64,000 nucleotides of DNA, taken from assembly GCA_001872625.1 (NCBI GenBank), contig MNXP01000050.1, forward strand, positions 106,419 through 170,418, read 5' to 3'. Of the stretch, positions 1-64,000 are shown one piece after another (the stretch's first letter is position 1; every line of letters starts with the position of its first letter). A program made the position numbers and the translations under genes. The notes below the pieces were generated by a model. The model did no database searches. It was not told where the DNA came from and saw only the letters and a list, made by a program, of their open reading frames with translations. Source of the DNA: Bacteroidetes bacterium CG2_30_33_31. Its GTDB lineage: Bacteria; Bacteroidota; Bacteroidia; Bacteroidales; UBA1556.

Positions 1-59
1 CAAAATGGACCTTACAAAGCTGACCACTACAGATATTAATAATTATTTGAAATTTATGG

Positions 60-98
60 ATAATGAGCTTAGTGAATTTCACTGAGCTCATTTTGTTT
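60..98 (+). terminator. Putative intrinsic terminator-like hairpin
   Basis: AATGAGCTTAGTGAA / TTCACTGAGCTCATT inverted repeat with one mismatch, followed by TTTGTTTT. Confidence 0.55.
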
Positions 99-138
99 TA
101 AAGTCAACAAATAATTATGGGATTGTTCAAAATATTTA

Positions 139-146
139 TACTTTTG
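139..146 (+). promoter_or_regulatory. Bacteroidota-type -7 element (TACTTTTG)
   Basis: Matches TAnnTTTG, about 25 nt upstream of the small wHTH ORF at 172. Confidence 0.45.
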
Positions 147-171
147 CAAAACAAACCAAACACTAAACATT

Positions 172-348
172 ATGGAATCCGCGGAAAAAATAATAGAAAC
201 TCTGAAAAATTCTTCAGAACCAATGAAAACCAGCGAAATAGCAGTAGCTACAGGCATTGATAAAAAAATTGTAGATAAAGAAATAAAAAACCTTAGCACA
301 AAAAATATAATTCATTCGCCTAAAAGATGTTACTATTCTATGAAATAA
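172..348 (+). CDS. Small winged-helix DNA-binding-like protein (58 aa), absent from ORF track
   Basis: ATG..TAA reads MESAEKIIETLKNSSEPMKTSEIAVATGIDKKIVDKEIKNLSTKNIIHSPKRCYYSMK; wHTH-like pattern; promoter-like element upstream. Confidence 0.75.
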   Translation: MESAEKIIETLKNSSEPMKTSEIAVATGIDKKIVDKEIKNLSTKNIIHSPKRCYYSMK

Positions 349-424
349 CATAGATTTTGTAAACTTTTTAGACTTTAATTTGTCAAAAAAAACATAAATA
401 CATTAAAATATTAAAACATTAAGT

Positions 425-862
425 ATGAAACTTAAGTATTATTTATCCTTACTAACAATTTTCTTTTTAGTTTCTTTCATTTCAAGCCAAAATCCTCAAC
501 CTGATAAGAGATTATTAGATTATTTTGGACAAGAGAAATTGGATATTCTCATGAAAAATAGCCCCGACATAATTTATTATTATAATTTCTATCTCGATAA
601 TTCTTGGATAATAGAAGAATTACCGCAAGAAAAATTAAATTCAAAGAGTATTTTGGGAGTAATTTCATTAGCTACAAATAGTTCTGGAAATATCGATTTA
701 CAAAATATTAATATTCTTAAATTAAATATCAAAAGAGAATATTATTCTAAAACATATTATAGAATAGCTAATACTAATAAAGTCCTTATTTTTTTATCAG
801 AAGAGGAATTTATGAAAAATTATAACAAACACAGAAAAAGTTTAGGACTAATAAAAGAATAA
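425..862 (+). CDS. Hypothetical secreted protein
   Basis: 145 aa ORF with N-terminal signal peptide; stop is 4 nt before the next ORF. Confidence 0.7.
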   Translation: MKLKYYLSLLTIFFLVSFISSQNPQPDKRLLDYFGQEKLDILMKNSPDIIYYYNFYLDNSWIIEELPQEKLNSKSILGVISLATNSSGNIDLQNINILKLNIKREYYSKTYYRIANTNKVLIFLSEEEFMKNYNKHRKSLGLIKE

Positions 863-866
863 AAAA

Positions 867-3455
867 ATGAAAAGATACATTTACTTTTTTTGCACAGTGT
901 GGCTTCTTTCTGTAAATTCAATTTCAGCACAAACGTATAATATGGCTTCAATAAATAACCAGACAATTTCAACTTGTACTGGGAATTTTTACGATAGTGG
1001 TGGGCCGTTAAATTCATATAATACATCTGAAAATTATACAGTAACATTTTGTCCTGGAACTGTTGGAGGCTATGTGCAATTAGATTTTACAACCTGGAAT
1101 TTGGGTTCAGGTGATAACCTTGAAATCTTTGATGGACCAAACACTTCGGCAGTAAGTTTTGGAGTTTTCAATTCATCTTTAAGTCCTGTAGGGATGATAA
1201 TTGGAGCATCAATTTTAAATCCAAGTGGTTGTATAACATTACATTGGACTTCAATAAGCTCCGCCCAAGGCTGGGCAGCGACTTTACATTGCGGACTTCC
1301 TTGTCAGACATTTGCTGCAGGACTTCAATCCTCCATACCACCTTTTACACTTGATAGCGGCGTTTATTATATCGATGTTTGCAAAGGCGATACAATCTCT
1401 TTAAAAGGCAGAGGAGTATACTTATATAATGACTCTACCTATCACCAATCAGATACAACATCAACTTTTCAATGGAAATTTAGCAATGGATTTATAGATA
1501 CAAATCAGACTATTACTTTTATTGCAGATACTATAAAAGGTTATAATATATATTTAACAATTTGGGATTCAAATGGTTGTATGAGTTCAATTATGCCTAA
1601 AATCAGGTTGCGAGTCTCCACGATTCCGAGTTTTAATGGCACTACAGTTTTTGCCCATGATATTTGCCAAAATGATACTACAACCTTTCTTGGAGTCGTC
1701 ACACCAAAAAAATGGAAAGCTAATTCAGCATTAAATCATGCAGGCATAACATATTTGCCTGATGGCAGCGGTGCATCATACACTTCCACTTTGGTATTTA
1801 ACCAATTTGCGGTGGGACAAACAATTCAAAATGTGGCAAATATTATAGGAGTATGTGCTACGATGGAACATTCCTTTCTCGGCGACTTAAATATCATGAT
1901 TACCTGCCCAAGTGGACAATCTACAACTCTAAAGCCCTTTCCAGGTGGTGGAGGTACATTTTTGGGTGAAGCTACCGATGGAAATGACCAACCAATTCCT
2001 GGTCTTGGATATGAATATTGCTGGAGACCAACTGGCACAACAACTATGCTTGGAGCCGTGGGATTTTATTCACATTCTTTTGTAGATAATCTCGGCGTTT
2101 CCTACACTAATGCTTCATATTTGCCGCCATCTACCAGTTATCCTCCAACATCAACTGCCACAGGACCTTTCCCTTTAGTAAATTACTCACCGCAAACACC
2201 ATTCACATCTTTGATTGGTTGTCCACTTAATGGAGCTTGGACAATTACTGTTACTGATAATTGGGCTATCGATAATGGTTATATTTTTAGTTGGGGAATA
2301 CAATTTGCACAAAATGTGCTGCCAGTAGCTTGGTCTTATACCCCATCATTCACAACCAACTCGTGGAATCCTAATACTTATGTTGTAAATAACACTGGAA
2401 ATTCTATCGTGATACAACCCACCGACACTGGTTCTTATACATATAAATATACAGTTGTAGATAATATGGGATGTTCCTACGACACTTCTGTAACAATTGT
2501 TGTAGCACCTGTTCCAATTGTAAACTTAGGAAGTGATACAATAATTTGTGGTCAAACCATACTAACATTAGATGCAGGGAACACACCTTCAGGAAATACT
2601 TATAACTGGAGCACTGGAAGCACTAACCAAACTCAGTTGGTAAACATGAGCGGCTATTGGACAGTAACAGTTACCAATGGCAATGCTAATGTAAATTGTA
2701 CCGCTACCGACAGCATAAATATTCAGCAATTCCCATTAGCAACAGTAGATTTTGGTCCAGATACTTGTCTCACAGCATCCAGTTATACCCTTGACGCTAG
2801 AAACTCTACTGGGAATCCACCGTTTTTATATTTATGGAGCGATGGCTCAACTTCTCAAACATTAAATGTATCTAAATCAGGTATTTATTCAGTTACTGTT
2901 GCTACTGATTTAAGTTCACCATGTTTGGAGAGTGACGAAATTCAAGTGATTCTTTTACCCGATACATTTATGGGAACCGATAGAGAATTTTGTGATTTTG
3001 AAGAACAATTGATTAGTCTTCCTACTGAAGAGCCAAGTGTAATCTATGGTTATCATTGGACTTATGATGGGAATCCTTATGGGGCTGATCTTAATTTTCT
3101 TGTGCTTAAAGATTTAGCTTTTGGCGATCATAAATTAGCTTTACAAATTGACGGTGGTTGTAAACAAGAGATAAATTTAAAAATTAATGATTGCAAGATT
3201 ATTATTCCAAACATTATTACTCCTAATGGTGATGGAAAAAATGATGCACTGTCAATTGATGGACTTGATAACTTTGAAAACACCGAAATTAAAATCTATA
3301 ATCGTTGGGGAAAACCTGTTTATGAATCAAAAAATTATCATAACAATGATTGGAATGGTGGAAATCTTGCAGATGGAGTTTATTATTATATACTTCAACT
3401 TGCCAAAGGATCAATGCAAAAATATCAAGGAAGTATTACAATTATGAGAAATTAG
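867..3455 (+). CDS. Secreted multidomain protein: CUB-like domain, P-domain-like segment, T9SS type B sorting (gliding-motility type) C-terminus
   Basis: Signal peptide; CUB-like N-term (YTVTFCPGTVGGYVQLDFTTWNL..); P-domain-like GAWTITVTDNWAIDNGYIFSWGIQF; C-term NIITPNGDGKNDALSI...IYNRWGKPVYES...DGVYYYILQL. Confidence 0.85.
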   Translation: MKRYIYFFCTVWLLSVNSISAQTYNMASINNQTISTCTGNFYDSGGPLNSYNTSENYTVTFCPGTVGGYVQLDFTTWNLGSGDNLEIFDGPNTSAVSFGVFNSSLSPVGMIIGASILNPSGCITLHWTSISSAQGWAATLHCGLPCQTFAAGLQSSIPPFTLDSGVYYIDVCKGDTISLKGRGVYLYNDSTYHQSDTTSTFQWKFSNGFIDTNQTITFIADTIKGYNIYLTIWDSNGCMSSIMPKIRLRVSTIPSFNGTTVFAHDICQNDTTTFLGVVTPKKWKANSALNHAGITYLPDGSGASYTSTLVFNQFAVGQTIQNVANIIGVCATMEHSFLGDLNIMITCPSGQSTTLKPFPGGGGTFLGEATDGNDQPIPGLGYEYCWRPTGTTTMLGAVGFYSHSFVDNLGVSYTNASYLPPSTSYPPTSTATGPFPLVNYSPQTPFTSLIGCPLNGAWTITVTDNWAIDNGYIFSWGIQFAQNVLPVAWSYTPSFTTNSWNPNTYVVNNTGNSIVIQPTDTGSYTYKYTVVDNMGCSYDTSVTIVVAPVPIVNLGSDTIICGQTILTLDAGNTPSGNTYNWSTGSTNQTQLVNMSGYWTVTVTNGNANVNCTATDSINIQQFPLATVDFGPDTCLTASSYTLDARNSTGNPPFLYLWSDGSTSQTLNVSKSGIYSVTVATDLSSPCLESDEIQVILLPDTFMGTDREFCDFEEQLISLPTEEPSVIYGYHWTYDGNPYGADLNFLVLKDLAFGDHKLALQIDGGCKQEINLKINDCKIIIPNIITPNGDGKNDALSIDGLDNFENTEIKIYNRWGKPVYESKNYHNNDWNGGNLADGVYYYILQLAKGSMQKYQGSITIMRN

Positions 3456-3475
3456 TATAGATTATTTAATTAAGT

Positions 3476-3523
3476 TAAAGCTCCTTAAAATTTAAATTTA
3501 TAAATTCTATGGAGCTTTTTTTT
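3476..3523 (+). terminator. Intrinsic terminator
   Basis: AAAGCTCC ... GGAGCTTTTTTTTT hairpin just after the 867-3455 ORF. Confidence 0.6.
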
Positions 3524-3663
3524 TGAGAAAATTGAATAGTTATTGCATAAAAATTATATCGTAGAGTGATTATTTTGGTACATTTGCTCAATACATTTAA
3601 TAATGAGACCAGTAAATGTAATTTTAAATTTATTATGTAATAACTGAAAAGCACTTTTAATTT

Positions 3664-5055
3664 ATGAAGAGAAGAGTACATTTTATTGCAATTGGAGGAA
3701 GTGCCATGCACAATTTAGCAATTGCCTTGCAAAAAAAAGATTATATAGTAACAGGAAGTGACGATGAAATTTTTGAACCAGCTCGCGGAAATCTTTTAAA
3801 ATATGGCATTCTTCCAGAATCAATCGGCTGGGATGCCAATAAAATTAATACAGATATTGACGAGATAATCCTAGGAATGCATGCCAGAGCCGATAATCCT
3901 GAACTTCTAAAAGCACAAGAATTAGGGCTTAAAATATATTCATATCCAGAATATCTCTACGAACAATCAAAAGATAAAGTGCGCGTGGTGATTGGCGGAA
4001 GTCATGGCAAAACTACCATTACAGCTATGATTTTACATGTTTTGGCTGCAAGAAAAATCGACTGTGATTATATGGTTGGCGCAAAACTCGAAGGATTTGA
4101 AGTGATGGTAAAACTTACAAAAGAAGCTAAAATAATGATTATTGAAGGCGATGAATATCTTACCTCTCCTATCGACAGACGACCGAAATTTCATTTGTAT
4201 ATGCCTAATATTGCTCTTATTAGCGGTATTGCTTGGGATCATATAAATGTTTTTCCAACATTTGAAATTTATGTAGAACAATTCCAAAAATTCATTGAGT
4301 TAATTGACAAAAATGGCAGTCTAATATATTGTGAAAATGATTCCATTCTTAAAGACATAGCTAAAAAAACATCTCCTGAACTTCATAAGATTCCTTACGA
4401 TATTTTGCCTTATAGCATTGATGATAAAGGCACAACAAGCATAAAAACAACATTTGGAGACTATAAACTAAAAGTATTTGGAGAGCACAATCTTTCAAAC
4501 ATTAATGGAGCCAAACAAGTTTGTAATCAGTTAGGAATTAGCGATAAAGATTTCTTTGAAGCAATTATTTCCTTTCCTGGCGCATCAAACAGATTGGAAT
4601 TAGTAGAAGAAAATAATGAGACAAAAATTTTCAAAGATTTCGCTCACTCACCATCCAAGCTAAAGGCAACCACTAAAGCTGTAAAGCAACAATTTAAAAA
4701 TCATAAACTTGTAGCTGCAATGGAACTTCACACATTCAGCTCATTAAATAGCGAATTTCTTAATCAATATGCTGGCGCAATGGATTCTCCAGATATAGCT
4801 TTGGTTTACTATAATCCTCATACAATTGAACATAAAATGCTCAAAGCAATCTCGAAAGAAGATGTTAAAAACGCATTCAAAAGAGATGATTTGCTGGTTT
4901 TTACAGACTCTGTTGAATTAAAAACCTATCTTTTAAATATAGATTATTCAGATAAAAACCTTCTTTTGATGAGTTCAGGCAATTTCGACGGAATAAATCT
5001 CAAGGAGTTTGCAGAAAATATTTTAAAAAACAATATCAATACAATAAACCAATGA
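3664..5055 (+). CDS. mpl: Mur ligase family, UDP-N-acetylmuramate:L-alanyl-gamma-D-glutamyl-meso-DAP ligase (Mpl-like)
   Basis: N-term HFIAIGGSAMHNLAIAL; ATP loop GGSHGKTTITAMI; DFAHSPSK motif. Confidence 0.85.
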   Translation: MKRRVHFIAIGGSAMHNLAIALQKKDYIVTGSDDEIFEPARGNLLKYGILPESIGWDANKINTDIDEIILGMHARADNPELLKAQELGLKIYSYPEYLYEQSKDKVRVVIGGSHGKTTITAMILHVLAARKIDCDYMVGAKLEGFEVMVKLTKEAKIMIIEGDEYLTSPIDRRPKFHLYMPNIALISGIAWDHINVFPTFEIYVEQFQKFIELIDKNGSLIYCENDSILKDIAKKTSPELHKIPYDILPYSIDDKGTTSIKTTFGDYKLKVFGEHNLSNINGAKQVCNQLGISDKDFFEAIISFPGASNRLELVEENNETKIFKDFAHSPSKLKATTKAVKQQFKNHKLVAAMELHTFSSLNSEFLNQYAGAMDSPDIALVYYNPHTIEHKMLKAISKEDVKNAFKRDDLLVFTDSVELKTYLLNIDYSDKNLLLMSSGNFDGINLKEFAENILKNNINTINQ

Positions 5056-6254
5056 AAACAACAATCATAATTGCCATAATTTTTATATTATCAATAATTC
5101 CAGAATTAACTTTTTCTCAAAAAATCGAAAACAAAGTCGATTCATTTGCATTCAAAACAATTTCAGACATTCAAACTACATCGGTCAAAAACCAATATAA
5201 ATCTGGAACTTGTTGGAGTTTTGCAACAACTTCCTTTGTTGAAACTGAAATTCTAAGGATTACAGGCAACAAACTTGATTTATCAGAAATTTATAATGTT
5301 TATTACGCATATATAGCTAAATCTGAAAGCTTTACACGTCTTCATGGAAATGCCAACTTCGGCCCTGGTGGTCAAGCACATGATGTACTGGATGTGATAA
5401 AAAAATATGGATTGGTACAAGAAAATGATTTTACAGCCTTAGACTATGGCACCGATAAGCATGAACATGGCGAAATTGACCAAGTTTTATTAAGTTTTAT
5501 TAAGTCAATAGTGGATAACAAAAACGGCGTGCTTTCAACCGCATGGCATAAATCTTTTGCCCAAATTATGCAATCTTATTTAGGAACAATCCCAGAAAAA
5601 GTAAGCTTCGATGGAGTTCAAATGACAGCATCACAGCTTCGAGATAAACTGAAGTTTAACCCTGAAGATTACATTGAACTAAGCTCATATACTCATCATC
5701 CATTTTATGAGAAATTTAGATTGGAAATACCTGATAACTGGTCATTTAACGCAAATTATTACAACTTGCCAATTGATGAATTAATGCAAATAATTGATTA
5801 TGCATTAAAAAATAATTATTCTGTTTGTTGGGATGGTGATGTAAGCGAAAGAGGTTTTTCGCATTCAAATGGAGTCGCCATAATACCAGAAAATAAAATT
5901 GAAAATTTAAGTAATACTGAAAGAGCTAAATGGGAAAATATTACCGAGAAAATACTGAAAGATGATGCATATAACTTCAAAAAACCTGTTCCAGAAAAAC
6001 AAATAACTCAAGAAATGCGACAATTTAATTTTGATAACTACAGCACAACCGACGACCATCTGATGCATCTAACTGGTATTGTTGAAGATCAAAATGGAAC
6101 AATTTATTACAAGACAAAAAACTCCTGGGGAGAAAGCAACAAATTTGGAGGATATTTGAATATGTCGAAGCCTTATGTTGAGCTAAACACAATTTCCATT
6201 ATGGTTCATAAGGATGCTATTCCTAAGGATTTAAGAAAAAAGCTCAAGCTATAA
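5052..6254 (+). CDS. Secreted C1-family peptidase (bleomycin hydrolase / PepC-like)
   Basis: Signal peptide; catalytic Cys GTCWSFATTSFVETE; His HLMHLTGIVED; Asn KNSWGESNKFGGY; ATGA overlap with mpl. Confidence 0.85.
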   Translation: MKTTIIIAIIFILSIIPELTFSQKIENKVDSFAFKTISDIQTTSVKNQYKSGTCWSFATTSFVETEILRITGNKLDLSEIYNVYYAYIAKSESFTRLHGNANFGPGGQAHDVLDVIKKYGLVQENDFTALDYGTDKHEHGEIDQVLLSFIKSIVDNKNGVLSTAWHKSFAQIMQSYLGTIPEKVSFDGVQMTASQLRDKLKFNPEDYIELSSYTHHPFYEKFRLEIPDNWSFNANYYNLPIDELMQIIDYALKNNYSVCWDGDVSERGFSHSNGVAIIPENKIENLSNTERAKWENITEKILKDDAYNFKKPVPEKQITQEMRQFNFDNYSTTDDHLMHLTGIVEDQNGTIYYKTKNSWGESNKFGGYLNMSKPYVELNTISIMVHKDAIPKDLRKKLKL

Positions 6255-6261
6255 ATTAAAT

Positions 6262-6300
6262 AATCGAAGCAGAAAATACTGAGTATTTTCTGCTTCGATT
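6262..6300. repeat. 39-bp perfect palindrome (19-bp arms, 1-nt centre), possible terminator or processing hairpin
   Basis: AATCGAAGCAGAAAATACT-G-AGTATTTTCTGCTTCGATT. Confidence 0.85.
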
Positions 6301-6420
6301 TCTAATCATTGCATTATATCAATAAAAATCATGTATAAAATTTTATGAATTATACTTGAGCCTATACTTTTTTATATAGATTAGCAGCTCGAAACATTCA
6401 ATTTAAAGTACTAATATACA

Positions 6421-8490
6421 ATGATAAATAATCAACTTATAAATCCATCGAGCATAGTAGTTGTAGGAGCATCAAACGACCTTCATAAACCTGGTGGCAA
6501 AATATTATACAATATCAAAGAGGGAAAATTCAAGGGAAATCTTTACGTTACCAACCTTAATGAGGAAGAAGTTCAAGGTATAAAAAGTTTTAAAGATATC
6601 CATAATTTACCAAAGGTAGATTTAGCTGTAATTGCAATTCCCGCGAAATATACTCCAGAAACCATAAAAGTTTTAGTTGAAGAAAAAAATACAAAAGCAT
6701 TTATTATAATTTCAGCAGGATTTGGAGAAGAGAGTGCCGAAGGCAAAGCGTTAGAAGAAAGCATTGTAAAAATGATAAATTCAGTCAATGGCGCTTTAAT
6801 TGGACCAAATTGTACTGGAGTATTAAATCACAATCATCACAGCATTTTTACTAAACCCATTCCTAAACTTCAAAGTAAAGGTGTAGATTTTATTTCTGGT
6901 TCGGGAGCTACTGCATGTTTTATTTTAGAGTCGGGAATTCCTAAAGGACTAAGTTTCTCCTCTGTTTATACCGTCGGAAATTCAGCACAAATAGGCGTTG
7001 AAGAGATTTTAGAATTTATGGACTTAAATTTCGATGCAAACAAATCCTCCAGAGTAAAGCTGCTCTATATCGAAAATATTCGCCAGCCTCAGAAACTTCT
7101 TAAGCATTCAAAGTCACTAATAATAAAAGGCTGCAGAATAGCTGCTATAAAAGCAGGAGGTTCTGAAGCTGGAAGTCGCGCAGCATCATCGCATACTGGT
7201 GCTTTGGCGAGTTCTGATATGGCAGTTGATGCACTCTTTAAAAAAGCCGGAATTGTTAGATGCTTTGGTCGTGAAGAATTGATGAATGTTGCTGCCGTAT
7301 TTATGCATCCGGAAATAAAAGGCAAAAGAATAGCAATAATTACTCACGCTGGTGGCCCCGCTGTTATGCTTACTGACGCCTTAAGCAAAGGAGGCATGGA
7401 AGTTCCAAAAATTGAAGACAAATTAGCAGCTGAACTTCTATCCAATTTATTTCCAGGCTCTTCAGTAGCTAACCCTATAGATTTTTTGGCAACTGGTACA
7501 GCTGCACAACTGGGAATTATTATAGATTTTGTTGAAAATAAAATGGACGATATAGACGCGATGGTCGTCATTTTTGGAACTCCTGGATTGGAAAGAGTAT
7601 TTGATGTTTATGATTTACTCGATGAAAAAATGAGATCTTGCAAGAAACCAATTTTTCCTGTTTTACCATCAATTCTAACTGCAGAAGAAGAAATTAAAGA
7701 TTTTTTGAATAAAGGTCGCATTAACTTTCCCGACGAAGTGAATTTAGGAAATGCCATGACAAAAACTTATTTCTCTTCAAAACCCTTGGCAAAAAAATAT
7801 AATTACCCTGAGGTTGATGAAGGCCGTATAAGAAGCATAATAGATTTTACAGAAGATGATGGCTATTTAAATCCAACCTCAGTTACTGCGCTATTAGACG
7901 CTGTGGGCATCGAAAGGGCAAAAGAATCTGTAGCCAGTAATATGGAAACTGCTCTGGAAAAAGCCCATGTGATGGGATATCCTTTGGTTATGAAAGTGGT
8001 TGGTCCTGTTCATAAATCAGATGTTGGAGGAGTCACACTCAATGTCAATAGCGACAATCAGCTAAAAACTGAATTTCAAAGAATGATGAAAATTGAAAAT
8101 ACCACAGCGATTTTATTACAGCAAATGCTTAGTGGAACGGAACTATTCGTTGGAGCAAAATATGAAAATAATTTTGGTCATATTGTGCTTTGTGGTCTCG
8201 GAGGTATTTTTGTGGAAGTACTTAAAGATGTGTCATTTAATATGGTGCCCATAAGCAAATTAGAAGCCACTGAAATGATTCAAAGTTTAAAAGGTTATAA
8301 AATGATTCAAGGGGTTAGAGGGCAAAAAGGAGTGAATGAATTATTATTTGCAGCAACAATCGAGAAAGTGTCAGCCTTGCTTCACTTTGCTCCAGAGATT
8401 ATTGAAATGGATATAAATCCTCTCTTAGGAAACCCAACAAAAGTTGTTGCAGTTGATGCAAGAATCAGAATTAAGAAAAATATAATTTAA
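6421..8490 (+). CDS. Acetate--CoA ligase (ADP-forming)-like acyl-CoA synthetase, fused alpha+beta
   Basis: CoA-binding SIVVVGASNDLHKPGGKILYNI; active-site region ASSHTGALASSDMAVDALFKKAGI; ATP-grasp GYPLVMKVVGPVHKSDVGGV. Confidence 0.9.
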   Translation: MINNQLINPSSIVVVGASNDLHKPGGKILYNIKEGKFKGNLYVTNLNEEEVQGIKSFKDIHNLPKVDLAVIAIPAKYTPETIKVLVEEKNTKAFIIISAGFGEESAEGKALEESIVKMINSVNGALIGPNCTGVLNHNHHSIFTKPIPKLQSKGVDFISGSGATACFILESGIPKGLSFSSVYTVGNSAQIGVEEILEFMDLNFDANKSSRVKLLYIENIRQPQKLLKHSKSLIIKGCRIAAIKAGGSEAGSRAASSHTGALASSDMAVDALFKKAGIVRCFGREELMNVAAVFMHPEIKGKRIAIITHAGGPAVMLTDALSKGGMEVPKIEDKLAAELLSNLFPGSSVANPIDFLATGTAAQLGIIIDFVENKMDDIDAMVVIFGTPGLERVFDVYDLLDEKMRSCKKPIFPVLPSILTAEEEIKDFLNKGRINFPDEVNLGNAMTKTYFSSKPLAKKYNYPEVDEGRIRSIIDFTEDDGYLNPTSVTALLDAVGIERAKESVASNMETALEKAHVMGYPLVMKVVGPVHKSDVGGVTLNVNSDNQLKTEFQRMMKIENTTAILLQQMLSGTELFVGAKYENNFGHIVLCGLGGIFVEVLKDVSFNMVPISKLEATEMIQSLKGYKMIQGVRGQKGVNELLFAATIEKVSALLHFAPEIIEMDINPLLGNPTKVVAVDARIRIKKNII

Positions 8491-8493
8491 AAT

Positions 8494-9003
8494 ATGAAAA
8501 ATATAACTACAACATTTCTGAATGATTTAGAAAAGCGCTTGGATAAGCTGAAGGAAAAAGAACTTAATTCTTTAGTAGAAAAACTAAACAAAAAACAGCC
8601 GTATCTTACAGCATTTTGCGATGCTACCGAAGAAATATTTGAAGATGAAACCGACTATTTAGATTTATTAAATTACTTCTTTCTTCTTATCAATGATGCA
8701 TTTGAACAAACTTATGGAAATTGCGAAACTATTCCCCCAGAATTAATAGAAATCACTGATAATAAGCATGTTGATTTATTAGAAAAGTTGGAAGGCAGCG
8801 AAGATTTTGAAGAAAAAATAATAGAATTATTCGATAAACATGAACAGTCTGATTTGATTTATTATATTTATGATAGCATATTTGATGATGAAATTGACTA
8901 TGATGATAAAAGTCTGGAGTTAAGTACTCAATTAGCAATATTTGCTTATACAATAATCGATATTTATTCAATATTTTACCAGACATCTAACTCTAAAAAA
9001 TGA
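8494..9003 (+). CDS. Hypothetical acidic protein
   Basis: 169 aa ORF between flanking co-oriented genes (3-nt gap upstream, 4-nt overlap downstream). Confidence 0.65.
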   Translation: MKNITTTFLNDLEKRLDKLKEKELNSLVEKLNKKQPYLTAFCDATEEIFEDETDYLDLLNYFFLLINDAFEQTYGNCETIPPELIEITDNKHVDLLEKLEGSEDFEEKIIELFDKHEQSDLIYYIYDSIFDDEIDYDDKSLELSTQLAIFAYTIIDIYSIFYQTSNSKK

Positions 9004-9728
9004 GAAAAAATGATATTGTTTTTACTCTAATATTATCACTTTCAATTTTAGTTTTTCTTCCATATAATTTCTTAGAAAGTTTTCAAAACACCTTTCTATT
9101 TAATTCAAAGTATTGGCTCTTAACAAGTTTCCTTAAGTTCGCCCTGCTATCAACTTTAGGTGAATCATTGGGATTAAGACTTAAAAAAGGAGTTTACAAT
9201 CAGAAAAACTTTGGACTAATTCCAAGAGCAATAGTTTGGGGATTATTAGGCATTGCCATTAAAATAGCTTTTGAAATTTTTGCAATTGGCACGCCTGCAC
9301 TTTTAAGCCATAGCTTTGGAATTGTAAACGCCGTGGAATCGATGAAAAACAATAGTATTTTTGATGCTATCAACGTTGGACTTGGTGGAACAAGATTACT
9401 AACCGCATTTTGTATTAGCGCCTTCCTAAACTTAATTTTTGCACCAGTATTTATGACCTTGCATAAGATAACTGATATGCATATAGTTGAAAACCAAGGT
9501 ACTATCAAAGGGTTTTTTAGTCCCATAAAGTTTTACAAGATTTTTCCCACATTAAATTGGTCGGTGCAATGGGAATTTGTTTTTAAACGAACCATTCCAT
9601 TTTTTTGGATTCCCGCTCATACTATCACTTTTTTATTAGCACCTCAATATAGAATTGCATTTGCTGCTTTCTTGGGAATTATTTTGGGACTTTTGCTAAC
9701 TATTGCTGCTCAAAAATCGAGGGATTAA
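9000..9728 (+). CDS. Mpv17/PMP22-like membrane protein
   Basis: Multiple TM segments; conserved WSVQWEFVFKRTIPFFWIPAHTITFLLAPQYRIAFAAFLGIILGLLLT. Confidence 0.7.
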   Translation: MRKNDIVFTLILSLSILVFLPYNFLESFQNTFLFNSKYWLLTSFLKFALLSTLGESLGLRLKKGVYNQKNFGLIPRAIVWGLLGIAIKIAFEIFAIGTPALLSHSFGIVNAVESMKNNSIFDAINVGLGGTRLLTAFCISAFLNLIFAPVFMTLHKITDMHIVENQGTIKGFFSPIKFYKIFPTLNWSVQWEFVFKRTIPFFWIPAHTITFLLAPQYRIAFAAFLGIILGLLLTIAAQKSRD

Positions 9729-9837
9729 ATTTGCCAACAAATTATTATTGATGCAATAATCTATTAAATATATTATCTTTACTAATCAAATTTTAATTTG
9801 AGTAAATTAGTTTTTTTATAAAATTAAATTATCAATT

Positions 9838-10695
9838 ATGAAAGCTTTGAAATTAATATCTTTGATATTTGTGTTTGTTAGCCTTACTAATAATATATTT
9901 TCACAAGATAAAATTTATCTTAAAACAAAAAAAATTATTGAATGTAAAATTATTGAATTTGGCACTGATGCAATAAAGTACAAGTTTGTTGACACCAGAC
10001 AAGATTTAACTTTCAGTATTAGCAAGGACAAAGTTAGAAAAGTTGTTTTTGAAGATGGTACTGTGATGGATGTGCAATCAAATGAAATGCTAAATAGCGA
10101 TAATTATATTGATGATAGACCTAATGCAATAAAATTCAATTACTTAAGTCCATTAGCTGGAAGTTTTCAATTTTCTTATGAACATAGTATAAAACCAAGA
10201 ATTAGTCTTGAAGGAAATGCAGGGATAATTGGGTTAGGATTTAATACATCTTACGAACATCCTTTAGGAATGCTTGGTGGATTTGGAATAAAATTTATGG
10301 CTCCTCCCGACTTTTTCTTAGAAAATATGAAATTTGCGCATATTTTAAATGGGCTTTATGTAAATCCTAATATACAATTTTCTACATTTGGGCGCGATAA
10401 CCATGTTTATTCAACAACTTTTCCGGTAGTAGATCAAATAATTAGAACTAATTCTTCTGGTATAGCAATTTTAATTAGTGTTGGAAGACAAACTGTATAT
10501 AGTAATGTTTTCTTGTTTGATTATAATGCTGGTTTTGGTTATGGCTTTACTACTAATAATAATACGTTAACCACAAATATGTTTACCACAAATTACAATT
10601 TCATTTCATTTGGTTCTCAATTTCCTATCGCCTTTTCTTGGAATTTTAGAATAGGATTCTTATTTAATGGAAAAAAAGAAATTGAAGCCAATTAG
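9838..10695 (+). CDS. Hypothetical secreted / outer-membrane protein
   Basis: Signal peptide and aromatic-rich beta-strand-like C-terminal half. Confidence 0.65.
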   Translation: MKALKLISLIFVFVSLTNNIFSQDKIYLKTKKIIECKIIEFGTDAIKYKFVDTRQDLTFSISKDKVRKVVFEDGTVMDVQSNEMLNSDNYIDDRPNAIKFNYLSPLAGSFQFSYEHSIKPRISLEGNAGIIGLGFNTSYEHPLGMLGGFGIKFMAPPDFFLENMKFAHILNGLYVNPNIQFSTFGRDNHVYSTTFPVVDQIIRTNSSGIAILISVGRQTVYSNVFLFDYNAGFGYGFTTNNNTLTTNMFTTNYNFISFGSQFPIAFSWNFRIGFLFNGKKEIEAN

Positions 10696-11453
10696 AAATT
10701 ATTCATAAATCCTTGGCTCTTAAGAATATTTAGTAATTTATTAGAATACAGCAAATTAGATTCTCTTGTATATCTTTTTTCTGTAAATATTTGTGCTAAA
10801 TTTTCTGTTTTATTTTCTTCAATCAATTTTTTAGACGATTCCAGATTTTCTTTATAAGAATATATTTCATCAATTTCACTCTTAGAATAATTCGAATATT
10901 TCTCGAAGTGTACATTGCCTTTTATAGGAAGTCTATCAACCAATTCAGGTTCTTCATCAGGATAACCTATTGCCAAAGTTGCAATCGGAATTATACCTTT
11001 TGGCAACTCAAAAAATTTAATTAATTCCTCGGCCATATAGATTGTCGTACCAAGATAACATGATCCAAGCCCTTGACTTTCAGCTGCTAAAACAGCATTT
11101 TGAGCTGCTATTACAGTATCAATAGCTGCTGTGATAAATGATAAAAAATTATCGTAGCACGGCTTAGCATTACGTTGTTCGCACCATAAATTGAATCTAT
11201 TAAAATCGGCATTGAAAGTCAAAACTACTGGAGCATCAAGTATCATTTTCTGATTAAAATGAAATGGCAAAATAGCTCGTTTGTTTTCGATATCTCGAGT
11301 TACAATAATATTGTAAAGCTGCATATTACCAGTGCTTGGAGCTCGCATAGCTGCATGCAAAATATTGTTTAGAATTTCATCTTCAACTGGCAAGTTTTTA
11401 AATTTACGAATTGATTTGTGATTAAATATAGTTGCTAATGTATTCATAATCAT
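10692..11453 (-). CDS. Nitroreductase family oxidoreductase
   Basis: HKSIRKFKNLPVEDEILNNILHAAMRAPSTGNMQLYNIIV and AAESQGLGSCYLGTTIY are NfsA/FRP-type hallmarks. Confidence 0.85.
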   Translation of the reverse strand: MIMNTLATIFNHKSIRKFKNLPVEDEILNNILHAAMRAPSTGNMQLYNIIVTRDIENKRAILPFHFNQKMILDAPVVLTFNADFNRFNLWCEQRNAKPCYDNFLSFITAAIDTVIAAQNAVLAAESQGLGSCYLGTTIYMAEELIKFFELPKGIIPIATLAIGYPDEEPELVDRLPIKGNVHFEKYSNYSKSEIDEIYSYKENLESSKKLIEENKTENLAQIFTEKRYTRESNLLYSNKLLNILKSQGFMNNF

Positions 11454-12478
11454 TAAGGTGCAATATATTTTACAAATCCCAATTGGTTGGTATATTGACC
11501 GCTAATTAATGTGTCGATACTTGAAGGACTAAGCCCTAAAAAAGTTCTTTTCTTATTATATCTACCTGCAAAGATACCAATTCCATTTTCAATATTTGTA
11601 TAAGAAGGTCTTTCAGAAACTATTCCAGTGGATGGTTTATTAAGATCCATATAAATTGAGAAATTTTCGTCGGCAACCGTAAAAATATAATAGAGGCTAT
11701 CGGCATAACGTTTCATTCCAGCACTTGGAAGTGAAACTTTAGCGGCCATATTTTGATAAAAAGTTTCTCCATAAAATTCCAAAACCATTTTTTCACCACC
11801 TAAAGTTGAATTTGATTTTTCTGTGCCAAAAGGCAATTCTACATGGTGCACAGATTTATTCCCATTGCCATCAACTTCGGTATAAAAAAATCTAATGTTT
11901 AATTGATAAAGCAAACCATTGACAGCACTACTCCATTCAACAGTTTGTGGCAGTGAAGAAGTTAAACCTACATATTTCTGATTTGAATTTGGTTTGTTAA
12001 CATTAAAATCATGAATAATATTTGTCTGCCCATTTATAGTCTTGCCAGTTGATTTATTCTCAATTTGCAATCGATATTCATTGTTTGCATTTAAAATTGT
12101 ATTCAATGGTGTAGCATAAACGATTTGATTTGGATGATAAAAAGCACCAGAATCTTTATTTATGACCAAAACCGTATCTAAGCTTATCGTTCGAATAAAA
12201 TTTCCATTTGAATATTCATCAATCCACATTTTGATATCTTTTGGGTCGTACTGCGAAATTGTGCCATCGGAAGCAGCAATATATACGTTGCCATCCGCCT
12301 GAAAAGCCTTTGTAAGTTTTATAAAATGTTGTTTTTCAGATGGATCTAACAAACCATAAACTATTGCGATGTCCCTATAATCAGAATTTATATCAACTTT
12401 ATTGTTGCATGCCCAAAGCATATTACTTACAATAATTAGAAAAACAAATTTGCTAAATAATTTCATAAATTTTTGCAT
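11453..12478 (-). CDS. DUF4249-like lipoprotein
   Basis: Lipobox-like LIIVSNMLWAC; track start 12490 overlaps a -7 element, so start moved to an internal Met. Confidence 0.6.
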   Translation of the reverse strand: MQKFMKLFSKFVFLIIVSNMLWACNNKVDINSDYRDIAIVYGLLDPSEKQHFIKLTKAFQADGNVYIAASDGTISQYDPKDIKMWIDEYSNGNFIRTISLDTVLVINKDSGAFYHPNQIVYATPLNTILNANNEYRLQIENKSTGKTINGQTNIIHDFNVNKPNSNQKYVGLTSSLPQTVEWSSAVNGLLYQLNIRFFYTEVDGNGNKSVHHVELPFGTEKSNSTLGGEKMVLEFYGETFYQNMAAKVSLPSAGMKRYADSLYYIFTVADENFSIYMDLNKPSTGIVSERPSYTNIENGIGIFAGRYNKKRTFLGLSPSSIDTLISGQYTNQLGFVKYIAP

Positions 12479-12636
12479 TATTGCCGACAAAAGTAGTAAA
12501 ACTATAATACCATTAATGAAATTTCCAATTGAAAATTTAAAATTGTATTTTTCTATACTGTGTCTAAATATAATTTTATAGTGGATATCTTATAGAAATT
12601 AATTGCCAAATATATCTTGTAGAAGTATAAAATTTA

Positions 12637-12644
12637 TATTTTTG
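12637..12644 (+). promoter_or_regulatory. -7 element TATTTTTG with TTG at 12617-12619
   Basis: TTG-N17-TATTTTTG upstream of 12680. Confidence 0.55.
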
Positions 12645-12679
12645 CAGTTCGAGATATTAAATAACTAAAATTTAAACAA

Positions 12680-13927
12680 GTGGATATTTTTGAAAGAGTA
12701 CACAATCGCCCAGGTAACATAGGAAAACATCAAAAAGAGGCTCATGGGTATTTTACTTTCCCCAAATTAGAAGGTGAAATTGGTGCGCACATGATGTTTA
12801 GAGGCAAAGAACGTTTAGTATGGAGCCTAAACAATTATATAGGATTAGCAAATCATCCCGAAGTTAGAAAAGCTGATGCAGATGCTGCTGCCGAATATGG
12901 AATGGCCTATCCAATGGGTGCAAGAATGATGTCTGGACAATCGAAATTTCACGAGCAATTAGAGGAAGAGTTAGCTGAATTTGTTGGAAAAGAGAAATCT
13001 TATCTTCTGAATTATGGCTATCAAGGAATGATTTCTATGATTGATTCATTAGTTGATAGAAAAGATGTAATCGTTTATGATTCTGAAGCTCATGCTTGTA
13101 TTATTGATGGAATGCGTTTGCATATTGGAAAAAGATTTGTTTTTCCTCATAATAACATGGAAAATTTAGGCAAACAACTTGAGCATGCAACCAAGGTAGT
13201 TGAAAAAACAGGCGGCGGAATATTAGTTATTACAGAGGGCGTTTTTGGCATGGCTGGAGATCTTGGGAATCTTAAATCTATTACCGATTTTAAAAAAGAT
13301 TTCAACTTCAGACTTTTAGTTGATGATGCTCACGGTTTTGGAACTATGGGCAAAACTGGTGCTGGCACTGGCGAACATTTTGGTGTTCAAGATAAAGTTG
13401 ATTTATATTTCGGAACATTCGCAAAATCTATGGCTGGAATTGGCGCTTTTGTAGCTGGCGATGAGCATATTATCGATTATCTTGCATACAATATGCGCTC
13501 TCAAATATTTGCTAAATCTCTACCAATGCCTATGGTTATCGGCGCTTTGAAAAGATTAGAAATTCTACGAAACGACCCAAGTATCAGAGAAAATCTATGG
13601 TCGGTGGTGAGAGCACTTCAAAAAGGCCTAAAGGAAAATGGATTTAATTTGGGTGTTACCGAATCTCCTGTTACGCCAGTATTCCTTGAAGGCAAATTAA
13701 ATGAAGCTACAAGCCTTACCATTGATTTAAGAGAAAAATATAATATTTTCTGTTCAATAGTAATTTATCCTGTGGTTCCTAAAGGAGTTATAATGCTAAG
13801 AATCATCCCCACTGCTGCACATAATCTTAAGGATGTGGAATATACTATTTCTTCATTTAAAGCAATTAAAGAAAAATTAGATAGTGGTTATTACAATCAA
13901 GAAGGCTCAACAACTTTTATTGATTAA
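12680..13927 (+). CDS. spt: Serine palmitoyltransferase-like alpha-oxoamine synthase (GTG start)
   Basis: NNYIGLANHPEVRKAD; LLVDDAHGFGTMGKTGAGTGEH; PLP motif GTFAKSMAGIGAFVAG. Confidence 0.8.
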   Translation: MDIFERVHNRPGNIGKHQKEAHGYFTFPKLEGEIGAHMMFRGKERLVWSLNNYIGLANHPEVRKADADAAAEYGMAYPMGARMMSGQSKFHEQLEEELAEFVGKEKSYLLNYGYQGMISMIDSLVDRKDVIVYDSEAHACIIDGMRLHIGKRFVFPHNNMENLGKQLEHATKVVEKTGGGILVITEGVFGMAGDLGNLKSITDFKKDFNFRLLVDDAHGFGTMGKTGAGTGEHFGVQDKVDLYFGTFAKSMAGIGAFVAGDEHIIDYLAYNMRSQIFAKSLPMPMVIGALKRLEILRNDPSIRENLWSVVRALQKGLKENGFNLGVTESPVTPVFLEGKLNEATSLTIDLREKYNIFCSIVIYPVVPKGVIMLRIIPTAAHNLKDVEYTISSFKAIKEKLDSGYYNQEGSTTFID

Positions 13928-13944
13928 TCTTATAAAACTAAAGT

Positions 13945-13980
13945 CAAAAAAAAAGCTTCCAGTCTTGGAAGCTTTTTTTT
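13945..13980. terminator. Bidirectional intrinsic terminator between convergent genes
   Basis: AAAAAAAGCTTCCAGTCTTGGAAGCTTTTTTTT. Confidence 0.85.
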
Positions 13981-13998
13981 GTTTCAAATTTTTTAAAT

Positions 13999-14745
13999 TT
14001 AAGTGTGCATACCTCCGCAAACACTTATTACTTGACCTGTAACATAAGAAGATAATTCGCTACCTAAAAAAACGCAAACATTAGCAACATCTTCGGGTTG
14101 TCCCTCGCGGCGAAGTGGAATAGTTTGAACCCAACCAGCGCGCACATCGGCAGCAAGTTTTTCTGTCATAGGAGTAGCAATAAACCCTGGAGCTATTGCA
14201 TTTACTCGAATATTTCTTGAACCAAGTTCTTGAGCAATAGATTTTGTGAAGCCAATAATTCCAGCTTTTGATGCGGAATAATTCGATTGACCTGCATTTC
14301 CTTCTATACCCACAACAGAACTCATATTGATAATTGAACCACTTCTCTGCTTGAGCATAATACGTTGAACAGCTTTGGTCATGTTAAAAACAGATTTCAG
14401 ATTAACTGCAATAACCAAATCCCAGTCGCTTTCAGTCATTCTCATCAGTAAATTATCTCGCGTAATTCCTGCATTATTTACCAAAATATCTATAGAACCG
14501 AAATCACTAACAACAGCTTCAGCAAAAGCTTGCGAATCCTCAAATTTTGATGCGTTGGAAGCATAAGCTTTTGCTTTAACTCCGTAAGCAATAATCTCAT
14601 TTTCAACAGCTTTAGTACTATCGTCTAAATTCAAATCGCTAAAAGCCACATTAGCACCCTGTGATGCAAAAGCTAATGCAATTGATCTGCCTATACCTCT
14701 GGCAGCTCCAGTAACAATTGCTGTTTTCCCTTCTAATAATTTCAT
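13999..14745 (-). CDS. fabG: 3-oxoacyl-ACP reductase
   Basis: TGAARGIGRSIA; NNAGITRDNLLMRM; SNYSASKAGIIGFTKS; APGFIATPMTEKL. Confidence 0.92.
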   Translation of the reverse strand: MKLLEGKTAIVTGAARGIGRSIALAFASQGANVAFSDLNLDDSTKAVENEIIAYGVKAKAYASNASKFEDSQAFAEAVVSDFGSIDILVNNAGITRDNLLMRMTESDWDLVIAVNLKSVFNMTKAVQRIMLKQRSGSIINMSSVVGIEGNAGQSNYSASKAGIIGFTKSIAQELGSRNIRVNAIAPGFIATPMTEKLAADVRAGWVQTIPLRREGQPEDVANVCVFLGSELSSYVTGQVISVCGGMHT

Positions 14746-15082
14746 AAAAATTGGTTTAGTTTTGAATTGCGAAATTAGAATATTTTTTGAAATACATATA
14801 AGATTTTGAATTTTACTGATAAGGTTAAAAAATAAGCGCTTCCAAAAATAATAAATCTTATGATTTACAATAATTTACAATAGTTAATTATGTAATGTTC
14901 TTAAAATCTTATAAGAGATTTAAAGTTGCTTTAACGGACTTTGCTAAGCCAAAAACCAGAGTTTATTGATATACAATTTTATATTTCACAATGTCGAAAA
15001 AAGAAAATTTATAGAGCAAATAACTTTAATTAAATTCATAACATTTATAAAAACCTTACTTTTGAAATTCAAAACAATTAAG

Positions 15083-17947
15083 ATGGCAAAAAAATTTTTA
15101 GAGGAAATTGCAGACTTTATTTTAGATAAGTACAAAGGTAATTTTGAGGAGCTTACCATAATTTTACCCAACCGCCGTGCAGGATTATTTTTGGAAAAAT
15201 ATCTTCAAGAGAAAATCGATAAACCAAGCTGGGCACCGAAATTAAACTCTATCGATGACTTCGTATTCGAAATTACCAAATATGATAAAGCATCTTCAAC
15301 AGATCTAATATTTGAACTTTATGAAATATATCTAAGTTTTGAAAAAGAAAGTGCTCGCTCCTTTGAAGATTTTGGCTCTTGGGGTCCCAAATTGTTAAAC
15401 GATTTCAATGATATTGATATGTATCTTGCTGATTATAAAGTTATTTTTACTTATTTAAAAGAGGCACGTAATCTTCAAAAATGGAATCTTGACCGCCCAA
15501 ATATTTCAGCATTAGAAGATAATTATCTAAAATTTTATCATTCACTTTTAATTTATTATGTCAAATTTAAGGATAGATTAAAATCACTGAATATTGCTTA
15601 TAGTGGTATGGCAATTAGAGATTTAGTCGAAAGCCCATTGAATTACGATTTTACTTCAAATAAATTTTTAATTGCGGGGTTTAACGCACTTTCAACGGCC
15701 GAAGTCAAGCTCTTTGAATTTATAATGACCCATTTCGAAAGTGATATTTTCTGGGACGCCGATGATTATTATTTAAAAAATACAAATCAAGAAGCTGGAA
15801 AATATATTCGCAAAAATCTAAATAACAACAATTTAAAAGGCAAGTTAATACTATCTGAGGAGCTATCCTCGAGAGTAAAAAAAATAAATATCAGCGGCCT
15901 ATCAAGCAATTATTCTCAAGTAAAATATGTTGGCAAATTGCTAAAAGATCTTATTTCCAAAGAAAATTTTAACTCAAAAGAGACTGCCATTGTACTTGCA
16001 GATGAGGAACTTTTGTTTCCACTTTTAAATTCACTTCCTAAGGAAGTTGAAGATCTAAACATCACTATGTCGTATCCATTTAAAAAATCGATGGCTTATG
16101 ATTTAATAATTAATTTATTTGAGCTCTACAAAGTAGCTCTTCGAAAAAAGCAACTTAGTTCTGAAACCGAAGATTATATTTTGATTTATCATCGAAATAT
16201 TGCTAAAATACTCAATTCACCTTTGGTAAAAAAAGCATATTACAATAACTTAACCAAGCTAATAAACTTTATTAACGATAATAATATTTCATACACAACG
16301 GCAGAAAATATATTAATGTTTTCAAAGAATTTATCATTTTCAGATGAAGAACTTTCCTTAATTAACTCTCTGAAAGTGGAAAATTTATCAGCATTAACAG
16401 TTCTTGAAGCTATTAACAAATTCTTGGAAATACTAAAAGGGAAGCTAATTTTTAGTGAGTTGGATGGAGATTTATTGTCATCAAATCAAATAATTATAAA
16501 TCAGCTAATTATCAAATTAAAAAAATATCCAATAATTGAAAATATTAGCACACTTAAAAAGCTTTATAATTCTCTCACCAAAATGAAAGGAATTCCTTTT
16601 GAGGGAGAACCTCTAAGAAGATTACAAATTATGGGAATTCTGGAAACAAGAGCTTTAGATTTTAAAAATATTATATATCTTTCGTTGAATGAAGGAGTTA
16701 TACCAAAATCCAATCAGTTCCATAGTTTTATTTTGCCAGAAATAAGAAGAGAGTACAAGCTGCCAATGCCTTACGATGATGACGCAATTTATTCATATCA
16801 TTTTTATAGGTCTTTGCAAAGAGCCGAGAATATAGAACTCATCTATAATAAAGGTGAAAATGATTTGGGATCTGGAGAGATGAGTAGATTTGCTAAACAA
16901 TTGCTTTACGAATTGAAACAACAAAACCAAAATATTAGCATATCGAATAAAATAGTTAAACTTCCTGAACCAAAAAAGCAAAAATCGAAGGCAATTATTA
17001 TAAATAAATCAAATGAAATATATCAGCAACTACTTGATCTTTCGACAAATCCACTAAGAGGCTTCTCTCCTACTTCTCTTAACGAATTTAAAACATGCGG
17101 TCTTAAATTTTATTTCTCCAGAATTTTAAAAATAAAACCAAAAGATGAAGTGGAAGAAGAAATAAAGGTTAATACACGAGGGACAATAATTCATGATACT
17201 TTAGATATAATTTTCAGAGAAGAAGCAGAGGCTGAAAATAGTAATAAATTTGATGAAGATTTTTTCAAAAGAGCAAAAGAAAATTATAAGAAAATACTTT
17301 TCGATAGGTATAAAGAAAACTTTAAGAATGGAGATATTAATCATGGCAACAATCTTTTGTTAAGAAAATTAGATGAAAAATTGGTCAAAGATTTTTTTGA
17401 GTCTGAGGAGATAAACTCCTTAGGAATTGAAAATGTGATGACCGAACAAGATTTAGAATATACCATCCCAATTGAATCACAGAACGAAATTATAAAAGTT
17501 ATGTTGAGAGGCTCGGCTGATAGAATAGATAGCTACAAAGGTGTTAGACGAATTATTGATTATAAAACAGGAAAAGTTGATAAAAACGAACTCAATTTAG
17601 ATGATAAAAACATATTATCCTCTGAAAAGTGGGCAAATTTATTCACAAACTCGAAATTTGACAAACCATTTCAACTTCTTACCTATACCCTATTATATTC
17701 TCGACAGTTTAATTATTCTTTACCAATTAGCCCAATTATTATTGGACTAAAATCAAAATCTACACATTATCCTTTAATAATCAACAATTTAAATTTAATA
17801 AGCAAAGAGATAATTGATAATTTCGAGAACGAATTAATAAACTTATTAAAAGAAATATTAAACAAAAATTCTGCTTTTAAACAAACCAAAGAAATTAAAA
17901 ATTGCAAAAATTGCGATTTCATAAAAATTTGTCATAAAGATAAATAA
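15083..17947 (+). CDS. AddB-like / RecB-family PD-(D/E)XK exonuclease with C-terminal Fe-S Cys cluster
   Basis: TIILPNRRAGLFLEKYL; CGLKFYFSRIL; RIIDYKTGKVD nuclease motif; CKNCDFIKIC. ATG at 15083 preferred over track start 14966. Confidence 0.82.
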   Translation: MAKKFLEEIADFILDKYKGNFEELTIILPNRRAGLFLEKYLQEKIDKPSWAPKLNSIDDFVFEITKYDKASSTDLIFELYEIYLSFEKESARSFEDFGSWGPKLLNDFNDIDMYLADYKVIFTYLKEARNLQKWNLDRPNISALEDNYLKFYHSLLIYYVKFKDRLKSLNIAYSGMAIRDLVESPLNYDFTSNKFLIAGFNALSTAEVKLFEFIMTHFESDIFWDADDYYLKNTNQEAGKYIRKNLNNNNLKGKLILSEELSSRVKKINISGLSSNYSQVKYVGKLLKDLISKENFNSKETAIVLADEELLFPLLNSLPKEVEDLNITMSYPFKKSMAYDLIINLFELYKVALRKKQLSSETEDYILIYHRNIAKILNSPLVKKAYYNNLTKLINFINDNNISYTTAENILMFSKNLSFSDEELSLINSLKVENLSALTVLEAINKFLEILKGKLIFSELDGDLLSSNQIIINQLIIKLKKYPIIENISTLKKLYNSLTKMKGIPFEGEPLRRLQIMGILETRALDFKNIIYLSLNEGVIPKSNQFHSFILPEIRREYKLPMPYDDDAIYSYHFYRSLQRAENIELIYNKGENDLGSGEMSRFAKQLLYELKQQNQNISISNKIVKLPEPKKQKSKAIIINKSNEIYQQLLDLSTNPLRGFSPTSLNEFKTCGLKFYFSRILKIKPKDEVEEEIKVNTRGTIIHDTLDIIFREEAEAENSNKFDEDFFKRAKENYKKILFDRYKENFKNGDINHGNNLLLRKLDEKLVKDFFESEEINSLGIENVMTEQDLEYTIPIESQNEIIKVMLRGSADRIDSYKGVRRIIDYKTGKVDKNELNLDDKNILSSEKWANLFTNSKFDKPFQLLTYTLLYSRQFNYSLPISPIIIGLKSKSTHYPLIINNLNLISKEIIDNFENELINLLKEILNKNSAFKQTKEIKNCKNCDFIKICHKDK

Positions 17948-17948
17948 A

Positions 17949-18439
17949 AACCTCATCATCGAATATTTATTGAATGATATTTCCAAAGATTCATTGCCAT
18001 CATTTGCAAAATTCGCAGAGAATGCAGTCAAATATTTGATGAGCTTTGGAGTTTGATATTACTAAATTCACAAACAGTAAGTTGGCGAGCAGCTTACCTT
18101 TTTGAACATCTTGCAAAATATAATACTTCTGGATTGGAAAGATTTATTTCAGAAATATTATATAACTTGACAAATTTTAAACACGATGGGCAAAAAAGAC
18201 ACTTGCTAAAATTTATACAATTAATTGACTTATTAAAATTTAAAGAAGGAAAAATAGTCAATATATGTTTTGACTTTTTACAAAAATACTCAGAAGGGGG
18301 ATCGGTTAAAATACAGTTTATTAATATATTATACAAATTTAGCAAGAAAAATTCAGATATAAAACTTGAGTTGATATAAAGCATTAAATTTCAATTACCC
18401 TAAACCAGCAGAGGGTATAGAAATTCTGCAATAAAGTAA
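17949..18439 (+). pseudogene. Degraded HEAT-like alpha-helical protein (frameshift plus in-frame stops)
   Basis: Frame 1 NLIIEYLLNDISKDSLPSF, then frame 2 SQIFDELWSLILLNSQTVSWRAAYLFEHLAKYN...HDGQKRHLLKFIQLID..ICFDFLQKYSEGGSVKIQFINILYKFSKKN, TAA at 18377, then in-frame SIKFQLP*TSRGYRNSAIK*. Confidence 0.5.
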
Positions 18440-18613
18440 TTGTATGACCTTATGTACGAAAAACGCTCATTTATTAAAAAATGAAATCCATAAATTTTTA
18501 AAAGAATTTGCAAATCAGCATTAAATTATATTTTTATAATGAGATGGTTTTTTATATTTTAAAAAATAAAAATTAAAATTTAATTAAAATTGATTTGCAT
18601 ATAAAAAATACTA

Positions 18614-18621
18614 TATATTTG
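18614..18621 (+). promoter_or_regulatory. -7 element TATATTTG with TTTG at 18594-18597
   Basis: TTTG-N16-TATATTTG upstream of the rho leader. Confidence 0.6.
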
Positions 18622-18623
18622 CA

Positions 18624-18727
18624 GCTCATAAATCGAAGTATCAAGCAAATATGCTTGCGGTGGTTTTATCAAATTAATTTTTTCTAATTAATTTTTCTCC
18701 CGGAACGTTTTTATTGAATGGTTATGA
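18624..18727 (+). ncRNA. Candidate structured 5' leader of rho
   Basis: Outer CTCATAA (18625-18631)/TTATGAG pairing encloses CAAGC-AAATAT-GCTTG and AAATTAATT/AATTAATTT hairpins, between promoter and rho ATG. Confidence 0.35.
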
Positions 18728-18774
18728 GTTATAAATGTTTATAAGAATATTAAGAATTCCCTAAAGAAATTTAC

Positions 18775-20670
18775 ATGTACAATTTAAGTGAACTTAATGG
18801 CAAGAAGCTGGAAGATTTGAAAGTTATTGCTAAAGAATTAGACCTCAAGAAGGTTGCTAATTTAAAAAAAGATGATTTGGTTATCAGCATATTAGATCAT
18901 CAAGCTGCTAATCCAAGTCCCGAAACATTGATTGAAGAGGAAGAACAAATCAAGAAAAAAAGAAGAAGATTTGTTGTTAAAGAACCTGCCTTCAAGGTTT
19001 CCCCTGATGGAAAGATTACCAAAAGTAGCGATCCAAACGAAGGCAAAACAGATGACAAATCATCAGAAATCGATGTTATAACCGATGAAATAAAGGTTGC
19101 CGAAACAGAAAATTCTCCTGAAGTTAAGAATGAAAAAGAAGGAACCGACTTAAGAATTAAACTTAGATCAGCCCGAAGAGAATTCACTGTATCAACCCCT
19201 GAATCAACAGAAGCAGAAATTGCTCCCGAACGTGAAATAACTGAAGAACCAAAAAAATGGGAGAATACAAGAAGAGATAGCAGAGAGTACCCAAGTAATC
19301 CACCTCGCGAAAAGCGCGATTATTCTGATAATAAACCTCGCGAGTATAGAGATAGACCAGACAACAGACAAGATAATCGACCAGACAATAGACCAAAAAG
19401 AGATTATTCTGAAAGTAACACAAGGGAAAAGCGCGATAATTTTGACTCATCAAGAAAACCTTCTAATTACAGAAATGAGCCAAGAGAAAGGCAAGAGGAT
19501 TTTCCTGTAGAAAAAGTAAACAAAGAAAAGGAATTTAGCTATACTGATGAATATGAAGGAATTACATCAAGTTATGGAGTATTAGAAATTATGCCCGATA
19601 GCTATGGTTTCTTGCGCTCTTCGGATTATAATTACCTTAATTCTCCTGACGATATTTACGTATCACAATCCCAAATAAAACTTTTCGGCCTTAAAACTGG
19701 AGATACAATTAAAGGAACTATAAGACCTCCAAAAGAAGGTGAAAAATATTTTCCACTTATAAAAATTGAAAAAATTAACGGAAAAAGTCCAGAAGAATTA
19801 CGAGACAGAATCCCTTTTGACTTCCTTACCCCATTATTTCCAAACGAAAAATTTAATATCACAGGTCATCCTGATAGTTCCATTTCTACAAGACTTATAG
19901 ATATATTTGCGCCGATAGGTAAAGGACAAAGAGGCTTGATAGTTGCCCAACCAAAAACAGGTAAAACAGTATTACTTAAGGAAATAGCTAATGCAATTGC
20001 TTACAATCATCCAGAAGTTTATTTGATAATACTACTTATAGATGAGCGACCAGAGGAAGTTACAGATATGCAAAGAAATGTTAATGCTGAAGTTATATCT
20101 TCTACTTTTGATGAACCTGCAGATCGCCATGTTAGAATTGCGAACTTGGTTCTGGAAAAAGCTAAGAGAATGACCGAAAGCGGTCACGATGTAGTTATTC
20201 TGTTAGATTCTATCACACGTTTGGCAAGAGCGTATAACACAGTAGCTCCAGCATCTGGAAAGGTTTTATCTGGTGGTGTTGAAGCAAGCGCACTACAAAA
20301 ACCAAAAAGATTCTTCGGTGCAGCAAGAAAAATTGAAAATGGTGGTTCTCTAACTATCATTGCAACAGCACTCACAGATACAGGCTCTAAAATGGACGAT
20401 GTAATCTTTGAAGAATTTAAAGGTACAGGAAACATGGAATTGCAACTTGATAGAAAATTATCTAACAAACGCATCTATCCTGCTATCGATATTTCAGCTT
20501 CAAGTACACGTCGTGATGATTTATTACTCGAAAAAGATGTTCTTCAGAAACTTTGGGTTCTAAGAAATCATCTTTCTGATATGAATTCGGTAGAAGCTTT
20601 AAATTTTGTAAAAGATAAAATGAAATTCACAAAGACTAACGAAGAATTTCTGATTTCAATGAACGGATAA
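18775..20670 (+). CDS. rho: Transcription termination factor Rho with long disordered insertion
   Basis: Rho N-domain [21 protein letters not shown]; Walker [40 protein letters not shown]-rich [20 protein letters not shown] insertion. Confidence 0.97.
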
Positions 20671-20690
20671 AATTTATCTGATTCATTCAG

Positions 20691-20756
20691 AATGCCTCAT
20701 TATTTGATATTTTTCCATCTTCAAAAGAAATTTACAAATCAATGAGGCATTTTTAT
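20691..20756 (+). terminator. Intrinsic terminator after rho
   Basis: AATGCCTCATT...AATGAGGCATTTTTATTT. Confidence 0.65.
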
Positions 20757-20839
20757 TTGCATATTTTTCTTATAATACATATCAAATCATAAGCAATAAG
20801 ATTTTTTCTATATTCGCATAAATTTTAATAGTAGTAGAA

Positions 20840-21634
20840 TTGCTAATCAAAGATCTCTTAAGTAAAGGTAAAGAATTAAGGCTAAAAGCTTTAGAGATGT
20901 ATTTCAATGCTCACGCTGGTCATATTGGATCTACTTTGAGCTGTATTGACATTGTTGCATCAGTATTACTTTTGAGCAAAAATGAAGAAGATGAGTTTAT
21001 TTTATCAAAAGGACATGCTGCTGTTGCTTTATATGTAACCTTAAATAAAATTGGTAAAATTAGCGATGAAGAATTAGGAACTTATTATAAAAATGGTACA
21101 AAATTGCCAGCTCATCCTGCACCAAACTCAATTAATGGAGTAAGCTTCGCCACTGGCTCTCTGGGTCATGGGCTTCCTTTATCGGTTGGAATTGCAAAAT
21201 CTAAGAAACTTAAAAAAGATAAATCTACTGTTTTTGTACTTCTTTCTGATGGTGAAACAAATGAAGGCACAACATGGGAAGCATCACATTTTGCCAACAA
21301 ACATAAACTTGATAATCTGATAGTTATAATAGATAAAAATAAAATTCAGGGAATAGATTTCTCAGAAAATGTCATAGGCGAAAGTGCAAGTTTTAAAAAA
21401 CTTAGCGATTTGGGGTTTGAAGTAATTGAAATTAATGGACATAATGTAGTTCAAATAATAAACACTATTGAAGAAATAAGAACTCATTATAATGGTCGTC
21501 CAAAAATGATTATCGCCAATACCATCAAGGGCAAAGGAGTTTCATTTATGGAAAATACCGTCGATTGGCATTATTGGCCAATGAGTGAAGAACAATATAA
21601 TCAAGCAATTAATGAAATTTCAAATGCGTTTTAA
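20840..21634 (+). CDS. Transketolase N-terminal (ThDP-binding) subunit-like, TTG start
   Basis: HAGHIGSTLSCIDIVASVL; SKGHAAVALY; ATGSLGHGLPLSVGIA; SDGETNEGTTWEASHFANKHKLDNLIVIIDKNKIQG. Confidence 0.85.
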   Translation: MLIKDLLSKGKELRLKALEMYFNAHAGHIGSTLSCIDIVASVLLLSKNEEDEFILSKGHAAVALYVTLNKIGKISDEELGTYYKNGTKLPAHPAPNSINGVSFATGSLGHGLPLSVGIAKSKKLKKDKSTVFVLLSDGETNEGTTWEASHFANKHKLDNLIVIIDKNKIQGIDFSENVIGESASFKKLSDLGFEVIEINGHNVVQIINTIEEIRTHYNGRPKMIIANTIKGKGVSFMENTVDWHYWPMSEEQYNQAINEISNAF

Positions 21635-22647
21635 TGAATTCAAATAATAAAATAGATTCTAATTTGGAGTCAATGGTTAAAGCATTGCCAGGCCCGATTG
21701 CAATATTTGGTGCTGGTGGTTTTATCGGAATTAATTTGCTTAACCTATTGTTAAAATTCAGAAATGATGTTTATGGAATATCGCAAGATCATTTAAATAA
21801 TTGGAGATTCATTGCAAATAAAATTCAGCAAATCAACATTTTAACTGTCGATATTCTTCAACAGAATCAGATATTAAATTTCATTAATGAAATAAAGCCA
21901 CAAACAATTTTCAATCTTGCTGCTTATGGAGCATATTCAAAGCAAAACGAATATGATAAAATTTATCAGACAAATTTTGTAGCATCAATTGACTTAATTG
22001 AGGTTGCAAAAAAACAAGGATTTAAAGCGTTTGTACAAGCAGGAAGCAGTTCAGAATATGGAATTAATTCACAGCAACCCTCTGAGAATGATACACTTTT
22101 ACCTAACAGTCATTATGCTGTTAGCAAGGCTGCACTCTATCAAGCAATAAAATATTATGGCAAAATTGAAAAATTGCCAATCACAAATTTAAGGTTATAT
22201 TCAGTTTATGGTCCATGGGAAGAGCCCGACAGATTGCTACCCGTAGTAATTTCTAAAGCTCGTAAAGGAGAATTTCCCGCCTTGGTCAATCCTCAAGTTT
22301 CACGCGATTTTATTTATATTGATGATGTGTTAAAAGCTTTTATAATGGCGGCTCTAAAGATTAATTCCTTAAGTGGCGAAGCCTTAAACATTGGCAGTGG
22401 TAAAAAAACAACAATTTTAGTTTTAGCAAATACGATAAAAGAGATTTATAAAATAAAATCGAATCCCAATTTTGGCATAATGCCTAACAGAAAGTGGGAC
22501 TTAACAGATTGGTATTCAAATCCATCAAAAGCTGAAAATCTATTAAACTGGCATGCTGAAATACCTTTGAAAGATGGAATTCAAAAAGTAGGAAAATGGC
22601 AAGAAAATATTGATTTTGATAATGCTTATTGGAATTATGCAAAATAA
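21634..22647 (+). CDS. NAD-dependent epimerase/dehydratase (extended SDR)
   Basis: IAIFGAGGFIGINLLNLL; SSSEYG; YAVSKAA; RLYSVYGPWEEPDRLLP; TAATG coupling upstream. Confidence 0.85.
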   Translation: MNSNNKIDSNLESMVKALPGPIAIFGAGGFIGINLLNLLLKFRNDVYGISQDHLNNWRFIANKIQQINILTVDILQQNQILNFINEIKPQTIFNLAAYGAYSKQNEYDKIYQTNFVASIDLIEVAKKQGFKAFVQAGSSSEYGINSQQPSENDTLLPNSHYAVSKAALYQAIKYYGKIEKLPITNLRLYSVYGPWEEPDRLLPVVISKARKGEFPALVNPQVSRDFIYIDDVLKAFIMAALKINSLSGEALNIGSGKKTTILVLANTIKEIYKIKSNPNFGIMPNRKWDLTDWYSNPSKAENLLNWHAEIPLKDGIQKVGKWQENIDFDNAYWNYAK

Positions 22648-23333
22648 TGATTGACGTTTCTATAATATTGCCCATATATAATCAACAATCGCACATAGAA
22701 ATTATTTGCGAAAACTATATACAGCGTTTGGTAGAAGAGAATATTAATTATGAAATTTTATTTATAGTAAATGGAAGTCATGATGAAAGTTTTGAAAAAT
22801 GTCAAAATATGCAACAAAAATATGAGGGCATAAAAGCATTTAATATTTCAGAATCTGGCTGGGGAAGATCCGTAAAATATGGAATTGATAAAGCTGAAGG
22901 TAAACTGATCTGCTATACTAATTCAGCCAGAACAAATATTAAAGATATAATAACCTGCATAAAATACTCAAATATAGACTTCAAAACCGTTGTGAAAAGC
23001 AATCGAATAATACGCGAAAATTTTCTTCGCCGCTTGGGCTCAGTTATATATAACTTCGAAAACAGATATTTTTTTAATACTGCTATTTGGGATGTTAATG
23101 CAACACCTAAGGTTTTTCCAAAAGATATTATAAAATCATTTAATATATTAAGTTTCAATGATTTAATTGATGCCGAATTGATGGCAAGATGCCGAAAACT
23201 AAACATAACTACTATTGAAGTTCCAATTTATATGACAGAAAGAATTTCAGGAAAAAGCACAACAAATATTATGTCAGCCCTGAAAATGTATACTGGTTTG
23301 ATTAGCCTAAAAAGAAAACTCGACCATGAATAA
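22647..23333 (+). CDS. Glycosyltransferase family 2
   Basis: MIDVSIILPIYNQQSHIEIICENYIQRL; start moved to ATG at 22647 (TAATG overlap). Confidence 0.75.
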   Translation: MIDVSIILPIYNQQSHIEIICENYIQRLVEENINYEILFIVNGSHDESFEKCQNMQQKYEGIKAFNISESGWGRSVKYGIDKAEGKLICYTNSARTNIKDIITCIKYSNIDFKTVVKSNRIIRENFLRRLGSVIYNFENRYFFNTAIWDVNATPKVFPKDIIKSFNILSFNDLIDAELMARCRKLNITTIEVPIYMTERISGKSTTNIMSALKMYTGLISLKRKLDHE

Positions 23334-24492
23334 AACTGAATTATTTGAATATCAAAATTTGCTGTTTAGAAATCCTCAGGATATAGCTGGAGTTGATATT
23401 CACAACAATTCTGTATTATCAAAATCGCTAAAGTATAATTGCGATGATGGCTTTATGAAATTACTCAACTCATTAAATATCACACTTTTAATAAGTCGAG
23501 AATACGAACATCTTTTACTTGGTATAAGTTCTGACGGTGAAAATTTAAAACAAACATATTATCCATTGGCACATCCATCAGGAATAGCAGTTGATAATAA
23601 TAATAATACTATTTATGTAGCCTCGACACGTAATCCAAACAAAATTGTTGAATTCAAAGTAGTTTCCGAATATTCTCAAAGAATAGAAGATAAAGCCCAC
23701 GATTTGACAACCAATATTTTTATGCCATCGAGGGAGAAATATTTTCCAGGTTCATACTATTTCCACGACTTAGCTTTTATTGGAGCTAAACTTTTTGGAA
23801 ATTCTGTAGGTCAAAATGCAGTAATTGAAATAGATATGAATTCATTTCTTACAGATGAAATTATTTGGCAGCCTAATGTTTGTACAACAGATGCAAGAAA
23901 AATTACCGAAGGAAACTACCTTCAACTAAATTCTATTGCTGCTGGAACTTCACTTCAAAATTCGTATTTTTCTGCCTCCACATTTATTGTCGGAAAAAGT
24001 CGACCAGGTCAAAAAAACTTCAAAGTTGATAATAAAGGAGTTATTTTTTCTGGCGATGGAAATATTTTTGCAAGTGGGCTCACCAGACCACATTCTGCGC
24101 GAATTCATAAAGATAAAATATGGATAAATAATAGTGGATATGGAAGTTTTGGCTACATTAAAAATGGCAAATATATTAGCTTCGCCACATTACCTGGCTG
24201 GACTCGAGGAATGCATTTTGTTAATAATGTAGTCTTCATAGGAGTTAGTCGAGTTTTGCCAAGATTCGAAAATTATGCCCCAGGATTAAAAGACATTAAC
24301 TCAATATCAGCAATTTTTGCTTTTGATACTATTAAAGGAAATATTTTGGGGAAAATTGAGTTTCCTTTTGGAAATCAAATTTTTTCAATTGAATCTATCA
24401 ACAAAAATATTTCACAAGGATTTGTTTATCAAGATTTAAAGAACAAAACCAAAAAAATTAAATCACATTTTTACAAATATAAATTCAAATAA
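23326..24492 (+). CDS. TIGR03032/DUF4915-like beta-propeller protein
   Basis: LLISREYEHLLLGIS; SGLTRPHSARIHKDKIWINNSGYGSFGYI; LPGWTRGMHFVNNVVFIGVSRVLP. Confidence 0.65.
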   Translation: MNKTELFEYQNLLFRNPQDIAGVDIHNNSVLSKSLKYNCDDGFMKLLNSLNITLLISREYEHLLLGISSDGENLKQTYYPLAHPSGIAVDNNNNTIYVASTRNPNKIVEFKVVSEYSQRIEDKAHDLTTNIFMPSREKYFPGSYYFHDLAFIGAKLFGNSVGQNAVIEIDMNSFLTDEIIWQPNVCTTDARKITEGNYLQLNSIAAGTSLQNSYFSASTFIVGKSRPGQKNFKVDNKGVIFSGDGNIFASGLTRPHSARIHKDKIWINNSGYGSFGYIKNGKYISFATLPGWTRGMHFVNNVVFIGVSRVLPRFENYAPGLKDINSISAIFAFDTIKGNILGKIEFPFGNQIFSIESINKNISQGFVYQDLKNKTKKIKSHFYKYKFK

Positions 24493-25434
24493 ATGTCAGC
24501 GAATAAATTTAAATTGCTTATGCTTTCGGCTATGTACGAAAATGGTGGAAATACCACACACCGCTATCTCGATGGTCATCCAGAAATGTTTGTCTATCCT
24601 TTTGAATCGCAGATAGGAACAAAATATGTGCAAGATAAATTCACTTCCATGTTTCCTGTAAAATATCGTTGGCCCTATTTTCCTGAACATCTGTCGATAG
24701 AAGAAATATATTATTCCATAATTGATGAAGAAGCAAAAATTAGAGCAAGAACTCCTTTTGTCAGCAAGTTTCGAAATGCCGAATTTGATATGGATGATGA
24801 AGAAAGAAAAAGTATTTTTACAAAAATTGTTGAGAAAACAGGAAACAAAACAAGAGCTACAATTATGGAAGGCTTCTTTAGAGCAACTTTTAATGCTTGG
24901 AAAAATTATCAACACACTGGAAATGAAAAAGTTTGGGTGGGTTATAGTCCCATAATTGGAGTGGATGGTGAAGCAATAATAAATGAGTTAAATGGAAATG
25001 GATATATATTACATATAATGAGAAATCCATTTAGCTGCTATGCTGAAACGAAAAAAAGACCAGTTCCTTTAAGCCTCGATCATTATATTAACGCTTGGGT
25101 AAATAATCAATATTATGCTCGATTTTTATCAATGAAATATCCCAATAATTTTTTCTTTATTAAATATGAAGATATTATTGTTGATTCAAAAAAAACCCTT
25201 GGTTCAGTGCTCGAGAAAATTGGTATACAATCCAATGATTCTTTGTTAAGTCCAAGTTGGAATGGCAAAGCGCTTAAAGAAGTTTATCCATGGGGAACAG
25301 TAAGAATTCCAACTCCCGAAGTTAATATTAATACAGCTAAAGAGCTGACTAAAAACGAAATAAGCGAAATATTTATGAGGGCAGAAATGTTTTTAAAAGA
25401 ATTTGATTATTTAAATATATATAAACAGCTATAA
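24493..25434 (+). CDS. Sulfotransferase-like protein
   Basis: N-term MLSAMYENGGNTTHRYLDGHPEMFVYPFES; ILHIMRNPFSCYAETKKRPV; FFFIKYEDIIVDSKKTLGSVLEKIGI. Confidence 0.7.
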   Translation: MSANKFKLLMLSAMYENGGNTTHRYLDGHPEMFVYPFESQIGTKYVQDKFTSMFPVKYRWPYFPEHLSIEEIYYSIIDEEAKIRARTPFVSKFRNAEFDMDDEERKSIFTKIVEKTGNKTRATIMEGFFRATFNAWKNYQHTGNEKVWVGYSPIIGVDGEAIINELNGNGYILHIMRNPFSCYAETKKRPVPLSLDHYINAWVNNQYYARFLSMKYPNNFFFIKYEDIIVDSKKTLGSVLEKIGIQSNDSLLSPSWNGKALKEVYPWGTVRIPTPEVNINTAKELTKNEISEIFMRAEMFLKEFDYLNIYKQL

Positions 25435-25436
25435 TT

Positions 25437-25472
25437 AAAAGCCTTGGTATTAAAAATATCAAGGCTTTTTTT
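25437..25472. terminator. Bidirectional intrinsic terminator
   Basis: AAAAGCCTTGGTAT-TAAAA-ATATCAAGGCTTTTTTTT between convergent genes. Confidence 0.85.
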
Positions 25473-25474
25473 TG

Positions 25475-26341
25475 TTATTTTCTACGATATTTGAATCGCC
25501 TTTTACCACCTTTAAATATTTGTTTACTCTTTCTGCTATATTTTCTTGTATTGATTGAAGTGTAACTTCTTATGTTATAACTTGGGGAATGCCTTTTGAA
25601 AGATGAAAATCTTGATGGTGAAAAATAATAATCCATGCCTAAAGTTATGGCACCAAAACCATCCCAAAAAGCTATATTACTGACAGTTGCATCTAATTTA
25701 TCGGTATTGATAGGGTGAAGCGCTATTTCGCCATAGAAACCGAAATTCGGATTAATTACTACTTTAAGACCTAAACCAATAGGCATAACTGTTTCCGACA
25801 TAGGCACATATTTGCCACCCGCAACTTTGGGTTTTCCAAATCCATTAGTTCCAATAAGTTTTTCAGAAGTTGCATCGTACTTCCATGTACGAGATTCGGT
25901 CATTCCTAAACCAACAAATCCATAGAAAACTACTGGGCGGTAGCGATCAATGCCCCAAAATATATTTGTAAAATTCATTGTTGCTACCAATGAGTATTCG
26001 AAAAGTTTAGCATCGAAATATTGATTTATAGAACCTTTAGAGCCTTTTAATTTGGTGTATAAAAGATTTCCTCTTACGCCAAAATATGGGCCTATGGATT
26101 TTTCGAGATTAAAACCAATTCCCGATTTCCTATCTTCATAAAAATACTTACTAAATGGTGTGTAATAAACAATGCTATTTGCTCTTTCGGTAAAATCACC
26201 GTGAAATAAAGAAGAATTATAACCTAAACTTGCAGACCAATTAAAATTACCTAAAAACCATTGAGCATATAGTTTTGTATTAGAAATTAAAACTAAAAGT
26301 ATTACTAAAGTAAAATTATAAATGTATTTATATTGCTTCAT
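25475..26341 (-). CDS. Outer-membrane beta-barrel protein, paralog A, basic C-terminal tail
   Basis: Signal peptide; barrel-like strands; strongly similar to next ORF; tail KYSRKSKQIFKGGKRRFKYRRK. Confidence 0.7.
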   Translation of the reverse strand: MKQYKYIYNFTLVILLVLISNTKLYAQWFLGNFNWSASLGYNSSLFHGDFTERANSIVYYTPFSKYFYEDRKSGIGFNLEKSIGPYFGVRGNLLYTKLKGSKGSINQYFDAKLFEYSLVATMNFTNIFWGIDRYRPVVFYGFVGLGMTESRTWKYDATSEKLIGTNGFGKPKVAGGKYVPMSETVMPIGLGLKVVINPNFGFYGEIALHPINTDKLDATVSNIAFWDGFGAITLGMDYYFSPSRFSSFKRHSPSYNIRSYTSINTRKYSRKSKQIFKGGKRRFKYRRK

Positions 26342-26380
26342 TTCAAAATAGTAAAATGATTAATCATTAAGCTGGAAAAC

Positions 26381-27259
26381 TTATCTACGCCGTCTTTTTG
26401 TCTTATGTCTATGCTTGCTGGCTTTATTATATGCTTTAGTTTTCATGACAACATGCTTTCTTTTATTAAATTCTTTGATAGCAGGATCTGTGCTTTTGCC
26501 ATTATATCTTGGATTTCTATTAATAATTTGCCAATGATCTGGCAAGGTAAAATTATAATCAACTCCCACTGAGATTAAACCGTAGCCTTCCATTTTTGCA
26601 GCATTTGATATTGTAGCATCAAGTTTATCAGTTCTTATTGGGTGAAGCGACACTTCAGCATTGAGTGCAAATTGCTTAGAAATATTATATCGAAATCCTA
26701 AACCTAATGGCACCACAGTTTCTGTCATAGGAACATACTTTCCGCCCTCCTTTTTTGGAACTCCAAAACCATTGGTGCCAATGATTTTACCAGTATTCAT
26801 ACTATATTTCCAAGTCCTTGATTCAGTAAAACCTATGCCAACATATCCATAAATCGACCAATCTCGATATCGGTCATACCCAATAAATAAGTTAGTAAAA
26901 TCAACAGTTCCATTTAAACTATATTCAAAAAGATGTGCATTAAAATATGCTTTTTCAGACTCTTTAGTGCTTTTTATATTGCCATAAGATATGAATCCCT
27001 TTACCCCAAAATATATGTTTATTTTTTTTTCAAGAGTATAGCTTAACATCGCTTGTCGATCCTGATAGAAGAATTTGCTAAAAGGAGTATTGCTAAAAAA
27101 CCTATTTGATTTGTCTGTAAAATCACCATAAAAAGTTGTAGCTCCGATATTTATACTCGTCAACCACTCTTCAGAAAGGAAAAATGTCCTCTGAGAATTG
27201 GAGGTTAAAAATATCATTACCGACAAAAATGTTAAAATTAAAAATCTTTTCATTTGCAT
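26381..27259 (-). CDS. Outer-membrane beta-barrel protein, paralog B, basic C-terminal tail
   Basis: Shares HLFEYSL, ESRTWKY, IGTNGFG.PK..GGKYVPM.ETV, LHPI.TDKLDAT.SN with paralog A; tail KASKHRHKTKRRRR. Confidence 0.7.
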   Translation of the reverse strand: MQMKRFLILTFLSVMIFLTSNSQRTFFLSEEWLTSINIGATTFYGDFTDKSNRFFSNTPFSKFFYQDRQAMLSYTLEKKINIYFGVKGFISYGNIKSTKESEKAYFNAHLFEYSLNGTVDFTNLFIGYDRYRDWSIYGYVGIGFTESRTWKYSMNTGKIIGTNGFGVPKKEGGKYVPMTETVVPLGLGFRYNISKQFALNAEVSLHPIRTDKLDATISNAAKMEGYGLISVGVDYNFTLPDHWQIINRNPRYNGKSTDPAIKEFNKRKHVVMKTKAYNKASKHRHKTKRRRR

Positions 27260-27523
27260 TAAAACGGAAATTTATAATTGTGATTAAACAGTAATTAGCA
27301 ACATTTTGTTACAACACTTCTGCAAAAATAACATACATTTATATTCATTTTACAAATATTATTTGACTTCAAAATTTATTTTTATCAAAAAAAAAAAATC
27401 AAAAACCTTAATTAAAAAATAATAGACCAAAATAAATAATTTAGTAATACTGTCGGAATAAAATAAATGATTAATATTTTAGCTTTTTTAACAAAACTAT
27501 TATTCTCATATTTATAATTATTA

Positions 27524-27531
27524 TATTTTTG
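27524..27531 (+). promoter_or_regulatory. -7 element TATTTTTG
   Basis: TAnnTTTG about 25 nt upstream of the Fur-family gene. Confidence 0.5.
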
Positions 27532-27556
27532 CAATCATTACAGATTTATAATAATT

Positions 27557-27976
27557 ATGGTAATAATTCAAAATGTAGGGCAATATTTATTGGATAATGG
27601 TATAAAACCATCCATTCAAAGAATAAAAATTTTTGATTTTCTAATGAAGAATCATGAACATCCTACCGTTGACAAGATATTTTTATCTTTGAGTGATGAA
27701 ATACCAACTCTTTCAAAAACAACTGTTTACAATACATTAAAATTATTTCAGAGTCAAGGAATAGTAAACATTGTTAATATTGAAGACCATGAAACTCGTT
27801 ATGATTGTGATACTTCATTTCATGGGCATTTTAAATGTCTAGAATGCAAAAATTTATATGATTTCGAGTTAGAGAATACAGAGTTGAATATTAATAAATT
27901 TGAAGGTTTTAAAATAACTGAGTCTCATTATTATCTCAAAGGATTATGCAAAAGCTGTTTAAGTAACAAAATATAA
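27557..27976 (+). CDS. perR: Fur-family regulator, PerR-like
   Basis: HPTVDKIFLSL; TTVYNTLKLF; HGHFKCLECKNLYDFE; CKSC; PerR-type Asp after the CxxC. Confidence 0.8.
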   Translation: MVIIQNVGQYLLDNGIKPSIQRIKIFDFLMKNHEHPTVDKIFLSLSDEIPTLSKTTVYNTLKLFQSQGIVNIVNIEDHETRYDCDTSFHGHFKCLECKNLYDFELENTELNINKFEGFKITESHYYLKGLCKSCLSNKI

Positions 27977-28001
27977 TAACATTTAAAATTAGTTTAAAAT
28001 T

Positions 28002-28640
28002 ATGGAAACATTAATTGGGAAAAAAGCACCAAAATTCACTGCAAAAGCAGTTATAAATGGTGGTGAAATTATCGAGAATTACTCATTAGAGCAATTCATT
28101 GGAAAGAAGCATGTAGTATTTTTCTTCTATCCTTTAGATTTTACTTTTGTTTGTCCAACAGAAATCATAGCATTTCAGGATAAAATTCAGGAATTTGATA
28201 AAAGAGAAGTTGCAGTCGTAGGATGTTCAGTTGATTCTGAGTTTTCACATTGGGCATGGCTAAACACTGAATTAAAAGATGGTGGGATAAAAGGAGTAAA
28301 ATTTCCATTAGTATCTGATTTAAGCAAAACAATATCAGAAAACTTTGGAGTGTTAGCTGGAGAGTACGATTATGATGAAGATGGAAAGTCAATTTTTGTT
28401 GGAGCTCCAGTCGCATATAGAGGATTATTTCTTATCGACAAAAGTGGAGTTGTTCGCCATTCAGTAATTAACGATTTGCCATTAGGAAGAAGCGTTGATG
28501 AAGCATTGAGAATGGTAGATGCATTAAAGCATTTTGAAGAGTTTGGCGAAGTTTGTCCAGCTAATTGGCACGAAGGAGAGCTTGCTATGAAAGCAACAGC
28601 AGAAGGTGTTGCAAGTTATTTAGGAAAATTACATAAATAA
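28002..28640 (+). CDS. 2-Cys peroxiredoxin (AhpC/TSA family)
   Basis: FFYPLDFTFVCPTEI peroxidatic Cys; GEVCPANW resolving Cys. Confidence 0.93.
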   Translation: METLIGKKAPKFTAKAVINGGEIIENYSLEQFIGKKHVVFFFYPLDFTFVCPTEIIAFQDKIQEFDKREVAVVGCSVDSEFSHWAWLNTELKDGGIKGVKFPLVSDLSKTISENFGVLAGEYDYDEDGKSIFVGAPVAYRGLFLIDKSGVVRHSVINDLPLGRSVDEALRMVDALKHFEEFGEVCPANWHEGELAMKATAEGVASYLGKLHK

Positions 28641-28659
28641 AAACCCAAAAACATAAATT

Positions 28660-29037
28660 ATGAATATAAATAAATATGTGGATATTTCCACTTTAGACAA
28701 AGAAGCAAAGCGCGACTATATAGATCGCCACTCAGCATTTATTTTTTGTGATAAAACAGCAACAGCTGGCAAAAAATTAAAAGTAAAAATAAAAATTGGT
28801 GACGAATATATGCATCCAGATGATTTCGATCATTATATTGCATGGGTTCAATTATGGGATGGCGAAAAAAATCTGGCGCAAGCAAATTTTACCGCTGGCT
28901 CATTAGGTTCGGCATCAAATAATTTGGAGGTAGATTTTTACATTGTGCCTACAAAAAACATGAAACTCACAGCCATGGCTTTCTGCACAAAACATGGTCT
29001 ATGGCAAAGTGATGAGGTAGTAGTTGAAGTAAAATAA
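28660..29037 (+). CDS. Superoxide reductase (neelaredoxin/desulfoferrodoxin family, no N-terminal rubredoxin-like domain)
   Basis: DRHSAFI; HPDDFDHYIAWVQLW; AFCTKHGLWQSDEVVVEV. Confidence 0.85.
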   Translation: MNINKYVDISTLDKEAKRDYIDRHSAFIFCDKTATAGKKLKVKIKIGDEYMHPDDFDHYIAWVQLWDGEKNLAQANFTAGSLGSASNNLEVDFYIVPTKNMKLTAMAFCTKHGLWQSDEVVVEVK

Positions 29038-29055
29038 TTTAATCAATTTTTATAG

Positions 29056-29085
29056 AGTCCTCATTTTTTATGAGGACTTTTTTTT
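29056..29085 (+). terminator. Intrinsic terminator
   Basis: AGTCCTCAT-TTTTT-ATGAGGACTTTTTTTT. Confidence 0.85.
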
Positions 29086-29290
29086 GTCTATAAACTTGTA
29101 AAATTTTCAAAAGATTTAGGTTTTCAATTTGAATATATTTTATACATTTACCGCTCTTTAATTAGATGTTATTTATTTAGTAATTTTTTATATTTATCAA
29201 TTTTACAATTATAATACGCACATAATTACCTATAAACGAACTTCTATTTTAACAACATAGAAAGGCCAATGCAAAATTAACTTAATTAAA

Positions 29291-30280
29291 ATGATAGATT
29301 TATCAATAAATTATTTGGGGTTGAAATTAAAAAACCCGATTATTATTGCCAGTTCTGGACTTTCAAATTCAATTGAAAAAATTAAAAAATTGGAAGAAAA
29401 TGGTGCTGGTGCAATAGTACTTAAATCTCTTTTTGAGGAACAATTAATTGCAGAATACTCACAAGGGAAAAACTCTACTGTTAATATAGGCTATAATGTT
29501 GAAAATTATATTAGCAGTCATATTGGCAATAATTCCATTGAAAAATATATTAATTTAATAAAGGAAGCTAAAGCAAAGATATCGATTCCAATAATTGCAA
29601 GCATAAATTGTATTGATGATAAAGAATGGACAAATTGGGCAAAGAAATTTGAAGATGCTGGTGCAGATGCGTTGGAAATTAACTTATCAATATTGCCATC
29701 AGATGAAAGCAAAAATGCATTAGAAGTAGAAAAGATGATTTTCGCCATACTTAAAAAAATTCGCCAGGCAGTAGAAATACCCATTGCTTTAAAAATGAGC
29801 TTATATTCAACAACCTTGGCCACAATGGTAAAAACTATTTCATTAACTCACAACGTAAATGGAATTGTTTTATTCAACAGATTCTATAATCCAGACATTG
29901 ATATTGAAAACATGAAAGTAACATCTTCAAATGTTTTTAGTAATTCAACAGATAACGGCACAACATTAAGATGGCTTTCAATATTAAGTCCAATAGTAGA
30001 TAATAATGTTGATTTAATTGCCACTACTGGCATTCATAATGGAGAAACCGTTGTAAAACAACTTCTTGCTGGCGCCACAGCAGTTCAGATTGCCTCAGCA
30101 ATTTACATTCATGGTCCTGAAATAATTTTAGTGATGTTAAAAGTTCTGGAAGATTGGATGATTCGTCATAATTTTAAATCTGTTTCAGAATTTAAAGGAA
30201 AATTATCTTTTAACCCAAATAATAACACAGTAGCTTTTGAAAGAATTCAATTTATGAAGCATTTTGGAGGTATTGAATAA
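29291..30280 (+). CDS. Dihydroorotate dehydrogenase-like protein
   Basis: LSINYLGLKLKNPIIIASSGLS; DALEINLS; IALKMS; TTGIHNGETVVKQLLAGATAVQIASAI. Confidence 0.85.
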   Translation: MIDLSINYLGLKLKNPIIIASSGLSNSIEKIKKLEENGAGAIVLKSLFEEQLIAEYSQGKNSTVNIGYNVENYISSHIGNNSIEKYINLIKEAKAKISIPIIASINCIDDKEWTNWAKKFEDAGADALEINLSILPSDESKNALEVEKMIFAILKKIRQAVEIPIALKMSLYSTTLATMVKTISLTHNVNGIVLFNRFYNPDIDIENMKVTSSNVFSNSTDNGTTLRWLSILSPIVDNNVDLIATTGIHNGETVVKQLLAGATAVQIASAIYIHGPEIILVMLKVLEDWMIRHNFKSVSEFKGKLSFNPNNNTVAFERIQFMKHFGGIE

Positions 30281-30309
30281 CAGTATATTAAGAATATAAA
30301 ACAATATTT

Positions 30310-31116
30310 ATGGAAAATTTAAATGGAATAATTTCACAAGTTGTGCAAGTCTCGCCAATTATGAAAGTATTCAGAATTGCTCCCGATGGATGGGAGTTGC
30401 CCGATTTCAAACCTGGTCAGTTTGTTGCATTACATTTACCAGCATCAGCAGAAAAGATAAAAGAATCTACAGCCGATTACGAAGATTTCCCACCAGAACA
30501 GCTTATTAAAAGAGCCTATTCAATCGCATCATCGTCAAAGTCCAAACAGTATTTGGAGTTTTATATTACACTTGTTCATTCGGGTGCATTATCTCCAAGG
30601 TTATTCAATTTACAGATTGGTGACCGCATTGGCGTTGGAACAAAATTCGTTGGCATGTTTACTCTTGATCAAGTAGCCGATGAAAGAAATGTAGTTTTTA
30701 TAGCTACTGGCACTGGAGTAGCGCCATATATGAGCATGCTACGAACAGATGCACTTCACAGAAAAGGCAGAATTGCAGTTATTCATGGCGCTGCAAATAG
30801 TTGGGATTTAGGCTATTCATCTGAACTTCAACTATTACAAAATTTTGCTCCAGGATTTATATATATTCCAACCATCACCGAACCAAAAAAGGAAATGACT
30901 CCTTGGCCTGGTGAAACAGATTTTATTCAGAATATGTGGAAAAAAGGAATCATGGAAAAACATTGGGGATTTAAACCAACTCCAAAAGATACTGATGTTT
31001 TTTTATGTGGAAATCCTAAAATGATTGCAGATATGATTGATGCAATGCAATTAGAAAATTTTAGCGAATGGTCAAGGAAAAACCCTGAAGGACAAATACA
31101 TGTAGAAAAATTTTAA
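30310..31116 (+). CDS. fpr: Ferredoxin--NADP reductase
   Basis: FKPGQFVALHLP; RAYSIASS; FIATGTGVAPYMSMLR; DVFLCGNPKMIADM. Confidence 0.87.
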   Translation: MENLNGIISQVVQVSPIMKVFRIAPDGWELPDFKPGQFVALHLPASAEKIKESTADYEDFPPEQLIKRAYSIASSSKSKQYLEFYITLVHSGALSPRLFNLQIGDRIGVGTKFVGMFTLDQVADERNVVFIATGTGVAPYMSMLRTDALHRKGRIAVIHGAANSWDLGYSSELQLLQNFAPGFIYIPTITEPKKEMTPWPGETDFIQNMWKKGIMEKHWGFKPTPKDTDVFLCGNPKMIADMIDAMQLENFSEWSRKNPEGQIHVEKF

Positions 31117-31207
31117 ATTTTATTTTAAACTTATGGGAAAATATATTTTGTTGATAATAAATTTCCCCATTTTTAATTTTTAGAAATGAATCTGCTAAAA
31201 TGCATTT

Positions 31208-31876
31208 ATGGATAGAATTAGAGAAATTATTCGAGATGGATACGATTTCGATTTAAAATTTATTTTGAAAAAAGCTTTTGAAATGATGAAGAAAAACACG
31301 CTTTTACTTTCAATGTATTCCTCGATTTATATTCTATTTAGTTTTTTTTGTATCACATTTGGCTATTGGGGATTTCTACTACAAGCAATTATGTCAGGGC
31401 CATTTATCGCTGGATATTTTTCAGCATTTCACAAATCAGAAAACGCTATGCCTTTCGATTTAAATGATTTGCTGCAAGGTCTAAAAAATCCTATCCCATA
31501 TATTTCAATTACCATTCTAACAGGAATCTTAAGTTCATTAGGCCTTTGGCTTTTCATTTTACCAGGTATTTATTTAATAATCGCCTACTTTTTTGCCATA
31601 CCTTTTTCAATATTTAAAAATTTAAATACTTGGGAATCTATGGAAGCATCACGATTAACTATTACCAAAAAGCTTCCAAATTTCACCGCACTAATATTGA
31701 TACTATTAGTATTGAATATTTTGGGAGCATTTTTATATGGAATTGGTCTAATATTCACAATTCCATATACTTACGCATCAATTTATGTTGCATTTAACAG
31801 CGTATTTCCTGAGATTTCTTCTGAAGCAGCACATGAAGTGGATGATGATAAATTAGATTTCACAATGTTTCGATAA
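31208..31876 (+). CDS. Hypothetical multi-pass membrane protein (DUF975/DUF4013-like)
   Basis: Several hydrophobic segments; WLFILPGIYLIIAYFFAIPF. Confidence 0.6.
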   Translation: MDRIREIIRDGYDFDLKFILKKAFEMMKKNTLLLSMYSSIYILFSFFCITFGYWGFLLQAIMSGPFIAGYFSAFHKSENAMPFDLNDLLQGLKNPIPYISITILTGILSSLGLWLFILPGIYLIIAYFFAIPFSIFKNLNTWESMEASRLTITKKLPNFTALILILLVLNILGAFLYGIGLIFTIPYTYASIYVAFNSVFPEISSEAAHEVDDDKLDFTMFR

Positions 31877-32922
31877 TGAGCGAGGACAATAAATATATGC
31901 AACGATGCCTTGAATTGGCAAAAAAAGGTATCCAAAATGTTGCACCAAATCCAATGGTAGGCTGCGTAATTGTGCATAAAGGGAGAATTATTGGAGAAGG
32001 TTTTCATAAAAAATTTGGTGAGGCACACGCTGAAGTAAACGCAATTAACAGCGTAAAAAACACTGAATTATTAAAAGAAAGTACTCTTTTTGTAAATTTG
32101 GAACCCTGCTCTCATCATGGGAAAACTCCACCCTGTTCCGATTTAATTATTGAAAATAAAATTCCAAAAGTTGTTATCGGATGTCAAGATATTTTTGAGA
32201 AAGTTGCTGGCAAAGGAGTTGAAAAATTGCAAAATGCTGGAATTGATGTAAAAATTGGGATATTGGATGAAGAATCTTTAAATTTAAATAGAAGATTTTT
32301 TACATTTCATCAACATAAAAGACCATATATCATTCTAAAATGGGCGGAAACTATTGACGGATATATAGATATAGATAGGAATGACAAAGAAACTGGCATA
32401 AGTTGGATAACACATCCATATCTTCGAATTCCAGTTCATAAATGGAGAAGCGAGGAAAGTGGAATTATTGTTGGAACTAAAACTGCCTTAAATGACAACC
32501 CACAGCTAAATACCAGACTTTGGAAAGGCCAAAATCCAATCAGATTTTTAATTGATAAGCAGCTAAAATTACCAAGAAGCTTATACCTTTTTGATGGTGA
32601 AATTCCTACATATATCTTCACCTCTGAAAGTGGAATAGATAAACCAAATTTAACATTCATAAAAATTGATTTTACTAAAAATATTATTCCTCAAATGCTG
32701 GAAAAAATGTACGATTTAGGTACACTTTCTCTTATTGTGGAAGGTGGAAGAACAATCATACAAAGTTTTATTGAGGACGATATATGGGATGAAGCGAGAG
32801 TTTTTGTGGGCAACAAAACATTTGGCAAAGGTTCTAAAGCGCCAATAATCAAAAAAAAAATGGATAGTTATCACCAATTTGGAGAAGACAGAATACTTTA
32901 TTTTAGAAATAGAAAACAATAA
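31876..32922 (+). CDS. ribD: Bifunctional riboflavin biosynthesis deaminase/reductase
   Basis: PNPMVGCVIVHKGRIIGEGFH; HAEVNAI; LEPCSHHGKTPPCSDLII; LIVEGGRTII. Confidence 0.95.
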   Translation: MSEDNKYMQRCLELAKKGIQNVAPNPMVGCVIVHKGRIIGEGFHKKFGEAHAEVNAINSVKNTELLKESTLFVNLEPCSHHGKTPPCSDLIIENKIPKVVIGCQDIFEKVAGKGVEKLQNAGIDVKIGILDEESLNLNRRFFTFHQHKRPYIILKWAETIDGYIDIDRNDKETGISWITHPYLRIPVHKWRSEESGIIVGTKTALNDNPQLNTRLWKGQNPIRFLIDKQLKLPRSLYLFDGEIPTYIFTSESGIDKPNLTFIKIDFTKNIIPQMLEKMYDLGTLSLIVEGGRTIIQSFIEDDIWDEARVFVGNKTFGKGSKAPIIKKKMDSYHQFGEDRILYFRNRKQ

Positions 32923-32928
32923 AAGCAC

Positions 32929-32956
32929 AAAAGCCAATAGAATTCCATTGGCTTTT
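32929..32956. terminator. Bidirectional intrinsic terminator
   Basis: AAAAGCCAAT-AGAATTCC-ATTGGCTTTT between convergent genes. Confidence 0.8.
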
Positions 32957-32977
32957 GTTATTGATAAAAAAATTAAT

Positions 32978-33865
32978 TTATTCTTCAATAGGCGAAGCGC
33001 TATAACATTTTACATTTCTGTCAACTTTTTTCAATAGGCCTTGTAAAACTTTTCCAGGTCCCACTTCCACATATTCCGTCATTCCCTCAGCAAGCATATT
33101 TTTCATAATCTGAGTCCAACGAACTGGAGATGTAAGTTGTTTTATCAAGTTTGATTTAATTATGTCTGGATTAGCAACAGCCTGAGCATTAACATTTTGA
33201 TATATAGGGCAAATGGGGCTAATAATCTTTGTATGATTTATAGCTTTCTCAAGTTCAATTTTTGCAGATTCCATCAAAGGAGAATGAAAAGCCCCGCCCA
33301 CATTCAGTTTCATAGCTCTTTTTGCACCTTTTTCTGTTAGCTTCTCAATTGCTAAATCTACTCCATTTATACTTCCAGATATTACAAGTTGACCAGGACA
33401 ATTATAATTTGCAGGAACTACAATCTCATTAATACTCCTACAAACACTTTCCACAACATCATCATCAAGGCCAACAATAGCAGCCATTGTAGAAGGTTCA
33501 ACTTCACATGCTGCTTGCATAGCCATGGCTCTTTTAAACACCAATCCCAATCCATCATCGAATGACATGGCACCAGAAGCAACTAAAGCAGAAAACTCAC
33601 CTAATGAATGCCCAGCAACCATGTTAGGTTTGAAATCTTTCAACATTTTCGCCATAATAACCGAATGCAAAAATATTGCAGGCTGCGTAACCTTAGTCTG
33701 TTTAAGGTCGTCATCTGTGCCATCAAACATAAGGTCGGTAATATTAAATTTTAAGATTGAATTTGCTTTTTTATATAATTCCTTAGCTTCGGAAAAATTA
33801 TCAAAAAGATCTTTGCCCATACCTACAAATTGAGCACCCTGTCCAGGGAATACGTATGCTTTCAT
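32978..33865 (-). CDS. fabD: Malonyl-CoA:ACP transacylase
   Basis: FPGQGAQFVGMGKDL; GHSLGEFSALVASGAM; GGAFHSPLM; EVGPGKVLQGLLKK. Confidence 0.95.
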   Translation of the reverse strand: MKAYVFPGQGAQFVGMGKDLFDNFSEAKELYKKANSILKFNITDLMFDGTDDDLKQTKVTQPAIFLHSVIMAKMLKDFKPNMVAGHSLGEFSALVASGAMSFDDGLGLVFKRAMAMQAACEVEPSTMAAIVGLDDDVVESVCRSINEIVVPANYNCPGQLVISGSINGVDLAIEKLTEKGAKRAMKLNVGGAFHSPLMESAKIELEKAINHTKIISPICPIYQNVNAQAVANPDIIKSNLIKQLTSPVRWTQIMKNMLAEGMTEYVEVGPGKVLQGLLKKVDRNVKCYSASPIEE

Positions 33866-33890
33866 ATAGAGTTTTAAATTATTAAATCAA

Positions 33891-34622
33891 TTATTTTCTA
33901 TTTCCGAATATTCTTAGCATGAATAAGAATAGATTTATGAAATCTAAATATAGCGAAAGGGCACCCATAATAACAAGTTTATTAGCAGTAACATCGCCAT
34001 ATTCTAATCCCTGACCAATTCTTTTTATTTTTTGAACATCATAGGCTGTTAAACCGGTAAAAATTAACACTCCAATGATACTGATAATATAATCCATTCG
34101 CGCACTTTGCATAAAATAATTTGCAATGGAGGCAATAATAATTCCAATTAACGCCATATAAAGTATTGATCCAAAATGTGTTAAATCCGTTTTAGTAGTA
34201 TAACCTAATAAAGCCATAGCACCAAAAGTGCCAGCGGTTATTATAAATACTGAGGCAATAGATGCTAATTTATAAATAACAAAAATGGAAGATAAACTTA
34301 TGCCCATTAGAGCAGAAAAAAGCCCAAAAATGAGAACCAAAGAGCCATAAGAAAGTTTTTGAAAACGCATTCCCATAACCATTACCAGAATAAATGGTGC
34401 AAAAATGGAAACATAACCAAATATGGTCATTCCGCCAGCACCATTATAAATGTATCTTAGCATTTCGGCACTCGTACCAAAATAAAAAGCAAAGACTCCT
34501 GATACTAATAATGCCAATGCCATCCATGAAAAAACATTTGAAACAAAGGTTTTTGACAATGTAGCATCATAATTTTTTGATGCTGATGAATTGCTGTTTG
34601 AATTAATAAAATTGTTCATCAT
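33891..34622 (-). CDS. Bax inhibitor-1/YccA family membrane protein
   Basis: Seven-TM-like hydrophobicity; GLTAYDVQKIK; LVIMGALSLYLDFINLFLFMLRIFG. Confidence 0.87.
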   Translation of the reverse strand: MMNNFINSNSNSSASKNYDATLSKTFVSNVFSWMALALLVSGVFAFYFGTSAEMLRYIYNGAGGMTIFGYVSIFAPFILVMVMGMRFQKLSYGSLVLIFGLFSALMGISLSSIFVIYKLASIASVFIITAGTFGAMALLGYTTKTDLTHFGSILYMALIGIIIASIANYFMQSARMDYIISIIGVLIFTGLTAYDVQKIKRIGQGLEYGDVTANKLVIMGALSLYLDFINLFLFMLRIFGNRK

Positions 34623-34641
34623 TTGATTATTTATTTACGTG

Positions 34642-34649
34642 CAAATTTA
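34642..34649 (-). promoter_or_regulatory. -7 element (TAAATTTG on minus strand)
   Basis: CAAATTTA upstream of the BI-1 gene. Confidence 0.45.
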
Positions 34650-34714
34650 GATTATTTAATTTATTGTTTGATTAAAATTTAAAGATTTATTAGAAATATT
34701 ATTAACCTAATTAA

Positions 34715-35326
34715 CTATGATAAATGGCTATTAATCAAGTGTAAAAATTCATCTCTGGTCTTTTGATTGTTCAAAAAAGCACCTGTAAAATCAGATGTTG
34801 TAGTAACGCTATGTTGTTTTTCTACGCCACGCATAGCCATGCATAAATGTTTTGCTTCTATTACAACAGCCACACCTAAAGGATGCAATGCCTCTTGAAT
34901 TGAATCTTTTATGTGCATCGTAAGCCGTTCTTGCACTTGCAATCGACGCGACAAAACATCAACAACACGGGCAATTTTGCTTAATCCCGTGATTTTTCCA
35001 TTTGGAATATATGCTACATGAGCTTTACCAATAAATGGGATCATGTGGTGCTCGCAAAGCGAGTAAACCTCAATATCTTTAACAAGAACCATTTGGCTGT
35101 ATTTTTCTGAAAATATTGCCGATTGAATTATCTCAAGAGGATCAATTAAATATCCTTGAGTTAGAAATTGCATCGATTTTGCTACCCTCTCAGGAGTTGA
35201 TAAAAGTCCTTCTCTATTTGGATCTTCACCAATTAAACCTAAAATTTCTTTATAATGGTATGCTAACTTTTTTGTTGTTTCTTCATTATATTTATCGAAA
35301 CGAACATATCCTTTTGAATCATTCAT
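34715..35326 (-). CDS. folE: GTP cyclohydrolase I
   Basis: [61 protein letters not shown]. Confidence 0.96.
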
Positions 35327-35352
35327 TTGTTATATTTGTATTTATTAAGTTG

Positions 35353-35360
35353 CAAAAATA
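35353..35360 (-). promoter_or_regulatory. -7 element (TATTTTTG on minus strand)
   Basis: CAAAAATA about 27 nt upstream of folE. Confidence 0.45.
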
Positions 35361-35367
35361 TATAAAG

Positions 35368-35877
35368 ATGAACTACTTTCTTTCAAGAAACTGTTATATA
35401 TTGTTATTTGTATTATTCTTTTTTCCAACAACATTAAAAGCTAATAGTTTGAATGACAGCATTAGTCTAAAAATTAGCCGTCCCGAAATTATTTGGGCAG
35501 TTTTTCACCCTTTCAAAATTCATAAAGCATTGCTTATCAGCAAAGAAACAATTGTTATTACTGATTCAATTGCGAATTCAGGACTTCTTGTAGGATATAA
35601 TGGCGGCAAATTGGATGCATTTAAACATTGCCTTTGGTCAGCTTTATTATGTCAAGAAATTGGAAAACAGGCGGCTTCAGCATTGACAAAAGCACATGAA
35701 AAAGGAAACAGAATAGCTTATCGAAGAATGAAAAAGCCAAATTTAATTATTTATAGTATAATGGATGCAGCAAATAACCAAGTTGGGATTGAGATTGGGA
35801 GCCATAAAATGAATAGGCTAAAAACAATTTTTGAAGTAATTGATACCCTTGAAAAAGGAAAATTATTATATATTTAA
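35368..35877 (+). CDS. DUF6973-like secreted protein
   Basis: ATG at 35368 gives signal peptide NYFLSRNCYILLFVLFFFPTTLKA; GGKLDAFKHCLWSALLCQEIGKQAASALTKAHE. Track start 35116 lies inside folE. Confidence 0.65.
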   Translation: MNYFLSRNCYILLFVLFFFPTTLKANSLNDSISLKISRPEIIWAVFHPFKIHKALLISKETIVITDSIANSGLLVGYNGGKLDAFKHCLWSALLCQEIGKQAASALTKAHEKGNRIAYRRMKKPNLIIYSIMDAANNQVGIEIGSHKMNRLKTIFEVIDTLEKGKLLYI

Positions 35878-36001
35878 GTCTCCAGATTTTTTTTTAAGTC
35901 AACTATTCCAATAAGGACTTCAGCTTACATTATCTTTACTAATATTAAGGAAATAAATTTCTATAATAATTTTATTAACAGACTTATGTAAGAAATAAAT
36001 C

Positions 36002-37078
36002 TTATTTAGGCGCCTTTATAAAAAGATAAATTCCAATAATAGAAAAAACGAAATTTGGAATCCAAACGGCAATCCAAGGAGTAAGAGTTCCAAAAGTGGC
36101 AAAAACTGTGGAAATTTGCATAATAACAATAAACGAAAAGCTTATTACAATTCCAAGAGCCATCTGCAATCCAATTCCTCCTCTCAATTTATGACTTGAA
36201 ATTGAAATTCCTATTAATGTGAGCACGATTGTGGCAAATGGAAATGCAATCCTCTTATGCTTATCAACTTCATAAAATTTTAGTTTTTCCGATCCTTTAA
36301 TTTTTTCTTCATGAATAAAGCGTCTCATTTCTGTAAAATTCATCACTTCAATAGGTTGCAATTCATTAGAGAAATCTATTGGCTTCACATTAAAAGTTGT
36401 ATCTATTCTACTTCCTTTTTCAAATTTATCACCATAATCAAACAATCTTCTGATATTATAATTCGAAATAATCCAATGTCCAGTAATAGTATCATAAGTA
36501 ATTTTGTCGGCGGTCATTTTGTAGGTTAATCCTTTTTCTGAAATCTTTTCAAAAGAAAAATTATAGCCAGTATGATCGTAAGTATTAAAATTTTCGACGT
36601 ATAGTATTTCGCCTTTTTTATTCTGAACATGTATGTTGTACTTGGCGTTATACATCTTCAAATTTAAATAATGAGACTCGAAATCAATTTTAATTTTATT
36701 TGTATAAGGAATTAAAAAATTAGATAAATAAAAAGATAAGAGCCCAATAATCAATGCCGAAATAAGGTATGGAAGCATGAATCTTTTAAAACTAATTCCA
36801 CCACTTAAAATGGCTATAATCTCAGTATCATAAGCCATTTTAGAAGTAAAATAAACTACGGCAATAAAAGTGAATAATGGGCTAAATAGATTTACAAAAA
36901 ATGGTATGAATGTCAAATAATAATGAAAAATTATTTCGTATAAAGAGGCATTGTTATTAATAAAATCATCAATCTTTTCGGAGATATCGAAAATAATAAC
37001 AATAACAATTATTAGAGCCAAAGTAAAAAAGAAAGTTCCTAAAAACTTCTTAATTATATATAAATCTATCTTCTTCAC
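36002..37078 (-). CDS. LptF/LptG-family permease (YjgP/YjgQ)
   Basis: Six-TM topology; LDLYIIKKFLGTFFFTL-type N-term; KHKRIAFPFATIVLTLIGISISS. Confidence 0.87.
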   Translation of the reverse strand: MKKIDLYIIKKFLGTFFFTLALIIVIVIIFDISEKIDDFINNNASLYEIIFHYYLTFIPFFVNLFSPLFTFIAVVYFTSKMAYDTEIIAILSGGISFKRFMLPYLISALIIGLLSFYLSNFLIPYTNKIKIDFESHYLNLKMYNAKYNIHVQNKKGEILYVENFNTYDHTGYNFSFEKISEKGLTYKMTADKITYDTITGHWIISNYNIRRLFDYGDKFEKGSRIDTTFNVKPIDFSNELQPIEVMNFTEMRRFIHEEKIKGSEKLKFYEVDKHKRIAFPFATIVLTLIGISISSHKLRGGIGLQMALGIVISFSFIVIMQISTVFATFGTLTPWIAVWIPNFVFSIIGIYLFIKAPK

Positions 37079-37174
37079 TTTGCAAAACTATATTAAAATC
37101 GATGAAGTTTTTGAAAAAACATATAAACGCATAAAAACGAAAAAATTACATTTTGTAGAGAGACTATAATATAC

Positions 37175-37182
37175 TACTTTTG
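37175..37182 (+). promoter_or_regulatory. -7 element TACTTTTG with TTTG at 37152-37155
   Basis: TTTG-N19-TACTTTTG. Confidence 0.55.
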
Positions 37183-37208
37183 TAATGAACTTTTTAAAAC
37201 AAAGATTT

Positions 37209-37784
37209 ATGAACTCAAAATATTTAAAAAACTCGGGAGTATATTTGCTTATTCATGGTATAGTTGCAATTTTAGTTGGAATGGCATTCATATTTGCCAC
37301 TAAATCCTTACTTTCAACTATAGTTCAAGTTTTTGGAATAATTATGTTAGTTCTGAGCGGAGTTTTTATTTTTTATAGCTTTTGGAGAAATGATGATAAA
37401 AAGCTTAATATTAAATATTTAGCTCTTATACAAGGAATATTATATTTAACACTTGGGGTTTTTACGCTTAGCAATTCGGCGCTAATGTTAAGCTTAATAA
37501 TTTTATTTTTTGGCATTTGGGCAATTTTAGCTGGAGGCTTCCAAATTTTTTATGGTCAAATATCAAAAAATAAAGTTTGGGCAAATAAAACACTTATTTT
37601 CAATGGGTTAATCCTTATTATTGTAGGATTAATTATGACTTTCAAGCAAGAAATATTTCTAAATTTTATTGGTAAAGTTATGGGCTGGATTTGTATTTTG
37701 AGTGGGCTTGTTACTTTCTTCTTTTCTATTTTGTTCTATCGTTTCAGCAAAAAAATCGTTGAAGATGAAGAAATATTAAGTTAA
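37209..37784 (+). CDS. HdeD/DUF308-like membrane protein
   Basis: Repeated TM pairs ILVGMAFIF / LSGVFIFYSF / ILAGGFQIFYG / IIVGLIMTF. Start moved to 37209 because the promoter abuts the track start. Confidence 0.7.
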   Translation: MNSKYLKNSGVYLLIHGIVAILVGMAFIFATKSLLSTIVQVFGIIMLVLSGVFIFYSFWRNDDKKLNIKYLALIQGILYLTLGVFTLSNSALMLSLIILFFGIWAILAGGFQIFYGQISKNKVWANKTLIFNGLILIIVGLIMTFKQEIFLNFIGKVMGWICILSGLVTFFFSILFYRFSKKIVEDEEILS

Positions 37785-39511
37785 AATTTGACCAAATAAC
37801 CAAAATGAATCTTCGAATTTCTTAGTGTTATTTTATTTCCATTTTCAGAACCCAGAGCATAATAAAATGAAAATATTCCAGAACCAGTATCAACATTAAT
37901 TCCAGCACCAAAACCTTTTGAGTAATCTTTTGTTTTAGCTGTAAGCGTCTTTTTTTCCACATAAGCCATATTGTAAAAAAACGCAATATTTGAATTTTGT
38001 TGTATTAAAATTCTATATTCAGCATTGAAAATTGAGAATGTAGATGCGCGAATACTTTCCTCATCGAAACCTCTTAATGATTTAAATCCCCCAATTCTAT
38101 ATAGTTCATTATCAAATATATAAGAATCAACTAAACTTGCACTTTCATTTAATATTCGAATTGTTGACTTAGAAAATATAGGAATAAAAACTTCTCCAGA
38201 GAAATAAATTATAGCTTTATTTGAATTCGATGGAATCTGATTTCCAAGAATAATATTATTCGCAATTTTTTTGTTGCCGGCTTCCAAATTTATTTTTCCA
38301 CCAAATCCACGCCTTGGATTTATATTGTAATTGTATGATGTGTATGCTGCACCAATTCCAAAGGTAATACTTGAATTATTAATATTGCTTAAACTTTCAT
38401 TTCCAATATTTGTACGCTGGTTAGTATTATAAACTGCAAAAGCACTAATATATTTGTCCAATCCAAAATGGTATGTAATTGCTGGTCTATTAATTACAGA
38501 AATAAACGCCGTATCCTGACGATATAAATGGAACATATAATTAATTCCAAAGTTGGTTTTATATAAATAAGGTTGCATGAATTTTAAATCAAGGGTTTGG
38601 TTGTTTTGTGGTGGTCTAATCCAATTAAATTCAAAGCTTTCGCCGTTTTTAAAAAGATTCACCAGCTTCAAAACAACATTTCCATTCAATGCCACCTTAC
38701 CAGTAATATTGTCGGTCATAAAACCAATAATTCCGTCAAAAGTGTTCGAATTTTTACGAGTAAAACCAATCTTCAGAATTGCCGAATTCTTAGAAAATAT
38801 TATATCAACCTTATTATTTACCTTTAAAAAATCCAAATTATTTATATTTTTTTCAATTTGTTTAATCTTTGATTCATTGTATATATCTCTTGGCATAATT
38901 TCAATAGAATTATAAAGTAAGTAAGGCGAAACCAGAGAATTATCTAAAAAAATAATTGTATCAATTTTTATAAAATTTCCTTTCTCCACTACCATTGTGG
39001 CATTTATAAAATTTTCGGAAATGAAAATATTTTCCAACTTAGTAGATGCAAAAGGATAACCATTATTTTCATAATATGTTAATATTTGCTCGTGAATACT
39101 TTCAATTTCAGATAAAGTAAAATCATTGCGAGCTTTAAAGTTATGGTTTTTTCCGTATGTTTCCATAGCTACCTGTACTTCTTCACTCAAAAACAGATTC
39201 TTCCACACGTATCTATTGCCAAGAAAAAATTTAATTGTAAAAATATTATTGTTTATAAAATAAGTATCTGATTTTGCTTCAATATAACCTGAATTATTAA
39301 GCTGAAAAACAGCAATATTTTTAATCTTCTCGAAATTTTCTAATTTGTATTTGCTGATATTAACAATAGAATTAATGATTTCAGTTTCTTTATTGTCGGA
39401 ACCAATAAAATTAAAATTTTTTATTGCCCGTTGTGAAAGCAATTCAGATGGATTTAAAATTGCAATTAATATAGCTATAAAAATACTTTGTTTCATTAAT
39501 CTAAATTCCAA
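37781..39511 (-). CDS. BamA/TamA-like outer-membrane protein (surface antigen D15)
   Basis: Signal peptide, POTRA-like repeats, C-term barrel; YRIGGFKSLRGFDEESIRAS. Confidence 0.8.
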   Translation of the reverse strand: MEFRLMKQSIFIAILIAILNPSELLSQRAIKNFNFIGSDNKETEIINSIVNISKYKLENFEKIKNIAVFQLNNSGYIEAKSDTYFINNNIFTIKFFLGNRYVWKNLFLSEEVQVAMETYGKNHNFKARNDFTLSEIESIHEQILTYYENNGYPFASTKLENIFISENFINATMVVEKGNFIKIDTIIFLDNSLVSPYLLYNSIEIMPRDIYNESKIKQIEKNINNLDFLKVNNKVDIIFSKNSAILKIGFTRKNSNTFDGIIGFMTDNITGKVALNGNVVLKLVNLFKNGESFEFNWIRPPQNNQTLDLKFMQPYLYKTNFGINYMFHLYRQDTAFISVINRPAITYHFGLDKYISAFAVYNTNQRTNIGNESLSNINNSSITFGIGAAYTSYNYNINPRRGFGGKINLEAGNKKIANNIILGNQIPSNSNKAIIYFSGEVFIPIFSKSTIRILNESASLVDSYIFDNELYRIGGFKSLRGFDEESIRASTFSIFNAEYRILIQQNSNIAFFYNMAYVEKKTLTAKTKDYSKGFGAGINVDTGSGIFSFYYALGSENGNKITLRNSKIHFGYLVKF

Positions 39512-40176
39512 TTTATAGGTTCTATATTATTATCAATCAGATATTTATTTGCTTTTGAGAAATGTTTACAACCGAAAAATCCTCTATAAGCCGACAGCGG
39601 TGAAGGATGCACAGCAGTGAGTAAGAGATGTTTATGAGCATCAATAAGTTCACATTTTTTTTTAGCATAATTGCCCCAAAGAAAAAAGACAATATTATTT
39701 TTCTGTTCAGCCAAAGATTTTATAGCAGCATCTGTAAATAATTCCCATCCCATATTCTGATGAGAACCAGCCTGATGGGCTCTAACAGTTAAGGTGGCAT
39801 TTAACAAAAGTACACCTTGATCAGCCCATTTTTGCAAATCACCATGAGCTGGTATTTTTAATCTCAAATCGGAATTTAACTCCTTATATATATTAGCCAA
39901 CGAAGGAGGAATTTCTATACCCGAAGGAACAGAAAAGCATAAACCATTAGCTTGACCAGGATTGTGGTATGGGTCTTGACCAATTATCACTGCTTTAACC
40001 TTATCAAATGGGGTGTTATTAAATGCCGCAAAAATATCAGCTCCTTTAGGAAATATTAGATTTTTACGTCGTTCTGAAATTAAAAATTCTTTCAATTTAA
40101 AAAAATATTCCGCCTTAAATTGAGGCATTAAAACCGCCTTCCAAGAGGATTCAATATTTGGGTTAATGTCATTCAT
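39496..40176 (-). CDS. ung: Uracil-DNA glycosylase
   Basis: VIIGQDPYHNPGQANGLCFSV; LLLNATLTV; VHPSPLSAYRGFFGCKHFSKAN. Confidence 0.96.
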   Translation of the reverse strand: MNDINPNIESSWKAVLMPQFKAEYFFKLKEFLISERRKNLIFPKGADIFAAFNNTPFDKVKAVIIGQDPYHNPGQANGLCFSVPSGIEIPPSLANIYKELNSDLRLKIPAHGDLQKWADQGVLLLNATLTVRAHQAGSHQNMGWELFTDAAIKSLAEQKNNIVFFLWGNYAKKKCELIDAHKHLLLTAVHPSPLSAYRGFFGCKHFSKANKYLIDNNIEPINWNLD

Positions 40177-40299
40177 AAATTAAAGAAATAAAGGCACTAA
40201 GGTAATATTAATGACCTTTGGAAAAATCAAAAGAATTAATTTTAATGATAAATATTTTGAATCTTATGTATTTTGTGGTTATCTAACTTAAAATAAAGT

Positions 40300-40307
40300 A
40301 TTTTTGC
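40300..40307 (+). promoter_or_regulatory. -7 element TATTTTTG
   Basis: TAnnTTTG upstream of the small lipoprotein at 40351. Confidence 0.5.
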
Positions 40308-40350
40308 AATCAACAATTCAAACTAAATATCAAATTATAACAATAATAAC

Positions 40351-40485
40351 ATGAAAAGAAGCATTGTAATTTTAGCTCTATTGGTAACTATCGGATTTGT
40401 ATTTGCCTCTTGTCGTAGTAGACAACCACATTGTCCTGGAGTATATAGCAATACTCATATAACCAAGACTTTAGAAAAAGTTTAA
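40351..40485 (+). CDS. Small lipoprotein (44 aa), absent from ORF track
   Basis: MKRSIVILALLVTIGFVFASCRSRQPHCPGVYSNTHITKTLEKV; lipobox-like FASC; stop 2 nt before next ATG. Confidence 0.75.
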   Translation: MKRSIVILALLVTIGFVFASCRSRQPHCPGVYSNTHITKTLEKV

Positions 40486-40487
40486 AC

Positions 40488-41234
40488 ATGAATTATTGTC
40501 TAAAAAACATATTGATTTTAGGTTTGTTGGTATTTCCTGCATTGGGTTTTAGTCAGATTTCTGATGAAACTCCAAAGGAAGTGATTTATAAATTTGAAAA
40601 TAGCGGTTTTTTAGAATTTCATAGCAATGGCTGGGGAATTGGCTATAGAACTGGAAAATTTACTAACGGATACAAAAAAAAGACTTATGATTTTAGCTTT
40701 TCATCGGTAACTGATTTAAAACAAATCAAGCAGTCTACCAGTTACACCATGACTGGAAGTAGATTTATTTATGGTAAAACATTGAATTTTTACAATATCA
40801 AAGCTCTTATTGGGACTCAAAAAGTAATTACCACGAAACCATATTGGGGAGGAGTTGAATTCAGAAAATTTCTTTTTGGTGGCATAAATTTAGGAATTGG
40901 CAAACCAGTTTATCTTTATATTTATAACTACATTGACGGAAATATTGTTTCCTTGGAAAAATTTGACCCTGACAAATATGATTTTCAAGATATTTATGCT
41001 AAAGGACCATTCTCCAAAGGATTAGATGAACTAAAATTTTATCCTGGATTAAGTCTTAAAACCGGCATAAATGTAGAATATGGTATCGAAACCGAAAAAG
41101 CCAAATCAGTAGAAATCGGTGGAATAATTGATGTATATCCAATTCCAGTTCAAATTATGGCTTATGAAAATCCAAAATATGCGATGTTTGCCATATATTT
41201 AAGCTTCCACTTTGGCAAAAGATATAATAAATAA
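40488..41234 (+). CDS. Hypothetical secreted / outer-membrane protein
   Basis: Signal peptide; aromatic-terminated beta strands; ends FAIYLSFHFGKRYNK. Confidence 0.7.
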   Translation: MNYCLKNILILGLLVFPALGFSQISDETPKEVIYKFENSGFLEFHSNGWGIGYRTGKFTNGYKKKTYDFSFSSVTDLKQIKQSTSYTMTGSRFIYGKTLNFYNIKALIGTQKVITTKPYWGGVEFRKFLFGGINLGIGKPVYLYIYNYIDGNIVSLEKFDPDKYDFQDIYAKGPFSKGLDELKFYPGLSLKTGINVEYGIETEKAKSVEIGGIIDVYPIPVQIMAYENPKYAMFAIYLSFHFGKRYNK

Positions 41235-41472
41235 ACCTCTTTCTGATTATAATTTTCCTTTAACTTTTTAATATTTATATCAATACAAATTGTTCTTATT
41301 ATTGCGGATGTTATTGACAATGAACATATAAAAATTATAAATGAAGCAAAAATCAGCTGTTAAATAAGTTTTCAAAACTTAAACTAAAAGATGTTGAGAA
41401 AAAATAAAAAAGTTGTAATTTGTGCCCCATTTAATGCTTGAAACCAAATTAAATTAAATAATATTAAGAAAT

Positions 41473-44337
41473 ATGAAATTTAAAAATTTACTCTTTGGAT
41501 TTGCTTCATCAGCTTTAGTTGTTAGTTGCATAATTTTCATTTCAAATTTGCAATCTAATAAAGCAAATCATCAATCAATAGTCAGCCAAGACTCACCAAT
41601 TGCGCACGGAATTAGAGGTGCTTTTGAATACTACGATCATATTCGAATAAATCCTGTAACAGGAAAAGTAGATATTAAGGATGTAAATGCCGCTCGTAAA
41701 GGCGTTGAAAATTTACCTACTTCCAAAGCCCTTAACTTGCAATGGGCTGAAATGGGACCTTCAAATGTTGGTGGTCGTACACGAGCAATTTTATATGATA
41801 AAAGTAATTCAAGCATTATGTATGCAGGTGCGGTTAGCGGTGGGCTTTGGAAATCAACTACTTCAGGCCAATCTTGGGTTCAAATTCCTTTAGTTGAAAA
41901 TATTGCAGTAACCTGCATCGCTCAAGGACCAGATGGTACCATTTATGTTGGAACTGGTGAAGGACTTGCAAACCCCTCAGGCACAAATTTTAACAGTGGA
42001 CAATACGGAGCTGGTCTTTTTAAATCAACAAATGGAATAAATTTTTCATTGCTCCAAAGCACAGCTAACTACAATTTAATCAATAGAGTAGCTGTAGATA
42101 AATTCAATAAAGTTTATATAGCTACTAGTGAAGGCTTAAAATCAAGCAAAGATGGAGGAGCAACATGGAAAAACTCAAAAAATGGATTTTGTAAAGATGT
42201 TAAGATTGCCCCCAATAGCTATGTAGCAATTGCTTCAATAAATGGTACAGTTTATATTAAAAGCGATACAGCAGAAATCTGGACACAACAAACAGGATTA
42301 CCTTCTGCTGGTGTGAGCCGTGTTGAACTTGCAATTTCTCCAACAGATGAAAATTATATGTATGCTGTTTTAGTTTCCAATACTGGTAGCTTGCATAGCA
42401 TTTATAGAACTACTGATAAAGGTTTAAATTGGTCTCAAATTGCCGTTGGTGGGAGTCCATCTTTTGACCTTTTTGGTAGCAATAATCAAGGTTGGTATGA
42501 TGCTGCAATTTTAGTGAGTGCCTCCAATAAAAACGTAGTATATGTTGGTGGTATTAGCATTTGGAGAGGTGCAATGATTACAAGCGACGCACCTTTTTCT
42601 TGGACACAAATTTCTTCCCAAGGAAAATTATATGGCAATGGACAACCAAATCCACATTATGTACATTCTGATGTTCATGCATTAGTACAAAATCCATCAA
42701 ACCCAGAATCTTTCTTTGTAGGATGCGACGGTGGACTTTTTCAAACCTCCGACAACGGCAACTCATTTGTTTCAAAAAATATTAATTATTCTGTAACTCA
42801 ATTTTATGCAATAGCTTGTTCACCAAACGGTTGGGCAATGGGTGGGACTCAAGATAATAGCACACCTTACGTTGATGGAAAAGGAAATAATCCAAAAGAA
42901 GCACATGTTCTTTATGGTGGTGATGGAGGATGGGCAGCATTTTCATCACTAAATCAAAAGGTTCTTTTTGCCACCTCTCAATATGGATATACAGGACGCT
43001 CAAATGACAATGGCGATTCATGGCAAAGAGCTGTTGGCGTTGATGGAACAACTCCAGAATTCTTTAGTCAAGCTATGGTTACAGCTGGTGCAAATAGCAA
43101 TTCTGCCTTTGTAACTCCATTTTTACTCTGGGAAACAACACACTTCCCTAATTCTATCGATAGTGTTTTATTTATTGCTGACACAACTTATCCAATTGGT
43201 TCTACTTTCTATGGTAGAAGCAAAATAAACAATGCTTATCCATTTACAAATATAACTAATGTAAATTTAAAAACAGGTGATACTGTTAAAGTGCAAGATC
43301 CTATTCAATCACGCTTTTATTTTGGAGCAAAAAATGCAATTTACATGACAAAAGAGGCAATATATTATGGTAAAAATTCGCCAACTTGGTATAAAATCGC
43401 TGGTTTTACTGGTACTGTTTGGACAATGTCAATTTCAAAAGATGGCGATGTTTTATATTTTGCTATTGACACGAAACTTTATAGAATTTCTAACCTCTTG
43501 CAAGCGCAAGACTTATCTACAGCAGAAGTTGGTCAAGCAAATTACGCTCTAAGTGTAGATTTAATTAAAAATTTTAGCGGAGTTATAACTTCCATAGGAA
43601 TTGACCCAAGCAGTTCAAGCAAGGTAGCCGTAACTTTAGGAGGATTCTCTTCATCATACAAACATTTATGGTATTCACAAAATGCTACCACTGCAGCACC
43701 AGTTTTTGTTGATAAAAGTGGAAATTTGCCTGCAACTCTTCCAATTTACTCTTGCATTATTCCAATAAATAATCCCAATACAATTATCGTAGGTACTGAA
43801 TATGGTGTGATGGCAACAGACAATCTCAATACTTCATCACCAATTTGGTCAAACCAAAACACTGGAATTGATAATCCAGTGCCAGTATTTATGATACGTC
43901 AGCAAATTTATGAACAGCCATGGATGAAAGTTGGTCGTTGGGATGGTGGTGTTTTAGTTAGCCAAGTATATCCTGGAATATATAATTATGGCGAAATTTA
44001 CACAGCCACACATGGTAGAGGACTTTTCAAAAGCTTAAGTTTTGTAGGGTTTAAAGAAATTGAAGGTAATACAAACAGCTTTAATTCAAATATTAAAATA
44101 TATCCAAATCCTGTAAGTAGTATTGCAAATATTGAGTTTGAATTAAAAAATGTTCATAATGTTGCAGCTAAAATATTTGACATGAATGGCAGATTAATCA
44201 AAACAATTAATTTTGGAGAATTAAGTGCAGGAATAAGAAATGAGACTATTAATGTAAATGGTTTACAACCTGGAATATATATTTTGCAACTAATTTCTGG
44301 CAAAGATTATAAAATTAGTAAGTTTATTATCAGGTAG
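41473..44337 (+). CDS. Secreted BNR/sortilin-like beta-propeller protein with T9SS type A sorting domain
   Basis: GPSNVGGRTRAILYD; repeated ST..G.TW motifs; C-term NIKIYPNPVSSIANIEFEL...MNGRLIKTI...GIYILQLISGKDYKISKFIIR. Confidence 0.85.
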   Translation: MKFKNLLFGFASSALVVSCIIFISNLQSNKANHQSIVSQDSPIAHGIRGAFEYYDHIRINPVTGKVDIKDVNAARKGVENLPTSKALNLQWAEMGPSNVGGRTRAILYDKSNSSIMYAGAVSGGLWKSTTSGQSWVQIPLVENIAVTCIAQGPDGTIYVGTGEGLANPSGTNFNSGQYGAGLFKSTNGINFSLLQSTANYNLINRVAVDKFNKVYIATSEGLKSSKDGGATWKNSKNGFCKDVKIAPNSYVAIASINGTVYIKSDTAEIWTQQTGLPSAGVSRVELAISPTDENYMYAVLVSNTGSLHSIYRTTDKGLNWSQIAVGGSPSFDLFGSNNQGWYDAAILVSASNKNVVYVGGISIWRGAMITSDAPFSWTQISSQGKLYGNGQPNPHYVHSDVHALVQNPSNPESFFVGCDGGLFQTSDNGNSFVSKNINYSVTQFYAIACSPNGWAMGGTQDNSTPYVDGKGNNPKEAHVLYGGDGGWAAFSSLNQKVLFATSQYGYTGRSNDNGDSWQRAVGVDGTTPEFFSQAMVTAGANSNSAFVTPFLLWETTHFPNSIDSVLFIADTTYPIGSTFYGRSKINNAYPFTNITNVNLKTGDTVKVQDPIQSRFYFGAKNAIYMTKEAIYYGKNSPTWYKIAGFTGTVWTMSISKDGDVLYFAIDTKLYRISNLLQAQDLSTAEVGQANYALSVDLIKNFSGVITSIGIDPSSSSKVAVTLGGFSSSYKHLWYSQNATTAAPVFVDKSGNLPATLPIYSCIIPINNPNTIIVGTEYGVMATDNLNTSSPIWSNQNTGIDNPVPVFMIRQQIYEQPWMKVGRWDGGVLVSQVYPGIYNYGEIYTATHGRGLFKSLSFVGFKEIEGNTNSFNSNIKIYPNPVSSIANIEFELKNVHNVAAKIFDMNGRLIKTINFGELSAGIRNETINVNGLQPGIYILQLISGKDYKISKFIIR

Positions 44338-44358
44338 TTAAACAACATTTCTACATAG

Positions 44359-44388
44359 AAACCCTTGCGTAAGTGCGCAAGGGTTTTT
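44359..44388 (+). terminator. Intrinsic terminator
   Basis: AAACCCTTGCG-TAAGTG-CGCAAGGGTTTTT. Confidence 0.85.
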
Positions 44389-44406
44389 CTTTTATTAAAA
44401 ATTATA

Positions 44407-45828
44407 ATGGGAAAAAATATCCTCTCGAAGTCAACTTTTATTAAAGGCGAGCAATGTATAAAAGCCTTATATTTATATAAAAATAGATATTTTTTAAGAG
44501 ATAAAATGCCTCCAGAAAGAGTAGCAGTTTTCATGCGTGGCACTAAAGTCGGGAAGATGGCTCAACAACTTTTCCCTTATGGCGTTGATTGTGGAGTTAA
44601 TTCGCCAAGCCAATATTCGAAAGCCATCGAAAAAACTCGAAATCTAATAGATTCAGGGCAAAAAATAATTTATGAAGCAGCATTTCAAGCACATAGAACT
44701 CTTATTTTTTTGGATATTTTAGTAAATGAGGATGATAGTTGGCACGCATACGAGGTCAAAAGTTCTTTAAAACTTAGCCCAACATATTATAAAGATGCAG
44801 CTCTTCAATACTTTATCATGAAAGAATCGGGATTAGATTTAAAGTCAATAAATTTGGTGTATATAAATGAAAATTATACACTTAACAAAGAGTTGAATTT
44901 AAATTCAGCATTTAAAATTGAAGATGTAACGCAAAATTCAATAGAATTATATTCATCTATTAAAGAAAAAATAGATAATCAAATTACTGCGATTCAAGGA
45001 ACTGAATCTCCTAAAATTGATATTGGTCTTCATTGCAGAAATCCATACGATTGCGACTTTATTGGACATTGCTGGAAGCATATTTCCAAAGAATCTATAT
45101 TCAATATTCCCGATTTATCATTTGAAAATAAATACAAAATTTTTATTGACTCTAATAATCAAAAAGATATAATTGAATCTATTTTGTCGGAAAATTTAAT
45201 TGCAAAAAGACAATTTCAATCTCATATCAATAATCTGACATTTTATAATCATGAGAAATTTACCGAAATTTTTATTCCAAATTCTGGCTACTACCTATTG
45301 AAATTACTTTCATTTCGCCCTGCCATTCCTATTTACCACGATACTCAGCCATATCAAAAAATAATTTACGGATTTTATTTAATGAAAATGTCAGAACAAA
45401 ACGAACTTATAGAAACTGAAATCTATGTAAATAAGGAAAATGTAAATCCTAATGAAATTATAATCAACAAGTTAAACTCGATTATTAAGCCATCTTTGAG
45501 AATATATACTTATAAAGACTATTCCGGAAAAGATGAAACTAATTTTAATAATCCAGTATATAATTTAATCGACATTTTCAAAAATGGAGATATAGTAATA
45601 GCCGGAAATAATAATTACAATTTTTCAACAATTTATAAATCCACATTTGGAAAGTCTGCATGGTTTTCTAAAATAACTATAGATGAACAAGCAGCAATTA
45701 TTTATGAAAAATCGTTGAGAAATAATTTTGAAAATGAAGAAGAATTAAATCAAATTAACAATTATCTTAAGGAATGGGTAAATCATTTCAGCAAATTATA
45801 CATAAATTTATCAAGCATTAAACCATAG
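44407..45828 (+). CDS. DUF2779-like putative PD-(D/E)XK nuclease with Fe-S-type cysteines
   Basis: N-term KSTFIKGEQCIKALYL; IIYEAAFQAHRTLIFLDILV..WHAYEVKSS nuclease-like core; Cys cluster LHCRNPYDCDFIGHCWKH. Track start 44365 overlaps terminator. Confidence 0.7.
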   Translation: MGKNILSKSTFIKGEQCIKALYLYKNRYFLRDKMPPERVAVFMRGTKVGKMAQQLFPYGVDCGVNSPSQYSKAIEKTRNLIDSGQKIIYEAAFQAHRTLIFLDILVNEDDSWHAYEVKSSLKLSPTYYKDAALQYFIMKESGLDLKSINLVYINENYTLNKELNLNSAFKIEDVTQNSIELYSSIKEKIDNQITAIQGTESPKIDIGLHCRNPYDCDFIGHCWKHISKESIFNIPDLSFENKYKIFIDSNNQKDIIESILSENLIAKRQFQSHINNLTFYNHEKFTEIFIPNSGYYLLKLLSFRPAIPIYHDTQPYQKIIYGFYLMKMSEQNELIETEIYVNKENVNPNEIIINKLNSIIKPSLRIYTYKDYSGKDETNFNNPVYNLIDIFKNGDIVIAGNNNYNFSTIYKSTFGKSAWFSKITIDEQAAIIYEKSLRNNFENEEELNQINNYLKEWVNHFSKLYINLSSIKP

Positions 45829-45834
45829 AAAAAC

Positions 45835-48762
45835 ATGCATAAAATACAATTAATCAATATCTTATTAATATTTTATTCGGTAGTAGCAAATTCTCAGAGC
45901 ATTACAATAAGCTCTAATATCCCCATAGTTGAGGAGTCGGCTTTAAATAGCCCGAAGGAAGTAAAAACAATTGTGTTAAAGAATGGCTTTACAATTTATC
46001 TAAACGAGGATCATAGTAAGAATGATGTTTTAGGCGCAGTGGTTGTAAAAGGCGGATCCAAGTACGATCCAAAAAATGCCACTGGAATTGCTCATTACCT
46101 TGAACACATGTATTTTAAAGGCAGCCAACATATTGGAACTACTGATTTTAAACAAGAAAAAATATGGTTAGATTCAATAGAATTTATGTACAATATGTTG
46201 CCTTATGCTAAAAATGACGATGCATATCGACAAAGAATTTTAGACAAAATCGACTACTTCTCGCAAAGAGCTTCAAAATATGCTATACCGGGAGAATTCG
46301 ACAATTTAATTAGTCAGATTGGAGGCACAGAGCTAAATGCTTATACCGATTACGAAAAAATTGTTTATCATAATTCGTTTCCAAAAGAAAACATAAATTA
46401 CTGGTTGAATTTATATTACGAGAGATTCGATTCGCCAGTTTTTAGATTATTTCAAAGTGAATTGGAAACAGTTTATGAAGAAAAAAATATGTCACAAGAC
46501 AATTTTTTTAATGGTATTTACGAAGCGGTTTACAAAAATTTTTATCCGAGTAGCATTTATGGTAATCAAACTGTGTTGGGTTCAATCGAACATTTGAAAA
46601 CTCCATCTTTGTCTGAAATGAAGTCATATTCCAAACGTTTTTATGTAGCTAATAACATGGCACTTATCCTTATTGGAGACTTTAATTCCGATGAAGTGAT
46701 AAATGAAATTAAACAAACCTTTGGAGACTTCCGAGAAGGTGAAAAGCAAAATTTTAAAATAGAAAATGAAAATCCAATTGACGGCAGAACACAAGTAAAT
46801 GTTAGAATAACTCCAATGCCAGTAGGAATTATTGGCTTCCGAGCTTGTAAAAAATTTGATAAGGATAAAGCGGCTACTGATGTGCTGATTTCGATGTTAT
46901 CTAACGAAAATAATACTGGTTTTTTGGATAGCCTTAACCTTTCAAATAAACTGATGTATTCTACTGTTTTCTCCGATTACCACAGCGATTTAGGTGGAGT
47001 TTTTATAGCCTATATTCCCAAAATTCCATTGAAAGGTCTCAAAAGTGGTGAAAATCTTATTCTTAAGCAGATAAATCGTTTGAAAACAGGAAATTATAAT
47101 AATGATTTTTTTGAAGCACAAAAAAATGCTTTGCTAAAGAATTATGAACTTGATTATGAATCATCTGCATCAAGACTTGAATTGATTGCCAATAGTTTTG
47201 TGTCTGAAAAATCTTGGCGAGAAGTCTCATATTATTCCGATCAACTTAGAAAATTAACTAAGGAAGAATTAATGAGAATTGCAAATAAGTATTTTACAAA
47301 CAACTATTTAGCACTTTATTCCAAAATCGGTTTTCCCAAAAAAACCAAACTTAAAAAATTAGATTTTACTAAAATAAATACTGATAAAGACGTAAAATCT
47401 ACTTATGAAAGAAAGTTTGAAGAAAACTTTCATTGGAAAGTAGAACCTAAATTTATTGATTTTAATAAAGATATTAAAATAGCTGAATTGAAAAATAATG
47501 CCACCTTTTATTATACTAAAAATCCTTATAATCAAATATTTACGTATAACATTAAATATTATGTAGGCGATTATCAAATAAAAGGATTGACTCAGGCAGC
47601 AAGCTATCTAAATTTTGTAGGAACAGTTGATGAAGTTTTTACAGAATTTAATAAAAAACTTCAATCCATTGGAAGCACAATTTTTGCGCAAGCCAATGAA
47701 GATTATCTAACAATTGAGATGACAGGTTTGGACGAACATTTTGAGCAAAGTTTGTTACTTTTAAATCAACTTCTTACCAACACAGAAGTAGATAATAAAG
47801 CAATAGCGCAAATTGTAAAAAATAGAAAACTTGAAAATAAGCTCCTGATTAGAGATATATCAACTAAATCGTCGGTGCTAACCAACTATGCTTTATATGA
47901 TAACAAATCTCGATATATCAATCGCTTAAGCCTTGATGAAATAAAAAAATCTACTGGTGCTGAGTTAATTGCTAAAATTCAAAATGCATTATTGTACAAG
48001 GTTGATTATAGTTATGTTGGCACAATTACTTTTGAAAAAGTCGAGGGTATTATACTCAAAAATCAGTATATGCCAAAAAATCTTTTAGTTGGAAATTCAC
48101 CAGTAATTAAAGCGATGAGAACATTGAGTGGAAATCAAATGTTTTTTGCTGATGATAAAAAAGCAGTACAAAGTCATTTGCGTATAATTATTCCTTCGAA
48201 AGCATTACAAGAAAATGAAAGAGAAGGCATAAATACTTTCAATGAATATTTTGGCAATGGTCTTAACTCAATAGTATTTAAAGAGATAAGGGAATACCGT
48301 GCAATGGCATATTCTGCTTGGGCTTCTTTTCAAGTTCCATATAAATTTACCGAGCCGGGCTATTTATACTGCTCAACATCTACTCAAAATGACAAAGCTT
48401 TTCAGGTTTTAAAACTTTTTAATAAATTAATAGACACTATGCCCCAAGATATTGAAAGAGCTGATATTGTAAGAAAGTCGTTAATTAATTCTATAAACTC
48501 CAATTTGCCAGATTTTCGAAATTTATATAACAGTGTATCATATTGGAGATTGCAAGGCATTATGGATGACCCGAGAGAGAAATCTTATAAATTTTATAAA
48601 GATTTAGATTTAAAAAATATCAATGAGTTTTATATTTCCAATATCGAAGGAAAGTCAAAAATATTTTCAGTTATTGGTGATTCAAGAAAAATTGATATGA
48701 AAAATACTAAGCAATTTGCTGAATTTAAACAAGTTAAAATTAAAAATATTTACACGAAATAA
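45835..48762 (+). CDS. M16-family metallopeptidase (two-domain insulinase-like), secreted
   Basis: HYLEHMYFKGS (HxxEH); downstream ETVYEEKNMSQD zinc ligand; second M16 domain; signal peptide. Confidence 0.9.
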   Translation: MHKIQLINILLIFYSVVANSQSITISSNIPIVEESALNSPKEVKTIVLKNGFTIYLNEDHSKNDVLGAVVVKGGSKYDPKNATGIAHYLEHMYFKGSQHIGTTDFKQEKIWLDSIEFMYNMLPYAKNDDAYRQRILDKIDYFSQRASKYAIPGEFDNLISQIGGTELNAYTDYEKIVYHNSFPKENINYWLNLYYERFDSPVFRLFQSELETVYEEKNMSQDNFFNGIYEAVYKNFYPSSIYGNQTVLGSIEHLKTPSLSEMKSYSKRFYVANNMALILIGDFNSDEVINEIKQTFGDFREGEKQNFKIENENPIDGRTQVNVRITPMPVGIIGFRACKKFDKDKAATDVLISMLSNENNTGFLDSLNLSNKLMYSTVFSDYHSDLGGVFIAYIPKIPLKGLKSGENLILKQINRLKTGNYNNDFFEAQKNALLKNYELDYESSASRLELIANSFVSEKSWREVSYYSDQLRKLTKEELMRIANKYFTNNYLALYSKIGFPKKTKLKKLDFTKINTDKDVKSTYERKFEENFHWKVEPKFIDFNKDIKIAELKNNATFYYTKNPYNQIFTYNIKYYVGDYQIKGLTQAASYLNFVGTVDEVFTEFNKKLQSIGSTIFAQANEDYLTIEMTGLDEHFEQSLLLLNQLLTNTEVDNKAIAQIVKNRKLENKLLIRDISTKSSVLTNYALYDNKSRYINRLSLDEIKKSTGAELIAKIQNALLYKVDYSYVGTITFEKVEGIILKNQYMPKNLLVGNSPVIKAMRTLSGNQMFFADDKKAVQSHLRIIIPSKALQENEREGINTFNEYFGNGLNSIVFKEIREYRAMAYSAWASFQVPYKFTEPGYLYCSTSTQNDKAFQVLKLFNKLIDTMPQDIERADIVRKSLINSINSNLPDFRNLYNSVSYWRLQGIMDDPREKSYKFYKDLDLKNINEFYISNIEGKSKIFSVIGDSRKIDMKNTKQFAEFKQVKIKNIYTK

Positions 48763-48856
48763 ATAATATTAATTTTAGTTTTAAACTACAATGGTAAATA
48801 ATTTTATGGCAAATAAAAACATCATGGATATTAAACAATTAATTACTTTTGCAGCC

Positions 48857-49669
48857 ATGTTTAAAAAGTCTGCATACATATTGGTTTTAGCTCTAATTCT
48901 TTCAGTTACAAGCTGTAGTCATTTTAATAAACTTGTTAAAAGTGGCACACCTGAGGAAAAATATGAGGCTGCGCAAAAATATTATACCAAAGCAGATTAT
49001 TACCATGCGCTACAACTTTATGAAGAATTGATAGTTTTATATAGAGGCAACGACAAAATAAAAGATATTTATTATAATTATGCATATTCCCATTACTACG
49101 AAAAAGACTATATATTAGCAAGTTACCATTTTAAATATTTTGCAAAAACTTTTAGTAGAGATGAAAAAGCAGAAGATGCATTATATATGAGTGCCTTTTG
49201 TAAATATTTACTTTCCGCATCATACAATTTGGATCAAGAATCTACCATTGCAGCAATTGAAGAAATGCAGATATTTATAAATCAATATCCTGAAAGCAAA
49301 AAAATTGAAAAAGCCAATTTAATAATTGACGAATTAAGGTCTAAGATCTTGAAAAAAGATTTTGAAATTGCAAAGCTTTATTACCAAACAGATTACTATT
49401 TGGCTGCTATTTCTGCACTTAATCAGCATATAAAAGATTATCCATCTTCACCTTACAAAGAAGAATGCATGTATCTTATTATCAAAGTTAATTATGATTA
49501 CGCCACAAAAAGTGTAATTACAAAGCAAAAAGAAAGATTTACAAATGCCATAAGTGCATACAACGATTATGCAGCAAAATATTCAACAGCGCAACATTCA
49601 AAAGAAGCTATGAAAATTTTTAGGTCGGCACAAATACAAGTAAAAAGAATTGACAATAAATTAATTTAA
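48857..49669 (+). CDS. bamD: Outer-membrane assembly lipoprotein BamD
   Basis: Lipobox LSVTSC; TPEEKYEAAQKYYTKADYYHALQLYEELI TPR; followed by omega-like gene. ATG at 48857 places the signal peptide at the N-terminus. Confidence 0.87.
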   Translation: MFKKSAYILVLALILSVTSCSHFNKLVKSGTPEEKYEAAQKYYTKADYYHALQLYEELIVLYRGNDKIKDIYYNYAYSHYYEKDYILASYHFKYFAKTFSRDEKAEDALYMSAFCKYLLSASYNLDQESTIAAIEEMQIFINQYPESKKIEKANLIIDELRSKILKKDFEIAKLYYQTDYYLAAISALNQHIKDYPSSPYKEECMYLIIKVNYDYATKSVITKQKERFTNAISAYNDYAAKYSTAQHSKEAMKIFRSAQIQVKRIDNKLI

Positions 49670-49678
49670 GGCAAAAAT

Positions 49679-50017
49679 ATGGACTACAAAAAAATCGTTA
49701 CCGATACCAATGCGATAACCAGAAATACAAGGTTACTCGAAACTGAGACAGAGAATATCTACGAATCAGCAGCAATAATTTCAAAAAGGTCGGAACAAAT
49801 AGCAGAAGATCTAAAAGCTGAATTTGAAGATAAAATCAGTGAATTTCAGAGTGTTAACGACTCTTTAGAAGAGGTTTATGAAAACCGCGAACAGATTGAA
49901 GTTGCAAGATATTACGAACGTCTTCCTAAACCAACTTTACTGGCAACTTGGGAATTTCTTAACAACAAGATTTATCATAGAAATCCAATTAAAGAAGAGA
50001 GTTCTGATAACTTTTAG
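49679..50017 (+). CDS. rpoZ: RNA polymerase omega-like subunit, Bacteroidota type
   Basis: ITRNTRLLETETENIYESAAIISKRSEQIA...NDSLEEVYENREQIEVARYYERLPKPTLLATWEF. Confidence 0.75.
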   Translation: MDYKKIVTDTNAITRNTRLLETETENIYESAAIISKRSEQIAEDLKAEFEDKISEFQSVNDSLEEVYENREQIEVARYYERLPKPTLLATWEFLNNKIYHRNPIKEESSDNF

Positions 50018-50019
50018 AA

Positions 50020-50574
50020 ATGTTAAATGGAAAAAAAATATTGATTGGTATTTCAGCAGGCATCGCAGCCTACAAAATACCATATCTGATAAGGTTGCTT
50101 AAAAAATCGAATGCAGAGGTTCAAATAATTGCATCTCCAAACTCCCTTAACTTTGTAACTCCTTTAACCCTAAGTGTATTATCCGAAAATCCAGTAATTG
50201 TAGAGCCTTTCAACAAAGAAACTGGAAAATGGAATAGCCATATTGAATTGGCTAATTGGGCTGATTTAATACTTATTGCTCCAGCCACGGCAAATACTTT
50301 AGCAAAAATGGCAAATGGAATTGCAGACAACTTGCTTATTGCCACCTATTTATCTGCAAGAACAAAAGTTTTTATTGCTCCCACAATGGATCTTGATATG
50401 TATCATCATCCTTCTACTATCGCTAATATTGCCAAGCTTAAAAGCTATGGTCATGAAATTATAGAGCCAAACGTTGGAGAATTAGCAAGCGGTCTGCAAG
50501 GCGAAGGAAGAATGAGAGAGCCAGAGGAAATTTTTGCTGTCATAGAAAATTTTTTAAAAAAAAAAGCCCATTAA
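50020..50574 (+). CDS. coaBC: Phosphopantothenoylcysteine decarboxylase part of CoaBC (CoaC), ends at frameshift
   Basis: LNGKKILIGISAGIAAYKIPYLIRLLKK; PATANTLAKMANGIADNLL; APTMDLDMYHHP. In-frame stop right after A10 run. Confidence 0.87.
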   Translation: MLNGKKILIGISAGIAAYKIPYLIRLLKKSNAEVQIIASPNSLNFVTPLTLSVLSENPVIVEPFNKETGKWNSHIELANWADLILIAPATANTLAKMANGIADNLLIATYLSARTKVFIAPTMDLDMYHHPSTIANIAKLKSYGHEIIEPNVGELASGLQGEGRMREPEEIFAVIENFLKKKAH

Positions 50575-51230
50575 ATAATAAAAAGATTCTTATAAGTGCA
50601 GGGCCAACCTATGAATATATCGACCCTGTAAGGTTTCTTGGAAATTTTGCATCTGGGCTTATGGGTTTTGAACTCGCCAAAAAATGTGCTGAATCTGGTG
50701 CATCGGTAATCTTAATTTCTGGACCTACTGTTTATAATACTGATCATCAAAATATTAAGCAAATTAATATTTTATCTGCCGATGAAATGTATAATGAGTG
50801 CATGAAATATTTCCATGAAATGGATATTACAATAATGGCAGCAGCAATAGCTGATTTCACTCCAAAACATAAATCCTTGATAAAGATAAAGAAAAACAAT
50901 AATTCACCAATAATTGAGTTAATTCCAACTAAAGATGTTCTTTATAATTTGGGGAAAATCAAAACACAAAATCAAATTTTAGTCGGTTTTGCTCTTGAAA
51001 CCAATGATGAAATTGAAAATGCAAAATCTAAATTAAAGAAAAAAAATCTTGATTTTATAGTCTTGAATTCTTTAAATGATAAAGGTGCTGGCTTTGGGGG
51101 TTCAACAAATAAAGTTACTTTTATTGATAGAGACGATACATTAAAAGAGTATAAATTGAAACCAAAAACAGAAGTTGCAGATGATATAATAGAGCATATA
51201 ATTGAAATTCAAAAGCTTAAAATTAAATAA
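50568..51230 (+). CDS. coaBC: Phosphopantothenate--cysteine ligase part of CoaBC (CoaB), shifted frame
   Basis: Frame upstream of track ATG (50661) reads PLNNKKILISAGPTYEYIDPVRFLGNFASGLMGFELAKKCAESGASVILISGPT; later AAAIADFTP, GFALETND. Confidence 0.85.
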   Translation, partial: PLNNKKILISAGPTYEYIDPVRFLGNFASGLMGFELAKKCAESGASVILISGPTVYNTDHQNIKQINILSADEMYNECMKYFHEMDITIMAAAIADFTPKHKSLIKIKKNNNSPIIELIPTKDVLYNLGKIKTQNQILVGFALETNDEIENAKSKLKKKNLDFIVLNSLNDKGAGFGGSTNKVTFIDRDDTLKEYKLKPKTEVADDIIEHIIEIQKLKIK

Positions 51231-51237
51231 TTTAAAA

Positions 51238-52143
51238 ATGAGATATTTAGAACTTTTGTTTATAATTTTTCTCAGCACTCTTTTGGGAAAAGCATATTCA
51301 CAAGAATTAAATTGCCAAGTTTCGATAAATCATTCGCAAATCAGCTCACAGGATGTAAGAGTTTTTCAAACACTTCAGAAGTCCATTTATGAATTAATGA
51401 ACAATCGGCGTTGGACAGATAAAATTTTTAAACCAGAAGAGAAAATAGAATGTAGCATTTTTATAAATATTAAAAGTGGAACTGGTGATATGTATTCTGC
51501 AAGCATTCAAGTTCAATCGCGAAGACCAATATTCAATACGTCATATAATTCAGTGATGATTAATCACATTGACAATGATCTTGATTTTGAATACCTTGAA
51601 TATAGCGCATTAGACTTCCAAACCACAAGCTTTCAGTCTAATTTAACCTCAGTTTTAGGATATTATGCCTACATTATTTTAGGTTTAGATTTCGATAGTT
51701 ATGAGAATCATGGAGGGACACCATATTTCAATCTCGCTCAGCAAGTAGTAAATAATGCACAAAATGCTAAAGAGCTTGGTTGGAAATCATTTGAAAGTCA
51801 AAAAAATAGATATTGGTTAATTGAAAATATTTTAAACGGCTCATACGATGAATATCGAAATTTCATGTATTCATACCATAGACTTGCACTTGATCAAATG
51901 TATGAGAATGTAAGTAAAGGAAGAACAGAAACATTAAAATCTCTTCAAATGCTAACAAAAGTTTACCGTGCGCGTCCAGGTTTATATATCTTAAATTTAC
52001 TTTTGGAAGCAAAAAAAGATGAAATTATTGGGGTATTTAGTGATGCACCTGCAAACGAGAAAACAACTGCAAAAAACTATCTCATAGAAATTGATCCAGC
52101 ACATTCATCTGATTATCAAAAAATGGTTGACGGTAAAAAGTAA
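51238..52143 (+). CDS. DUF4835 family protein
   Basis: ELNCQVSINHSQISSQDVRVFQTLQKSIYELMNNRRWT; position after coaBC typical of Bacteroidota. Start at ATG 51238. Confidence 0.83.
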   Translation: MRYLELLFIIFLSTLLGKAYSQELNCQVSINHSQISSQDVRVFQTLQKSIYELMNNRRWTDKIFKPEEKIECSIFINIKSGTGDMYSASIQVQSRRPIFNTSYNSVMINHIDNDLDFEYLEYSALDFQTTSFQSNLTSVLGYYAYIILGLDFDSYENHGGTPYFNLAQQVVNNAQNAKELGWKSFESQKNRYWLIENILNGSYDEYRNFMYSYHRLALDQMYENVSKGRTETLKSLQMLTKVYRARPGLYILNLLLEAKKDEIIGVFSDAPANEKTTAKNYLIEIDPAHSSDYQKMVDGKK

Positions 52144-52499
52144 TTTTATCATTACAGTAATGTTTTTTTTAAAATCTGATGAAATTCAACACATATTTGC
52201 CTTAAAATTTAATTTCTTTTCCAAAATTTTACTACTTTAATATAATATTAACTGCCTAACTCAATAATTTTATTCCGTTTATTAAAAATAATTTCAAAAT
52301 AAATTAGTAATAAAAAAAATAATATTATCATGAAATTATTAGTATATATAATTGATTTAATGTGAATTACCATATTTATTTAAAATATTTTATCAGTCCA
52401 TTATTAACTTATTCAACAAAAAACAACTAAATATTTCGCTATCAAAATCAAAAAAATATCAATTTTTTTAAAAAGCATTAATATAGAATGATTTAACAC

Positions 52500-52507
52500 T
52501 ATATTTG
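52500..52507 (+). promoter_or_regulatory. -7 element TATATTTG
   Basis: TATATTTGCAC about 25 nt upstream of the cold-shock gene. Confidence 0.6.
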
Positions 52508-52531
52508 CACTTTAATTTTAAATTTAAAGTA

Positions 52532-52726
52532 ATGGAAAAAGGGACAGTAAAATTCTTCAATGAGTCTAAAGGTTTTGGTTTCATCACACCTGACAAAGGT
52601 GGTAAAGATGTATTTGTACATGTAAAAGCATTATCAGGTGCCAGAATAGCGGAAGGTGATAAAGTTAGCTACGAAGTAGAAGAAGGACAAAAAGGATTGA
52701 ACGCAATTAACGTGCGTCAAGATTAA
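52532..52726 (+). CDS. Cold-shock domain protein
   Basis: [37 protein letters not shown] at 52532. Confidence 0.96.
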
Positions 52727-52754
52727 TTATTAGTTTGTCAACTAATAAGAAAAC

Positions 52755-52783
52755 AAAAGCCTATCAAATGATAGGCTTTTTTT
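52755..52783. terminator. Bidirectional intrinsic terminator
   Basis: AAAAGCCTATC-AAAT-GATAGGCTTTTTTT between convergent genes. Confidence 0.85.
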
Positions 52784-52813
52784 GTTTTTTATAAGATTAT
52801 ATTATTCAAATAT

Positions 52814-53833
52814 TTATTCAATAAATGTAATCCAACCATATTTATCTTCGGCATCACCATATTGAATATCCTGAAGAGTTTTATATAATTTTGTACAAAT
52901 AGGTCCAGCCTTTCCGTCTTTGCAATATTCGTAAGTTTTACCATTTTCTCTGTCATAGATTTTCTTAATAGGAGAGATTACAGCAGCAGTGCCACATGCG
53001 CCAGTTTCGGTAAATGACTCAAGTTCATCTACAGCAATAGGCCTTTTTTCCACTTTAAGCCCCATATCCATTGCAAGAGATTGTAGGCTCATATTTGTAA
53101 TTGAAGGAAGAATAGTATGAGATTCTGGAGTAATATATTTGCCATCCTTTATTCCAAAGAAATTTGCAGGACCCGCTTCATCAATAAAAGTTTTAGTTTT
53201 TGCATCTAAAAAAAGTGATGATGCGAAACCCTCATCGTGAGCTCTTACGCCTGCTCGCATACTTGCTGCATAGTTTCCACCAACTTTTAAATGTCCGGTA
53301 CCCTTAGGTGCAGCTCTATCGTAATCTCTTACAATTTGAACATCAACAGGATTAAATCCCTCTTTAAAGTATGGGCCCACAGGAGTTACAAAAATTATAA
53401 ATAAAAATTCCGAGGCTGGCTTCACTCCTACTTGTGGACCTGAGCCAATAAGTAAAGGTCTTATATACAGAGAACTACCTGTGCCATAAGGAGGAATAAA
53501 ATCTAAATTGTGCTTCACAACTTTTATCATTGCTTTCTTAAAAAGTTCTTCAGGAACTGCTTCCATTAGTATTCCCTCAGCCGACCTAATAAGTCTTTTA
53601 GCATTCTCTTCCCATCTAAAAATTCTGACTTTGCCATCTTTACCCATAAATGCTTTTAAACCCTCAAATGCTTCTTGTCCATAATGCAGTGCTGTTGCAG
53701 CCATGTGTATATTAATTGTTTCCTCAGAACTTAATTCCAATGAACCCCAAGATCCATTTCGAAAATATGTTCTTACATTATAATTGGTTTTTGTGTAACC
53801 AAAAGTTAATTTTTTCCAGTCTATATTAGCCAT
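52814..53833 (-). CDS. ilvE: Branched-chain amino-acid aminotransferase
   Basis: LHYGQEAFEGLKAF; VGGNYAAS; EAGPANFFGI; GTAAVISPI. Confidence 0.93.
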   Translation of the reverse strand: MANIDWKKLTFGYTKTNYNVRTYFRNGSWGSLELSSEETINIHMAATALHYGQEAFEGLKAFMGKDGKVRIFRWEENAKRLIRSAEGILMEAVPEELFKKAMIKVVKHNLDFIPPYGTGSSLYIRPLLIGSGPQVGVKPASEFLFIIFVTPVGPYFKEGFNPVDVQIVRDYDRAAPKGTGHLKVGGNYAASMRAGVRAHDEGFASSLFLDAKTKTFIDEAGPANFFGIKDGKYITPESHTILPSITNMSLQSLAMDMGLKVEKRPIAVDELESFTETGACGTAAVISPIKKIYDRENGKTYEYCKDGKAGPICTKLYKTLQDIQYGDAEDKYGWITFIE

Positions 53834-53964
53834 ATATATATTGATTTTGAGTTACTAAGAAATAAATATTTCGGTTGCTAATGTACTATTAATGTTAATA
53901 TGATGACTCAACAATCAAATTTATAGATTATTTTTTTTATCTATTTGGTAATAAAATATTAAAT

Positions 53965-53972
53965 TACATTTG
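53965..53972 (+). promoter_or_regulatory. -7 element TACATTTG with TTTG at 53944-53947
   Basis: TTTG-N17-TACATTTG upstream of the macro-domain gene. Confidence 0.5.
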
Positions 53973-54117
53973 CAATCTAAATTTGCTCGAAGCACAAAAA
54001 TATTTTTTAATTTGAAAATCTAAAGATTATTTAAGTGTTTATATTGAAAATGATTTTATGACAATAATGATTTCCTATGGTAGCATATATTATTTTAATT
54101 AAAATAGTAAATAAATT

Positions 54118-54660
54118 ATGAGAAAAACAATTAAGGGCGATATAACTAAAATGAAGGTTGATGCAATAGTAAATGCAGCAAATACTACTCTTTTAGGTGG
54201 TGGAGGTGTTGATGGCGCAATACATAAGGCTGCTGGACCAGAACTTTTAGAGGAATGTAAGTCCTTAGGAGGTTGTAAAACTGGAGAAGCCAAAATAACC
54301 AAAGCATATAATCTTCCTGCCAAATTTGTAATTCATGCTGTTGGACCCATTTGGACTGGTTTGGACGAAGCTGAAGAAGATTTGCTTGAATCTGCTTATA
54401 GAAAATCATTGGAGCTTGCAACTGCAAATAATTGTAAATCAATAGCTTTTCCTAATATATCTACTGGAGCTTATAATTTTCCTAAAAGGGATGCAGCCGA
54501 AATTGCTATATCTACTTGCCAAGATTATCTGGAAGAAATTGGTAAAGAACTTGATATTATTTTTGTTTGCCACGAAGATATTAACTACTTTATTTACAAG
54601 GAAATCTGTCCAACATTTCTTCAAAATAGAGAAAAATATAGACGGAAAAAAAAGAACTAA
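54118..54660 (+). CDS. Macro domain protein (MacroD/YmdB-like ADP-ribose hydrolase)
   Basis: [54 protein letters not shown]. Confidence 0.93.
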
Positions 54661-54770
54661 TAAATTAAAATTTTCACGAATTAATTTATAAATATTTTTG
54701 TAGTCATATTCAAGTTATTTTTTTCTATTTTAGCACGCACATATAAGCATTAAATATATTTTATTTTTTA

Positions 54771-55793
54771 ATGAAAAACATTTCACTTAAAGATGTTGCA
54801 GAAAGTCTTGGAGTTTCTACAACGCTTGTTTCTTTTGTTGTAAATGGTAAAGCTAAGCAAAATGGAATAAGCAAAGCGACTGAAAATCGTGTGAGGCAAA
54901 AGGTTTTAGAACTGGGATATCATGCGAATAATTTTGCAAGAATTTTAAGAACTGGCAAATCCAATACAATTGGTGTTGTGGTTTCTGATATTTCAAATGC
55001 TTACTTTGCAAGAATTTGTAGAAATATAGAAGACTATGCTTCTAAAGAAGGTTATAATGTAATTTTTTGCAGTTCCGATGAAAATTGCAACAAGGAAAAT
55101 GCCCAAATCAAGATGCTAATTGAGAAAGGAATTGATGGTATTATTTTAGCTCCCACCAATAAAACTTCAGATGCAATTGATGAAATAAATAAATTAGAAA
55201 TTCCTATAATATTAATAGACAGATATTATCCCAATTCAAATTTCAATTATGTTATTTCCGATAATTATATTGCGGCTCAAAAAATTACACAATATCTTGT
55301 CGGCCTTGGGCACAGAAACATTGGTTTTTTAGCGATGTCACCAACTCATACCTCATTAATGACAGATAGAATAAAAGGCTACAAAGACTGCTTGAAAAAA
55401 AATGGAATTAAGTTTAATAATTCTTGGCTTATAACATTGAATATTAAAGAATTAGATGGTGAAATTTATGATAAGATGAGTGGGTTTTTAGACCCAGAAA
55501 ATAATATTACGGCAATCATTTCCACTAATAATAGAGTCACAGTTGCTGCAATAGATTATATTAACCGCAATGGAAAAAAAATTCCTGAAGATTTATCTCT
55601 TATAACTTTTGGGTTTTTAGATGTTTACAAAATTATTCGGCCACCAATAACTGCGGTTCAACTATTTGCAGAAAAAATTGGTGATAAAGCTGCGGAAATG
55701 TTGCTAAGTAAATTATCGAATAATAAAATAAAAATTAAAAATGTAATTATTGATACTCTTATGCATGAGCGAGAATCGTGTAAACGAATTTGA
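54771..55793 (+). CDS. LacI-family transcriptional regulator
   Basis: SLKDVAESLGVSTTLVSFVVNGK HTH; GVVVSDISNAYFARICRNIEDYA periplasmic-binding-like domain. Confidence 0.92.
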   Translation: MKNISLKDVAESLGVSTTLVSFVVNGKAKQNGISKATENRVRQKVLELGYHANNFARILRTGKSNTIGVVVSDISNAYFARICRNIEDYASKEGYNVIFCSSDENCNKENAQIKMLIEKGIDGIILAPTNKTSDAIDEINKLEIPIILIDRYYPNSNFNYVISDNYIAAQKITQYLVGLGHRNIGFLAMSPTHTSLMTDRIKGYKDCLKKNGIKFNNSWLITLNIKELDGEIYDKMSGFLDPENNITAIISTNNRVTVAAIDYINRNGKKIPEDLSLITFGFLDVYKIIRPPITAVQLFAEKIGDKAAEMLLSKLSNNKIKIKNVIIDTLMHERESCKRI

Positions 55794-55797
55794 AAAG

Positions 55798-56229
55798 ATG
55801 AAAAATATACTGATAATTAACGGCCCAAACCTAAATCTTTTAGGAGTTAGGGAAAAAAATATTTATGGTTCAATTTCTTTTGAAAATTATTTGAAATCAT
55901 TAATTTCATCTAATCCTAAAATTAATATTGAATATTTCCAGTCGAATATCGAAGGTGAAATCATTAATAAACTTCATGAATCGGGCTTCACATTCGATGG
56001 AATTATATTAAATGCTGCCGCCTATACTCATACTTCAATAGCAATTTCTGATGCTGTAAAAGCTATAAAAACTCCTGTAATTGAAGTACATATCTCAAAT
56101 ATTTTTGCTCGCGAAAATTATCGACATGTGTCATATTTAGGAGCCAACTGTATAGGAAGTATTAGTGGGTTTGGCTTGGATAGTTATAAAATTGCACTCA
56201 AGGCTTTAGAGGATTATTTGAAATTGTAA
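55798..56229 (+). CDS. aroQ: Type II 3-dehydroquinate dehydratase
   Basis: ILIINGPNLNLLGVREKNIYG; IILNAAAYTHTSIAISDA; EVHISNIFARENYRHVSY; start at ATG 55798. Confidence 0.95.
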   Translation: MKNILIINGPNLNLLGVREKNIYGSISFENYLKSLISSNPKINIEYFQSNIEGEIINKLHESGFTFDGIILNAAAYTHTSIAISDAVKAIKTPVIEVHISNIFARENYRHVSYLGANCIGSISGFGLDSYKIALKALEDYLKL

Positions 56230-56278
56230 CCATCATTTAAATATTTTAAACTCACTAAAAGCATGAATTTCCAAGTGT

Positions 56279-57181
56279 TTAAGGCAGAGATTCTCCTTTA
56301 GAGGCTACATAAATTCTAAACCAATCTTCAATCGACATATTGATTTTCAATGATTTAACCGCAATTTTAATATGCTCAATATTTCCACTACCGAGAATTG
56401 GAACTATATTCGCTGGATGTTTTAGCAACCAACTGTAAGCAATTTGTTCTAGATCTTCAATATCGAGCTCCTTAGCAATGTCTTTCAAAATATTATAAAT
56501 TCTAAAACCTTTTTCAGTTGTTGGATTAATAATTTCACCTCCTGCCAAAGGAGACCACGCCATGGGACGGATCTTATTTTTAATAAAGTAATCCATATTA
56601 CCATTGTCGAAATGCTCGAGATTATAAGGAGATATTTCCACTTGGTTGGTAAACAGAGAATTACCTACAAAAGAATTTAGCATATCACATTGAGAAGGCA
56701 AAAAATTAGAAACACCGAAATTCAATACCTTACCGCTTTTATTTAAATATGAAAAGGCATTAGCAACCTCTTCTGGGTCGAAAAAAGGTGAAGGGCGGTG
56801 AAGCAAAAGCAAATCGATATAATCAGTTTTTAAATTAATTAAGGATTGCTCGGCAGAAGCTACAATATGTTCATAGCTATAATCATAAAATTTAATTTTC
56901 CTGCTATCAATCTTGTCCGACTTCAGTTTAATTCCACACTTGGTAATAATTTGAATTTGACTACGGAGGGAAGGTTTTGTTCTTATTGCAGCTCCAAATT
57001 GCTTTTCACATTCATAATTTCCATAAATATCAGCATGGTCAAAACTATAAATACCCAATTCAATATCTTGCTCAATTAATTTAAGTAATTGTAAATTAGA
57101 AAGTTTCCATTCAAGCAGACGCCAAAAACCATGAACGAATCTCGATAATTTCAAACTATTACTTAAATCATTATTATCCAT
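56279..57181 (-). CDS. Aldo/keto reductase
   Basis: FDHADIYGNYECEKQFG; IQIITKCGI; DYIDLLLLHRPSP; NFGVSNFLPSQ. Confidence 0.88.
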   Translation of the reverse strand: MDNNDLSNSLKLSRFVHGFWRLLEWKLSNLQLLKLIEQDIELGIYSFDHADIYGNYECEKQFGAAIRTKPSLRSQIQIITKCGIKLKSDKIDSRKIKFYDYSYEHIVASAEQSLINLKTDYIDLLLLHRPSPFFDPEEVANAFSYLNKSGKVLNFGVSNFLPSQCDMLNSFVGNSLFTNQVEISPYNLEHFDNGNMDYFIKNKIRPMAWSPLAGGEIINPTTEKGFRIYNILKDIAKELDIEDLEQIAYSWLLKHPANIVPILGSGNIEHIKIAVKSLKINMSIEDWFRIYVASKGESLP

Positions 57182-57247
57182 TATTTGTGATATGAAATTT
57201 ACAAATTCAAATTTCTATTTGCTTGGTGAAATTTATTGAGTTGAAAA

Positions 57248-58939
57248 TTACAATTTTGAGTCAACAATTTTTAGAATTTCTTTTTCCAATAAAATAGCTT
57301 TTGCTTGTATTTCAGTGCTTTCTGAAATAATTTTCTGGGCAAAATCTTTATCAACTAAACCCTTTGCATTAATTTTTACATTTAAGAAAGCACCGCGAAC
57401 ACCAGCGCAAGCAGAAATTGCAGCAACACCAGCATCAGTTACAGAATTTGGATTTCCAATATCAGCCATAGCTTTAGCAATTTTCATAGATTCATAACAA
57501 AGATTCATAACTTTGAAGGGCACTTCTGTGGCATATTTTGTTGCTTTTTGAACAGCAGATTTCCTAAATTCTATATCATGAGCTGTCTTTTTTGGCAAAG
57601 AAAATGCGTCCATAATTTTGTTGAAAGCATTAGTATCTTCATCTACCATTTTCAATAATTCATCATGAAAATATTTGCCTTTTTCTGCCCACTCGCTAAA
57701 TTCTTCCCAGCGTTCGTCCCATCCTCTTTTATGTGAAGAAAGATTTGCCACCATACTTCCAAGAGCAGCTCCCATAGAGCCCATATATGCACTTATTGAG
57801 CCTCCGCCAGGAGCGGGAGATTCAGAAGCAGTTTCATTAATAAAGTCTGTTAAGCTCATATTAATCAGCTTAATAGAGGAATCGTCTTCAAGAATATATT
57901 CAATTATTTTCTTCTTTGGTTCAAAAGGATAAAGGTCGTCAAGGCCCAAAGATTTGATAGCTATTTTTAATAATTCTTTATCAGAAATTCCAGTTGAACG
58001 CTGCTGTTTTTTCAAGAAAAATCTTCCAGCATCGAGCATAGCTTTAAGAGGAACAACACCTACCAATTCAGAACCAGTAATTCTCAAACCTCGGATTCTT
58101 GCTTTCTCGCTTACTTCGTCAAATGCAATATGAATTGGCGTGGCATCAATATTTGTCATGTTCATAGATATTTGAGCAATACCATATTCATCTATAAACC
58201 AGCCAATTGCCTTAGTATGCTTTAAACTTCCAGGAATCATTACAGGATTTCCATTCTTATCTAAAATGGGCTTTCCATTTATTTTATTGCCTTCAAGTTT
58301 TGCCCTACCTCGTTCTCTTACGTCAAACGCTATTGCGTTGGCACGGCGAGTTGATGTAGAATTCAAATTAAAATTAATTGCTACAAGAAAATTTCGTGCG
58401 CCAACAGCAGTGGCACCACTTTTAGAAATTTTCCCACTCCATGAATTTGGACCAAAATCAGGGCTCCAATCATCAGAAATTATTTTCTCTGGCAGACCTT
58501 CATACTCACCAGATCTACAATTTGCAAGATTTTTTCTCAGTTCATTTGAGGCTGCATTTTCATAACAATATATTGGAATTTCGAGCTCCTCGCCTATTCG
58601 TTTGGCAAGTTTATGAGCTAAAACCACCACTTCTTCCATGCTAATATTTGATACTGGAACCAGTGGACAGACATCTGTAGCTCCAAAACGAGGATGAGCA
58701 CCATGATGTTTGCGCATATCGATAAGCTCTTGAGCTTTTTTAACTGACTGAAAAGCAGCTTCTAAGACTTCATCTGGCGTGCCAACCATAGTTACTACTG
58801 TCCTATTTGTTGCTTTTCCTGCATCAACATCAATTAACTTTACTCCTTCAATTTTTTCTATCTCTGAAGTAATTTGATTTATGATAGACATATCACGTCC
58901 TTCACTAAAATTTGGGACGCATTCTATTAGTTTTTTCAT
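57248..58939 (-). CDS. ftcD: Bifunctional glutamate formimidoyltransferase / formimidotetrahydrofolate cyclodeaminase
   Basis: ECVPNFSEGRD; HHGAHPRFGATDVCPLVPV; cyclodeaminase domain SPAPGGGSISAYMGSMGAALGSMVANLS. Confidence 0.93.
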   Translation of the reverse strand: MKKLIECVPNFSEGRDMSIINQITSEIEKIEGVKLIDVDAGKATNRTVVTMVGTPDEVLEAAFQSVKKAQELIDMRKHHGAHPRFGATDVCPLVPVSNISMEEVVVLAHKLAKRIGEELEIPIYCYENAASNELRKNLANCRSGEYEGLPEKIISDDWSPDFGPNSWSGKISKSGATAVGARNFLVAINFNLNSTSTRRANAIAFDVRERGRAKLEGNKINGKPILDKNGNPVMIPGSLKHTKAIGWFIDEYGIAQISMNMTNIDATPIHIAFDEVSEKARIRGLRITGSELVGVVPLKAMLDAGRFFLKKQQRSTGISDKELLKIAIKSLGLDDLYPFEPKKKIIEYILEDDSSIKLINMSLTDFINETASESPAPGGGSISAYMGSMGAALGSMVANLSSHKRGWDERWEEFSEWAEKGKYFHDELLKMVDEDTNAFNKIMDAFSLPKKTAHDIEFRKSAVQKATKYATEVPFKVMNLCYESMKIAKAMADIGNPNSVTDAGVAAISACAGVRGAFLNVKINAKGLVDKDFAQKIISESTEIQAKAILLEKEILKIVDSKL

Positions 58940-58961
58940 ATTTAAAATAATATATAAATTC

Positions 58962-60209
58962 TTAATATTTAATTATTTCACCATTTAAAATTACCTTATC
59001 AACTTTATTGTCTCCATAAGAATATGGTAAATAATTATATGATGGCATTGGACGGCTAACGAACAAGTTAGCACGTTTACCACAAGTAATTGTGCCAACT
59101 TCTGCCTCTATTCCCATGGCATAAGCGGAATTAATTGTTGTGGCATTGATTACTTCTTCAGGCAGCATTTTATAAATTATACAGCCCATTGAAGCTATGA
59201 GCTGCATATTTCCAGAAGGTGAAGACCCGGGATTAAAATCGGAGGCTAACGCCAAAGGCAAACCAGCATCTATCATTTTTCGAGCTGGAGCATTCTTCAA
59301 TCCAAGAAAAAATGCAGCTCCAGGCAGAATAGTTGGCATTGTCTTAGATTTTAATAACGACATAATCTCAGCATCTCCAGTATATTCCAAATGATCGACA
59401 GAAAGGGCATTATGCTTCACTCCTACTTGAATTCCACCGCTAAAATCTAATTCGTTTGCATGTATCTTTGACCGTAGGCCAAATTTTGCTGCCGCATCCA
59501 AAATTCTGTCAGTTTGCTCTATTGTAAAAAAACCTTTGTCACAGAAAACATCAACAAAATCAGCAAGATTCTCCTCAGCAACTTTTGGCAACATTTCATT
59601 CACGACCAAATCTACATATTTATTTTGTTTCCCTTTAAAATCATTAGGCACAGCATGAGCTCCAAGAAAAGTGGATTTAATAATTAATGGGGATTCATTT
59701 CTTAATCTACGAATAACTCTTAGCATTTTAAGTTCATCCTCTAAAGTTAAACCATAACCGCTTTTAATCTCAACAGCGCCTGTTCCCATTGAAATGATAT
59801 CTTTGATCCTGACCATAGCCAGATCAAAAAGTACCCGTTCAGAAGTTTCATGTAGAAGTTTGGCAGAATTCAAAATTCCACCACCACGCTTTGCAATTTC
59901 TTCATAAGATAAACCTCGAATTTTATCGCCATATTCAATTTCTCTACTTCCAGCATAAACAAGATGAGTATGAGAATCAACGAAAGAAGGAAATAACAAA
60001 CTGCCCTTAGCATTTATAATTTCATCAAAAGAATTATCAGAATATTTTAAATTACTCATAACTCCAAAATCGTAGATAAGACCTTTATCTACAATAAGAT
60101 ATGCATCATTCAAAGTCTCTAAATGCATCATTTCTTTACCAGCTACAAAACACGTTGATTTTGATCTGATACCAACTAATCCCTTAATATTTTTTATTAA
60201 AATATCCAT
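58962..60209 (-). CDS. hutI: Imidazolonepropionase
   Basis: FVDSHTHLVYAGSREIEY; AVEIKSGYGL; HANELDFSGG; SVDHLEYT; ASDFNPGSSPSGNMQLI. Start moved to an internal Met because a -7 element covers 60233-60240. Confidence 0.93.
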   Translation of the reverse strand: MDILIKNIKGLVGIRSKSTCFVAGKEMMHLETLNDAYLIVDKGLIYDFGVMSNLKYSDNSFDEIINAKGSLLFPSFVDSHTHLVYAGSREIEYGDKIRGLSYEEIAKRGGGILNSAKLLHETSERVLFDLAMVRIKDIISMGTGAVEIKSGYGLTLEDELKMLRVIRRLRNESPLIIKSTFLGAHAVPNDFKGKQNKYVDLVVNEMLPKVAEENLADFVDVFCDKGFFTIEQTDRILDAAAKFGLRSKIHANELDFSGGIQVGVKHNALSVDHLEYTGDAEIMSLLKSKTMPTILPGAAFFLGLKNAPARKMIDAGLPLALASDFNPGSSPSGNMQLIASMGCIIYKMLPEEVINATTINSAYAMGIEAEVGTITCGKRANLFVSRPMPSYNYLPYSYGDNKVDKVILNGEIIKY

Positions 60210-60232
60210 ATTTCCATTTGAACTTACGAACA

Positions 60233-60240
60233 CAAAAATA
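60233..60240 (-). promoter_or_regulatory. -7 element (TATTTTTG on minus strand)
   Basis: CAAAAATA overlapping the track start of hutI. Confidence 0.5.
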
Positions 60241-60298
60241 TAACAATTTGGCTATATTCCATTTTTAAAAAAGGTTCAACATTACATAAATGATTTTA

Positions 60299-60306
60299 TA
60301 TATTTG
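60299..60306 (+). promoter_or_regulatory. -7 element TATATTTG
   Basis: TAnnTTTG about 25 nt upstream of ATG 60331. Confidence 0.55.
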
Positions 60307-60330
60307 CCATGCACAAATTCAATAAATAAG

Positions 60331-62445
60331 ATGAAAAGATTGTTTTTAATTTCAATAATAATGTGTTTATTTTCAGTTGCTTATGATGCTAAGGCTGATT
60401 TTGTAGATATAAATACAGCCTCGATTGTTGGCAAAAATTTTTATTACGAGAGAATAAATCAATTAAAAACTGTAGAATACTCTTCTATACAAATTTCATT
60501 AAAATATTCAGAAGAGAGAAATTCCAAAGCAGTTATCTATGTTTTTAATATATCCAATCAAGGATTTATCATAGTTTCGGCAGACGATGATGCAAGTCCA
60601 ATTTTAGCTTACGATTTTGATCAAAATCTTACAATGGAAAATCCGCCTGCAGCATTTTCAGAATGGATTCAAGGATATGCAGATGAAATTGAAGAAATTA
60701 GAACATTACATTTGGAAGGCGATGAAACAATAAATTCGCTGTGGAAACATTTGAAAAACAGTAATTTATCAAATTTAATTGTTTTTAATGGCAAAAATCA
60801 ATTACCATTATTATCGAGCGAATGGGATCAAGGTGGAGGATATAATGCTTTGTGTCCAGAAGATCAGTTTGGTCCCTCGGGACATGCTTATGCTGGTTGT
60901 GTGGCGGTAGCGATGGCTCAAATAATGTATTATTATAAATATCCAGATTTTGGCACCGGATCTTATTCCTATTACAGCTCATATTATGGTCAACTTTCAG
61001 CAAATTTTGGCACAACCAATTATAAATGGAATGAAATGACAAATAAAATTGGAAGCCATGATAGTCAACAAATAGCTCAATTATTATATCATTGTGGTGT
61101 TTCTGTGGATATGGGATATTCTGCTTCAGGTTCTGGAGCTTGGTCAAATAGTTGTGTATCAGCATATAAAAATTATTTTGGATATAGCGATGGGATTTAT
61201 ATAAGTTCAAAATCTGGCTTTTCAAATCCTCAATGGAATACCAAATTGATTCAAAATTTAGACAATAAAATTCCCTTATATTATCATGGATACCCAAGTA
61301 CTGGCAGCGGTGCTGGACATGCTTTTAACTTAGATGGTTACCAAGGAGCAGATTATTTTCATTTTAATTGGGGATGGAGCGGAGCATATAATGGATATTT
61401 TTATTTAAACAATCTTAATCCAGGTGGGAGCGATTTTTCAGCTGGTGAGGGAGCAATTTTTGACATAAAACCTGATACCAATTTATATCCAAATTATTGT
61501 ACTTCATGGAAAAATATCACAAGTTTAAGTGGGGTGATTTTCGATGGCTCTGGTCCAAAAAATTATCAAGATGGTGAAGATTGCTACTGGTTAATTACTC
61601 CAAATCAAACAGTTGGCCATATACAACTTGATTTTGACAGAATGGATTTAGCTGCATCAGACTTTATAACAGTGTATGATGGCAACTCAAATACAGATTC
61701 AGTTTTAGGAACTTTCTCAGGGCAAAATTTACCCGCATCAGTAAGCTCAACAGGGCAAAATTTGCTCGTAAGATTCAAATCAGATATGTCTCAATCAGCC
61801 GATGGATTTGATGCATCTTTCAAATCAATAATGCCAGTATATTGCCACGGAACTTTAAATCTGAACACCCCAACCGGTAATTTCTCCGATGGAAGCGACA
61901 CAAATAATTATAATGATGCCGTGATGTGTAGGTGGCTAATTGACCCGCAAGGGCCTCAAGCAATTATACTTTATTTTACTTCTTTTAAAACTGAACAAAA
62001 TCAAGATTGGATAAAAATCTACGACCCTGTACAAACACCATCAGTGCTTTTGGCTCAATATTCTGGAAACCAAATTCCACCATCAATCACAGCTACACAT
62101 GGAAAGATGCTTGTTATTTTTGCAAGCAATGGCAGTGTGAATGAAGCAGGATGGAATGCTCATTATTATACTGGCAATGTGGGAATGGAAGATGAATTGA
62201 TTGACAATAAATTGCGAGTTTTCCCAAATCCAGCGAAAAATGTTTTAAATATTAAGCTTGAAGATATAGATAATAAAAATATCTCGATGAAAATAATTTC
62301 GATTGATGGAAAAATCTTGCTTGAAAAAATGTCATCAAATATAAGCGATATTCAATTAGATATTTCAAGTTTAAAGGCGGGTTTATATTTTATAAATATA
62401 GATAATGGACTGAAAATCTACAGAAAGAAAGTGCAGATTTTCTAA
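60331..62445 (+). CDS. C10-family cysteine peptidase (streptopain-like) with CUB-like domains and T9SS type A sorting domain
   Basis: AYAGCVAVAMAQIMYYYKYP; SGAGHAFNLDGYQGADYFHFNWGWSG; two CUB-like repeats; LRVFPNPAKNVLNIKL...GLYFINIDNGLKIYRKKVQIF. Confidence 0.87.
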   Translation: MKRLFLISIIMCLFSVAYDAKADFVDINTASIVGKNFYYERINQLKTVEYSSIQISLKYSEERNSKAVIYVFNISNQGFIIVSADDDASPILAYDFDQNLTMENPPAAFSEWIQGYADEIEEIRTLHLEGDETINSLWKHLKNSNLSNLIVFNGKNQLPLLSSEWDQGGGYNALCPEDQFGPSGHAYAGCVAVAMAQIMYYYKYPDFGTGSYSYYSSYYGQLSANFGTTNYKWNEMTNKIGSHDSQQIAQLLYHCGVSVDMGYSASGSGAWSNSCVSAYKNYFGYSDGIYISSKSGFSNPQWNTKLIQNLDNKIPLYYHGYPSTGSGAGHAFNLDGYQGADYFHFNWGWSGAYNGYFYLNNLNPGGSDFSAGEGAIFDIKPDTNLYPNYCTSWKNITSLSGVIFDGSGPKNYQDGEDCYWLITPNQTVGHIQLDFDRMDLAASDFITVYDGNSNTDSVLGTFSGQNLPASVSSTGQNLLVRFKSDMSQSADGFDASFKSIMPVYCHGTLNLNTPTGNFSDGSDTNNYNDAVMCRWLIDPQGPQAIILYFTSFKTEQNQDWIKIYDPVQTPSVLLAQYSGNQIPPSITATHGKMLVIFASNGSVNEAGWNAHYYTGNVGMEDELIDNKLRVFPNPAKNVLNIKLEDIDNKNISMKIISIDGKILLEKMSSNISDIQLDISSLKAGLYFINIDNGLKIYRKKVQIF

Positions 62446-62491
62446 AATTATATTATAATTAAAATAAATAGTATTTTATTTTTAACATAAT

Positions 62492-62536
62492 AACTTATGT
62501 AATGATTTAATTAAAAATACATTACATAAGTTTTTA
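62492..62536. terminator. Intrinsic terminator between convergent genes
   Basis: AACTTATGTAATG...CATTACATAAGTTTTT, 13-bp perfect stem. Confidence 0.75.
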
Positions 62537-62564
62537 AAATACAAAAACAAATTTAAGTATAGTT

Positions 62565-62936
62565 TTAAAGTGTTGTAAAAGTCTTTTCCTCGCCATAAGA
62601 AGTTCCAGCTTCGTTGATGGCATAAGCTTTATAATAATAGGTTGTACTAGGACTTAATCCAGTTAAATCTGAAGTAAAAGCACCATCGCCTGAGCCAGAA
62701 ATTGCTTGTTTAACATAGGTACCACCAATTGTAACACTTTGTACATTGGAATAAACAAATCCCCTTTCACTCACAGTACCGCCGCCATTATTATCCACGC
62801 TGCCAGCAGTGGTAGCAGTTTGATATTGTACATTTGTTGCACTTCCAGTAGAAACTGTAGGAGCTACAGCTTTTTTACAAGAATAAGTTATAGAAATAAT
62901 AGAGATTACTAAAAAAAACGACATCAACTTTTTCAT
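62565..62936 (-). CDS. Lipoprotein with fibronectin III/Ig-like fold
   Basis: Lipobox ISITYSC; TATTAGSVDNNGGGTVSERGFVYS...LSPSTTYYYKAYAINEAGTSYGEEKTFTTL. Confidence 0.75.
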   Translation of the reverse strand: MKKLMSFFLVISIISITYSCKKAVAPTVSTGSATNVQYQTATTAGSVDNNGGGTVSERGFVYSNVQSVTIGGTYVKQAISGSGDGAFTSDLTGLSPSTTYYYKAYAINEAGTSYGEEKTFTTL

Positions 62937-62953
62937 AATATATAATTTAGGGT

Positions 62954-64000
62954 TTATAATTCATCAGCAAACATAGGATCCCAAGGAGGTAACATAACAG
63001 CCTTAGTTTCAAGAATTTTCATCACTTGTTCAGGGATATATTTTTTATTTATGACTAAGCGAAACATATATTCGCTAAACCAGTCATCAGTCATTATCAG
63101 AAATCCTTTGTAACCTTTCATTCCCCAAGAATTTTCTAACAACCATTTTGTAGATTTATCTTCTTTATCCACATCTAAACCAACCAGAGTCATTCCGTGC
63201 GTTGAACCACTGGCAAAAGTTTCTATTCTTTGCTTTTTATCCATCTCAAAATTCACAGAAAACAGCCCAGAATAATTATAATTATTTATGTCGAGATATC
63301 CTCGGTCGATGTCCAGCTGTTTTCCAACATCGCATGAAAAATACATAGCTTCATTGGCAATAATAGATTTTTTTGCATAATCTTTAATTTCATTGATAGG
63401 CAAATTTATATATTTCCAATTACCACCTTCAAGAAGATGACGGTCGTAGTCAATTTCATAAAGTTTATAAAATGGTCTCGAAGGATCATTCATAAACATC
63501 ACATAATCAGTAAGATTAATATTTACCCATTTTTTATAAAATGTTATTGGAGTATAATTTATTAGCTCAGAGATTTTATTATCCTTATCGGTGAAGCGCC
63601 ATGAAAACTCTGTTGGAGGCTCTCCCAAACTAAGAGCTAAAACTTTGTAAATATCAGAAAGCATTTCTATTTTTCTTGAGCTAATGGCAGCATCAGATTT
63701 TTTCTGAGAAGCCATTGTTCTAATTTCCATTGCATCGGCTTTGAGATTATTTGCCAGTAATTCTGAAATTATTCTTGTATTTTCAGAATTATAGCTTTCA
63801 GGCATAACATCTTCTGGCACAATACCATACTTAGTAGCCAAATCGACCAGACCAGTCCATTGGCCACCATCGCCTATAGGATTTTTCAAAAGCCATTCTA
63901 CTCTTTTATCTTCCAGAGGTTTTGTTCTTGTATCAATTATTCCCTCCAAAAATAGGTTTGCTTTTTCAAGTTGATCATAAAAAAAAAGAAAAGTTTGAGA
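62954..64000 (-). CDS. C1-family aminopeptidase C / bleomycin hydrolase, partial (N-terminus beyond window)
   Basis: GDGGQWTGLVDLATKYGIVPEDVMPES; STHGMTLVGLDVD; WLLENSWGMKGYKGFLIMTDDWF. Same frame stays open to the window edge (..QTFLFFYDQLEKANLFLEGII). Confidence 0.88.
   Translation of the reverse strand, partial: SQTFLFFYDQLEKANLFLEGIIDTRTKPLEDKRVEWLLKNPIGDGGQWTGLVDLATKYGIVPEDVMPESYNSENTRIISELLANNLKADAMEIRTMASQKKSDAAISSRKIEMLSDIYKVLALSLGEPPTEFSWRFTDKDNKISELINYTPITFYKKWVNINLTDYVMFMNDPSRPFYKLYEIDYDRHLLEGGNWKYINLPINEIKDYAKKSIIANEAMYFSCDVGKQLDIDRGYLDINNYNYSGLFSVNFEMDKKQRIETFASGSTHGMTLVGLDVDKEDKSTKWLLENSWGMKGYKGFLIMTDDWFSEYMFRLVINKKYIPEQVMKILETKAVMLPPWDPMFADEL

What the first reader, a model, noticed from the sequence alone, without database searches (positions are those of the whole stretch)
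20840..25434. Five-gene coupled operon: orphan transketolase N-half, SDR epimerase, GT2, TIGR03032-like propeller, sulfotransferase-like protein
Sequence: the five ORFs are linked by TAATG (21634), TAATG (22647), an 8-nt overlap (23326-23333) and a 0-nt gap (24492/24493), and end at a strong terminator (25437-25472). Knowledge: split transketolases in sugar clusters normally have TktN followed by TktC; here an SDR follows and no TktC occurs in the window. Inference: the cassette makes and attaches, or modifies and sulfates, an unusual sugar on a glycan, lipid or small molecule. This combination is the best candidate for an undescribed pathway.
Basis: partly seen in the sequence, partly recalled or inferred. 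Interest (0 to 1): 0.72.

Follow-up and report, generated by a model that had tools for sequence, protein, structure and literature searches.

The report
Dispersed six-gene sugar-transfer cassette
The five linked genes are the larger part of an apparently undescribed six-gene sugar pathway found in at least 14 bacterial phyla; its sixth gene, the "missing" second half of a two-part carbon-transferring enzyme (transketolase), sits elsewhere in this genome, and the gene that looks like a sulfate-adding enzyme probably does not add sulfate.

Summary
The five ORFs, their couplings and the terminator are exactly as described. The unit is real: relatives of ORF5 lie in 80 loci from at least 14 phyla, and 56 hold all six of TktN, TktC, GT2, DUF4915, sulfotransferase-like (ST) and SDR. 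TktN is not an orphan. The genome has one unlinked TktC on contig C51, which groups with cassette TktCs (100/100), not with other split TktCs of the same order. In related genome G036, ST sits beside TktC at that second locus. In four Melainabacteria the cassette is divided into GT2-DUF4915-ST and a TktC-SDR locus (TktN visible in three), suggesting a sugar-making and a transfer module. Sulfation is not supported: the ST family lacks the basic PAPS loop (0 of 81 with Lys/Arg), and neither this genome nor congener G006 has an APS kinase. GT2 also lacks DxD. Best reading: TktN/TktC plus SDR make a ketol-branched or ketol-extended activated sugar, which GT2, propeller and ST-like protein transfer and process. 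The chemistry is inferred. Searches of open papers found no description.

The parts
20840..21634 (+). TktN: N-terminal (ThDP/Mg-binding) half of a split transketolase; partner TktC is outside the window at G000:C51:26092-27009
   Evidence: Pfam Transketolase_N 4.8e-32; best PDB match is the N-terminal component of a split transketolase, 6yak, 2.3e-50; SDxExNEGxxWEA motif kept in the family
21634..22647 (+). Extended SDR of the NAD-dependent epimerase/dehydratase/reductase type, with Ser-Tyr-Lys pattern (GSSSEYG, YxxxK)
   Evidence: Pfam Epimerase 9.5e-46; nearest solved relatives are UDP-sugar 4-epimerases and 4,6-dehydratases at 1e-22 to 1e-26; motifs kept across cassette members
22647..23333 (+). 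GT2-family protein, ArnC/DPM-like, in which NxART stands where DxD is expected
   Evidence: Pfam Glycos_transf_2 3.2e-9; profile matches ArnC structure 9hwj 1.9e-14 over its whole length; motif in 71 of 72 sequences, the exception being a paralog in L071
23326..24492 (+). DUF4915/TIGR03032-like beta-propeller, probably an enzyme
   Evidence: DUF4915 1e-41; model pLDDT 92.5, matches propellers; 44 invariant columns in 60 sequences; scores 140-190 bits in cassettes against 430-460 for core DUF4915
24493..25434 (+). Sulfotransferase-fold protein without the canonical PAPS loop (MYENGGNTT)
   Evidence: Pfam Sulfotransfer_3 matched by 62 of 65 members; model pLDDT 94.8, best PDB matches all sulfotransferases; 0 of 81 with Lys/Arg in residues 9-23
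25437..25472 (+). Intrinsic-terminator-like hairpin closing the operon
   Evidence: 15-pair stem plus T tail

Best explanation
The window holds five genes of a six-gene carbohydrate cassette, TktN-TktC-GT2-DUF4915-ST-SDR, spread through distant phyla as a unit with two modules. Module 1 (TktN + TktC + SDR) makes an activated sugar: the split transketolase moves a two-carbon ketol from a ketose phosphate onto an acceptor other than the usual aldose phosphates, probably a keto or aldehydo sugar nucleotide, and the SDR prepares the acceptor or reduces/epimerises the product. Module 2 uses it: GT2 transfers the sugar to a carrier, plausibly a polyprenyl phosphate as ArnC/DPM1 do; the propeller and the sulfotransferase-fold protein process or pass on the product; and often a neighbouring multi-pass membrane protein may complete transfer outside the membrane. 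In this genome TktC has moved to contig C51 beside a second GT2 and a DUF2304 gene. Shown by computation: the conserved linkage, the TktC assignment, the modular splits, the folds, the missing motifs and the absence of APS kinase in two genomes. Inferred: every substrate and reaction, the functional reading of the two modules, and the carrier and membrane steps.
For: 56 of 80 loci hold all six genes, 40 of 50 with at least 6 kb both sides of ST. C51 TktC falls in a 100/100 clade with cassette-linked TktCs, excluding other split TktCs of the same genus and order. In G036 ST sits next to TktC at the second locus. Melainabacteria split the cassette into GT2-DUF4915-ST and TktN-TktC-SDR. Protein distances of the six genes correlate, 0 of 300 permutations reach the observed value for any pair. 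Transketolase catalytic motifs kept in both halves, while positions aligned to substrate-contacting residues of other transketolases differ. GT2 profile aligns full length with ArnC. Multi-pass ORF next to the cassette on 50 of 122 sides against 5 of 60 in a control band. Precedent: split transketolase proposed to branch a keto sugar in miharamycin and amipurimycin (PMC12247030).
Against: No substrate is shown. No sugar-nucleotide-forming dehydratase is in the cassette, so the keto sugar would have to come from the SDR or from elsewhere. GT2 lacks DxD, so it may not be a conventional transferase. Most adjacent multi-pass ORFs match no Pfam family and the window has none adjacent. The permutation test does not control for host ancestry. 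Cassette TktCs form two clades.
Confidence: 0.5

Rival explanations
1. One reading: the cassette makes an unusual sugar and ORF5 is a PAPS-dependent sulfotransferase that sulfates it or its glycan.
For: Sulfotransferase fold and weak family match; 27 of 42 cassette-bearing genomes have a clear APS kinase; E38 is invariant and could be a catalytic base.
Against: No Lys or Arg in the region of the phosphosulfate-binding loop in 81 of 81 members; D or E at 185 where a Ser is usual in the 3'-phosphate site by my reading. No APS kinase in G000 or G006, both over 94% complete; G000 has a cysD-cysN pair with no cysC beside it. ST is the only Sulfotransfer_3 protein in both genomes.
Confidence: 0.12
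2. TktN/TktC is an ordinary transketolase that supplies a phosphorylated ketose or aldose (for example sedoheptulose 7-phosphate) as the precursor of a heptose- or pentose-type sugar; the SDR and GT2 then do conventional work.
For: Both catalytic motifs kept; closest solved relative is an ordinary split transketolase.
Against: The genome already has a full-length transketolase; residues aligned with TH...ED of 6yaj are changed in the cassette TktC; no phosphatase, isomerase or nucleotidyltransferase of a heptose pathway is in the cassette.
Confidence: 0.12
3. The end product is a diffusible metabolite or glycolipid and not part of a surface glycan. Compatible with the same enzyme chemistry.
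For: The cassette stands alone in many genomes, including the window, rather than inside large polysaccharide clusters; split transketolases of this kind are proposed in nucleoside antibiotics.
Against: ArnC-like GT2 and adjacent multi-pass ORFs point to a membrane-bound carrier; some loci do lie in polysaccharide-type surroundings (L121).
Confidence: 0.22
4. The five genes are a chance grouping of common sugar genes.
For: Transketolase halves, SDRs and GT2s are common genes.
Against: Conserved linkage in at least 14 phyla, correlated distances, and the partner gene at a second locus.
Confidence: 0.01

Closest known systems
Split-gene transketolases proposed for the branched sugars of miharamycin and amipurimycin (PMC12247030, section 2.3)
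   Same: TktN and TktC as separate genes in a sugar pathway with an oxidoreductase; [quoted passage not shown]
   Different: Those are Streptomyces nucleoside-antibiotic clusters; no DUF4915, ST-like protein or ArnC-like GT2 unit is described for them in what I read. The reaction is undemonstrated there too. I could not compare sequences.
YerE-type branching of CDP-keto sugars (yersiniose, erwiniose; PMC12247030)
   Same: ThDP-dependent carbon-carbon bond formation on a keto sugar nucleotide for a surface glycan.
   Different: YerE is a pyruvate-using member of the decarboxylase superfamily, not a transketolase.
Split transketolase of Carboxydothermus hydrogenoformans (6yaj, 6yak)
   Same: Best PDB match for both halves (TktN 2.3e-50, TktC 4.7e-25).
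   Different: Substrate-region residues differ in the TktC alignment; not tied to a glycan cassette as far as I know.
Three-component periplasmic glycosylation systems (Gtr-type; GT136 system, PMC11127046) and ArnC
   Same: Polyprenyl-phosphate sugar synthase, flippase and multi-pass GT-C; the cassette GT2 is ArnC-like and often lies next to a multi-pass ORF.
   Different: Cassette GT2 lacks DxD; no flippase is conserved; GT-C identity of the neighbours is not shown; no GtrA-like partner in the window.
PAPS-dependent sulfotransferases (TPST, olefin synthase and curacin ST domains)
   Same: Overall fold: best Foldseek matches, E 2.5e-7, TM about 0.45-0.56.
   Different: No basic residue in the phosphosulfate-loop region, altered 3'-phosphate motif, no APS kinase in two carriers.

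Membership tests
Functional split transketolase (TktN + TktC) | Both halves present in the genome and related to each other's cassette partners | tested here: met
   TktN in window, TktC on C51, tree 100/100
Functional split transketolase (TktN + TktC) | ThDP/Mg motif in TktN and catalytic Glu in TktC | tested here: met
   SDxExNEGxxWEA and AEQ kept across members
Functional split transketolase (TktN + TktC) | Ketol transfer activity and its acceptor | not testable with these tools
   Needs enzyme assay
Miharamycin-type sugar-branching transketolase | Ketol transfer to a keto sugar nucleotide | not testable with these tools
   Not demonstrated even for the prototype
Miharamycin-type sugar-branching transketolase | Sequence clustering with the miharamycin/amipurimycin TktN/TktC | not tested
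   Those sequences were not in the collections used
PAPS-dependent sulfotransferase | Sulfotransferase fold | tested here: met
   Model pLDDT 94.8; best PDB matches are sulfotransferases
PAPS-dependent sulfotransferase | Basic phosphosulfate-binding loop after strand 1 | tested here: not met
   0 of 81 members have Lys/Arg in residues 9-23; E16-N17-G18-G19-N20 invariant
PAPS-dependent sulfotransferase | PAPS supply (APS kinase) in the carrier genome | tested here: not met
   No credible APS kinase in G000 or G006; present in 27 of 42 carriers overall
Metal-dependent GT2 polyprenyl-phosphate sugar synthase (ArnC/DPM1) | Full-length GT2 similarity to ArnC/DPM1 | tested here: met
   9hwj 1.9e-14 across profile positions 4-215 of 231
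Metal-dependent GT2 polyprenyl-phosphate sugar synthase (ArnC/DPM1) | DxD metal-binding motif | tested here: not met
   NxART in 71 of 72
DUF4915/TIGR03032 propeller | Score over the curated cut-off | tested here: inconclusive
   Over the DUF4915 cut-off (143.6 vs 35), under the TIGR03032 cut-off (92.8 vs 251.5)

The most novel reading that the evidence does not exclude
A horizontally spread cassette found in many phyla builds an unknown ketol-branched sugar with a split transketolase acting on a sugar nucleotide, and transfers it with two repurposed enzymes: a DxD-less GT2 and a sulfotransferase-fold protein that no longer uses PAPS and instead catalyses another group transfer (or uses a nucleotide without a 3'-phosphate), together with a propeller enzyme of new function.
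Probability: 0.3. Interest if true: 0.85.

Novelty: new variant of a known kind. Interest (0 to 1): 0.66.

Why it matters
A compact gene set shared by Bacteroidota, Melainabacteria, Chloroflexota, Planctomycetota, Actinomycetota and others points to a glycan or metabolite of broad use that has no name yet. It makes the open question of whether split transketolases branch sugars (proposed but undemonstrated for miharamycin) directly testable, and it exposes a sulfotransferase-fold family that appears to have left PAPS chemistry, a warning against annotating it as sulfation. It also shows that a gene looking orphaned in one window can be half of a pathway dispersed in the genome.

Tried and rejected
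Literature: TIGR03032/DUF4915 gave 0 papers; combined terms for transketolase, sulfotransferase, glycosyltransferase and cluster gave nothing relevant; general split-transketolase/O-antigen terms gave noise. Plasmid collection: no match for the Mesorhizobium ST. Sequence search of ST against the PDB gave nothing with a single sequence and only weak C-terminal matches with the profile, so the loop comparison rests on family conservation and a partial alignment with other sulfotransferases (where several comparison ORFs were mis-extracted and were not used). A flank scan for further recurrent genes found mainly the six families plus antisense artefacts. GC content does not mark the operon as foreign. 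Rejected: chance grouping; TktC absent from the genome; an ordinary LPS cluster around the window. The arrangement in G380 (L096) and in L075 was not resolved: only distant transketolases matched there.
Full report
Observation. Their families are Transketolase_N, Epimerase-type SDR, Glycos_transf_2, DUF4915 (related to TIGR03032 but below its cut-off) and a sub-threshold Sulfotransfer_3. The neighbouring genes are housekeeping or unrelated (rho upstream, two outer-membrane-type proteins on the other strand downstream; my reading), so this is a small free-standing operon and not part of a polysaccharide cluster.

The missing half. The genome (2.87 Mb, 76 contigs, 94.6% complete) has four proteins with the transketolase pyrimidine domain. 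By size and matches, three are a full transketolase, a DXS-type protein and a dehydrogenase E1 beta-type protein; the fourth is a 305-aa TktC on contig C51, followed by a DPM-like GT2, a DUF2304 protein and a 128-aa protein. In the congener G006 the five-gene operon is conserved (TktN 71%, SDR 64%, GT2 65%, DUF4915 49%, ST 77%) and the TktC-GT2-DUF2304-128-aa set again lies on another contig. In G036 (same order) the first locus lacks ST, and ST instead precedes TktC at the second locus. That swap ties the two loci together.

A widespread cassette. A motif-seeded scan of one genome per species (85,462 species) with the ST alignment found 126 relatives, of which 80 loci were kept. By record titles they come from at least 14 phyla: Bacteroidota, Patescibacteria, Omnitrophota, WPS-2, Acidobacteriota, Cyanobacteriota with Melainabacteria, Chloroflexota, Actinomycetota, Planctomycetota, Armatimonadota, Myxococcota, Elusimicrobiota, Pseudomonadota and Desulfobacterota (my reading of the titles). 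Most are metagenome assemblies, but named strains are included (Mesorhizobium hawassense AC99b, Solirubrobacter and Conexibacter CPCC strains, Spirulina sp. CCY15215). Of the 80, 56 hold all six of TktN, TktC, GT2, DUF4915, ST and SDR; 40 of the 50 with at least 6 kb on both sides of ST do. The commonest order is TktN-TktC-GT2-DUF4915-ST-SDR (34), and a circular permutation of it occurs six times. Bacteroidota place the SDR before GT2, and TktC second or last. In an even sample of the phylum the ST was found only in the window's own genome (1 of 299), so the cassette is rare and patchy. Caveat: the scan was seeded with two ST motifs (MYENGGN, THR[FY]LDGH), so the constancy of exactly those motifs is partly selected for.

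The TktC is the right one. In a tree of 35 TktCs the C51 protein pairs with the G006 copy (99/97) inside a 15-row clade (100/100) whose other members were all taken from cassette loci; split TktCs of other genomes of the same genus and order fall elsewhere. Cassette TktCs form two clades, this one and a larger one from other phyla, so TktC may have been replaced once or have diverged early.

Two modules. Where Melainabacteria loci showed only GT2-DUF4915-ST, a search of those genomes found cassette-type TktC elsewhere, at about 58% identity to that of L088. In G378, G381 and G379 it stands between TktN and SDR; in G353 TktC is cut by a contig end and the SDR follows it. G371 (Spirulinaceae) has a GT2 copy beside its TktC. 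Distances of the six proteins all correlate, and within-module pairs are among the highest (TktN-TktC 0.91, TktC-SDR 0.78, GT2-ST 0.79, DUF4915-ST 0.79; but TktN-GT2 at 0.73 equals GT2-DUF4915); the permutations do not control for host ancestry. I read this as a sugar-making module (TktN, TktC, SDR) and a transfer module (GT2, DUF4915, ST). That functional reading is inference.

Active sites. TktN keeps SDxExNEGxxWEA and TktC the AEQ glutamate, so the transketolase should be active. In the alignment to the split transketolase 6yaj, the TktC stretch 'IIVGNGGGYGYGIMGSSHHAL' lacks the H and the ED of 'THAGLTVGEDGASH'. By my knowledge of E. coli transketolase these correspond to substrate-contacting H461 and D469, which suggests an unusual substrate. 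GT2 matches ArnC over its whole length, but NxART stands where DxD is expected in 71 of 72 sequences; the exception is a paralog in L071. The propeller has 44 invariant columns in 60 sequences, which suggests an active site and not a passive scaffold; its model matches propellers.

Sulfation is doubtful. The ST-like model (pLDDT 94.8) matches sulfotransferases with modest TM-scores. In 81 members no Lys or Arg occurs in residues 9-23, where the phosphosulfate loop should be, and position 185 is D or E; because the seeds cover part of this loop, the constancy is partly selected, but the window's own protein and both close relatives show it too. G000 and G006 have no credible APS kinase (only matches near 5e-4 inside longer frames), nor do eight further carriers show any match, while 27 of the 42 carriers searched have a clear one (completeness of the MAGs reached through loci is not given). 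G000 has a CysD-type protein, a CysN-type protein beside it and a second PF01507 protein, but no cysC beside cysD-cysN. G036 does have an APS kinase next to cysD, so the argument is strong for this genus and weaker for the whole family.

Membrane partner. A long multi-pass ORF lies inside or within 1.5 kb of the cassette in 47 of 70 loci; per side 50 of 122, against 5 of 60 in a band 4-5.5 kb away. Twenty were scanned against Pfam: three YfhO, one DUF6044, three with TPRs only, thirteen unmatched. A GT-C role is plausible by analogy with three-component systems (PMC11127046) but not shown, and the window has none adjacent.

Mechanism and rivals. I commit to a ketol-transfer pathway: TktN/TktC add a two-carbon unit to a keto or aldehydo sugar nucleotide, the SDR prepares or reduces it, and GT2 with its partners transfers it. 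The nearest precedent is the split transketolase proposed for miharamycin and amipurimycin, itself undemonstrated (PMC12247030). Rivals are sulfation (0.12), an ordinary transketolase supplying a precursor (0.12), a diffusible metabolite as end product (0.22; compatible with the same chemistry) and chance (0.01).

Novelty. No paper in the searched open library mentions TIGR03032 or DUF4915, and combined searches found no such cassette. The library lacks most subscription journals, so 'undescribed' is provisional. I file it as a new variant of a known kind: split-transketolase sugar pathways are a known proposal, while the transfer module and the breadth of distribution are new to me.

Noticed in passing
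G000:C51 = L008:13007-14479; L064:10323-11828; L065:10856-12346: In three Bacteroidota genomes the displaced TktC is followed by a DPM-like GT2 with an intact DGD motif, a DUF2304 protein and a 128-147 aa protein of no known family; in L068 the same trio lies 7 kb from the cassette on the other strand. They may be a Bacteroidota-specific extension of the pathway.
   Followed up: partly
L108:6538-8061; L121:6607-8052: Two loci carry an extra gene between TktC and GT2 whose start reads like a B12-binding radical SAM protein.
   Followed up: no
G000:C3 = L179:4715-10056: cysD-cysN lie between nucleotide-sugar epimerase-like and dehydrogenase-like genes, with no cysC; odd surroundings for sulfate assimilation.
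   Followed up: no
window 50020-50574 and 50661-51230: The two halves of a CoaBC-like (Dfp) protein appear as separate ORFs 86 nt apart; either a split gene or a frameshift in the assembly (my reading).
   Followed up: no
window 25475-26341 and 26381-27259: Two adjacent paralogous outer-membrane-type proteins on the minus strand face the cassette across the terminator.
   Followed up: no
L064:15479-18202: About 4 kb downstream of the second locus in G006, an ORF made of a repeated 'SLNNFPLKQGLR' looks like the translation of a CRISPR array, with a Cas1-like fragment nearby.
   Followed up: no
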